Assembly: GCA_016207025.1 (NCBI GenBank)
Contig: JACQQM010000166.1
Location: 1-34,868, forward strand
Source: Nitrospirota bacterium
GTDB lineage: Bacteria; Nitrospirota; Nitrospiria; Nitrospirales; Nitrospiraceae
DNA: 34,868 nucleotides
Reading direction: 5' to 3'
Of the stretch, positions 1-34,868 are shown one piece after another. Each line of letters begins with the position of its first letter. Position 1 is the first letter of the stretch. The notes under the pieces are model-generated. The model was not told the origin of the DNA, did not search any database, and was given only the letters and a program-made list of their open reading frames with translations. Made by a program: the position numbers and the translations under genes.

Positions 1-481
1 CCACGATGCCGCCCACCACGACGTTGATGATATCCACCAGGAGCGCCGAGAGGGCGCGCTGCAGCAGCACGGTTTCGAAAAACAGGTTCGAATGCTCGGA
101 TCTGAAGGTCTGGTCCTTGAAGCGGGGAAACTGCCTGGACAGCGCGAGCGCCACACGGGCGAAAACACGCCGCTCGAGGATTTCCTCGGTGTACATTTGC
201 AATGCCCGGAAGGCCCCGACACACAGCAGGGTCAGCATCATGATGCCGGCCAGGGTGATGATCATGATCGGTTGGATGGCGAACGCGAAGGTGTTGATCA
301 GCTCTTGGACGGTCAACGGAATGATAAGAGAGAACAAACCGATCGCGAGCGCATAAGAGACGAGAATACCGAGAAGGCGTTTTTCGAGCCTGAAGTACAA
401 GGCCAGGCGGGCAATCGTGCTCTGGATCAGATCGGTCTTCTCGGGGCCGTGCAGGTTATCCGGACCGCTGGCGGTTTTCAT
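1..481 (-). CDS. ABC exporter of a type I secretion system, N-terminal part (gene runs off the window)
   Basis: An open frame starts with ATG at 481 and reads without a stop to the left edge, giving about 160 residues. The visible part is the start of an ABC exporter membrane domain. A short cytoplasmic lead (MKTASGPDNLHGPEK) is followed by a hydrophobic helix with an IIPLTVQELINTFAF stretch and a second long helix, then a cytoplasmic loop (EEILERRVFARVALALSRQF). No C39 peptidase domain precedes the membrane part. The ATPase domain would lie outside the window. It follows a HlyD-type and a TolC-type gene on the same strand, so it is probably the energising inner-membrane unit of that export system. 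The start has only a weak upstream GGGAA. The cargo is unknown. Confidence 0.8.
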   Translation of the reverse strand, partial: MKTASGPDNLHGPEKTDLIQSTIARLALYFRLEKRLLGILVSYALAIGLFSLIIPLTVQELINTFAFAIQPIMIITLAGIMMLTLLCVGAFRALQMYTEEILERRVFARVALALSRQFPRFKDQTFRSEHSNLFFETVLLQRALSALLVDIINVVVGGIV

Positions 482-613
482 GCTGATTCCCCGCGATTGC
501 CCGGGACCCGCGGCCTGTCGGTGAACGTGATGAACATGGCTCCCTCAGGCCGGCGAAGGGCTGGCGTCTGCTGGGCGTAAGCTTATCAGAGTCAACCAGG
601 ACATGCCACAGCG

Positions 614-2086
614 CTACTCTTTCGGCCGATAGCTCACGGGCACCGCTGAGGGTGAGCTTTTGGCCCAGGCGCCGATGGCCCACTGATAGAGCGCCAGCGC
701 TTTCTGGTAGTCCGCCTGCGCCCTGATCCACTGGTTCTCGGAGTCCACGGCGTTTCGCTCGCGGAGGTTGACGAACAGCACGCTGGTTGCGCCCAGGCTG
801 AACCGGAACCGCTCTCCTTCCTCCAGCGTTCTGGCCAATTGGAGTGATTGGAACGAGGCCGCGATCCGTTCTTTGGCCCGCTCGATGGCGGAGAGCGCGT
901 TATCGACGTCCACGATCACCTGTTGCTCGCGGAACTTCTGGACGAGAACAAATCGATCCGCCTTTCCCTGGGCTTCAAGAACTTCGCCTCGCGCTCGGCG
1001 CTGGAGGAACGGAATCCGCATCTCGATGCCGAACCGGTAGCCCAGTCCCAACACGAACTCGCCGGGCTTCCGTGAGGGCTCTGCTTCGGCGTTCAGGCTG
1101 GGCAGGAGGTTGTTCTTCGCCAGTTCCAGGTCAATATTGACCAGCTTGGCTTCAATCGCGACCTCGCGGACTTCCGGACGCACCTCTTTCGCGGCGACCT
1201 TGTCCGTCTTGACGATGTCAGGATGCGGCAGGGCGACCTGCCTCGGGAAGTCGGGGACGCGCTCACCGCCGGGGGCAGTGGGCGCACTGTTGTCCCAGAG
1301 AAACATCGAGAGCCTGTATTGCTCCTGCTCGATCACCCGCTGGGCGGCGATCAGAATTTCCTTCCGGCGCTGCACTTCCTGGTTGGCCTCCACCACGTCC
1401 AGCGGGGCCGCGGCGCCGGCCTTTGCGCGCTGCTCGATCTGCTTTGTCCGGTCTTCCGCCACCTTCAGCGCGCGCTTCTGCACGTCCGCCAGTTTCCAGG
1501 CGGCCACCCAGTCCCAGAACTGGCCGGCTGCACCCAGAAACAGATCCTGACGGGTCTGCGCGATCTGGATATCCGCCCTCGGATCGGCCAATCCGGACCG
1601 CTGCAGCTCGGCGTTCTCCGGGTTGACCATCAGTCCCCTTAGCAGCGGCATCGAGAATCCCATGATGGGCTGATTTCTATTGCCGACCTCCAAATCAGCA
1701 ATCTCGACGGGGCCGACGCCGACGCGGAACCCTCCGATGGCCCTGAGTCCCGAGGGGTGCCTCACGTCCAGGAAAGCATCATTGAACCCGACACTCTTGG
1801 TCTGGCCTCTGGTGACGAGCCGTTCCAGCTCCCAATCGTTGACCAAAGCCGGCTCGAAGGCACCCAAGGCCCTGAGCAGTCTTCCCCTGGCCACGATCTT
1901 TTCGGTGCCCGATCCTTTCAGCAGAGGGTGCGACCGGTCCACCCAGGCGAGCACCTCGTCAAGCGTCAGCGGGATCGGTGGCAGGGCTTTCGCTTTGTCG
2001 GTCTCCGCAGCGGCCGACGGAAAGGCTTCTCCAAAGCAAACCAGACACAGCGTCACGAGGACGGCGAGCCTGAGCGACCGGATCAT
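614..2086 (-). CDS. TolC-family outer membrane efflux/secretion channel
   Basis: This 490-residue protein has a Sec signal peptide (MIRSLRLAVLVTLCLVCFGEA, then SAAAE) and the alternating helical and coiled-coil composition of the TolC/OEP family. Repeated Ala/Glu/Arg-rich helices sit around residues 180-270 and 330-460. It should form the outer-membrane duct of the exporter encoded by its neighbours. The frame is open for 78 codons further upstream, but the ATG at 2086 is preceded by AAGGAG at good spacing and starts directly with the signal peptide, so that start is chosen. It lies between the HlyD gene (131 bases upstream) and the ABC gene (132 bases downstream). The family call is firm; the substrate is not known. 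Confidence 0.88.
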   Translation of the reverse strand: MIRSLRLAVLVTLCLVCFGEAFPSAAAETDKAKALPPIPLTLDEVLAWVDRSHPLLKGSGTEKIVARGRLLRALGAFEPALVNDWELERLVTRGQTKSVGFNDAFLDVRHPSGLRAIGGFRVGVGPVEIADLEVGNRNQPIMGFSMPLLRGLMVNPENAELQRSGLADPRADIQIAQTRQDLFLGAAGQFWDWVAAWKLADVQKRALKVAEDRTKQIEQRAKAGAAAPLDVVEANQEVQRRKEILIAAQRVIEQEQYRLSMFLWDNSAPTAPGGERVPDFPRQVALPHPDIVKTDKVAAKEVRPEVREVAIEAKLVNIDLELAKNNLLPSLNAEAEPSRKPGEFVLGLGYRFGIEMRIPFLQRRARGEVLEAQGKADRFVLVQKFREQQVIVDVDNALSAIERAKERIAASFQSLQLARTLEEGERFRFSLGATSVLFVNLRERNAVDSENQWIRAQADYQKALALYQWAIGAWAKSSPSAVPVSYRPKE

Positions 2087-2216
2087 GGCAGTTCTCCTTT
2101 CTTGAAACCACCCATCCACGGGAAAGTGACAGTGCGCTCTTGCAGGAAAGGAATAGGGGAGGAATGCCGCGGGTACGAAGCCGGCCCAGGAATGAGACCG
2201 CGTGGAACTTGCGCGA

Positions 2217-3644
2217 CTACTTTGCACCTCTCCCGGCTTTGGGTAACAGCGTGTCAAGTAAGGTGGGCGCCCTCTCTTGATAGTCGGGCGGGAACAGGTT
2301 AAACCGGCGCCACAGCTCATACCACAGCGGCACCCGATTCAGAATGACCCAGCCCATCACCTTGGTCCCTTGCCTCACATGAGCCTGTTCCGGCCAGGGC
2401 CTGTCTTCCGGATCCGGGACCACCCAAAAGCGGAAGTTGCCCTTGCCGTCGTCCACTTGGTCCACCACTTTGATGACGCCGCCGTAGGTGCCGGCCATCA
2501 ATTCGGGCCAGGCCGGAAGCGGAATGGCGGGGATCCCGTAGAACAGCAGCCGCACCTTGCGCCCCACGTTCAGCAGCGGAGCGTCGAGGCCGTCGGCCCA
2601 CAGCTCCGCCGCTTTGTCCGCGCTCAAGGGGGAGATCCGCACCAGCTTGTCACCGGGTCTGACCGTCTCGCCGGGGCCCACCTCGGCCATTCGTACCACC
2701 GTGCCGTCGATTGGAGCGAAGATGCGGCTGGCGATTCTCCGCTGCGTCGCGTTGGAAAGCCGAAGCGCGACGTCTGCCAACTCATTCGCCGCTCTCGCGG
2801 CATCGGCGAACGCCCCCGCCCGCGAGGCTTCCGCATCCAGGAGACGCTGCAGCACATCCGCGCTGATCTGATCGCGGCCGAAGCTCAGGGCCCGCATCCC
2901 CTGCTGAGCCGCTTTCAACGATGCCTCGGCAGCCTGCAGGTCGGCCCGGCTGGCGATGGCGGCCTGGATCGTCAATTCCAGTTCGCGTTGGGAAACCAGG
3001 CCCTCGACAGCCAGCAGGCGATGGCGGTTGACGTTCAGTTCAGCCGTGTCCACCCCGATCTTGGCGGCATTGACCCGTTGCTCAGCTTCCCGGACCCTGT
3101 TTTCCGCTTCGACCACCCGGGCTTCGGCGGACGGGACCGCCGCCTTGACCAGGTTCTGCATCTCCTTGATTCGCTTTTCGAGCTGATCAGCACGGTCCAA
3201 CGCCGCCAGACGGTTCTGCTCCAGCGCCGTCTTCCTTTGTTCGAGCAGGGACAGCAGGTCGGGCGCCATGAAATTCGGGTCCACGTCATTCATCTCGAGG
3301 ATCAGATCTCCCTGTTTGACCCGTACCCCTTCGTAGACATGCCATTTCACGATGCGAGCGGCGATCTGGGCCTCGATATCCTGGGGTCGTTCGTAAGGTG
3401 AATAGGCTGAGAGCTGACCGTTCGTGGTGATGGTCTGGGTCCAGGGGACAAACGCGATGACGAGAGCAAAGAGGAGGATCAGCTTAACCGCGAGTCTGGC
3501 AGAGAAGCGCAGCCGGTCCGGGATCTGAACGGCTTCCCAGGATTGCAGCTTGGAGGAGGTGGCGAGGTCGTCGATTTGTATATCATCCAGCCCCGTCGGC
3601 TGAGTGACGAGCGACTTCACCTTCCCCTTGACGGTGTCTCGCAT
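2217..3644 (-). CDS. HlyD-family periplasmic adaptor (membrane fusion protein) of type I secretion
   Basis: This protein of about 475 residues has a cytoplasmic N-terminus, one membrane helix near residues 50-70 (LILLFALVIAFVPW), and a lipoyl-like half motif (IVKWHVYEGVRVKQGDLI). A long coiled-coil hairpin follows, roughly residues 110-290, rich in Ala, Glu, Gln and Arg. The second lipoyl half is SRIFAPIDGTVVRMAEVGPGETV, ahead of a beta-barrel region. This is the HlyD/adaptor order, linking the ABC exporter to the TolC channel. A start at 3689 is possible, but a sigma70-like -10 box overlaps it. The ATG at 3644 has GGGAG about 8 bases upstream, so 3644 is preferred. First gene of the secretion operon. 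Confidence 0.87.
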   Translation of the reverse strand: MRDTVKGKVKSLVTQPTGLDDIQIDDLATSSKLQSWEAVQIPDRLRFSARLAVKLILLFALVIAFVPWTQTITTNGQLSAYSPYERPQDIEAQIAARIVKWHVYEGVRVKQGDLILEMNDVDPNFMAPDLLSLLEQRKTALEQNRLAALDRADQLEKRIKEMQNLVKAAVPSAEARVVEAENRVREAEQRVNAAKIGVDTAELNVNRHRLLAVEGLVSQRELELTIQAAIASRADLQAAEASLKAAQQGMRALSFGRDQISADVLQRLLDAEASRAGAFADAARAANELADVALRLSNATQRRIASRIFAPIDGTVVRMAEVGPGETVRPGDKLVRISPLSADKAAELWADGLDAPLLNVGRKVRLLFYGIPAIPLPAWPELMAGTYGGVIKVVDQVDDGKGNFRFWVVPDPEDRPWPEQAHVRQGTKVMGWVILNRVPLWYELWRRFNLFPPDYQERAPTLLDTLLPKAGRGAK

Positions 3645-3684
3645 AGGCTGCTCCCGGAGCACCTCACCTGGGAAATGCTCTTGA

Positions 3685-3714
3685 ATCATAAAGGATTCTA
3701 TGGGCCATGGTCAA
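3685..3714 (-). promoter_or_regulatory. Sigma70-like promoter for the secretion operon
   Basis: On the minus strand TTGACC (3714-3709), an 18-base spacer and TATGAT (3690-3685) match the vegetative consensus well. Transcription would start near 3678, giving a leader of about 33 bases before the ATG at 3644. This argues against the longer HlyD start at 3689. Confidence 0.5.
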
Positions 3715-3737
3715 ATGTTTGGATGGCTCGTTGGCCC

Positions 3738-3766
3738 TTGACCCGTGGCATGGACAAGGTTAAGGT
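3738..3766 (+). promoter_or_regulatory. Possible promoter for purE-purK
   Basis: TTGACC (3738-3743), a 17-base spacer and TAAGGT (3761-3766) lie 63 bases before the purE start. The -35 is good and the -10 is weak. It faces away from the secretion operon promoter in the shared divergent spacer. Confidence 0.35.
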
Positions 3767-3829
3767 GGGTCGCACAGCGCGGCGCACACCACCAGGCAGA
3801 CACGCACCCCACGCACATCGGAGGGATGA

Positions 3830-4360
3830 ATGGCGACTCGGCGTGATGAAAAACGAAGGAGCGCATTGCCGTTGGTCGGCGTCGTCGGCGGGAGCAAGAC
3901 GGATTTACCGATCCTCCAAAAAGCGGTCGACGTGTTGACCCATCTTGGTGTGCCGAACGAACTGCGGGTCGTGTCGGCTCACCGAACGCCGGACCGGCTG
4001 TTTGCCTACGCTGAACAGGCCGAGGCGCGAGGCCTCGAAGTCATTGTGGCCGGCGCGGGCGGCGCGGCGCACCTGCCGGGGATGCTGGCGGCCAAGACGC
4101 ACTTGCCGGTCATTGGTGTGCCGATCCCGACCGAAAACCTGCGGGGCCTCGATTCGCTGCTCTCCATTGTCCAGATGCCGAGAGGGGTCCCGGTGGCGAC
4201 CGTCGCGATCGGCGGAGCTGAGAACGCCGGGCTGCTGGCTGCCCAGATCCTGGCCGGACGGTATCGCACGATCCGCGAGCGGCTGCTCCGGTTCCGTGCC
4301 GAGCAGACACGGGCTTCGGTTGAGTCCTCGCCGGACATGAAACGCCAGCGGAAGCCGTGA
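3830..4360 (+). CDS. purE: N5-carboxyaminoimidazole ribonucleotide mutase (PurE class I)
   Basis: PurE moves the carboxyl group of N5-CAIR to C4 to make CAIR in purine synthesis, in the cytoplasm. The family signatures are in order: GGSKTD (residues 20-25), VVSAHRTP (47-54), [12 protein letters not shown] (74-85), [20 protein letters not shown] and [14 protein letters not shown]. At 176 residues it is slightly longer than the E. coli enzyme because of a basic N-terminal lead and a C-terminal tail. A GGAGGG box sits just upstream of the ATG. The next gene is purK, its pathway partner. The stop codon lies inside the first arm of a 7-base-word hairpin. Confidence 0.95.
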
Positions 4361-4437
4361 TGTGTGAAGCGTGATGCGTAATGGGTGCTGAAGGAGAGAA
4401 TCTCATCCCAATGACGTTCACTCATCACGGATCACAC
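4357..4437. repeat. Heptad-word quasi-palindrome between purE and purK
   Basis: Left arm (4357-4391) is a tandem of degenerate 7-mers: GTGATGT, GTGAAGC, GTGATGC, GTAATGG, GTGCTGA. The right arm (about 4415-4437) read on the other strand gives GTGATCC, GTGATGA, GTGAACG in the same register. The arms overlap the purE stop codon. A related right-arm-like stretch follows at about 4474-4491. Confidence 0.7.
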
Positions 4438-4438
4438 C

Positions 4439-4475
4439 GGGGACCCGTTGCATCTCACGGAGCAACGGGTGCCCC
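4439..4475. repeat. Short palindromic element (copy 1)
   Basis: Inverted arms GGGGACCCGTTGC (4439-4451) and GCAACGGGTGCCCC (4462-4475) pair with one bulged base around a 10-base loop. Its core GAGCAACGGGT recurs upstream of the bS22-like gene (16319-16329). The inverted ACCCGTTGC/GCAACGGGT core recurs inside dus (11795-11821). It sits in the purE-purK spacer, or in the purK N-terminus if an earlier start is used. Confidence 0.7.
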
Positions 4476-4506
4476 TCACACCTCACGTCCCATCGAGCCG
4501 GGGGCG

Positions 4507-5655
4507 ATGATCGGGGTCCTGGGCGGGGGGCAACTGGGGGCTATGTTCGCGATGGCTGCCCGCCGCCTCGGCTATCGGCTCGCCGTCTGGGATCCGGACC
4601 CCGATGCACCGGCACTCAAGTTGGCGGACCTTGCGCTGAGCGCGCCTTTGTCCGATCCCACCCCACTGAAGACGTTTGCGGACGCGATCGAAGCGGCGAC
4701 TTATGAGTGGGAGAATATCCCGGTCGCCGTGTGTGAAACGCTCGCACAGCGCATCCCGGTCAGACCGGCTCCTCAGATCCTGCGGGTGCTCCAGAACCGT
4801 CTGGAGCAAAAAACCTTTCTGACCAGTCGCGGGTTCCCGGTTGCGCCATTCCGCGCGGTGTCCTTTCCCGACAGGCTCGTGGTGCCGCAGGACATCGGCT
4901 TCCCCTGCCTCTGCAAGACCGCCACGGCCGGATACGATGGCAAGGGGCAGTGGCGGGTGTCGGGACCGAACGACATCCGGCCGGTCCGGGAGGAGCTTCG
5001 CCGACAGGGGCATAGCCCCTGGGTCCTGGAGCAGTTTCTCTCCTTCGAGAAGGAACTCTCGGTGGTGGTGGTCCGGGCGGCAGACGGGGATCGTCGCATC
5101 TATCCGACGGTCGAAAATCTCCACGAAAGCGGCATCCTGAGAATGACCCGCGCTCCCGCGCAGGTGGACCCCGGAACGGCCGAACGGGCTGCGACTTTGG
5201 CCGGCTCAGTGGTGGAGGCCATGGAGGGGGTGGGCGTGTTCTGCGTGGAGCTGTTTCTGATGCCGGACGGCCGTCTCTTCATCAACGAAATGGCGCCCCG
5301 CCCGCACAACTCGGGGCATTATACGTTGGACGCCTGTACCGTCTCCCAATTCGAGCAACAGGTGCGGGCCGTCTGCGGCCTTCCGCTCGGCGAGGTGCGG
5401 CTGCTCTGTCCGGCCGTGATGGTGAACCTGCTCGGTGAGGACCTGATCAAGGTGGGCTCCGGGGAGGGCCTCGCCAACCTGCTGCGTACGCCGGGTGCCG
5501 CCGTGCACCTCTACGGGAAAAAGTCGGTTCGTCCCGGCCGGAAGATGGGCCACGTCACGTTCCTGTCCGAGAAACCGGATGCAGCCTGGGAGGCGGCGCT
5601 AGCGCTGAGAAGAGCGTTGGGCAGACCGGGATTGCCTCAAGCCCCCCCGCGATAA
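4507..5655 (+). CDS. purK: 5-(carboxyamino)imidazole ribonucleotide synthase (PurK)
   Basis: PurK uses ATP and bicarbonate to carboxylate AIR to N5-CAIR, the substrate of PurE encoded just upstream. The protein shows the ATP-grasp plan: N-terminal MIGVLGGGQLG nucleotide loop, AATYEWENIP, CKTATAGYDGKGQ, the LEQFLSFEKELSVVVVR block, and the metal-binding FCVELFLMPDGRLFINEMAPRPHNSGHYT. From ATG 4507 it has 382 residues, normal for the family. The frame is open from 4381, and the preceding codons (RPIEPGA) resemble the usual PurK lead. The native start may therefore lie in the repeat-filled spacer (for example ATG 4411). The start is the only uncertain point. Confidence 0.93.
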   Translation: MIGVLGGGQLGAMFAMAARRLGYRLAVWDPDPDAPALKLADLALSAPLSDPTPLKTFADAIEAATYEWENIPVAVCETLAQRIPVRPAPQILRVLQNRLEQKTFLTSRGFPVAPFRAVSFPDRLVVPQDIGFPCLCKTATAGYDGKGQWRVSGPNDIRPVREELRRQGHSPWVLEQFLSFEKELSVVVVRAADGDRRIYPTVENLHESGILRMTRAPAQVDPGTAERAATLAGSVVEAMEGVGVFCVELFLMPDGRLFINEMAPRPHNSGHYTLDACTVSQFEQQVRAVCGLPLGEVRLLCPAVMVNLLGEDLIKVGSGEGLANLLRTPGAAVHLYGKKSVRPGRKMGHVTFLSEKPDAAWEAALALRRALGRPGLPQAPPR

Positions 5656-5724
5656 CACCCTGGCCGTGTTTTTATTCGTCAATCCGTCCGGTTGGCTCTT
5701 TCACACTCCTCATCTCTTTGCGGG

Positions 5725-5746
5725 ATCCCGTCGCGGGATTTCTTTT
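5725..5746 (+). terminator. Intrinsic terminator of purE-purK
   Basis: ATCCCG (5725-5730), a TCG loop and CGGGAT (5734-5739) form a perfect 6-bp stem. It is followed at once by a T-rich run (TTTCTTTT), 70 bases after the purK stop. Confidence 0.7.
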
Positions 5747-5749
5747 GTA

Positions 5750-5758
5750 TGGTATAGT
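5750..5758 (+). promoter_or_regulatory. Extended -10 promoter candidate for the double-receiver gene
   Basis: TGG directly followed by TATAGT is an extended -10 element. It lies just after the purK terminator and 65 bases before the receiver gene. No good -35 is visible. Confidence 0.35.
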
Positions 5759-5822
5759 TGCCATTGGCTCGCGGCACCGCGAGTCAACAAGAAACCCTTG
5801 AGACGGGTGACAAGCGCTCAGC

Positions 5823-6617
5823 ATGGCCACGATTCTGATTGTTGAGGATGAGCCGGCCGTCGGCGATCTGTTGAGGCAGGTCTTCACGCGCCAAGGCTAC
5901 AGGGTCATTACCGCGAATGGTGGCCGGGAGGCCCTGGAACTGTTTCAGCAGGATCGCCCACAGACCACGTTGCTGGATCTTCACATGCCAGGGATGGACG
6001 GCATCACGGTGCTTAAAAAAATCCGCGCGATCGACCCACAGGCCGCCGTGATGGTTCTGACCGGACTGCTGACGGATGATCTGGAAAATCAGGCTCGGGA
6101 GCTGGGGGTGACCGACTTTCTTCTGAAGGGAGACCTCTCGCTCGATGTATTGGTGGGGGCCGTGGGCCGACTGAGACAGCAGCAGTCGGCCACGCTCCCG
6201 GAAACGTCGGTTCCCTTTACAGATGCTTTGGCTGAGACTGCGAAAGAGGTCTTGATCTTGGTGGTGGATGACGAACCGCAGATCCGGGATATCCTGACCC
6301 AGTACCTGACCTTGCAGGGCTTTCGGGTCCGTACGGCTCGGAACGGCCCGGAGACGTTGCAATCGGTCGAGCAGGAGCGTCCTGAACTAATTATTTTAGA
6401 CATCTACATGCCGGGGATGAACGGCGTCGAGGTGCTGCGCCAGCTTCGGGATAAAAAGAATTACATGGGCGGGGTCATTATGTTGACCGCCAGCCAGGAC
6501 CAAGCGCTGTTGAAGAAGGCGTGGGCGCTGGGTTCGATTAATGTCTTGGGGAAGCCGGTTGATCTCGCACGGCTGTCGCTCGTCATCCACACCGCTCTGA
6601 CCTTCATCGGCCGCTGA
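5823..6617 (+). CDS. Response regulator with two receiver domains and no output domain
   Basis: This 264-residue protein contains two CheY-like domains. The first (about 1-120) has the acidic pair at 8-10, phospho-acceptor D52 in LLDLHMPGMDG, T80 and K102. The second (about 142-264) has D149/D150, D193 in IILDIYMPGMNG, T222 and K244 in GKPVD. All residues needed for phosphorylation are present in both, although the first domain lacks the usual KP (LKGD instead). There is no DNA-binding or enzymatic output domain and no histidine kinase nearby. It may relay or sink phosphate, or act through partners. It is flanked by the purK terminator and a convergent rhomboid gene, so it is probably monocistronic. 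Confidence 0.88.
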   Translation: MATILIVEDEPAVGDLLRQVFTRQGYRVITANGGREALELFQQDRPQTTLLDLHMPGMDGITVLKKIRAIDPQAAVMVLTGLLTDDLENQARELGVTDFLLKGDLSLDVLVGAVGRLRQQQSATLPETSVPFTDALAETAKEVLILVVDDEPQIRDILTQYLTLQGFRVRTARNGPETLQSVEQERPELIILDIYMPGMNGVEVLRQLRDKKNYMGGVIMLTASQDQALLKKAWALGSINVLGKPVDLARLSLVIHTALTFIGR

Positions 6618-6690
6618 CTCCTGACCGGCTCTTCCCTCAATCTAGCCTGTTCCAGCCAAATCTTGCAGAACAACCTCATTATTGAGCTGA

Positions 6691-6731
6691 GCCATCCTGC
6701 CGACAGGCCCTGAGGCGAGCGGCAGCATGGC
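6691..6731. terminator. Hairpin between convergent genes, possible bidirectional terminator
   Basis: GCCATCCTGCCG (6691-6702) pairs with CGGCAGCATGGC (6720-6731) at 11 of 12 positions around a 17-base loop. It lies between the receiver gene stop and the rhomboid stop. There is no U-tract, so termination is inferred from position and stem only. Confidence 0.45.
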
Positions 6732-6738
6732 GACGCCC

Positions 6739-7464
6739 TTACCAGTCTGAGGCTCGCCAGGACCGGTGCCGCCGCGGGGCGAAGAAGCGGACCTCGGGCC
6801 GCTTGAAGAGCCCGATCAGCGCCATGCCCGCAAGGAACCCTCCCACGTGGGCGAAGAAGGCCACCCCTCCCCCTTGCCTGCCGAGACTCAACCCGCCGCT
6901 CAGGAGTTGCAGCACAAACCAGAATCCCAGGACGAAACCGGCCGGCACATACATTGTTCTGGTGAAGATGCCCATCGGAATGAGCACCAGCACCTGCGCG
7001 CGCGGGAAAAGCAGCAGATAGGCGCCGAGTACGCCCGAGATGGCGCCGCTCGCGCCCACCATGGGCATGGTAGAGGATAGGTCGGTCAGGGCGTGGCTGA
7101 GGGCGGCCAGGACGCCGCAGGTGATATAGAAGATGACAAACTTGACGTGCCCCATCACGTCTTCAATATTGTTCCCGAAGATCCAGAGATAGAGCATATT
7201 GCCGATCAAGTGCATCCAACCCCCATGGAGAAACATGCTGGTCAGGAGGCTGGCGAAGGCAGGGAGCCCCATCACTTCCGGGGGGAGGGCGGCGGGCTGT
7301 CCAAACACCACGGCCGGGATCGCGCCGTAGCGGAGGACAAACAATTCTCCGGCCTCCTCAGGAAGCGAGACCTGGTACAGAAAGACGAGCACGCAGGCGA
7401 CGATGAAGGTAATGGTGAGGACCGGAGTGATCTCGGTTGGGTTGTCGTCGTGGAGAGGAATCAT
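6739..7464 (-). CDS. Rhomboid-family intramembrane serine protease
   Basis: This 241-residue protein has about six hydrophobic segments. It shows the rhomboid signatures HGGWMHLIGNMLYLWIFG (80-97), catalytic Ser139 in GASGAISG and catalytic His206 in FFAHVGGFLAG. It should cleave membrane-anchored proteins within the inner membrane; the substrate is unknown. The start MIPLHDDNP is typical for the subfamily. Upstream of the ATG is a pyrimidine stretch (CCCTTTCCTC) rather than a Shine-Dalgarno sequence. It is the last gene of a minus-strand group with the DHH and LOG genes, separated from the DHH gene by a heptad hairpin. Confidence 0.9.
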   Translation of the reverse strand: MIPLHDDNPTEITPVLTITFIVACVLVFLYQVSLPEEAGELFVLRYGAIPAVVFGQPAALPPEVMGLPAFASLLTSMFLHGGWMHLIGNMLYLWIFGNNIEDVMGHVKFVIFYITCGVLAALSHALTDLSSTMPMVGASGAISGVLGAYLLLFPRAQVLVLIPMGIFTRTMYVPAGFVLGFWFVLQLLSGGLSLGRQGGGVAFFAHVGGFLAGMALIGLFKRPEVRFFAPRRHRSWRASDW

Positions 7465-7470
7465 GAGGAA

Positions 7471-7574
7471 AGGGAAAAGTTAAAAGGTAAAAGTGAAAAC
7501 TAGTCAGGCATGGTCCGACAGGCAAACTCGCTTTATCACTCGTTACTTTTACCTTTTACCTTTTCACTTTTAAC
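7471..7574. repeat. Heptad-word quasi-palindrome between DHH and rhomboid genes
   Basis: Left arm (7471-7500) reads GGGAAAA, GTTAAAA, GGTAAAA, GTGAAAA. The right arm (7542-7574), on the other strand, reads GTTAAAA, GTGAAAA, GGTAAAA, GGTAAAA. The right arm overlaps the end of the DHH gene, so its last residues (VKSEKVKGKSNE) are repeat-encoded. The A-rich word differs from all other loci, but the 7-base design is the same. Confidence 0.75.
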
Positions 7575-8420
7575 TTGCGCTTCGCGCAGCGGGTCAACGG
7601 GTGACGGGCCGTCCGGGTCGAGAGGGACGGAGAAGCCGGCGGCATGGGTATGGCCGCCTCCCCCGTATTCGGTGGCGATAGTCGCGACATCGGCCCCGTC
7701 GGCGCGCGAGCGGAGGCTGTAGTAGCGGCGGCCGTCCCGATCATGCCAGATCACACAGAAGGGGTAGCCGGCGGACAGCCGTTCGCCGAGCTGGCTGTTG
7801 AGCACGGCGCTCTGGACGGCTGGCACGGTCTCCCCGTGGAACGAGACCAGCACCGCTTCCGCCGCGATTTTTCCGACCAGTTCGTTCTCATACCGTAAGA
7901 TTGCCCGTCCTTCAGCCTCCAGCACCTCCTGGCGGAGCCCGTCCCAGACATGGAAGTCATATGGATGGGATGACAGCGCGGCATTGATCTCGCGGCTGGC
8001 GGGCAGGGCCCAATGCCAGAGGTCTTTGTCCTGCACGTACTGGAGCAGCCAGGGGACCGGCTGGGCATGCGCCCACTCCCAAGCCATCACCGCGCCGGAC
8101 TTCTTTTGATCAAACTGCGCGTAGGGCAGGTCAGCCAGCGCGTTCTGGGCCGTAATGTGATGATCCAGGACAAGCAGGCTGGCGGCTTGCCCGGCGATGG
8201 CTTCGAGCGTCGCTCTCGGGTAACTGAAGTCAACGATCACGATATGACGCCCGGCGAGGTCGGGGGGCGGAGGGTACCCGTGCTTAACCGGGATGAACCG
8301 GGCTGAAGGAAACTGCTTCCACAGGGCCCACGCCGCGCCGAAGCCGTCCAAGCAGTCCGCATGGTACAACACCAGGTCGGGAACGGGCGCGGATTTGTTG
8401 TGAGGATGAGAACGGCTCAT
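7536..8420 (-). CDS. DHH/DHHA1-family phosphoesterase
   Basis: This protein of about 294 residues has an N-terminal DHH domain with LVLYHADCLDGFGAAW, the VIVDFSYPR strand and the VLDHHIT motif. A C-terminal DHHA1 domain ends in EYGGGGHTHAAGF. These hold the metal and phosphate ligands of the family, which includes oligoribonuclease/nanoRNase, pAp phosphatase and c-di-AMP phosphodiesterases. The exact substrate cannot be told from sequence. An ATG at 8438 is in frame, but it overlaps a -10-like TATGCT, so 8420 is preferred. The last dozen residues are encoded by a heptad repeat arm. It follows the LOG gene by 80 bases. Confidence 0.85.
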   Translation of the reverse strand: MSRSHPHNKSAPVPDLVLYHADCLDGFGAAWALWKQFPSARFIPVKHGYPPPPDLAGRHIVIVDFSYPRATLEAIAGQAASLLVLDHHITAQNALADLPYAQFDQKKSGAVMAWEWAHAQPVPWLLQYVQDKDLWHWALPASREINAALSSHPYDFHVWDGLRQEVLEAEGRAILRYENELVGKIAAEAVLVSFHGETVPAVQSAVLNSQLGERLSAGYPFCVIWHDRDGRRYYSLRSRADGADVATIATEYGGGGHTHAAGFSVPLDPDGPSPVDPLREAQVKSEKVKGKSNE

Positions 8421-8433
8421 AGAACCGGGACAC

Positions 8434-8461
8434 AGCATACCATGACTGAGCGGCCGGACAA
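8434..8461 (-). promoter_or_regulatory. Possible internal promoter for the DHH gene
   Basis: On the minus strand TTGTCC (8461-8456), a 16-base spacer and TATGCT (8439-8434) lie 14 bases before the ATG at 8420, in the LOG-DHH gap. Confidence 0.3.
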
Positions 8462-8500
8462 AGTCCCATTCCGAGAGGAGAGTCAGGAGCGGTTTGCGTA

Positions 8501-9589
8501 TCAGGCCGCTGAGAGCCGGTCGGGAGATGGGAAGTCGGGTGGCGTCGAGCAGGCGTTGATCCGGTCAATGAGCTGACGAAGTCGACCGGCGCTCCGTCGG
8601 TTATACAGGAAGACCAGACGAGGCAGGTCTTTCAGCTCCGGTTCGTCAAGTTCCTCGGGGAGCGGGTCGGAATGTTCGAAGGAGCCCTCCGCGAGCAGAT
8701 CGGCAAACTCCTTGTTGATCGTTGTCAACTGGTGATCGGTCAGGGCGTGCTTGAGCCGCATGACCAGGTGTCGGTCCACAAATCGAATCGAGTGATAGTT
8801 GCGGTAGAAAGTTTCGATCTCCTCGACGGCCGCCTCCTCCGAGGTCGCAATTTTAAAGAGGCTCAGGTCTTCCTTGTTGATGAGCTGGCGGGACAGGAGC
8901 TGATCGGTGATGAAGGCCAGCCAGCGATCCCAATAGTCGCAGCCCGGCGCCTGGAGGCAGACGATCGGTTGGGGATTGCTCTTGCCGGTTTGCGCGAGCG
9001 TCAGGGCCTCGAAGCCTTCGTCATGGGTGCCGAACCCGCCGGGGAACAGCGCGATGGCGTGACACTCTTTCACGAACATCAACTTTCTGGTGAAAAAATA
9101 TTTGAAGGTGATCAGCTTGGGGTCATCCGCGATGACGGCGTTGGCCCCCTGTTCGAACGGCAGCATGATATTGACGCCGAAGCTGTTCTCCGTGCCGGCG
9201 CCTTCCTGGCTGGCCCGCATGATCCCGTCGGCCCCCCCGGTGATGACCATGTAGCCGCGTTGGACCAGCCGACGCGTGAACCGATAGGCCAGTTGGTAAT
9301 TGGGATCGTCGGGCTGCGTTCTGGCCGATCCGAACACGCTGACCTTAGGCCGGCCACGGTACGGACGGAACACCTTGAAGGCGTAGCGGAGCTCCTTCAG
9401 CGTTCGATGCAGAATCTTGACGTCGAGCGTGTCCAGCTGGGCTTCCTTCAGCTTCAGGACCCCCACTAGCATCTCTTTGAGCAGGACGTTCCGAAGATCG
9501 TCTTCCGGTCCGTCCAGCAATGCCTGGACCTGCGCGATGATCTCTTCATTGGTTAACACCAGCCGCGCGGGCGTGGTCACAGTTCCCAT
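8501..9589 (-). CDS. LOG-family (lysine decarboxylase-like) nucleotide nucleosidase
   Basis: This 362-residue protein has a central LOG Rossmann domain: SVFGSAR (84-90), the MVITGGADGIM phosphate loop (114-124), and the family signature PGGFGTHDE (183-191). LOG proteins hydrolyse the N-glycosidic bond of nucleoside 5'-monophosphates (cytokinin riboside phosphates in plants, PpnN-type nucleotides in bacteria). The long N-terminal helical part (1-80) and the C-terminal extension (about 240-362) make it larger than the minimal LOG enzyme. Older annotations call such proteins lysine decarboxylases, which is misleading. AAGGAG lies upstream of the ATG and a good promoter further up. First gene of a three-gene minus-strand group. 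Confidence 0.85.
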   Translation of the reverse strand: MGTVTTPARLVLTNEEIIAQVQALLDGPEDDLRNVLLKEMLVGVLKLKEAQLDTLDVKILHRTLKELRYAFKVFRPYRGRPKVSVFGSARTQPDDPNYQLAYRFTRRLVQRGYMVITGGADGIMRASQEGAGTENSFGVNIMLPFEQGANAVIADDPKLITFKYFFTRKLMFVKECHAIALFPGGFGTHDEGFEALTLAQTGKSNPQPIVCLQAPGCDYWDRWLAFITDQLLSRQLINKEDLSLFKIATSEEAAVEEIETFYRNYHSIRFVDRHLVMRLKHALTDHQLTTINKEFADLLAEGSFEHSDPLPEELDEPELKDLPRLVFLYNRRSAGRLRQLIDRINACSTPPDFPSPDRLSAA

Positions 9590-9634
9590 CTTCTGCTCTC
9601 TCCTTCACTCATGACTTTCTGACGGACAGTACAA

Positions 9635-9663
9635 ATCTTACCAGGTGATTGAAAAGTGGTCAA
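9635..9663 (-). promoter_or_regulatory. Sigma70-like promoter for the LOG gene
   Basis: TTGACC (9663-9658), a 17-base spacer and TAAGAT (9640-9635) on the minus strand lie 45 bases before the LOG start. Confidence 0.5.
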
Positions 9664-9702
9664 AAGAATCGGATTCCACCATGATTTTCGCACTGTGCGC
9701 CC

Positions 9703-9732
9703 TTGTCAAAATGCATCGGTCACGATTACACT
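9703..9732 (+). promoter_or_regulatory. Possible promoter for the MNIO gene
   Basis: TTGTCA (9703-9708), an 18-base spacer and TACACT (9727-9732). Transcription would begin near 9740, which excludes the upstream in-frame ATG at 9733 and supports the start at 9775. Confidence 0.35.
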
Positions 9733-9774
9733 ATGCCCGCTTCTTCGCCTTTGTGTTGGATTCCAGGCACTGGG

Positions 9775-11277
9775 ATGACATCAACCGATCAAGATTTTCT
9801 GCGGCGCGTTTCCCGGATTCCGCATCACGGTCTGGGTCTGTCCGTGGATGTGTACACGCCCCCCCTGTGCGAGCTGCTGGACGCGATGGAGTCCCGTGGG
9901 CTCGACTACGGCTATTTGGAAATCTTCAAAGCGGCGTCATCGGCCTTGGCCGCCGTGCGCGGCCGTCTTCCCTCCGCGCTCCTGGAATATCATGCCGAAG
10001 GCTTATGGGTGACCCAGCCGGACTGGACGACGCACTATCCGTTCGAGACCGACCTGATCGAGACGGCCACTCATCTGCGGACGCTCGGCAGTTATTGGAT
10101 GACGCATGAATGTGCAACGAAACAGATGGCCGGCTATTCGTTCGGGACCTATCTTCCCCCTCTCTTCACGCGCGCGAGTGCCGAGGTCACGGCCGGGAAC
10201 ATCGTGCTGGCCCAGCGGCACCTTGACCGGTGCGGCAATGCGACCGAGCACGAGGGGCCATTGCTGCTGCTCGAAATGCCCCCGTTGACCTACTTCGGCT
10301 TTGGCGATTTCCGGATTGCGAGCTTCTTCCGTCGTATCGCGGAACTGGCGCCATGTGGCATGGTGCTGGACCTGGGCCACCTCTGGACGGTCTACCGCTA
10401 CGCGGGTGAGTGGCGCCGTCGTTCGCTGAGCGAGTTCCTGTCCGAATTCCTGGAAGCGTTTCCGCTGGAGCGTGTCGTGCAGCTCCACGTCGCCGGTCTC
10501 GCTGTCCATGAGCGGAGTGCGCCGGAGCCGCCGGCATCATCGCACTCGCTGGAGCAGGCTCCGGCTCGTCTTCCATGGTGGATCGATGCGCACGGCGCGC
10601 CAATTCCGGCGGTGCTGTTCGACATGCTTGAGCAAGTGCTGGCCCATCCCAAGTTGACCGGCCTCAAGGGGATGGCGCTGGAGGTGGACACCAAGTCGGT
10701 GCCGCAGATCGTGGCGGAGTTCGAGCGGTTCCGTGGGCGGTTCGGGGAATGGGCTCACCGATGGGCCTGTCGAGCCGCGCCGGAGGGCCCATGCAGAGGC
10801 TCTGTTGCCACGGATCCCGTTGGCGGTCTCTCCGCCCAAGCCGCTTCGGTTCAGGATACGAGCGGCGAAGAATCGAGAGCGCTGCTTCGGCACTATGATC
10901 TGTATGCGCGGGTCGTGACCGGCGCGACGAGGGCGGACGAGCTGTCGTCCCTCGGATCGGAGCCTGGCGCGCTAGAGCGGTATACCCGCACGTACCTGCC
11001 GCACGAAATTCTGACATGGGGAGGCACTCTCCGAGATATGTTCCCGGAGACCTGCCGCTGGCTGGCGCATGCTGGGGTTTCCTTGGATGCATTCGTGGAC
11101 TATTGGCTCCGGGAGCCGCGTCAGGTCCGGGATCCCTACGACTTTTTCTTGCTCAAGCTGGACCGGTTCCCCGCATTTGTCCGAGAAGTCTTGCCGCGTG
11201 CTGCCGAGACGGTGGAGTGGGAAGCGGCCGAGCTCAGGGACGCGTATCAAGCGGCGTGCGAGGATGTTGGGGCGTGA
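9775..11277 (+). CDS. DUF692/MNIO-type multinuclear iron protein with a fused C-terminal domain
   Basis: The first 300 or so residues match the DUF692 TIM barrel: GLGLSVD, an LEIFK strand, YHAEGLW, LLLEMPPLTYF, VLDLGHLWTVYRYAG, VVQLHVAG, DAHGAPIP and LKGMALEVD. The His, Asp and Glu residues in these motifs are those expected to bind iron. Characterised members (MbnB, TglH and relatives) oxidatively modify cysteine-containing peptides. After a low-complexity linker there is a second domain of about 140 residues (RHYDLYARVV to LRDAYQAACEDV). It recalls the separate partner proteins of MNIO enzymes, but the match is by eye only. No cysteine-rich precursor peptide is seen next to it. The start is uncertain (TTG 9703 and ATG 9733 are also in frame). 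dus follows after 16 bases. Confidence 0.75.
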   Translation: MTSTDQDFLRRVSRIPHHGLGLSVDVYTPPLCELLDAMESRGLDYGYLEIFKAASSALAAVRGRLPSALLEYHAEGLWVTQPDWTTHYPFETDLIETATHLRTLGSYWMTHECATKQMAGYSFGTYLPPLFTRASAEVTAGNIVLAQRHLDRCGNATEHEGPLLLLEMPPLTYFGFGDFRIASFFRRIAELAPCGMVLDLGHLWTVYRYAGEWRRRSLSEFLSEFLEAFPLERVVQLHVAGLAVHERSAPEPPASSHSLEQAPARLPWWIDAHGAPIPAVLFDMLEQVLAHPKLTGLKGMALEVDTKSVPQIVAEFERFRGRFGEWAHRWACRAAPEGPCRGSVATDPVGGLSAQAASVQDTSGEESRALLRHYDLYARVVTGATRADELSSLGSEPGALERYTRTYLPHEILTWGGTLRDMFPETCRWLAHAGVSLDAFVDYWLREPRQVRDPYDFFLLKLDRFPAFVREVLPRAAETVEWEAAELRDAYQAACEDVGA

Positions 11278-11293
11278 GGGGCATCGGTTACTT

Positions 11294-12484
11294 ATGAACT
11301 TCTGGGAACATCTGCCGCAGCCCATCATCGGCCTCTCCCCGATGGATGGGGTGACGGACGCCGCCTTTCGCCAGATCGTGGCCACGCGCGGCGCGCCGGA
11401 CGTGACCTTCACGGAATTCACGAGCGTGGGCGATCTCTGTCGCGGGCCGGACTTTCTCCTGTCCTCGCTGATCTACAGCGAAGGCGAGCGTCCGGTGGTG
11501 GCGCAGTTGTACGGGAAAGAGCCGGACCTGTTCTATCAGGCGGCGCATGTCGTGTGCGAATTAGGGTTCGACGGGCTGGATATCAATATGGGGTGCCCCT
11601 CCCGGAACGTGGCGTCGTCGGGGTCAGGCGCCGGCCTGATCCGGACGCCGGACCTCGCTCATGCCATCATGCGGGCGGCGCGTCAGGGTATCCTGGACTG
11701 GGCGGCCGGCCAGTCCCTGGGCGTGGCCGGTCTGAAGCCGCTGCGCGTGGACCTCATCCGGAGCATGAACCTGAGGCGACATGGCTGCCCGGGTACCCGT
11801 TGCTCCTTCGATGCAACGGGTGAACCGGCGCGCCGCATCATTCCGTTGTCGGTCAAAACGCGCCTTGGGTATGATTCGGTCGTGATTGAGCAGTGGGTGA
11901 GCCATCTGCTGGAGGAGCAACCGGCGGCGATTTCGGTACATGGGCGGACGCTGGAGCAGATGTACCGGGGCGAGGCAGACTGGGCCGCGATTGAGCGAGC
12001 CGCCCGGCTTGCGCGGGAGACTCCCTCTCTTCTGCTGGGCAACGGCGATCTCCAATCCATGCAGGACGTGGTCCGCCGGATTCGAGCCAGCGCGGTCCAC
12101 GGCGTGCTGGTAGGGCGGGGCGCATTGGGCAGTCCGTGGTTCTTTCGGATGAAAGCGGCGGCCCGGCGGGCCTCCGCGTCGGCAGCAGCCTCGGACGAGG
12201 CGCTCGCTGGTCTGCTGCAAGAGGATGACCTTGAACTCTCTGAGCGGTTCCGGGTGATGCTGGACCACGCCCGGCGGTTCGAGGCCATCAACGGTGCCGA
12301 CCACTTCCCGCGCATGCGCAAACACCTGGGGTGGTACTGCAAGGGGTTTCCCCATGCTGCGGCGATGCGGGCGCGCATGGTTCGGGCGTCCAGCAGCGCC
12401 GACGTGGAGCAGATCGTGGCCGAGTATCACGTTCGTGAGTCTTCGTTCTCTCTAGCGCCCCTCCTTCCTTGCGCTTCGGCTTGA
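11294..12484 (+). CDS. dus: tRNA-dihydrouridine synthase (Dus family)
   Basis: The enzyme reduces uridine to dihydrouridine in tRNA with FMN and NADPH. Family motifs: LSPMDGVTDAAFR near the N-terminus (FMN binding), FDGLDINMGCPSRNVASSGSGAGL with catalytic Cys101, PLSVKTRLGYD, ISVHGRT (phosphate binding), LLGNGDL and GVLVGRGALGSPWFF. It has 396 residues. Between the active-site region and PLSVKTRLGYD there is an insertion of about 50 residues relative to common Dus proteins. Part of it (HGCPGTRCSFDATGEP) is encoded by a palindromic element at 11789-11827. ATG 11294 is chosen because it begins the domain. It overlaps maf by one base. The subtype (A, B or C) is not assigned. Confidence 0.9.
   Translation: MNFWEHLPQPIIGLSPMDGVTDAAFRQIVATRGAPDVTFTEFTSVGDLCRGPDFLLSSLIYSEGERPVVAQLYGKEPDLFYQAAHVVCELGFDGLDINMGCPSRNVASSGSGAGLIRTPDLAHAIMRAARQGILDWAAGQSLGVAGLKPLRVDLIRSMNLRRHGCPGTRCSFDATGEPARRIIPLSVKTRLGYDSVVIEQWVSHLLEEQPAAISVHGRTLEQMYRGEADWAAIERAARLARETPSLLLGNGDLQSMQDVVRRIRASAVHGVLVGRGALGSPWFFRMKAAARRASASAAASDEALAGLLQEDDLELSERFRVMLDHARRFEAINGADHFPRMRKHLGWYCKGFPHAAAMRARMVRASSSADVEQIVAEYHVRESSFSLAPLLPCASA
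11789..11827. repeat. Short palindromic element inserted in frame in dus (copy 2)
   Basis: Perfect arms ACCCGTTGC (11795-11803) and GCAACGGGT (11813-11821) flank a 9-base loop. The 17 bases CCGGGTACCCGTTGCTC (11789-11805) occur again, inverted, at 16319-16335. The same arm core is in the purE-purK spacer (4443-4470). Here the element is translated. Confidence 0.75.
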
Positions 12485-13116
12485 TGCGCATCATTTTAGC
12501 CTCGACTTCGCCCCGCCGGAAAGAGCTCTTCGAGTTGCTGCAGATTCCGTTCGAGGTGGTCGAGCCGGCATTCCAGGAACAGCTTCGCCGGGATCTTCCC
12601 CCGGACCAGCAGGCTCGCCTGTTCGCGGAAGCTAAAGCGCGGTCCTGCGCCGATCGTTTCCCCGACAGCCTGGTCATCGGAAGCGACACCCTCATCGCGG
12701 TTGACCGGGATGTGCTGGGGAAGCCGACCGATCGTGCGGAGGCCGGGACCATGCTGCGGCGACTCCGAGGACGGGAACACTTGATCTACACCGCCGTGGC
12801 CCTCGTACAGAAGACCGCCGGCATTCAGGATCTCGTTGTGGAGACGGTCCGCGTGCGGATGAGACCGCTGACCGACGACGAGGTGGAGGATTACCTCCGG
12901 ACCTGGGAGGGCATCGGAAAAGCGGGTGCCTATGCGATCCAAGGCTCCGGAGGGCGAATCATTGAGAAGATCGAGGGAGATTACCCGGCTGCGGTCGGGT
13001 TGCCTCTCCGGCGCGTGGCCCAGGTATTACAGCGGCGCGGTGTCCGCCTGCCGATTGATGTCGAGACGCTCTATCAGACCAAACCGTATCCGAATTGGGA
13101 ACGGTTCGTTCCTTAG
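12484..13116 (+). CDS. maf: Maf-family nucleoside triphosphate pyrophosphatase
   Basis: Maf proteins hydrolyse non-canonical or selected NTPs (dTTP/UTP or modified CTP/GTP forms) to monophosphates. Seen here: the N-terminal ILASTSPRRKELF loop, EAKARSCADRFPDSLVIGSDT, VLGKPTDRAEA and the GKAGAYAIQGSGGRIIEKIEGDYPAAVGLPL block typical of the YhdE-like (dTTP/UTP) branch. It has 210 residues from ATG 12484, which overlaps the dus stop codon by one base, so translational coupling is likely. A slightly longer start at 12469 is in frame but adds residues before the conserved MRIILAS. Confidence 0.92.
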   Translation: MRIILASTSPRRKELFELLQIPFEVVEPAFQEQLRRDLPPDQQARLFAEAKARSCADRFPDSLVIGSDTLIAVDRDVLGKPTDRAEAGTMLRRLRGREHLIYTAVALVQKTAGIQDLVVETVRVRMRPLTDDEVEDYLRTWEGIGKAGAYAIQGSGGRIIEKIEGDYPAAVGLPLRRVAQVLQRRGVRLPIDVETLYQTKPYPNWERFVP

Positions 13117-13121
13117 CCGTG

Positions 13122-13151
13122 GGCCATAGGCTATAGGCGATGGGCTAGAGG
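13122..13151 (+). repeat. Single-arm heptad tandem downstream of maf
   Basis: Four exact-register 7-mers, GGCCATA, GGCTATA, GGCGATG, GGCTAGA, run from 13122 to 13149. No matching second arm is seen, unlike the other loci. Confidence 0.55.
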
Positions 13152-13176
13152 ATTGATTATGCCTTCTGTCGAATGA

Positions 13177-13205
13177 TTGAAAAGGTCCGGCTCTTTGCTT
13201 ACAAT
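13177..13205 (+). promoter_or_regulatory. Strong sigma70-like promoter
   Basis: TTGAAA (13177-13182), an exact 17-base spacer and TACAAT (13200-13205) lie 74 bases upstream of the secreted hypothetical gene. Confidence 0.65.
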
Positions 13206-13279
13206 GGCGCCCGATTGGCTCTGACTCGTGGGCCGGTCAACCTGTGAGTTGTACGTTGCAGTGATTAAGGAGGACTTTT

Positions 13280-13996
13280 ATGCGTTCAGCATTCATGTGG
13301 AGAAGGCGGGCGAGGGGGGACGGCGCCAGCCTGAGCGCGTTCTTCAATTTAAGATCGGTTGTTACGGCATGGGCGGTGGCGGCATGGGTGGTCTCAGGCG
13401 CTCCGGCGTATGGTATTGATGTCAAGCTCACGATGGAGGAGGCCAAGAAGGCCCTCGCGGCCGGACGCGAGCCGATGGAAAAGGCGGCAGAAGCTGCCAA
13501 ACCTGATGAAGAAGTAAGGAATTTGATGAGACAGGTCTCTCTTTCTACTCGCATTGGGGCCGATCCGGAAAAGGATCCCTGCGGGGCCAGCGCCATTTTG
13601 CGGACCAAGCGCTACTGGCTGGAGTCGTTCGGCCGGAAGGAGGCGACCGAATCCAAGAAGCAGAAGGCTGAGATCCGCATGCCCGATGATAAGATCCAAA
13701 AATACCTGGACATGCCGAATCTGGAGATGGAAGTCCAGCTCTGCGGGGACGACGAATACTTTGCCGAAGGAGTTCAGGTGGCGTTCCAGCAAGGGTCCAA
13801 GACGATCAAGCCGGTTGATGTCAGCCCGGCCGAAAAGGGGCGCAAGAACGAGAGCCAGGGTCCGCCCTATCGATCCCGATTTACCGCCCGGTTTTCGTAT
13901 GACAGCTTCGATCCGAATGCCAAGACCAAGGTGGTCATCTTTTTCCCGGACGGGAAGCAAACGGAGTTTGAGGCGGACTTCTCAAAAGTTAAGTGA
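13280..13996 (+). CDS. Secreted hypothetical protein
   Basis: I do not recognise a family. The start is secure: AAGGAGG sits six bases before ATG 13280. A twin-basic-like N-terminus (MWRRRARGD) leads into a hydrophobic segment (SVVTAWAVAAWVVSG) and a likely signal peptidase site after GAPAYG, so the product is probably periplasmic or surface-exposed. The mature part has about 190 residues. It contains two cysteines far apart (DPCGAS and VQLCGDD), a charged helical start (TMEEAKKALAAGREPMEKAAEAAK) and a beta-rich end (SRFTARFSYDSFD, TKVVIFFPDGKQTEFEADF). The gene has its own strong promoter and faces a convergent ABC exporter across a heptad hairpin. Confidence 0.75.
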   Translation: MRSAFMWRRRARGDGASLSAFFNLRSVVTAWAVAAWVVSGAPAYGIDVKLTMEEAKKALAAGREPMEKAAEAAKPDEEVRNLMRQVSLSTRIGADPEKDPCGASAILRTKRYWLESFGRKEATESKKQKAEIRMPDDKIQKYLDMPNLEMEVQLCGDDEYFAEGVQVAFQQGSKTIKPVDVSPAEKGRKNESQGPPYRSRFTARFSYDSFDPNAKTKVVIFFPDGKQTEFEADFSKVK

Positions 13997-14084
13997 TGAA
14001 CGATGAATGATGAACGAAAGAAGGTGCATTCAAGACATCTCTCCTGTTTTTTACGCGTTCCGCGTTCATCATTCAGCGTTCAGC
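13995..14084. repeat. Heptad-word quasi-palindrome between convergent genes
   Basis: Left arm (13995-14015): GATGAAC, GATGAAT, GATGAAC. Right arm (14061-14084), other strand: GCTGAAC, GCTGAAT, GATGAAC. About 18 of 19 inner positions pair. The left arm begins in the stop codon of the secreted protein gene. The right arm contains the stop and last codons (LNAE) of the ABC exporter gene. Confidence 0.8.
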
Positions 14085-15805
14085 GCTTCTTCCAGCCGCA
14101 GCGTGTACAGGTAGTGGTAGAGTCCCCTCCGTTCCATCAGCGACGCGTGGGTCCCTTCCTCGACAATCTTCCCTTTATTCAGGACCAGGATGCGATCGGC
14201 CCGCTGCACGGTGGTCAAGCGATGGGCCACCACGAACGTGGTCCTGCCCGCCATCAAGCGGTCAAGTGCATCCTGGACCAGCATCTCGGATTCGGAGTCC
14301 AGGGCTGAGGTCGCCTCGTCCAGAATCAGAATGCGGGGATTTTTGAGCACGGCGCGGGCGATGGCCAGCCGCTGGCGCTGCCCGCCGGAGAGGTTCACGC
14401 CTTTTTCCCCCACGATGGTTCGATATCCATCCGGCATGGCGTTGATGAAGTCATGGGCATTGGCCGACTGGCTGGCAGCGACCAACTCCTCCTCCGTAGC
14501 CTCTTCTCGACCGTAGCGGATGTTGTCGAGGATCGTCCCCCCGAACAGAATCGTTTCTTGAGGCACCAGGGCGATCTGGCGGTAGAGGCTGTCCAGCCGC
14601 ACCGTGCGCAGGTCGTACCCGTCTATGGTGAGCGCGCCCGCGGTCGGGTCATAGAAGCGGTGCAGCAGGTTGATCAGCGTGGTTTTGCCCGCGCCGGTCG
14701 GACCTACGAGCGCCACCATTTCACCTGGCTTGACCTCGAATGACACTTCGGACAGCACGGGCTGCCTGGGATCGTAGGCGAAACTGATCCGTACGGCCCG
14801 CACGTGGCCGCTGATGGGGGGGAGCTCCACCGCCTCCGGCTGATCGTTGATCTCCGGCTGGGTGTCCAGGATTTCAAACACCCGTTGCATCGCGCCTTGA
14901 GCTTCCTTGATCTGAGCGAAGACCCGCGCCGCCGAGCCGAAGGGACCGATGAGGATGCCGGCGAACAGCACGAAGGCGAACAAATCGCCCGGCGTGACCG
15001 CGCCTTCGATCACCTGTCTGCCCCCGTACCACAGGACCGCCGCGGCCGCGGCAAAGGTCAGCACGGTGATCGTCGGCACAAAGACGGCCAGGACGGTCGC
15101 CCGACGGAGGGCCATCGCGAGCGCGGTTCGAACCTGTGACGCGAAGCGGGCTTCCTCGCGTCGCGTCTGCACGAACGACTTCACCACACGGATGCCGGAG
15201 AGCACCTCCTCCACCAAGGTCGTGATGGAGGCGGTTTGGTCCTGGATGGAGGTCGAGAGCGCTCGCAATCGTTTGCCGAAGAAACGGGCCACGAAGACCA
15301 AGATGGGCAGGAGCAGTAGGATCAGGAGGCAAAGGCGCCAGTTCATCACCAGCAGAAAGGCGACCCCGCCGACGAAGGTGACCAGTTGCTTCGCTGAATC
15401 AATCGGCGTCTCGGTCACGGTCGCCTGGATGACGTTCACGTCGTTCATGAGACGGGACAGAATCTCTCCCGTCCGGCGTTTGGCAAAAAAGCTCAGCGAG
15501 AGTTTCTGAAGATGGGCGAACAGGTGTGTGCGAAAATCCGCCATGATGCGCTGGGAGACCCAGGCGGTGAGATAACTGTGGCCCATTGACAGGATGCCCT
15601 GGGCGATCACCAGCCCCAGGAACAGACCGATGGCGTTGGTCATGCCCCTGGGGTCGCGCTGGACCGTGATGAGGTCCCACAGGACGCCGGCCAATCGCAG
15701 CAGAGCGAGGTTGAGGATCGCGACCGCCATGATCAGCGCGGCGGCGCCGATCATCCGCGGCAGGTAGGGCCTGAGAAATGGGTAAAAGCGGGAGTAGTAG
15801 GACAT
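14069..15805 (-). CDS. MsbA-like ABC transporter (fused membrane and ATPase domains)
   Basis: This 578-residue half-transporter has an N-terminal six-helix exporter domain (about 1-310) and a C-terminal ATPase. The ATPase shows the Walker A loop GPTGAGKTT (around residue 365), Q-loop LVPQE, signature LSGGQRQR, Walker B ILILDEATSALD and the switch histidine in VVAHRLTT. The coupling motif SFFAKRRTGEILSRLMNDV is typical of lipid-A/lipid or multidrug exporters (MsbA/LmrA group). Substrate cannot be assigned from sequence, and no lipid-A genes are adjacent. The 3' end overlaps the right arm of a heptad hairpin. The ATG lacks an obvious Shine-Dalgarno sequence. Confidence 0.9.
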   Translation of the reverse strand: MSYYSRFYPFLRPYLPRMIGAAALIMAVAILNLALLRLAGVLWDLITVQRDPRGMTNAIGLFLGLVIAQGILSMGHSYLTAWVSQRIMADFRTHLFAHLQKLSLSFFAKRRTGEILSRLMNDVNVIQATVTETPIDSAKQLVTFVGGVAFLLVMNWRLCLLILLLLPILVFVARFFGKRLRALSTSIQDQTASITTLVEEVLSGIRVVKSFVQTRREEARFASQVRTALAMALRRATVLAVFVPTITVLTFAAAAAVLWYGGRQVIEGAVTPGDLFAFVLFAGILIGPFGSAARVFAQIKEAQGAMQRVFEILDTQPEINDQPEAVELPPISGHVRAVRISFAYDPRQPVLSEVSFEVKPGEMVALVGPTGAGKTTLINLLHRFYDPTAGALTIDGYDLRTVRLDSLYRQIALVPQETILFGGTILDNIRYGREEATEEELVAASQSANAHDFINAMPDGYRTIVGEKGVNLSGGQRQRLAIARAVLKNPRILILDEATSALDSESEMLVQDALDRLMAGRTTFVVAHRLTTVQRADRILVLNKGKIVEEGTHASLMERRGLYHYLYTLRLEEALNAE

Positions 15806-15821
15806 CGTGTCGTACGACTAC

Positions 15822-15838
15822 GGGAAGGCGTCCTTCCC
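15822..15838. other. Perfect 7-bp hairpin upstream of the ABC exporter gene
   Basis: GGGAAGG (15822-15828), CGT loop, CCTTCCC (15832-15838). It lies in the 107-base gap between the small conserved gene and the ABC gene. No T-run follows on either strand, so its role is open. Confidence 0.4.
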
Positions 15839-15912
15839 TTCGCTGTCATCGAAAAGGCGAGCGGGCGCCGGATATGAGGGGACGGTGGGAACAGGAAGTC
15901 GGAGCGAAGCGA

Positions 15913-16131
15913 CTACATCTGGGTGATTGACTCAATCAGGTTCTTATTGAGCGACACGAAGTCGGCCCGTTCCTTGTCGTTGATCGTGACGTCGGTCAGG
16001 TTAATGAACTGCCGTTGCTCCTCATTGAGCACGTCCGACACACGGTTCCGCATGGGGGGAATGACAAAATCCCCTACGTACGTGCCGTTGACTGTCCGGA
16101 CTCGGATACGAGCTTTTTTCCCCTCGGCCAC
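15913..16131 (-). CDS. Small conserved hypothetical protein, DUF6812-like
   Basis: This 72-residue protein begins at GTG 16131, with GGAGG five bases upstream. It has a basic beta-rich start (KKARIRVRTVNGTYVGDFVIPP), then RVSDVLNEEQRQFINLTDVTI and VSLNKNLIESITQM. The pattern of a modified surface loop, an R-x-S/D-x-L-N segment, a strand with a fixed threonine/aspartate and a final V-N-K-x-x-I strand recalls DUF6812. That is my recollection of the pattern, not a search. No enzymatic motif is visible. It follows the bS22-like gene by 30 bases on the same strand, so the two are probably co-transcribed. Confidence 0.7.
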   Translation of the reverse strand: MAEGKKARIRVRTVNGTYVGDFVIPPMRNRVSDVLNEEQRQFINLTDVTINDKERADFVSLNKNLIESITQM

Positions 16132-16161
16132 GTCGACCTCCGGCTGTCTAGGGAACTGCGC

Positions 16162-16257
16162 TTAGCTCCTCCGGCGTAAAAACTTCTGCCGCCGGCGAAG
16201 CTTCTTGTGCTTGTGCCGCCGCATCTTTTTTCGGCGTTTCTTGAGGACACTGGACAT
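16162..16257 (-). CDS. bS22/AURKAIP1(COX24)-like 31-residue ribosomal protein
   Basis: ATG 16257 to TAA 16162 encodes 31 residues, about 60 percent Lys and Arg: it starts MSSVLKKRRKKMRRHKHKK and ends FLRRRS. The conserved V-x-KKRRKKM-x-x-HK-x-x-K pattern is that of the bacterial bS22 ribosomal protein and of the AURKAIP1/COX24 domain (mitochondrial mS38), which bind the small ribosomal subunit near helix 44. GAGGGAG lies about eight bases before the ATG. It is too short for most gene finders. Its leader carries a copy of the short palindromic element. It probably forms a transcription unit with the DUF6812-like gene. Confidence 0.85.
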   Translation of the reverse strand: MSSVLKKRRKKMRRHKHKKLRRRQKFLRRRS

Positions 16258-16318
16258 GCAGGATCTCCCTCACCCATTGAATTGGCCCATTTTCAATTGA
16301 ATGAGCAATGATCACCCC

Positions 16319-16335
16319 GAGCAACGGGTACCCGG
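16319..16335. repeat. Half copy of the short palindromic element upstream of the bS22-like gene
   Basis: These 17 bases are the exact reverse complement of 11789-11805 in dus and share GAGCAACGGGT with 4460-4470. Only one inverted arm core is present here. It sits about 60 bases before the bS22-like start, in the probable leader or promoter region. A minus-strand TATACA at about 16346-16341 is a possible -10. Confidence 0.6.
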
Positions 16336-16472
16336 CGAGTGTATAGAGTTTCCTTACCGAAAGCAAGCAACACGCTGGAGCCGTGCCGCGCCTCGGTGGC
16401 CGAAAAAGCGGGGGGTTCCTAGCACAGGCGCGCTGAACGTGTCAAGAACAGCGCGAGCAGTCTGACTGAGGC

Positions 16473-16502
16473 TTGACGCATCCAGTCGCCTCTTCCTATA
16501 CT
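16473..16502 (+). promoter_or_regulatory. Sigma70-like promoter for the lipoprotein-nadB operon
   Basis: TTGACG (16473-16478), an 18-base spacer and TATACT (16497-16502), 45 bases before the lipoprotein start. Confidence 0.6.
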
Positions 16503-16536
16503 GCCGCATGCCTTTCAAGATAACTATGAATGAGGA

Positions 16537-16617
16537 GCGATGAACGATGAACGGCGAAAATCCGGATTCTGACATTCAACATTCAGCGTTCATCGTTCCG
16601 CGTTCATCGTTCATCGC
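16537..16617. repeat. Heptad-word quasi-palindrome at the lipoprotein 5' end
   Basis: Left arm (16537-16558) contains GATGAAC, GATGAAC. The right arm (16573-16617), other strand, reads GATGAAC, GATGAAC, GCGGAAC, GATGAAC, GCTGAAT, GTTGAAT. The outermost 17 bases pair perfectly. It covers the ribosome binding site, start codon and first 20 or so codons of the lipoprotein gene. Confidence 0.8.
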
Positions 16618-17104
16618 TGTGCGGTTGTTGTGCTTCCTTTCTCTCGCCTTGATCGTCGGCCAGGTTCTTGGCTGCTCTTCCAAAGAACCTCGGTATCCCG
16701 CTGACCACGCGCGATTCAAGCGGATTGATGACGCGGTCGAATCGTTGCGGAAAGCCTATGTCCGAAAGGACCTCTCCGGCGTCCAAGCCCTGCTGCTCCC
16801 TTCGAATACGCTGGATCAGGTCGAACTGGAGGTCCGAAAAGATTTCGACAGCTATCACGAGATCGCGCTCGATCTGGCGATCGAGCGGATCGTGATTGAT
16901 GGGGACACGATTGATGTGTTCGTGCACTGGCAGGGTCACTGGAAACGAACGGGGGACGACACCGGCCAGCGGGAACGCGGGCACGGGATGCTCCGATGGG
17001 TCGGGGTGCAGTCGATTCTGCTCCAGGGCGTCGAGGGCGATCTGCCGTTCGGCATGGCGTCGCGGCGCATGGCGCCCACGCCGCCGAAAAGTGCCATGCC
17101 GTGA
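16547..17104 (+). CDS. Putative lipoprotein with a repeat-encoded N-terminal extension
   Basis: The mature part is preceded by a signal segment VRLLCFLSLALIVGQVLG and a lipobox cysteine (VLGC-SS), so the protein should be lipid-anchored. The exported part (about 140 residues) has a helical start (FKRIDDAVESLRKAYVRKDLSGVQALL) and beta strands (AIERIVIDGDTIDVFVHWQGHWK). It resembles small NTF2/SnoaL-like folds only loosely. From ATG 16547 (GAGGAG upstream) the signal peptide is preceded by 24 residues (ending SAFIVPRSSFIA) encoded by hairpin arms. The alternative GTG at 16619 gives a normal signal peptide but has no Shine-Dalgarno. The end overlaps nadB by four bases. Function unknown. Confidence 0.7.
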   Translation: MNGENPDSDIQHSAFIVPRSSFIAVRLLCFLSLALIVGQVLGCSSKEPRYPADHARFKRIDDAVESLRKAYVRKDLSGVQALLLPSNTLDQVELEVRKDFDSYHEIALDLAIERIVIDGDTIDVFVHWQGHWKRTGDDTGQRERGHGMLRWVGVQSILLQGVEGDLPFGMASRRMAPTPPKSAMP

Positions 17105-18756
17105 AGAGGATTGAGGCCATTCCGTTGAGACATGCGCGCGCCCCCGAGGCTGATTTCTTGGTGATCGGGAGCGGGGTTGCAGGCCTTCGCGCGGCGATCG
17201 AACTGAGCCGCCACGGGCGGGTGTTGATGTTGACCAAAGGGCATCCGCTCGAGAGCAGCTCGAGCTATGCCCAGGGTGGTGTCGCGGTCGCGCTCAGCGA
17301 AGAGGACGATGTCGCGATTCATCTCACCGACACTCTCAAGGCCGGGCACGGTCTCTGCCGGCACGAGGCGGTGCAGGTGCTGGTGGAGGAAGGGCCGGAT
17401 CGCATCCAGGAGTTGATTGCCTGGGGCGCCCGGTTCGACAAGATCGGCGGAAAGTTCGCGTTTGCCCGGGAGGCGGCGCATAGCCGCAGTCGGATTCTGC
17501 GCGCGCGCGGCGACGCCACCGGCAATGAGATGGTCCGAGTTCTGATGGCCCAGGCGCGTCGGCAGAAGACGATCCAGTGGCTGCCCCATCACTTTACGAT
17601 TGAGTTGGCGGTTGTCGAGAGAGTCTGCCGGGGGGCGCTGGTGCTCGATGAAGTGACCGGCGACCGTTTCGTCCTGCCGGCGTCAGCCGTGCTGCTGGCG
17701 ACCGGCGGTGCGGGGCAGGTGTACGCTCGGACGACGAACCCGCCGAGCGCGACCGGCGACGGGATGGCCATGGCGTTTCGAGCCGGGGCGATCCTGGAAG
17801 ACATGGAATTCGTGCAGTTTCATCCGACCGCCCTGTACCTGCCGTCCAGCCCCCCGTTTCTCTTATCCGAGGCGATCCGGGGCGAAGGTGGACAGCTTCG
17901 CAACATCAAGGGCGAGCTGTTCATGCGGCGGTATCACCCGGCCGGCGCGCTGGCCCCTCGGGATATCGTGGCCCGGGCGATCTGGTCAGAGATGGCGGCG
18001 ACTCGCTCACGGCACGTCTATTTGGACGTCACGCACCTGGATCCGGCCTTTATCAAGCGACGCTTCCCGACAATTTATTCCACGTGCCTTCGGTACGATA
18101 TCGACATCACCGAGGAGTGGATTCCGGTCTCCCCCAGCGCGCATTACATGATGGGAGGCGTGAAGACCGACACGACCGGCGCGACAAGCATCCCGGGCCT
18201 CTTCGCGGCCGGCGAAGTAGCCTGCAGCGGGGTGCATGGGGCGAATCGCCTGGCCAGCAACTCGCTCCTCGAAGGCCTGGTGTTCGGCGCGCGGGCTGGC
18301 CTGGCGGCCACCGCCTTTGCGAGGCGCGGCGCCGGCTCCAGCCTCCCGCTCCCTTCCGTACGTGACCTCGATGAGGGCCCGCTGGGGACGTTGGAAGACG
18401 CGGACAAGCTCCGTAGTTCGCTGCGTCGCCTGATGTGGGGAAAGGTGGGACTGGTGCGGACCGGCAGCTCGCTGGTCAGCGCGACGGCGCAACTGTCACG
18501 GTGGGCTCGCGCGGTCGCCCAGCCCTTCGGCACGCGACGCGACCTGGAGGTCAAAAATATGGTGCAGGTGGCCCGCTGCATCGCCGAGGCGGCGCTGTGG
18601 CGGGAGAACAGCGTGGGCGCGCACTACCGCGCCGATGCGTCTGAATTAACACGGTCGGGGTGGAGTCAGCACAGCAGAATCGAGCAGGAGACCCTGGTCA
18701 CCGGCTTGGGGCGACTGCGAACGCTACGGGCCGAGGCCGGTTCTCGGAAGGGATAA
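17101..18756 (+). CDS. nadB: L-aspartate oxidase (NadB)
   Basis: NadB oxidises aspartate to iminoaspartate with FAD, the first step of de novo NAD synthesis (with NadA and NadC, not in this window). Seen: FAD loop DFLVIGSGVAGLRAAIEL, SSSSYAQGGVAVAL, LLATGGAGQVY, the FVQFHPTAL block, SEAIRGEGGQLRN, the catalytic ALAPRDIVARAI region, SPSAHYMMGGVKTD, GLFAAGEVACSGVHGANRLASNSLLEGLVFG, and the succinate dehydrogenase-like C-terminal helices. The start GTG 17101 overlaps the lipoprotein stop (GTGA) and gives 551 residues, near the usual length. No separate ribosome site is visible, so translational coupling is likely. Its 3' end overlaps the convergent transglycosylase gene by 59 bases. Confidence 0.95.
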   Translation: MKRIEAIPLRHARAPEADFLVIGSGVAGLRAAIELSRHGRVLMLTKGHPLESSSSYAQGGVAVALSEEDDVAIHLTDTLKAGHGLCRHEAVQVLVEEGPDRIQELIAWGARFDKIGGKFAFAREAAHSRSRILRARGDATGNEMVRVLMAQARRQKTIQWLPHHFTIELAVVERVCRGALVLDEVTGDRFVLPASAVLLATGGAGQVYARTTNPPSATGDGMAMAFRAGAILEDMEFVQFHPTALYLPSSPPFLLSEAIRGEGGQLRNIKGELFMRRYHPAGALAPRDIVARAIWSEMAATRSRHVYLDVTHLDPAFIKRRFPTIYSTCLRYDIDITEEWIPVSPSAHYMMGGVKTDTTGATSIPGLFAAGEVACSGVHGANRLASNSLLEGLVFGARAGLAATAFARRGAGSSLPLPSVRDLDEGPLGTLEDADKLRSSLRRLMWGKVGLVRTGSSLVSATAQLSRWARAVAQPFGTRRDLEVKNMVQVARCIAEAALWRENSVGAHYRADASELTRSGWSQHSRIEQETLVTGLGRLRTLRAEAGSRKG

Positions 18757-19420
18757 ACCAGAACGTGCTCGTGGTCGTGCGCGCGGGTTGCGCGTACTCG
18801 CCGAACAGGAACGCATCGTAGTACCGGAGGACCTTGTACACGTAGCGGCGCGTCTCATGGATGGGGGGCAGCGCCTGGGACTGCTCCACGCGGCGCTCGC
18901 CCGCGTTGTACGCGGCCAACGCCAGCGGAAGGTTCCCGTGGAATCGGTCCAGTAGGTAGCGCAAATAGCGGGCGCCTCCGCTGATGTTTTCTTCCGGGTC
19001 ATACGGGTCGCGGACATTCAGCTTGACGGCGGTGTCCGGCATGAGCTGCATGAGGCCGATGGCGCCGGCCTTGGAGACCGCGGCCGGGTTGTAATTGGAT
19101 TCGACTTTGATGACCGCGCGCAGGAGGGCGGGGTCGATCCGGTGCCGGAGGGACTGGCGCGCGATGGTCCGGTCAAGATACTTCACCGGTAACCGGACTC
19201 GCACCACGTTGGCTTCCAGGCGGATTTTCTTGTACCGGGGGTCGGTCGGCACATTGGTGAAGGAAAGCGTGCCGTCCGGTTCGATAGCGCGGTACACATC
19301 GCCGGAGGCGACCGGTGGAAGCGCCGACAGCGCAAAGGTCAGGAGCGAGGCCAGGGCGCTGACCGCGAATGCCCGCTGAAAACCCTCTCGCAGAATCTGC
19401 TGAAACCTATTCAACCGCAT
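18698..19420 (-). CDS. Lytic transglycosylase with N-terminal DUF4124-like segment
   Basis: This 240-residue exported protein has a signal peptide (AFAVSALASLLTFALSALPPVASG), then a DUF4124-like strand pair (DVYRAIEPDGTLSFTNVPTDPRYK). A Slt/GEWL domain follows with catalytic Glu in VIKVESNYNPAAVS, the GAIGLMQLMPDTA motif and LALAAYNAGE. It should cleave peptidoglycan between MurNAc and GlcNAc, leaving the 1,6-anhydro product. ATG 19420 begins the signal peptide region. A near-consensus promoter ends only seven bases before it, which suggests a leaderless message. The gene is convergent with nadB and overlaps its end by 59 bases. Confidence 0.9.
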   Translation of the reverse strand: MRLNRFQQILREGFQRAFAVSALASLLTFALSALPPVASGDVYRAIEPDGTLSFTNVPTDPRYKKIRLEANVVRVRLPVKYLDRTIARQSLRHRIDPALLRAVIKVESNYNPAAVSKAGAIGLMQLMPDTAVKLNVRDPYDPEENISGGARYLRYLLDRFHGNLPLALAAYNAGERRVEQSQALPPIHETRRYVYKVLRYYDAFLFGEYAQPARTTTSTFWFIPSENRPRPVAFAVAPSR

Positions 19421-19427
19421 GTCCCAA

Positions 19428-19456
19428 ACCATAGCATTGGCCCCTGCGACTGTCAA
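19428..19456 (-). promoter_or_regulatory. Near-consensus promoter abutting the transglycosylase start
   Basis: TTGACA (19456-19451), a 17-base spacer and TATGGT (19433-19428) on the minus strand. Only seven bases separate the -10 from ATG 19420, so the expected start site falls at or beside the start codon. Confidence 0.6.
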
Positions 19457-19506
19457 AGCTTTAGGTTTTTTCAACGTGAATCTGTTGTTCGATTTGGCGC
19501 AATGGC

Positions 19507-20379
19507 TCACGTAACGGGCTCAGCAAGGAACCGTGGGAGGTTGGCTCGAAAGAGTTCTTGGAGCCTCAGGGTCACTGGGCCTGGACACCCCGCCCCGAGC
19601 GGGGCCTTGTCCACCTCGCGCACCGGCATGATTTCCATGGTGGTATTGGTAAGAAAGCACTCCTCGGCTCGCCGGAGGTCTTCGGCGGGATAACGCCCTT
19701 CCTCGCTCGGAATCCCGTTCTCCCGAGCCAGCACCAGCACCACGTTCCGGGTGATGCCGTCCAGGATGCCGCATTCCACCGTGGGGGTGCAGAGACGCCC
19801 TCCTCGAACGAAGAAAAGATTGCTGGTGGTGCATTCCGCAAGGTACCCGTCGGCGTTCAGCATGAGGCCGTCGAACGCCCCAGCGCGCACCGCCTCTTGC
19901 TTGGCCAGGATGTTGTTGAGGAAGTTCAGCGACTTGATCTGCGGGGACAGGGCCGTGACCAGGTTCCGGCGCACCCGGACAATCGCCAGGCTCGCGCCGT
20001 CGTGAAACAGATAGGTCGGGTAGAGAGCCAAGGGCTTGGCCACGATCACGACCGTGGGGCGTGGACAAAGGGCGGGGTCCAGCCCGATCTCCCCTTCGCC
20101 GCGGGAGACCGTGATGCGGAGATGGGCGTCGGCCAGCTCGTTGCGACGAATCGCTTCGGTGAGGAGTGCCGGCCAGTCCTTCTCCGGGATAGGAATATCG
20201 AGTCCGATCAGGTGTGCCGAGCGCCGCATCCGGGCCAAGTGCTGTTGGAGCATGAAGAGTCGGCCGCCGTAGGCGCGCAGCGTCTCGTAGATCCCGTCTC
20301 CATAGAGGAATCCGTGGTCAAAGACCGACACCACGGCTTCTTTCTTGTCCACGAACCGGTCGTTGAGAAAAATCCACAT
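19507..20379 (-). CDS. pabC: Class IV aminotransferase, probable aminodeoxychorismate lyase (PabC)
   Basis: This 290-residue PLP fold-type IV protein has the RDHG-like VFDHGFLYGDGIYETLR (19-35), catalytic Lys149 in SPQIKSLNFLNN, Glu182 in AECTTSNLFFV and the GILDGITRNVVL phosphate-binding turn. The family includes branched-chain and D-amino-acid aminotransferases and PabC. Adjacency to pabB (94 bases upstream, same strand) favours PabC, which converts aminodeoxychorismate to p-aminobenzoate for folate. D-amino-acid or branched-chain aminotransferase remains possible. The frame opens at 20445, but homology begins at MWIFLND. The chosen ATG follows a CCTCCT stretch, the opposite of a Shine-Dalgarno site. 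An octad hairpin lies just upstream. Confidence 0.8.
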   Translation of the reverse strand: MWIFLNDRFVDKKEAVVSVFDHGFLYGDGIYETLRAYGGRLFMLQQHLARMRRSAHLIGLDIPIPEKDWPALLTEAIRRNELADAHLRITVSRGEGEIGLDPALCPRPTVVIVAKPLALYPTYLFHDGASLAIVRVRRNLVTALSPQIKSLNFLNNILAKQEAVRAGAFDGLMLNADGYLAECTTSNLFFVRGGRLCTPTVECGILDGITRNVVLVLARENGIPSEEGRYPAEDLRRAEECFLTNTTMEIMPVREVDKAPLGAGCPGPVTLRLQELFRANLPRFLAEPVT

Positions 20380-20387
20380 AGGAGGAA

Positions 20388-20470
20388 TTTGGTGATCTGG
20401 TGATTTGATGAATTGACGATTTGGCAGAACCGGGGTTCCCTTCAATCACCAAATCATCACATCAACAAAT
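20388..20470. repeat. Octad-word quasi-palindrome between pabB and pabC
   Basis: Left arm: TTGGTGAT, CTGGTGAT, TTGATGAA, TTGACGAT in exact 8-base register (20389-20420). The right arm (20442-20470), other strand, reads ATTTGTTG, ATGTGATG, ATTTGGTG. About 22 of 27 positions pair. Confidence 0.75.
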
Positions 20471-20473
20471 GAG

Positions 20474-21979
20474 TCAATTGCTGCGCAGCGCTGCCAGGAG
20501 CGCTGCGGCTTTATACAGCGTCTCTTCGTACTCCCGGCTCGGATCGGAGTCGGCCACGATGCCCGCGCCGACCTGGAGGTGGCCCCGGTCTCCGGTCAAC
20601 ACCACCGTGCGGATCACAATGTTCAGGTCGAGATCCCCGCTCCAGCTCAGGTAGCCCAGCGAGCCGGTATAGGGGCCGCGCCGGACCGGCTCCAGACTCT
20701 CGATGATCTCCATACAGCGGATCTTCGGAACGCCGGTAATCGTGCCGCCGGGGAACACCGCCCGGATCAGATCAAACCCGCCCAGATCGTCGCGCAATTG
20801 CCCGGTGATGTTGGACACGATGTGGCTGACGTGGGAGTACCGCTCGACGACCATGAACTCGTCCGCTTTGACGGTGCCGTACCGGCACACGCGGCCGAGA
20901 TCGTTCCGTTCGAGGTCCACCAACATCAGATGCTCCGCGCGCTCCTTCGTATTGGTCAGCAGCTCCTCGGCCAGGCGCCGGTCCTCGGACACGTTCCGAC
21001 CACGGGGCCTGGTGCCGGCGATCGGGCGGGTGTCCACCCGCCGTTCCTGCAGGCGCACCAGGCGCTCAGGAGACGAGCTGACCAGGCTGACGTTCTCGAA
21101 TTCGAGCAGAGCCGAGAACGGCGACGGGTTGACTTCCCGCAACCGTTGATAGAGCGCCGAGCCGACCCCCTCACCTTCTCCGCTCCCCCCGGGGGGAGAG
21201 GGTTGGGGTGAGGGGGCTGTCAAGTCGATCGTGAAGCGATGGGAAAGATTGGCCTGATAAATGTCCCCGGCGCGAATATACTCCTGGCACTGCCGCACTC
21301 GATCCATATACGCCGTGCGCGATTGGTTAGGTCTGAGCTCCGGCCGGCTGGTGGGCAAATTGTTCGCGTGGGCTTGACTGCGAACCGAGAGTCTCGCCTC
21401 CAGTTCAGCCAGGCGGTCGCACCCCTCGCGGTAGAGCTTTTCGCGTGGTTCCCCCAGCAACCGCTCGAGCGGGGGGGCGAAGATGAGATGGAGCATGCCG
21501 GTCTGATGGTCCAGCGCGGCCAAAAGATCCACGAAGGCAAACTGCAGGTCCGGCAACTGCTGGTCGTCTGGAGCCAGATTAGGAAGCCGTTCGAACCGTC
21601 GCTCCAAGTCATAGCTGAAAAACCCCACCGCGCCGCCGAAAAACGGTGGGATGCCCTCTGGTCTCGCCATCCGCGACGCTCGCAGGAGGTCCGCCAAGGC
21701 TGTGAACGGCTCGCCCTCTCGCACAACGGTCCGGTCGCGGGTCCGCAGTTCGTAGCGATCGTCTTTTCCGGACAGCATGAGATAGGGCTCGCTCCCCATG
21801 AACGAATATCGGGCGATCGCGTCAACGCCCTTGCCGCTTTCCAGCAGGAAGGACGGACGGCCCGGCTTGACGATCCGCCGGTACAGTTCGAAGGGATTCC
21901 CATCCGGTGGGGCAAGGGAGAGCACGAGCGGTTCAGGCCGCTCTTCGATCAGAAATCTGGCACGCGACGGACGAATCAT
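20474..21979 (-). CDS. pabB: Aminodeoxychorismate synthase component I (PabB), chorismate-binding
   Basis: PabB aminates chorismate to 4-amino-4-deoxychorismate, usually with a PabA glutaminase (not seen here). The 501-residue protein has the anthranilate synthase I N-terminal domain (GRPSFLLESGKG, FFGGAVGFFSYDLER) and the chorismate-binding domain: CQEYIRAGDIYQANLSHRF, PIAGTRPRG, ERAEHLMLVDLERNDLGRVC, GGTITGVPKIRCMEII and GPYTGSLGY. The PIAGT core with Ala fits PabB and TrpE alike. The pabC-like neighbour supports PabB. Between TIDLT and GSALYQRL lies an extra Pro/Ser/Gly-rich segment (APSPQPSPPGGSGEGEGV) encoded by a GC-rich palindrome. No Shine-Dalgarno is obvious before ATG 21979. Confidence 0.87.
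   Translation of the reverse strand: MIRPSRARFLIEERPEPLVLSLAPPDGNPFELYRRIVKPGRPSFLLESGKGVDAIARYSFMGSEPYLMLSGKDDRYELRTRDRTVVREGEPFTALADLLRASRMARPEGIPPFFGGAVGFFSYDLERRFERLPNLAPDDQQLPDLQFAFVDLLAALDHQTGMLHLIFAPPLERLLGEPREKLYREGCDRLAELEARLSVRSQAHANNLPTSRPELRPNQSRTAYMDRVRQCQEYIRAGDIYQANLSHRFTIDLTAPSPQPSPPGGSGEGEGVGSALYQRLREVNPSPFSALLEFENVSLVSSSPERLVRLQERRVDTRPIAGTRPRGRNVSEDRRLAEELLTNTKERAEHLMLVDLERNDLGRVCRYGTVKADEFMVVERYSHVSHIVSNITGQLRDDLGGFDLIRAVFPGGTITGVPKIRCMEIIESLEPVRRGPYTGSLGYLSWSGDLDLNIVIRTVVLTGDRGHLQVGAGIVADSDPSREYEETLYKAAALLAALRSN
21166..21216. repeat. GC-rich palindrome inserted in frame in pabB
   Basis: Left arm 21166-21190 (CCCCCTCACC outer, CTCCCCCC inner) pairs with right arm 21191-21216 (GGGGGGAG inner, GGTGAGGGGG outer) with almost no loop. 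It encodes a Pro/Ser/Gly-rich insertion at a surface-loop position of PabB. Similar CCCTCACCC...GGGTGAGGG palindromes are familiar from intergenic regions of many bacteria. Confidence 0.75.
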
Positions 21980-22023
21980 GCCAAAGGTTGTATCACAGGG
22001 GGAACAGGTCAGCCACTCACTTC

Positions 22024-22052
22024 TTGCCTTTCCTCTTCTGTGGGACTAGCAT
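22024..22052 (+). promoter_or_regulatory. Possible promoter for the retroelement target gene
   Basis: TTGCCT (22024-22029), a 17-base spacer and TAGCAT (22047-22052), 30 bases before the ATG at 22083. Confidence 0.35.
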
Positions 22053-22082
22053 TTTGAGGAATCCAGGCCCAGAGGCCCAAGC

Positions 22083-23240
22083 ATGGCGGACATTTTCATC
22101 GGATATGCCTCAGAGGACCGGGTCAGGGTCGAACCGCTGGCCAGAGCCCTCCAAGCCCAAGGGTGGTCCGTCTTTTGGGCCCCCGAGATCCCGCCAGCCG
22201 AGACGTGGCGCAACGTCCTCAATTAAGAGCTCGAATCAGCAAAGTGTATTGTGGTGTTCTGGACCAAAACCTCTGTCTCCAAAGAGTGGGTCATCGAAGA
22301 GGCGGAGGAGGGCAAAAGCCGGAATATCCTGATTCCAGTGCTCATGGACCAGATTGGTCGAGAGAGCATTCCACTCGGGTTTCGGCAGCGTCAGTGGGCT
22401 GATCTGACCGGTTGGCATAGCTCAATGACGCATCAGGGGTTCCAGCAATTCGTGGCGGGAATTTCCAGAATCGCCGGTCCCCCTTCCGCACAATCGGCAC
22501 AAGGTATCCAGAATCGTCCAGGCAATGTTCAAGAGAAGGCTCTTGCCAAGCCAATTGCGATCGAACACATGGTGCTCGTTCCCAAAGGGTCTTTTAAGTA
22601 CGGGGATGAACGGAACCTGTGCCCACTCAATTACGATTACTACATCGACATCTATCCGGTGACCAACGAGCAATTCAAGAAGTTCATCGAGGCGGGCGGC
22701 TATATGATGAAGCAGGAGCACTGGTCGGAGGAAGGATGGAAATGGAGAAAGAAAAATAAGGTCACGCAACCGTGCTATTGGGACGATCCTGGGTGGACCC
22801 AGCCAGATCATCCGGTTGTGGGGGTGAGCTGGTATGAAGCCGAGGCTTACGCCAAGTCGGTAGGCAAACGTCTGCCGACGGAGCAGGAATGGGAAAAAGC
22901 CGCGCGTGGGACGGATGGCCGCATCTATCCCTGGGGCGACGAGTTCGATAAGGAGAAATGCAATAGCGGTGCATCAGGGATCGGGAGAACCACCCTGGTC
23001 ACGAAATATGTCAATGGGCTCAGCCCCTATGGCTGTTACGACATGGCCGGCAACGTCTGGGTGTGGACGAGTTCGGTCTACGACAACAGTGGTCAATACA
23101 AAGTGCTTCGCGGGGGGTCGTGGAACCTTTACGCGTACTACCTGCGAGCTACGTATCGCAACCTCAACGAGCCGACGGACAGGATCGACGATCTCGGCTT
23201 CCGATGCCTCATGGCATTGCGAAGGAGGGAGGATGTATGA
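22083..23240 (+). pseudogene. TIR domain fused to a formylglycine-enzyme (SUMF1/C-type lectin) fold, interrupted by an in-frame stop; probable DGR target protein
   Basis: ATG 22083 opens a TIR domain (MADIFIGYASEDR, LARALQAQGWSVFWAPE) but reaches TAA at 22224 after 47 codons. The same frame goes straight on with the second half of the TIR domain (ELESAKCIVVFWTKTSVSKEWVIEEAEEG, ILIPVLMD). A linker follows and then a SUMF1-type domain: MVLVPKGSFKYGDE, YPVTNEQFKKFIEAGGY, HPVVGVSWYEAEAYAKSVGKRLPTEQEWEKAARG, YPWGDEFD, GNVWVWTSS, RGGSW and GFRC. Without the stop it would be one protein of about 385 residues. GTG 22251 could start a product lacking most of the TIR domain. This fold is the usual target of diversity-generating retroelements, and avd and a reverse transcriptase stub follow directly. 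Codon use is less GC-rich than in neighbours, suggesting transfer. Confidence 0.8.
23121..23204 (+). other. Putative DGR variable region at the 3' end of the target gene
   Basis: Between RGGSW and GFRC the reading frame has 13 codons of the type AAC, CTT, TAC, TAC, TAC, TAT, AAC, CTC, AAC, GAC, ATC, GAC, GAT. All end in C or T at the positions where DGR templates carry AAY codons. This is the footprint of adenine-specific mutagenesis. No matching template repeat is found elsewhere in the window. Confidence 0.6.
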
Positions 23241-23589
23241 CACAAGAATTCCCTGGTGTGAATCCGACCGCTGTGACGAAGGCCTATGACATCGTGCGTT
23301 GGCTGATCGGGCATGTGGGCAAGTTTCCTCGCTCTCACCGGTATGCGTTGGGAGAGCGATCGAACAGCGCATGCTGACGGTGCTGGAACTCCTGGTGCGC
23401 GCGGCCTATGCGCGTGAGAAGAAGGACCCGCTCGGCCAGGCGAATGCTGAGCTCCAAGTGTTGCGTCTGCTCGTCCGGCTGGGTAAGGACCTGGGCTTTA
23501 CGAGCGTGTCGCAATACGAGTTCATCTCCCGCGAGCTCGTGGACTTGGGCCGGCAGATCGGCGGGTGGGCCAAAGCTCAACCGAACTAG
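23237..23589 (+). pseudogene. avd: DGR accessory protein Avd, frameshifted
   Basis: ATG 23237 (AGGAGG upstream, ATGA overlap with the target gene stop) begins a four-helix protein (AYDIVRWLIGHVGKFPRSHRYALGER). It leaves frame at about 23358, ending at the TGA at 23375-23377. One base earlier in register, the sequence continues IEQRMLTVLELLVRAAYAREKKD, LQVLRLLVRLGKDLGFTSVSQYEFISRELVDLGRQIGGW, to the TAG at 23587. The joined product of about 117 residues has the Avd family pattern (FP-x-x-x-RYALGERI, LRLLVRLGKDL, QYEF, GRQIGGW). A single missing base between GAGCG and ATCGAA explains the break. Avd forms a pentameric barrel that helps the DGR reverse transcriptase. Confidence 0.78.
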
Positions 23590-23591
23590 CG

Positions 23592-23879
23592 ATGGGCCGA
23601 TTGTTTGACTCGATCACATCCTTTGCGAATCTGCTCGAGGCGGCCCGCCGGGCCATGCGCGGCGCGGGCGTCCAGACCGACCCCGGGCTTGTTGCGCTGA
23701 GTCAGCGCGAAGCCGAAGAGCGCACCACCCTGAGTCCGGACCGGCCAAGCGTCCCGACCACTGGACCGAGGGCCGGCCCGGGACCGGGCGTATCGACTTC
23801 ATCCTGCCGCCTCACACGTCCAGAATCAGCAAGGACGCGAAGGACGCAGAAGCTTGCGTTTGGATCGCCCTTACGATAA
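23592..23879 (+). pseudogene. N-terminal stub of a DGR-type reverse transcriptase
   Basis: Directly after avd, ATG 23592 starts MGRLFDSITSFANLLEAARRAMRG, which looks like the opening helix of DGR and group II-like reverse transcriptases (a LF-x-x-I-x-SF-x-NLL-x-AARRA-x-RG pattern). After about 30 residues the similarity stops. The remaining frame to TAA 23879 is Pro/Arg-rich and carries no fingers or palm motif, no catalytic YxDD box and no template repeat. A deletion has probably joined the RT 5' end to unrelated sequence ahead of vapB. The identification rests on a short segment and on its position. Confidence 0.55.
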
Positions 23880-23914
23880 AGTAAGGAACATCACAAAATG
23901 CAAGGAGAACACCT

Positions 23915-24154
23915 ATGCCGACCTCGACTGTAACCAGCAAAGGTCAGACCACTATCCCCAAGGAGATCCGAGATCGCCTGCACCTGCAAGCCGGCGATCG
24001 CTTGGAGTTCGTCGTGGACGAAGATGGGCGCGTGCTGGTGCTCCCCGCTACGGTGGATGCGGCGGAGTTGGCCGGTGTCCTCAAGCCCCCGCCGCGACCG
24101 GTGTCGGTTGAGGCGATGAACCAAGCCATTCGTAAACGTGGAGGCCGCCGGTGA
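23915..24154 (+). CDS. vapB: AbrB/MazE-type antitoxin (VapB)
   Basis: This 79-residue protein has an N-terminal SpoVT/AbrB swapped-hairpin domain (TSTVTSKGQTTIPKEIRDRLHLQAGDRLEFVVDEDGRVLVLP), which binds operator DNA, and a C-terminal tail (AELAGVLKPPPRPVSVEAMNQAIRKRGGRR) that would wrap the toxin. AAGGAG precedes ATG 23915. It overlaps the PIN-domain gene by four bases, the normal toxin-antitoxin arrangement, and probably represses its own operon together with the toxin. It sits at the edge of the decayed retroelement. Confidence 0.9.
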   Translation: MPTSTVTSKGQTTIPKEIRDRLHLQAGDRLEFVVDEDGRVLVLPATVDAAELAGVLKPPPRPVSVEAMNQAIRKRGGRR

Positions 24155-24546
24155 TCGGCCTGGACACGAATGTGCTCGTCCGCCACTTGGTGCAAGACGA
24201 TCCTGCGCAGTCCCAAAGGGCCTCCCAATTGATCGCACGCGAGTGCACAAGGGATAAGCCTGGCTTCGTCAATCGGATTGTGCTCTGTGAGCTGGTGTGG
24301 GTCTTGGAAAGCGCTTACGGGTACTCGAAAGAGACGATCGCGGGCGTGTTGGAGAAAGTCTTGCGGACGACCCAGTTCCAAATCGAGGATTTGCCGGTTG
24401 TCTGGACGGCGTTCCGTCTGTATCAGAAAGGTAAGGCCGACTTTGCCGATTGCCTGCTGGGGGCCCTGAATCGCCATCACGGATGCGATCGCACGGTGAC
24501 CTTCGATCAGCATGCGGGCAAGCTTGAAGGGTTCGAACTGGTGTGA
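24151..24546 (+). CDS. vapC: PIN-domain ribonuclease toxin (VapC)
   Basis: This 131-residue PIN domain has the four acidic metal ligands in place: Asp5 in GLDTNVLVR, Glu in CELVWVL, Asp in KADFADCLLG, and Asp in TFDQHAGK. VapC toxins cut tRNA or rRNA and stop translation when not bound by VapB. The start is GTG 24151, overlapping the antitoxin stop (GTGA), so translation is coupled. The gene appears intact. Confidence 0.92.
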   Translation: MIGLDTNVLVRHLVQDDPAQSQRASQLIARECTRDKPGFVNRIVLCELVWVLESAYGYSKETIAGVLEKVLRTTQFQIEDLPVVWTAFRLYQKGKADFADCLLGALNRHHGCDRTVTFDQHAGKLEGFELV

Positions 24547-24567
24547 CGCCGCCCCGCAGTCTTCTCC

Positions 24568-24597
24568 TTGACAATTCCCCCGGCGTTTTGCTTGAAT
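24568..24597 (+). promoter_or_regulatory. Promoter candidate for the F0 ATP synthase operon
   Basis: TTGACA (24568-24573), an 18-base spacer and TTGAAT (24592-24597), about 100 bases before atpI. A heptad hairpin lies between them. Confidence 0.5.
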
Positions 24598-24619
24598 AGC
24601 GCGTTTTTTGCAAGGCACT

Positions 24620-24691
24620 GCTGAATGATGAATGCTGAACGCTGAATGGTTGGAATTCATCATTCATCACTCTGCTTTCAGCATTTGGCAT
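24620..24691. repeat. Heptad-word quasi-palindrome upstream of atpI
   Basis: Left arm: GCTGAAT, GATGAAT, GCTGAAC, GCTGAAT in exact register (24620-24647). The right arm starts with ATTCATCATTCA (24655-24666), which pairs with the GAATGATGAAT part, and continues with a degenerate copy. Confidence 0.75.
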
Positions 24692-24695
24692 TCGC

Positions 24696-24914
24696 ATGCC
24701 GCCATCGACCGATCCGTTCTATGCGGGCTTGGGGCAGGCGGTCCGGGTCGGGACCGAATTGCTCGCGGCCCTGATTGTGGGAGGGGGGCTCGGCTGGCTG
24801 GCTGATACCTACCTGTTCGCCTCAGGGCCGTGGGGCGCGGTGGCGGGGTTGATCCTCGGCGCAATCGCGGGGGTCCTGAATGCATACCGCGCCGCCCAGC
24901 GCTGGCCCCAGTAG
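24696..24914 (+). CDS. AtpI/AtpZ-family ATP synthase accessory protein
   Basis: This 72-residue protein has two membrane helices (GTELLAALIVGGGLGWLADTYLF and WGAVAGLILGAIAGVLNAYRAA) joined by a short loop. This is the AtpZ/AtpI plan of small proteins at the head of F-type ATP synthase operons, thought to assist c-ring assembly or magnesium handling. Its place directly before atpB supports this. The ATG follows a heptad hairpin without a clear ribosome site. Confidence 0.82.
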   Translation: MPPSTDPFYAGLGQAVRVGTELLAALIVGGGLGWLADTYLFASGPWGAVAGLILGAIAGVLNAYRAAQRWPQ

Positions 24915-24921
24915 CAATGCA

Positions 24922-24983
24922 GAACGATGAACGCGGAATGCTGAATTAATTTCCCAATTCATCGTTCATCATTCAGCGTTCAA
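24922..24983. repeat. Heptad-word quasi-palindrome between atpI and atpB
   Basis: Left arm: GAACGAT, GAACGCG, GAATGCT, GAATT (24922-24947). The right arm (24956-24983), other strand: GAACGCT, GAATGAT, GAACGAT, GAATT. 20 of 26 positions pair and mismatches fall at the same word positions. Confidence 0.8.
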
Positions 24984-24994
24984 CACTGGTTGTT

Positions 24995-25741
24995 ATGGAA
25001 AATCCGCTGCATCCCTTCGAGTTGCACCCGTTGATGCCGTTCTCGTTGTTCGGCCTTGACATCTCCCCGAACAAGGCCGTGCTCATGATGTGGGTGGTGA
25101 TCGCCCTCGTGGCCGTTCTCTTGATCAAGGCCGGCTCCTCGCGGCGGATGGTGCCCACGAAACTCCAGAGCCTGGCCGAGATGCTCGTGGATTTTATCCG
25201 CGCCGTCATCCTGGATACGATGGGGAAGGACGGGATGCGGTTCTTCCCGTTCATCGCGACCCTCTTCCTGTTCATTCTGTTCTGTAACCTGCTGGGGCTG
25301 GTCCCCGGCTCCTACACCGTGACCAGTCAGATCGTCGTGACGGCCACGTTCGCGCTGACGGTGTACGGGATGAGCGTGGTCCTGGGCTTTGTCCTCCATG
25401 GTGTGAAATTCCTGGGCATCCTGGTGCCGCCGGGCACGCCAGGGTGGCTGCTGCCGCTCATGATGCCGATCGAGCTGATCAGCCAACTGGCGCGGCCCCT
25501 CTCGCTCGCCGTTCGGTTGTTCGCGAACATGACGGCCGGCCACGTGATCCTGGGGGTCCTGTTCGGACTCACCCTCACCGGCGGGGTCCTGATCGGCTGG
25601 CTGCCGTTCGCCTTTACGATTGCGATGAACGCCCTGGAGATCGGCATCGCCTTCATCCAGGCCTATATTTTCACGGTGTTGACCTGCGTCTACCTCGGGG
25701 ACGCGATGTCCCTGCATGGGCACGAAGCGCACGCGCATTGA
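24995..25741 (+). CDS. atpB: ATP synthase F0 subunit a
   Basis: Subunit a (248 residues) forms the two proton half-channels next to the c-ring in the inner membrane. The essential arginine is in ISQLARPLSLAVRLFANMTAGH. The C-terminal helix contains FTIAMNALEIGIAFIQAYIFTVLTCVYLGDA, and the N-terminus the typical HPFELHPL. Five to six hydrophobic helices are visible. It lies between atpI and atpE, separated from each by a heptad hairpin. No Shine-Dalgarno sequence is obvious before ATG 24995. Confidence 0.95.
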   Translation: MENPLHPFELHPLMPFSLFGLDISPNKAVLMMWVVIALVAVLLIKAGSSRRMVPTKLQSLAEMLVDFIRAVILDTMGKDGMRFFPFIATLFLFILFCNLLGLVPGSYTVTSQIVVTATFALTVYGMSVVLGFVLHGVKFLGILVPPGTPGWLLPLMMPIELISQLARPLSLAVRLFANMTAGHVILGVLFGLTLTGGVLIGWLPFAFTIAMNALEIGIAFIQAYIFTVLTCVYLGDAMSLHGHEAHAH

Positions 25742-25751
25742 TTCCGGGAAG

Positions 25752-25851
25752 TTCTGAGTTCTGAGTTGTGAGTTTCTTGTTGTCAGAGTTACGGTGAGCT
25801 GCTCAATTCCGGATCACTGACAGCTTCGAACTCAAAACTCAAAACTCATAA
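25752..25851. repeat. Heptad-word quasi-palindrome between atpB and atpE
   Basis: Left arm: TTCTGAG, TTCTGAG, TTGTGAG, TTTCTTG (25752-25779). The right arm (25827-25851), other strand: TTATGAG, TTTTGAG, TTTTGAG, TTCG. A long loop of about 47 bases separates them. Confidence 0.78.
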
Positions 25852-25869
25852 CTGGAGGGAACCGACACA

Positions 25870-26098
25870 GTGGATTCCCATCAGCAGCGTTGTTGGGCAT
25901 GGGATTGGCGGCGGCCGGATTCGCTGGCGCCGGCGTAGGGATCGGGTATATCTTCGGCACATGATCGAGACGGTGGCGTGTCAGCCGGAGGCCGAGGGAC
26001 GGGTCGGCAAGTACGTGTGGATCGGATTCGCGCTGGTCGAGGCGATCGCGCTCCACGGGCTAGTGATCGCGTTCATCATCATGGGGCTCCGCAAATAG
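25870..26098 (+). pseudogene. atpE: ATP synthase F0 subunit c, broken by two single-base frameshifts as sequenced
   Basis: GGAGGG followed ten bases later by GTG 25870 (GTG GAT TCC) marks the start. One base earlier in register the sequence reads ALLGMGLAAAGFAGAGVGIGYIFG (25882-25958), the first c-subunit helix. After another one-base shift it reads MIETVACQPEAEGRVGKYVWIGFALVEAIALHGLVIAFIIMGLRK to TAG 26098, with the proton-carrying Glu in the second helix. Both breaks are explained by one missing base each, near 25880 and 25959. The normally conserved ARQPE loop reads ACQPE. Because subunit c is essential for this enzyme, either the sequence has local errors or a working copy exists elsewhere. 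It lies between atpB and atpF as expected. Confidence 0.85.
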
Positions 26099-26106
26099 GA
26101 AAAAAA

Positions 26107-26181
26107 GTGCTGAGTCTTGAGTGCTGGGTACCGAGTTGAGGAAAATCCCAACTCATAACTCAGCACGCGGCACGCAGCACT
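26107..26181. repeat. Heptad-word quasi-palindrome between atpE and atpF
   Basis: Left arm: GTGCTGA, GTCTTGA, GTGCTGG, GTACCGA, GTTGAGG (26107-26141). The right arm (26148-26181), other strand: GTGCTGC, GTGCCGC, GTGCTGA, GTTATGA, GTTGGG. Confidence 0.8.
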
Positions 26182-26197
26182 TCTGAGGTGACAGTCT

Positions 26198-26707
26198 ATG
26201 CCGCAGTTTGACACACATTTTTTCTCGTCGCTGATTTTTTGGGAAGTCGTCTCCTTCGGCATCCTGCTGTGGGTGTTGTACAAGTTCGCCTTCCCGCCGA
26301 TTCTGGAGACCCTCGAGATGCGGGAGCGCAAGATCCGGGAGAGCCTGGAGCAGGCCGAGCGGCATCGCGCGGAGGCCGAACGCAAGATGCAGGAGTACGA
26401 GGCCAAATTGAGCGCGGCTGCCCGGGAGGCCGAATCCGTGCTGGCTCAGGCGAAGGACCAGGCGCAACGCTTGCTGGAGGAAAACGAACAGCGTCTCACG
26501 GCGGAGGCGGAGCGCATCAAGGCTGACGCCGCGCGGGAAATCGAGCACGAGCGCCGCAAGGCCATCCAGGAGATCCGCAATCAGACGACCGAGCTGGCCC
26601 TGCTTGTCGCGGAGAAGGTGGTGGGTCGGAGCCTCGACGACGCAGACCATCACCGCATGGCGGACGAGGCGGTGCAGGCGGTGGCTGAGAGTTACCGTAA
26701 GGGGTAA
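26198..26707 (+). CDS. atpF: ATP synthase F0 subunit b
   Basis: This 169-residue protein is the peripheral stalk subunit. It has one N-terminal membrane helix (LIFWEVVSFGILLWVLYKFAF) with the usual PPI turn, then a long charged coiled coil (residues about 38-150). It ends in the ELALLVAEKVVGRSLDDADHHRMADEAV segment that meets subunit delta. GAGGTG lies eight bases before ATG 26198. The F1 genes (atpH, A, G, D, C) do not follow; the next gene is convergent. Its stop codon lies inside a short heptad hairpin. Confidence 0.94.
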   Translation: MPQFDTHFFSSLIFWEVVSFGILLWVLYKFAFPPILETLEMRERKIRESLEQAERHRAEAERKMQEYEAKLSAAAREAESVLAQAKDQAQRLLEENEQRLTAEAERIKADAAREIEHERRKAIQEIRNQTTELALLVAEKVVGRSLDDADHHRMADEAVQAVAESYRKG

Positions 26708-26728
26708 GGGGCACCTCACGCCTTACGC
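26697..26728. repeat. Short heptad hairpin shared by the atpF and larE 3' ends
   Basis: GTAAGGG, GTAAGGG (26697-26710) faces CCTCACGCCTTACG (26713-26726). The stop codons of both convergent genes lie within it. It may act as a two-way terminator. Confidence 0.6.
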
Positions 26729-27529
26729 ATTTGAGCTGCCGCGGCGATACCCTTCCAGATCCACAGTCACGAACCGAAATCCCAGCTCTTTCAATTTGGC
26801 GGTGACCCGCGCCCTGCGCGCGTCATCGAGCATCGCCGGAAGCTCGTCTGTTTCCACCTCGATCCTGGCGGTCTCGCCGTGGTCCCGCACGCGGAACTGC
26901 TTGAGGCCCTCCCGGAACAGGACGGCCTCGGCCAGTTCGACGCGGGTCAATTTCTCCCGTGTGATTTCAGTTCCGCGCGGGATGCGTGAGGAGAGACAGG
27001 CGGCTGCGGGCTTGTCCCAATTCGACAGACCGAGTGCCTTGGCCAGCGCGCGGATCTCCGCCTTTGAAAGTTCCGCTTCCACCAGAGGGCTTCGGACCCC
27101 CCACTCCCTGGCCGCCCGGATGCCGGGCCGGTCATCACCCAAGTCGTCCAGGTTGGTCCCATCCACCATCGCACCCATCTTCAACTCGCGTTGCAGTTTC
27201 CCCAGCGCCTGATAGAGATCCGTCTTGCAATAATAGCAGCGGCCGGCGTCGTTCCGGATGAAGTCCGGAATCTCGAGCTGGTCGGTCTCCACGATCAGAT
27301 GGCGGGTGCCGATCTGAGAGGCGACGCGACGCGCGCCTTCCAGTTCGATCGAAGGGAAGGTGGGAGAAACGGACGTGACGGCGATGGTCTTGGGGCCCAG
27401 GAAATCATGCGCGACCTTGAGCACCAGCGAGCTGTCGATGCCGCCCGAGAAGGCCACCAGGACAGACTCCATGTCCTGAAGGAGTTGCCGCATTCTCTGC
27501 AGCTTGCTCGATAGCGTGGCATTCATCAT
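26723..27529 (-). CDS. larE: LarE-type ATP-dependent sacrificial sulfur transferase
   Basis: LarE adenylates a carboxylated, nicotinate-derived precursor and donates sulfur while building the nickel-pincer cofactor of lactate racemase-type enzymes. The 268-residue protein has the PP-loop SGGIDSS (28-34), the RCYYCKTDLY motif, VDGTNLDDLGDDRPGIRAA, and the cysteine motif KPAAACLSSRIPRGTEI that supplies the sulfur in family members. The partners LarB and LarC and a racemase are not in the window, so the end use of the cofactor is open. It is the last gene of the rlmN-M16-M16-larE group, 23 bases after the second M16 gene. Confidence 0.9.
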   Translation of the reverse strand: MMNATLSSKLQRMRQLLQDMESVLVAFSGGIDSSLVLKVAHDFLGPKTIAVTSVSPTFPSIELEGARRVASQIGTRHLIVETDQLEIPDFIRNDAGRCYYCKTDLYQALGKLQRELKMGAMVDGTNLDDLGDDRPGIRAAREWGVRSPLVEAELSKAEIRALAKALGLSNWDKPAAACLSSRIPRGTEITREKLTRVELAEAVLFREGLKQFRVRDHGETARIEVETDELPAMLDDARRARVTAKLKELGFRFVTVDLEGYRRGSSNA

Positions 27530-27552
27530 GGAACACTGGCCTCTGCGCTCGG

Positions 27553-28902
27553 TTACTGCGTTCCCGACGGCTTGACTTGGGCCTTCGTCTGGTTGCCGAC
27601 CACCACGAGGGCGAAGTGGTCGGTGTGCAGGTACTGTTTCGCGACCCGCAGCACATCCTCTTTGGTGACTCGTTCGATCCAGCGCGGGTACTGGGTGAAG
27701 TAGTCGAGCCCGAGTCCGTAGAACTCGACTTGGCTCAAGACTTCGGCCAGCTTCGCGGTGGTGTCGAGGCGGAGCGGAAAGCTGCCGATCAAGTAGGCCT
27801 TGGCGTCCGCAAGTTCCTCGTCCGTGACCGGCGCATCGCGGATGCCGTTCAATTCCTTCAGGACGCCGGTGATGGCCTGATTGGCCGTCTCGTTGCGCGT
27901 CTGGAGGGTGACCAGGAAGGCCCCCGGCATGAGATTGGCGTCGAAATGGCTGCCCACGCCATAGGCCAGTCCCTGATTGTCGCGGATCGAGTCCATGAGC
28001 CGCGAGGAGAACCCGCCGGCTCCCAGGATATAGTTCATGACCGTCACCGCGTAGAAGTCCGGGTTCGTCCGGCTGATCCCCAGGTGGCCCAGCATAATGG
28101 TCGCCTGTGTGAGATCTTTCTCAATGAGCCGGACGACCGGTTTGTCCATCGGCTTGGGGGCCCCGGATGCGCGAGCCGGCTGATCGCCCTTCTTCCAGGA
28201 GCCGAACTGTTTGGCGACAAGCGCGCGGGCTTGCTCGATCGTGATGTCTCCGACGATCGAGAGGATGGTCTGATTCGGGAGATATTCGCGCGCATAAAAC
28301 GTATAAAGGTCAGCCCTCGTGATCGTCGGCAGGCTCTTCTCGGTCCCGTTCACCGGCCAGCGGTACGGATGGCCGTCAAACACCACCTGGTTGAACGCCT
28401 TGGCCGCGATCAGGTCGGGCGCGTCCTTCTCGCTGAGGATTTCACCCAGGATGTGGCTCCGGACTCGCTTCAGTTCCTTTTCGGGGAAGGTGGGGCGTAA
28501 AAGAACGTCGGCGAGGAGTTCAAAGCCCAGTTCCGTGTCCTTCTTGAGGACCCTGGCCGACACGGTTGTGAAGTCCTCCCCCGCCTTGGCGGCCAGCGTC
28601 CCTCCCACGAACTCAATCTGTTCGGCAATCTGTTTCGCGCTGCGGGTTGTGGTGCCTTCATCCAGCAGGCTGGCCACCAGATTCGCGAGCCCGGCCTTCT
28701 CAGGGGGGTCCTGGGCCGACCCGGCCTTGATCAGGGCATGGATCTGAACGATCGGCAAGGAATGTTGCTCCAGAACCAGCACCGTCATGCCGTTCGGGGT
28801 CACGAACCGGACCGGGTTGATCTCCGCAGCTTGCGCCGGCTCGGCGCTCACCAAGGAGCTTGAGAGAAGAAGGACGGTTATCAGCAGCACCATGAGCGGC
28901 AT
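27553..28902 (-). CDS. M16-family peptidase-like protein lacking the zinc site
   Basis: This exported protein of about 449 residues has a signal peptide (MPLMVLLITVLLLSSSLVSA) and two M16 halves (VRFVTPNGMTVLVLEQHSLPIVQIHALIKAGS; GHPYRWPVNGTEKSL; GGFSSRLMDSIRDNQGLAYGVGSHF). Where active members have HxxEH it reads LANLVASLLDEGT, so the zinc ligands are missing. The second half keeps the R/Y pair typical of the non-catalytic subunit. It probably pairs with the active protein encoded just upstream as a periplasmic protease or chaperone. ATG 28902 overlaps the upstream stop (TGATG), with GAGG eight bases before. Confidence 0.9.
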   Translation of the reverse strand: MPLMVLLITVLLLSSSLVSAEPAQAAEINPVRFVTPNGMTVLVLEQHSLPIVQIHALIKAGSAQDPPEKAGLANLVASLLDEGTTTRSAKQIAEQIEFVGGTLAAKAGEDFTTVSARVLKKDTELGFELLADVLLRPTFPEKELKRVRSHILGEILSEKDAPDLIAAKAFNQVVFDGHPYRWPVNGTEKSLPTITRADLYTFYAREYLPNQTILSIVGDITIEQARALVAKQFGSWKKGDQPARASGAPKPMDKPVVRLIEKDLTQATIMLGHLGISRTNPDFYAVTVMNYILGAGGFSSRLMDSIRDNQGLAYGVGSHFDANLMPGAFLVTLQTRNETANQAITGVLKELNGIRDAPVTDEELADAKAYLIGSFPLRLDTTAKLAEVLSQVEFYGLGLDYFTQYPRWIERVTKEDVLRVAKQYLHTDHFALVVVGNQTKAQVKPSGTQ

Positions 28903-30275
28903 CAGCGGGCCTCGCTTGAAACGACCGCGGCTTTTTTCGATGGAGGGATGGGGATGAGGATGCCCACCGTGCGCGAATCCTGCACGAAGTAGCGTCGGGC
29001 CACCCGCTGGACATCCGCCGCCGTGACGCTTCGGATGCGTTCCAGGAACTGGTCCACGTGGCGCCACCCTGCGCCGACCGTGTCGGCTTGGCCGAGCAGC
29101 ATGGCTTGGCGAAAATTGGAGTCCTGCCCGAACACGTAGGAGGCCTCAACCTGATTCTTGGCGCGCTGGAGCTCCTGCGCCGTCGGAGGAACGGCCAGCA
29201 GCTTCTCGAGTTCCCGGTACAGCGCCTGCTCCACTTCCTCCACTTTCTGGCCCGGCTTGACCACCGCGAAGCAGTAAAACAGTTCGGGATCGGCTTGGAG
29301 AAGGCTGTACTCGGCTCCCACCGCCAGGGCCTTCTTCTGCTCGTACACGAGGCTTCGGTAGAGACGCGAGCTCTTGCCGTGCGACAGGATCGACTCAAGG
29401 ATCGTGAGGGGGTAGGAGTCCGCATCTCTGTAGTTTGGCACGCGATAGCCGGCCATAACGAAGGGGACCTGCGCCTCTCGCTTGACGACGATCCGTCGCT
29501 CCCCACGCTGCTCGGGTTCGGCCACCGCGAGCTGAGAAGGAGTCGGCCCCATGGGGATGGATTCAAACAGGCGCTTGATCGTGGGCAGCAGCGCGTCGGC
29601 CTTGATATCTCCCACGATAATTAAGGCGGCGTTGTTCGGCACGTAGTACGTGTCGTAGTGGCGTTTGAGGTCCTCACGGGTCATGGCGTCGAGATCGGGG
29701 AACCACCCGATGATCGGCCAGTGGTAGGGATGCAGCACAAAGGCCTGAGCGAAGAGCGACTCGACCAGAAAGGCCTGCGGATCGTCCTCCGTCCGAAGCC
29801 GGCGCTCTTCTTTGACCACTTCGCGCTCGAGCTGGAACTCCTTCTCGTCCAGGAGCAGCCCCCGCAACCGGTCCGCTTCCATCTCTAACGCCAGTTCCAC
29901 CCGATCCGCCGCCAGATTTTCGAAATAGACGGTGTAGTCTTGGCTGGTAAAGGCGTTGTCGTTGCCCCCGTTCTTACGGATCGTCTTTGAGAAAGTCCCC
30001 TTGGGATGCTGCGGGGTCCCCTTAAACATCATATGCTCGAGCATGTGGGAGAGCCCGGCCCGGCCCATCACCTCGTTGCGCGAGCCGACCTTGTACCAGA
30101 TCTGCACGGTGACCACCGGCGCTTTGGGCACCTCCACCAACAGCACTTTCATCCCGTTCGCCAGGATGACTTCGCGGACATCGGCGGCCCCGGCAGGGGC
30201 GCTGAGCCATGTGGTCGTGACGAGCAGCCCCCACAGAATAAGACGAGTGAACCGAACGACGCGCCGAAGGGGCAT
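28902..30275 (-). CDS. M16-family zinc metallopeptidase, catalytic subunit
   Basis: This 457-residue exported protein has a signal peptide (LILWGLLVTTTWLSAPAGA) and the inverted zinc motif HMLEH (His77, Glu80, His81) in AGLSHMLEHMMFKGT. The downstream glutamate is in ELALEMEADRL. The second half has the family domain (SHGKSSRLYRSLVYEQKKALAVG). It resembles the pitrilysin/processing-protease group. Together with the non-catalytic homologue encoded next, it likely forms a heterodimeric periplasmic peptidase. MPLRRVV (30275) is preferred over an upstream ATG because it begins a normal signal peptide and has GGAG upstream. Confidence 0.92.
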   Translation of the reverse strand: MPLRRVVRFTRLILWGLLVTTTWLSAPAGAADVREVILANGMKVLLVEVPKAPVVTVQIWYKVGSRNEVMGRAGLSHMLEHMMFKGTPQHPKGTFSKTIRKNGGNDNAFTSQDYTVYFENLAADRVELALEMEADRLRGLLLDEKEFQLEREVVKEERRLRTEDDPQAFLVESLFAQAFVLHPYHWPIIGWFPDLDAMTREDLKRHYDTYYVPNNAALIIVGDIKADALLPTIKRLFESIPMGPTPSQLAVAEPEQRGERRIVVKREAQVPFVMAGYRVPNYRDADSYPLTILESILSHGKSSRLYRSLVYEQKKALAVGAEYSLLQADPELFYCFAVVKPGQKVEEVEQALYRELEKLLAVPPTAQELQRAKNQVEASYVFGQDSNFRQAMLLGQADTVGAGWRHVDQFLERIRSVTAADVQRVARRYFVQDSRTVGILIPIPPSKKAAVVSSEAR

Positions 30276-30306
30276 GTTGGAAAAATCTCCGTGAGCGCGA
30301 GGCATG

Positions 30307-31416
30307 CTAACAACCGGCTCCCACCGGCATCAAGAGAGCCCGCTCCTGGCTGGGCGGGAGATCCCCGAGTTGCCCGCAGGCGCCGAGCACATCGCGTCCC
30401 TTGCTCTTGCGGATAAAGACATCCAGCCCGGCCCGCCGCACCACCGACTGGAACCGCAGGACCGACGCCTCGTCAGGCCGCCTGAAGGGACTGCCGGGGA
30501 ATTCGTTGAACGGGATCAGGTTGACTTTGCAGCGCAACCCGTTGAGCAGCTTCGTGAGCCGCCTGGCGTCCTGCTCCGTATCATTGACGCCCGCTAACAG
30601 CACATACTCAAAGGTCAGCCGCTGGCGCGGCGGCAGAGGGTAGTGCCGGCAGGCGGCCAGCAGGTCGTTCAGCGGGTGCAGCCGATTGACCGCCGGCATG
30701 AGCCGGTCGCGCTGCGCGTTGGTCGTCGCGTTGAGTGAGATGGCCAGGTTGATCCCGAGGGCTGCGACGTCCTGCAGGCGGGACGCCAGGCCCGCCGTGG
30801 ACAGCGTGATCCGCCGTGCCGGAATCCCGAGGCCCCAGCTCGTGTTGGTCAGCCGGATGATGGCGTCCGAGACCGCGTCCAGATTGGCGAGCGGCTCGCC
30901 CATCCCCATTAGGACGAGGTTCGTCACCTTCTCCATCGCCTCAAGCCGGTCCTGGACCATCAGGACCTGATCCACGATTTCGTGCGCTTTCAGATTCCGT
31001 TTGAGCCCCATCCTGCCGGTCAAGCAGAAGCCGCAGTCCAGGGTGCAGCCTACCTGGGTGGAGAGGCACAAGGTCAGCCGTCCGGCATCGGGGATCAGCA
31101 CGCTTTCCACCGTCAGGCCGTCCTCAAGACGGCCCAGGAACTTCCGGGTCCCATCCGCGGATCTGAATACCTGGCACTCGGTGATCCGCTCGATTCTCGC
31201 GATGGCCCTGAGACGGGCGCGCTCCGTTTTCGAGAGGTCCGTCATCTGCGCGAGGTCCGACACTCGCCTGCGGTGCAGCCAGCGGAAGATTTGTTGCGCG
31301 CGGTACCGCGGCCAGCCCAGCTTCTCCATGAGCCGCTTGGCCGATGGCAGATCGAGGGCCAGCAAATTGATGAGCGCCGCGGGCAGCGCGGCTGACGGCT
31401 GTTCGTTTGAGCGCAT
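30307..31416 (-). CDS. rlmN: Dual-specificity rRNA/tRNA adenine C2-methyltransferase (RlmN)
   Basis: RlmN is a radical SAM enzyme that methylates C2 of A2503 in 23S rRNA and A37 of some tRNAs. The 4Fe-4S cluster cysteines are Cys124, Cys128 and Cys131 (GCTLDCGFC). The mechanism also needs a C-terminal cysteine, here in LGACGQL. Other signatures: the N-terminal KLGWPRYRAQQIFRWLH, LVLMGMGEPL, ITLSTAGL, AISLNATTNAQRDRLMP, VLLAGVNDT and NLIPFN. ATG 31416 gives 369 residues, standard for the family. A pyrimidine-rich ACCCTCCCAGCC precedes the start rather than a Shine-Dalgarno. First gene of the group that includes the M16 pair. Confidence 0.95.
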   Translation of the reverse strand: MRSNEQPSAALPAALINLLALDLPSAKRLMEKLGWPRYRAQQIFRWLHRRRVSDLAQMTDLSKTERARLRAIARIERITECQVFRSADGTRKFLGRLEDGLTVESVLIPDAGRLTLCLSTQVGCTLDCGFCLTGRMGLKRNLKAHEIVDQVLMVQDRLEAMEKVTNLVLMGMGEPLANLDAVSDAIIRLTNTSWGLGIPARRITLSTAGLASRLQDVAALGINLAISLNATTNAQRDRLMPAVNRLHPLNDLLAACRHYPLPPRQRLTFEYVLLAGVNDTEQDARRLTKLLNGLRCKVNLIPFNEFPGSPFRRPDEASVLRFQSVVRRAGLDVFIRKSKGRDVLGACGQLGDLPPSQERALLMPVGAGC

Positions 31417-31503
31417 GGCTGGGAGGGTAACACAGCCTCGCAGACAAGAACAAGGCGTGCGCCGCCGGCTGCAGGGGATACATGGACCTGCCCGAACGGC
31501 TTT

Positions 31504-31512
31504 TGGTATAAT
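31504..31512 (+). promoter_or_regulatory. Extended -10 promoter for the Slt gene
   Basis: TG, one base, then consensus TATAAT (31507-31512). A partial -35 (TGGACC, 31483-31488) is 18 bases upstream. ATG 31525 lies only 12 bases after the -10, so the leader would be about five bases. Confidence 0.6.
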
Positions 31513-31524
31513 GATCGCCGTTCC

Positions 31525-33798
31525 ATGGTCACACCCTCCTACCGGCGCTTGTCCACTGTGGTCTTCGGACAGCCAGTAAGAGTGTTTCTGTTCCTGCTTG
31601 CCCTCTTCGTAGCCCTCTCCGGGGCTTCCTCCGCGCAGAAAGATCGCTCCGACTTGTCCTGCGAGTCGGCGGAAGAGTGCTTTCGCGCCGCGCTCGTTCA
31701 GACTGCCCCGCCTGATGCGTCCGCAACCCTGGAAAGCCGGGTTCGCACACAGATCGAACGGCTGAAGGCGGTCCGGGAGCGGCATCCAGGGTCCGTATGG
31801 GCCAAGCGCGCGGGTTTATTGATGGGCGTGCTCCTGATCGAACGCGAGCCCTCCGATGCCGTCCGCTTTCTTCGAGCCGCCCAGCGCGACTTTCCCCTCC
31901 TGGAGGACTATATCCGGATGTGGATCGGAGAGTCGCTGCTCCGGGCGGGCGATGCGCGGCTCGCCGCGATCCTATTGGAGTCAATCCCGGAGGCCGTGCC
32001 GGAGACGTTGCTCGGACCTCGCGTTGCTTACCGCGGCGGCGAAGCCTGGTACAAGGCCGGCCAGTGCTCGAATGTCATTGATCTGCTCGGCCAGGCCGTC
32101 TCGCTGGGCCCGCAGGACCCCGCGGCGCCCTCCGCTCTGTTGAGCCTCGCGGACTGTCAGATTCATGAGAACCGGCCCGCCGACGCCCAGTCCTCGCTCA
32201 GACAGATCTGGGTGCGGTATCCCCACACGCCCGAAGCGCGCGAGGCGATGGATCGCTTGGCGCGGGACGGGAACGGGCATGCATGGCGTCCGGCGCCGGA
32301 TGATCTGTACGAGCGGGCACTGTCATTTTTCGCGCTGGCGTTGCATGAGGAGGCGGTTGACGAGCTCCAGAAGTTCCTGGCGGCGGCTCCGACTCACCCC
32401 CGTCGCCAGGAGGCTCGGCTCAAATTCGGTCTGGCCTTGATCCGGCTTAAGCGGTACGAGCAGGCCCGCCAGGTCCTCCAGGAGTTGGCCAGCGAGCGCA
32501 CGACGGAAGCAAGCGAGGCCGCCGTGTGGCTGGCAAGAATCCATCTCAGACTGGACGACGGCGAGCGGTTACTGGCGTTGCACCAGTCCTTGCCGAAGCT
32601 CTCCCTGTCCGCTGAGCAGAAGGCCGCGATCATCATGTTCGTGGGGATGTGGCTGGAGGACCAGGGGCAGTATGATCAGGCGATCGTGAAATATCGGCAG
32701 GTGGTGAAAATAGGGGAGCCCGCCGGGCAACGCCTGGAGGCCTTGTGGCGAACCGGCTGGATCCAGTATCGGACCGGTCGCTTTCGGGAGGCGGTTGAGA
32801 CTTTCCAAGAGGTGGTGAAGGACAAAGACGATGCTCAATTCACCCCCCAGGCCCTGTACTGGATGGCGAGAGCGCTGGAACGCCAAAAGAGCGGCAAGGC
32901 CGCCGATCTCTACCTTGAACTCTGCCGTCAGTATCCCTACACCTATTATTGCCAGTTGGCGCAATCTCGCGTGGAGCTGCCGATCGTGATGTCGCTCTCG
33001 GACAACGGGATTCCGCAGGCGTCGGCACAGTTGCCGCGGGAAGCGCGGTCGGAGGTGGGGCGGGATGTGCATTACCGAAAAGCGGCGGAGTTGAAGCTCC
33101 TCGGGATGGATCAGGACGCCGCCCGGGAGTTGGCCTCGTTGATCGAACGGTATGCGCGTGATCGCGATGCGCTGCTTGAACTCTCGGCCCTGCTGAGCGA
33201 AGCCGGGGCCCATTCGCAGGCCCTCCGGGTGGCCAGGCTCCACTTCCGTGACAGCCTGGAACGCGGAGGCGAGTCGGCGCCGTCGGTGCTCTGGAACGTG
33301 GCCTATCCGACCGCGTACTTGCCCACGATCCGGGCCCAGACCGGGAACCAGGTGGACCCCTATCTCGTGGCAGCCATCATCCGGGAGGAAAGTCAGTATG
33401 ACGCGCGCGCGGTGTCACGAGTCGGAGCGGTCGGGCTGATGCAGGTGATGCCGGCGACGGCGCAAGCGATGGCCAGGAAGCTGGGGTTCCCGGACGTGAT
33501 GCGGGACGATCTGTTCGATCAGGACACCAATATTCGGTTCGGCAGTCGCTATCTGGAACAGTTGCTCAGGCAGTTTTCGGGAAACGTCCTCCACGCGGTG
33601 GCGGCCTACAACGCGGGGCCCGTGGCGGTATCCGCCTGGATTCTCAAACTGACTGACAAAGAGCCGGATGAATTTGTCGAGCTGATTCCGTTTCAGGAAA
33701 CGCGGCAGTACGTGAAACGAGTCCTCCGCAGCTATCGAGAATATCATCGTCTTGGACGCGGCGGCTGTGACACCCGTTTTCTTGACAAGGTCTGCTGA
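31525..33798 (+). CDS. Slt70-like soluble lytic transglycosylase with TPR-type superhelix
   Basis: This 757-residue exported protein has a signal peptide (VRVFLFLLALFVALSGASSA) and a long alpha-helical, TPR-like region (about 45-560). Repeated units such as ALHEEAVDELQKFLAAAPTHPRRQEARLKFG and GRFREAVETFQEVVKDKDDAQFTPQALYWMARALE are visible. The C-terminal SLT domain has the catalytic Glu near residue 620 (AAIIREESQYDARAVSRVGAVGLMQVMPATA) and ends with HAVAAYNAGPVAVSAW. It cleaves peptidoglycan to 1,6-anhydromuropeptides in the periplasm. A second, smaller transglycosylase lies at 18.7 kb. It is divergent from rlmN and is preceded by an extended -10 promoter almost touching the start. Confidence 0.92.
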   Translation: MVTPSYRRLSTVVFGQPVRVFLFLLALFVALSGASSAQKDRSDLSCESAEECFRAALVQTAPPDASATLESRVRTQIERLKAVRERHPGSVWAKRAGLLMGVLLIEREPSDAVRFLRAAQRDFPLLEDYIRMWIGESLLRAGDARLAAILLESIPEAVPETLLGPRVAYRGGEAWYKAGQCSNVIDLLGQAVSLGPQDPAAPSALLSLADCQIHENRPADAQSSLRQIWVRYPHTPEAREAMDRLARDGNGHAWRPAPDDLYERALSFFALALHEEAVDELQKFLAAAPTHPRRQEARLKFGLALIRLKRYEQARQVLQELASERTTEASEAAVWLARIHLRLDDGERLLALHQSLPKLSLSAEQKAAIIMFVGMWLEDQGQYDQAIVKYRQVVKIGEPAGQRLEALWRTGWIQYRTGRFREAVETFQEVVKDKDDAQFTPQALYWMARALERQKSGKAADLYLELCRQYPYTYYCQLAQSRVELPIVMSLSDNGIPQASAQLPREARSEVGRDVHYRKAAELKLLGMDQDAARELASLIERYARDRDALLELSALLSEAGAHSQALRVARLHFRDSLERGGESAPSVLWNVAYPTAYLPTIRAQTGNQVDPYLVAAIIREESQYDARAVSRVGAVGLMQVMPATAQAMARKLGFPDVMRDDLFDQDTNIRFGSRYLEQLLRQFSGNVLHAVAAYNAGPVAVSAWILKLTDKEPDEFVELIPFQETRQYVKRVLRSYREYHRLGRGGCDTRFLDKVC

Positions 33799-33810
33799 AG
33801 CTCCTATAGT
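33782..33810 (+). promoter_or_regulatory. Near-consensus promoter for the zapB-like/zapA pair
   Basis: TTGACA (33782-33787), an exact 17-base spacer and TATAGT (33805-33810), overlapping the end of the Slt gene and 99 bases before the zapB-like ATG. An octad hairpin lies in the leader. Confidence 0.65.
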
Positions 33811-33831
33811 TCGCCCCAATTTCTCGGCAGA

Positions 33832-33889
33832 ATTGAGTCATTGCATCATTGAGTGAATGAACCAAGCGTCAATGATTCAATCGTAAATC
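33832..33889. repeat. Octad-word quasi-palindrome in the leader of the zapB-like gene
   Basis: Left arm: ATTGAGTC, ATTGCATC, ATTGAGTG, AATGAACC (33832-33863). The right arm (33867-33889), other strand: ATTTACG, ATTGAATC, ATTGACGC. Confidence 0.72.
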
Positions 33890-33908
33890 CAGGCTGTTGG
33901 AGAGGGGA

Positions 33909-34163
33909 ATGGCCCTGGACAAGATGGAGGCGCTGGAAGCGCGCGTGCGGGGGCTGGTGGAGCTGGTTCAGGATTTGAAACGCGTCAACGCCGCCTTGCA
34001 AGTCGAGCTGCGCGCGGCGCGAGAACGTCTGTCGAAGCAGGAAGAGAACAACCGCCGATGGGAGGAGGAGCGGGCCAACATCAGATCGCGGATCAACAAG
34101 GTCTTGGGCGAACTGGATTTCCTCGAGTGCATGGAGGAATCTAAGGAGGTGGCGCTTGACTAA
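33909..34163 (+). CDS. ZapB-like coiled-coil cell division protein
   Basis: This 84-residue protein is almost entirely one coiled coil (MEALEARVRGLVELVQDLKRVNAALQVELRAARERLSKQEEN), followed by a basic, acidic-tailed C-terminus (RSRINKVLGELDFLECMEES). Length, composition and pairing with zapA suggest a ZapB-type protein that helps organise FtsZ filaments. Sequence motifs in this family are weak, so the name is by analogy. GAGAGGGGA precedes ATG 33909. It overlaps zapA by eight bases. Confidence 0.75.
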   Translation: MALDKMEALEARVRGLVELVQDLKRVNAALQVELRAARERLSKQEENNRRWEEERANIRSRINKVLGELDFLECMEESKEVALD

Positions 34164-34452
34164 GACCATTGAGATTGAGATCTATGGCCAACGGTATGCC
34201 ATCAAAGGCGATGCGGAGGAAGATTACGTCAAGCGCCTGGCTGCCTATGTGGATGAGCAGATGCGGAGCCTGGCGCAGGGGATGAAGACCGCCACGCTCG
34301 CCAAGTTGGCGGTGCTGGCGGCGATTAATATCACCCATCAGTTGTTCCAATCCGAGCAGCTTCGGCGCCAAGGAGAGGCGGATATTGAACGACGGGCGCT
34401 GGGTTTGATGGAATCCATCGAAGAGCAGCTCCAGCCTTCGCGGAATCGCTGA
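34156..34452 (+). CDS. zapA: Cell division protein ZapA
   Basis: ZapA crosslinks FtsZ protofilaments at the division ring. The 98-residue protein has the N-terminal KTIEIEIYGQRYAIKGDAEEDYVKRLAAYVDEQMRSL head typical of the family, then KLAVLAAINITHQLFQSEQLRRQ, which leads into the C-terminal coiled coil. The start is TTG 34156, with AAGGAGG six bases upstream. The upstream gene ends inside the zapA start region, so translation is coupled. Confidence 0.92.
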   Translation: MTKTIEIEIYGQRYAIKGDAEEDYVKRLAAYVDEQMRSLAQGMKTATLAKLAVLAAINITHQLFQSEQLRRQGEADIERRALGLMESIEEQLQPSRNR

Positions 34453-34868
34453 GGCGGGGCGGTGGGCTTGCATTGCCCGTTCGTATTTGGTACGGTACGG
34501 CCAGCCCTACTATAATTATGAAGGGCGGCCTGAATTATGAAGGGGCGGCCCGAGCAGGGCAGTCAGAGGGAGCAGCGTAACGGTTACGGGCATCACAAAG
34601 AAGCGAATGGAGAAGCTGGATCCGATCGGCGTTTCTGAACGTGAGCATGATACCTTTCCGGGCAATGAGCTGGTTGATAGTGAGTGGAATGAAAGCAGAG
34701 GTCATGGCCGCGGCGTCTCTTCAGCCGAGCGGCCCGATCTCCGTTGGCGGGAGGCGTGTGTTCCAGCGTCGAGAGATAGAAGGCCGTTTGGTGCCCGCGC
34801 TCGTCCCGCGACGGGTGATAGCCGGGCGGCGCCTGTCCTCGTCCCTCGCCAGAGGCCGTCCGAGTTCC
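34453..34868 (+). other. Promoter-bearing region after zapA with no recognised gene
   Basis: Two promoter-like sites are present: TTGCAT-17-TACGGT (34468-34496) and TTGGTA-18-TATAAT (34487-34516). A direct repeat ATTATGAAGGGCGGCC / ATTATGAAGGGGCGGCC follows (about 34515-34550), then small inverted repeats (GCCCGAGCAGGGC; GGCCGC...GCGGCC near 34704-34734). An open frame from ATG 34607 runs off the window, but its product (MEKLDPIGVSEREHD...) is not recognised and lacks clear coding character. In several bacteria 6S RNA follows zapA. The position and promoter would suit that, but I could not fold a convincing 6S structure. Confidence 0.35.

Follow-up and report, generated by a model that had tools for sequence, protein, structure and literature searches.

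A probable fossil of a diversity-generating retroelement with a TIR-SUMF1 target gene in a Nitrospirota genome

Introduction

Three adjacent reading frames on a Nitrospirota contig raise the question of whether an immune receptor armed with a TIR domain was once rewritten by a diversity-generating retroelement (DGR), and of what then became of the machinery that did so. An earlier, sequence-only reading of this DNA (34,868 nucleotides, referred to here in its entirety as the window) described the frames as a decayed DGR, in which a target gene joining a TIR domain to a SUMF1 domain is followed by avd, the gene for the accessory protein, and by the start of a reverse transcriptase (RT). Comparison with genomes of the same family upholds that description through the order of the parts, their homologs, a deletion junction and a set of sister loci, and we are highly confident that what survives here is a fossilized DGR, once complete, with a TIR-SUMF1 target. 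Homologs of the target, avd, the RT start and a structured element that follows the template repeat (TR) in sister loci all stand in DGR order and on the DGR strand; chance is excluded because order, strand and several independent E-values agree. The window descends from a DGR and is not itself a functional one, because it has no RT and no TR and its homing signal is lost.

DGR targets linked to TIR domains have already been published (PMC10907252, PMC7517822), and the window is a new, dead example of them. It extends TIR-armed DGR receptors to a lineage not singled out in the DGR literature cited here, and as a fossil it is clean enough for its exact lesions to be read off. Three features go beyond the earlier reading: a fossil of the post-TR spacer (23666-23783), the loss of the homing signal, and an insertion site between trpE and atpI.

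A target gene joining TIR and SUMF1 domains

The target gene lies on the forward strand at 22083-23240, from an ATG at 22083 to a TGA at 23238-23240. When its frame is read through one internal stop, Pfam recognizes TIR_2 at the N-terminus (residues 4-122, E 5e-21) and FGE-sulfatase, a SUMF1 domain of the C-type-lectin fold, at the C-terminus (residues 161-376, E 5e-54), both in a single frame, which upholds the fusion first proposed. The stop, rightly placed in the TIR domain by the earlier reading, is a TAA at codon 48 (22224-22226, forward strand); it is the only one in an otherwise clean frame and would abolish the TIR domain. The fold and the conserved TIR glutamate, E73 in WVxxE, which alignment with relatives finds retained in the window, are those of a predicted NADase or signalling protein. 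The SUMF1 half persists as an open frame of 329 codons, still uninterrupted, which suggests either recent decay or residual use.

The SUMF1 half, modelled by AlphaFold at pLDDT 78, shares its fold with FGE/EgtB (TM about 0.7), and at the sequence level target residues 248-375 align (E 2.8e-9) with the C-terminal domain of Treponema denticola TvpA (PDB 2y3c), a DGR variable protein without a TIR domain. The target has the build of a C-type-lectin-fold DGR target, namely a SUMF1/FGE-type domain with the variable repeat (VR) at its C-terminus. The same genome carries a second TIR-SUMF1 gene, L047 (~7506-8830, G000:C118), whose TIR domain is 60% identical to that of the window; this paralog has a hydrophobic stretch between its domains and a frameshift after the TIR part, and neither avd nor RT was found nearby.

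Remnants of avd and the reverse transcriptase

The order target, avd, RT start is borne out: each part lies where it had been placed, and all three frames are real. The avd gene (23237-23589, forward strand) is split by a frameshift around 23353-23374, as had been claimed, and NF033474 matches both pieces, the C-terminal one at E 7e-18 (with bAvd at E 4e-12 and phrog_3206 at E 2e-16) and the N-terminal one, in the other frame, at E 5e-5. With 75-80% identity to sister Avd proteins over its C-terminal part, the product is a clear homolog of the intact Avd of a functional DGR, here divided by the frameshift.

Directly after avd, matching the arrangement of intact loci, comes the RT start (23592-23663, forward strand), the first 24 codons of a DGR RT, which is 66.7% identical over 24 residues to the DGR RTs of sister genomes (L100, L102 and L111; tblastn E 4e-6). 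The RT had been thought lost after some 30 residues, and the loss is real: homology covers about 24 residues and is followed by the post-TR region. A profile search of the repaired frames, suggested at the outset as a check, recovered TIR, FGE-sulfatase and Avd and did not recover the RT start, which on its own matched no Pfam or NCBIfam model and only phrog_1423 (E 0.13), because the fragment is too short. Where a functional element has a DGR-type RT, these 24 codons are all that is left, and a search of the window's own genome (84.8% complete, 174 contigs) found no RVT_1 or DGR RT; an RT acting in trans is conceivable in a genome 85% complete and so divided.

The variable repeat and its lost homing signal

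The VR (23112-23204, forward strand) comprises 31 codons, GGSW...GFR, which is also the length of nearly all family TRs and VRs found. The absence of a TR, as read originally, holds for blastn of the VR region against both the window and its own genome: no TR near-identical to the VR, as a functional DGR would have, was found, and the best of the short matches in the genome were conserved SUMF1 motifs of other genes. Elsewhere in the family the signature of mutagenesis is clear, with clean adenine-only differences between TR and VR in the L102, L107 and L031 DGRs (21 of 31 A vs 1 of 62 non-A positions, 19 of 30 vs 0 of 63, and 20 of 32 vs 0 of 61, respectively). For the window VR, set against borrowed templates (eight family TRs and the L031 TR), the adenine excess gave p values of 0.02 to 0.33, most of them nonsignificant; support for a bias is weak here because the window's own TR is lost. 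Three TRs share AAY at eight codons, and at each of these the window VR has NNY (P 0.004, post hoc); across the aligned domain family, variability falls on the columns where TRs have Asn (p 3e-6). Past mutagenesis of the window VR is likely, judging from such comparisons.

In family VRs, the 3' tail consists of CAGGAC, a stop and repeats of CCCTTTG, and the matching TRs have CAGTCC or CAAGAC at the CAGGAC place, the expected IMH/IMH* type of difference. Set against these sister VRs, the VR-avd junction of the window (23205-23236, forward strand) contains neither the CAGGAC motif nor the CCCTTTG tract, and the spacing from VR to avd is 32 nt vs about 115 nt in L102 and L109; the IMH that a functional DGR has at the 3' end of its VR is missing. 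With this tail lost, even an RT provided in trans would probably be unable to rewrite the window VR. In the 130 nt after the VR, a scan for hairpins with a stem of at least 6 bp found none in the window, L102, L109 or L107, whereas L042 has one and L031 has a weak one. The earlier verdict that this copy is frozen stands, with RT and TR gone, the homing signal lost and avd frameshifted.

TIR-SUMF1 genes with and without a retroelement

Among 175 family genomes, we found 16 full-length Avd genes, all but one of which (15 of 16) adjoin an RT. Those neighbouring targets that were scanned against Pfam all combine a conflict-type domain with a C-terminal FGE-sulfatase domain, their N-terminal parts being TIR, TIR-nSTAND1, DUF4062-nSTAND1, trypsin or caspase; KAP-SUMF1 targets were found in other taxa. 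A TIR-SUMF1 target without an NTPase is accompanied by avd, RT and TR at two loci, L111 (G148) and L041 (G012), the latter with one frameshift near the RT start. These are near-intact relatives, in the same family, of the kind that a search of related genomes had been expected to reveal; a search of viral contigs for relatives of the near-intact TIR-SUMF1 target found none. A further three loci (L168, L170 and L172) pair TIR-SUMF1 with an avd stub only, and about 9 of the 14 family loci examined besides the window, L047 included, have TIR-SUMF1 with no DGR part nearby. The sequence-only reading had counted against itself any relatives carrying the same genes with no retroelement association, and on this point the family is divided between L111 and L041, which have a DGR, and the roughly 9 of 14 loci that do not. 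Since TIR-SUMF1 genes occur with no adjacent DGR, the receptor does not need the retroelement.

A separate peculiarity concerns the L111 target (6835-8556, G148:C135), whose frame shifts inside the VR end and leaves its final residues, GFRCAQD, out of frame; another round of homing at this locus could change the frame of the target end.

Such independence invites the proposal that the window's TIR-SUMF1 gene encodes a fixed receptor of the ordinary conflict-system kind, never diversified, which lies beside DGR debris by chance. DGR-free TIR-SUMF1 genes are indeed common in the family and include the paralog in the same genome, and the adenine test of the VR is weak. Yet the avd and RT remnants sit directly behind the target, arranged as in sister DGRs; the VR shares length and scaffold residues with TRs and carries NNY codons at TR Asn positions; and TIR-SUMF1 is the DGR target at L111 and L041. 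We regard this proposal as improbable and favor the fossil of a complete DGR.

The deletion junction and the post-TR RNA element

In DNA comparisons with L100, L102, L109 and L111, RT homology ends at window position 23663, corresponding to RT nt 72, and homology restarts at 23666 (23657 with L102), about 69 nt beyond the end of the TR. The junction at 23663-23666 fuses RT codon 24 to a point 69 nt past the TR, and the size of the deletion, measured on the sister loci, is about 1.21-1.23 kb. This stop and resumption of homology show a single internal deletion that removed the RT from codon 25 onward, together with the TR and a further 68 nt. Assembly collapse of VR and TR was also considered for the missing RT and was rejected, because both joined points lie outside the 93-nt VR/TR repeat.

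The segment to the right of the junction (23666-23783, forward strand) is a fossil of a structured post-TR, or spacer, RNA element. It is 75-79% identical (E 3e-20 to 5e-12) to the four sister DGRs L100, L102, L109 and L111, in which its counterpart is the stretch 69-184 nt after the TR. Folding relative to shuffled sequences gave z-scores of -2.8 to -3.6 in the sister loci and -1.2 in the window, and an alignment of six sequences contains two conserved stem-loops with 7 pairs showing two-sided changes. The BPP-1 DGR has a structured spacer 3' of its TR, to which RT-Avd is recruited and from which cDNA synthesis is primed (PMC12875486); by analogy, we infer that the post-TR element may serve as an RT-Avd-recruiting and priming spacer RNA in the same role. 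Across the family, all strong matches to it belong to DGR loci or to what is left of them, namely beside avd, RT and TR in G144, G148, G105 and G069 and at remnants in G166 and the window, and weaker partial matches occur in G011, G026 and G168. A conserved structured RNA after the TR is a usable search probe.

The lesions also bear on whether the element might be intact in the organism, with the stop, the frameshift and the RT/TR gap all being artefacts of metagenome assembly. The source is a fragmented draft of 174 contigs, the second TIR-SUMF1 gene of the genome is likewise frameshifted, and assemblers can be misled by short repeats. Against this, the join between RT codon 24 and the position 69 nt past the TR falls outside the 93-nt repeat, the VR tail has been rebuilt too, and the target frame is otherwise clean, and we judge an artefact very unlikely. 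Among the lesions, the TAA and the frameshift might each be an error of assembly, but point errors could not account for the deletion, the loss of the homing signal or the absence of the TR.

Truncated avd genes and dispersed targets

About 30 truncated avd stubs (L192-L224 and related loci), 28-78 residues long, are present in 24 of the 175 family genomes, and some 18 of these 24 are without a full-length DGR RT. Most of the stubs directly follow a VR-bearing SUMF1 gene, with unrelated flanks downstream. A boundary common to all stubs was considered and rejected, as they break off at points spread across about avd codons 28-62 and many have unrelated flanks. Either the DGRs were lost in place at these loci, or targets were dispersed together with their 3' flank.

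That the window target is itself such a dispersed (remote) target, copied with some flank, never part of a whole element and rewritten by an RT in trans, seems to us scarcely credible: the roughly 30 similar stubs, most directly behind a VR gene, the remote DGR targets known elsewhere (PMC7517822) and the incompleteness of the genome speak for it, but the window has a whole-length (frameshifted) avd, an RT start and a post-TR element in DGR order, as no stub locus does, its genome has yielded no RT, and its VR is without the homing signal that stub loci retain.

Two other loci show further arrangements. At L160 (G166:C19, about 7393-8070), a SUMF1 VR that is 96% identical to the TR of L109, in another genome, has the post-TR element behind it, while avd and RT are both missing from the locus; it looks like a VR x TR recombinant that dropped avd and RT. 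At L049 (G020, 1-8024), a TIR protein precedes a tandem run of trypsin-like/SUMF1 genes, two avd stubs lie among and behind these genes, and no DGR RT was found in that genome.

Origin and decay of the element

The fossil-DGR reading suggests an ancestral cassette in the order TIR-SUMF1 target with VR, avd, RT, TR and structured spacer RNA, which would have sat between trpE and the promoter of the atp operon as a small island that today also holds a VapBC pair. In its intact form, an RT-Avd complex would have copied the TR RNA from a spacer-provided primer with errors at adenines; this mutagenesis, and the immune function of the ancestor, are ascribed to it from characterized DGRs and TIR effectors. 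In the window genome, an internal deletion of about 1.2 kb fused RT codon 24 to the spacer and took out the TR and almost the whole RT; the homing signal has gone from the VR-avd junction, avd is out of frame and TIR carries its premature stop. The receptor itself is frozen, and probably inactive.

The family-wide pattern is one of receptors that outlive, or travel without, their diversifier, and it makes testable the idea that DGR-diversified immune sensors are retained as fixed receptors once the retroelement is gone. A broader reading, which we offer as speculative and rather unlikely, is that the DGRs of this family are temporary affinity-maturation machines: a sensor armed with TIR, trypsin, caspase or STAND would be diversified, the retroelement would then be lost by internal deletion or by VR x TR recombination as suggested at G166, and the receptor would be kept as a fixed member of a germline repertoire. 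If this were true, the roughly 30 avd stubs would record past rounds, or else mark dispersed targets with a homing signal, and the window would be a retired receptor that is itself starting to die.

Comparison with known systems

TIR-containing DGR targets have been described in Thiohalocapsa PB-PSB1 and its relatives (PMC10907252). As in the window-type loci, the PB-PSB1 DGRs combine conflict domains, TIR among them, with a C-terminal C-type-lectin/FGE domain carrying the VR, and an accessory protein, RT and TR are present (PMC10907252). Their TIR domains, however, occur with CHAT or STAND NTPases or in neighbouring genes (PMC10907252), whereas the window target is TIR-SUMF1 alone and its element is dead. 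Cyanobacterial DGR variable proteins bear N-terminal TIR-like, caspase, GUN4 or CHAT domains and include remote variable proteins (PMC7517822). They share with the window a signalling or effector domain placed N-terminally on a C-terminal CLec domain, as well as dispersed paralogs, and differ in belonging to another lineage and in being described there as working elements (PMC7517822). Targets tagged by avd stubs are a feature of the Nitrospirota family here and were not met in the passages of the cyanobacterial account consulted here (PMC7517822).

The Bordetella phage BPP-1 DGR likewise has Avd, RT, TR, a structured spacer RNA after the TR and an IMH at the VR end, but it has the TR and spacer placed between avd and RT, and a phage tail protein as its target (PMC12875486); in window-type loci, TR and spacer are 3' of the RT and the target carries TIR. 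The VMAP/iSTAND ternary conflict systems resemble the window in having multi-domain conflict proteins that end in a diversified FGS domain of the C-type-lectin fold, a TIR effector and DGRs (PMC7159879), and differ in that no MoxR or vWA partner was found beside the window target.

Insertion site and neighbouring genes

In most of the 29 relatives compared, 120-260 bp separate the divergent neighbours trpE and atpI, against 2.7 kb in the window; the short spacing in relatives would represent the empty site. A conserved atp promoter-like sequence is kept on the right (TTGACA at 24568), so the island, as delimited by the trpE/atpI spacing, lies between about 22010 and 24560, from trpE to the atp promoter. 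Its right part bears out the claim of a VapBC pair downstream of the DGR remnant: an AbrB/MazE-type, VapB-like antitoxin (23915-24154, forward strand; TIGR01439 E 7e-17, PF04014 E 3.5e-14) is followed by a PIN-domain, VapC-like toxin (24151-24546, forward strand; PF01850 E 6e-13).

Palindromic repeats of the form GATGAATGCTGAA...TTCATCATTCA, short and intergenic, lie in the window at 13995-14065, 16539-16603, 24620-24690 and 24920-24990; G011 and G018 have such repeats in the gap between trpE and atpI, and they also occur close to the L047 paralog.
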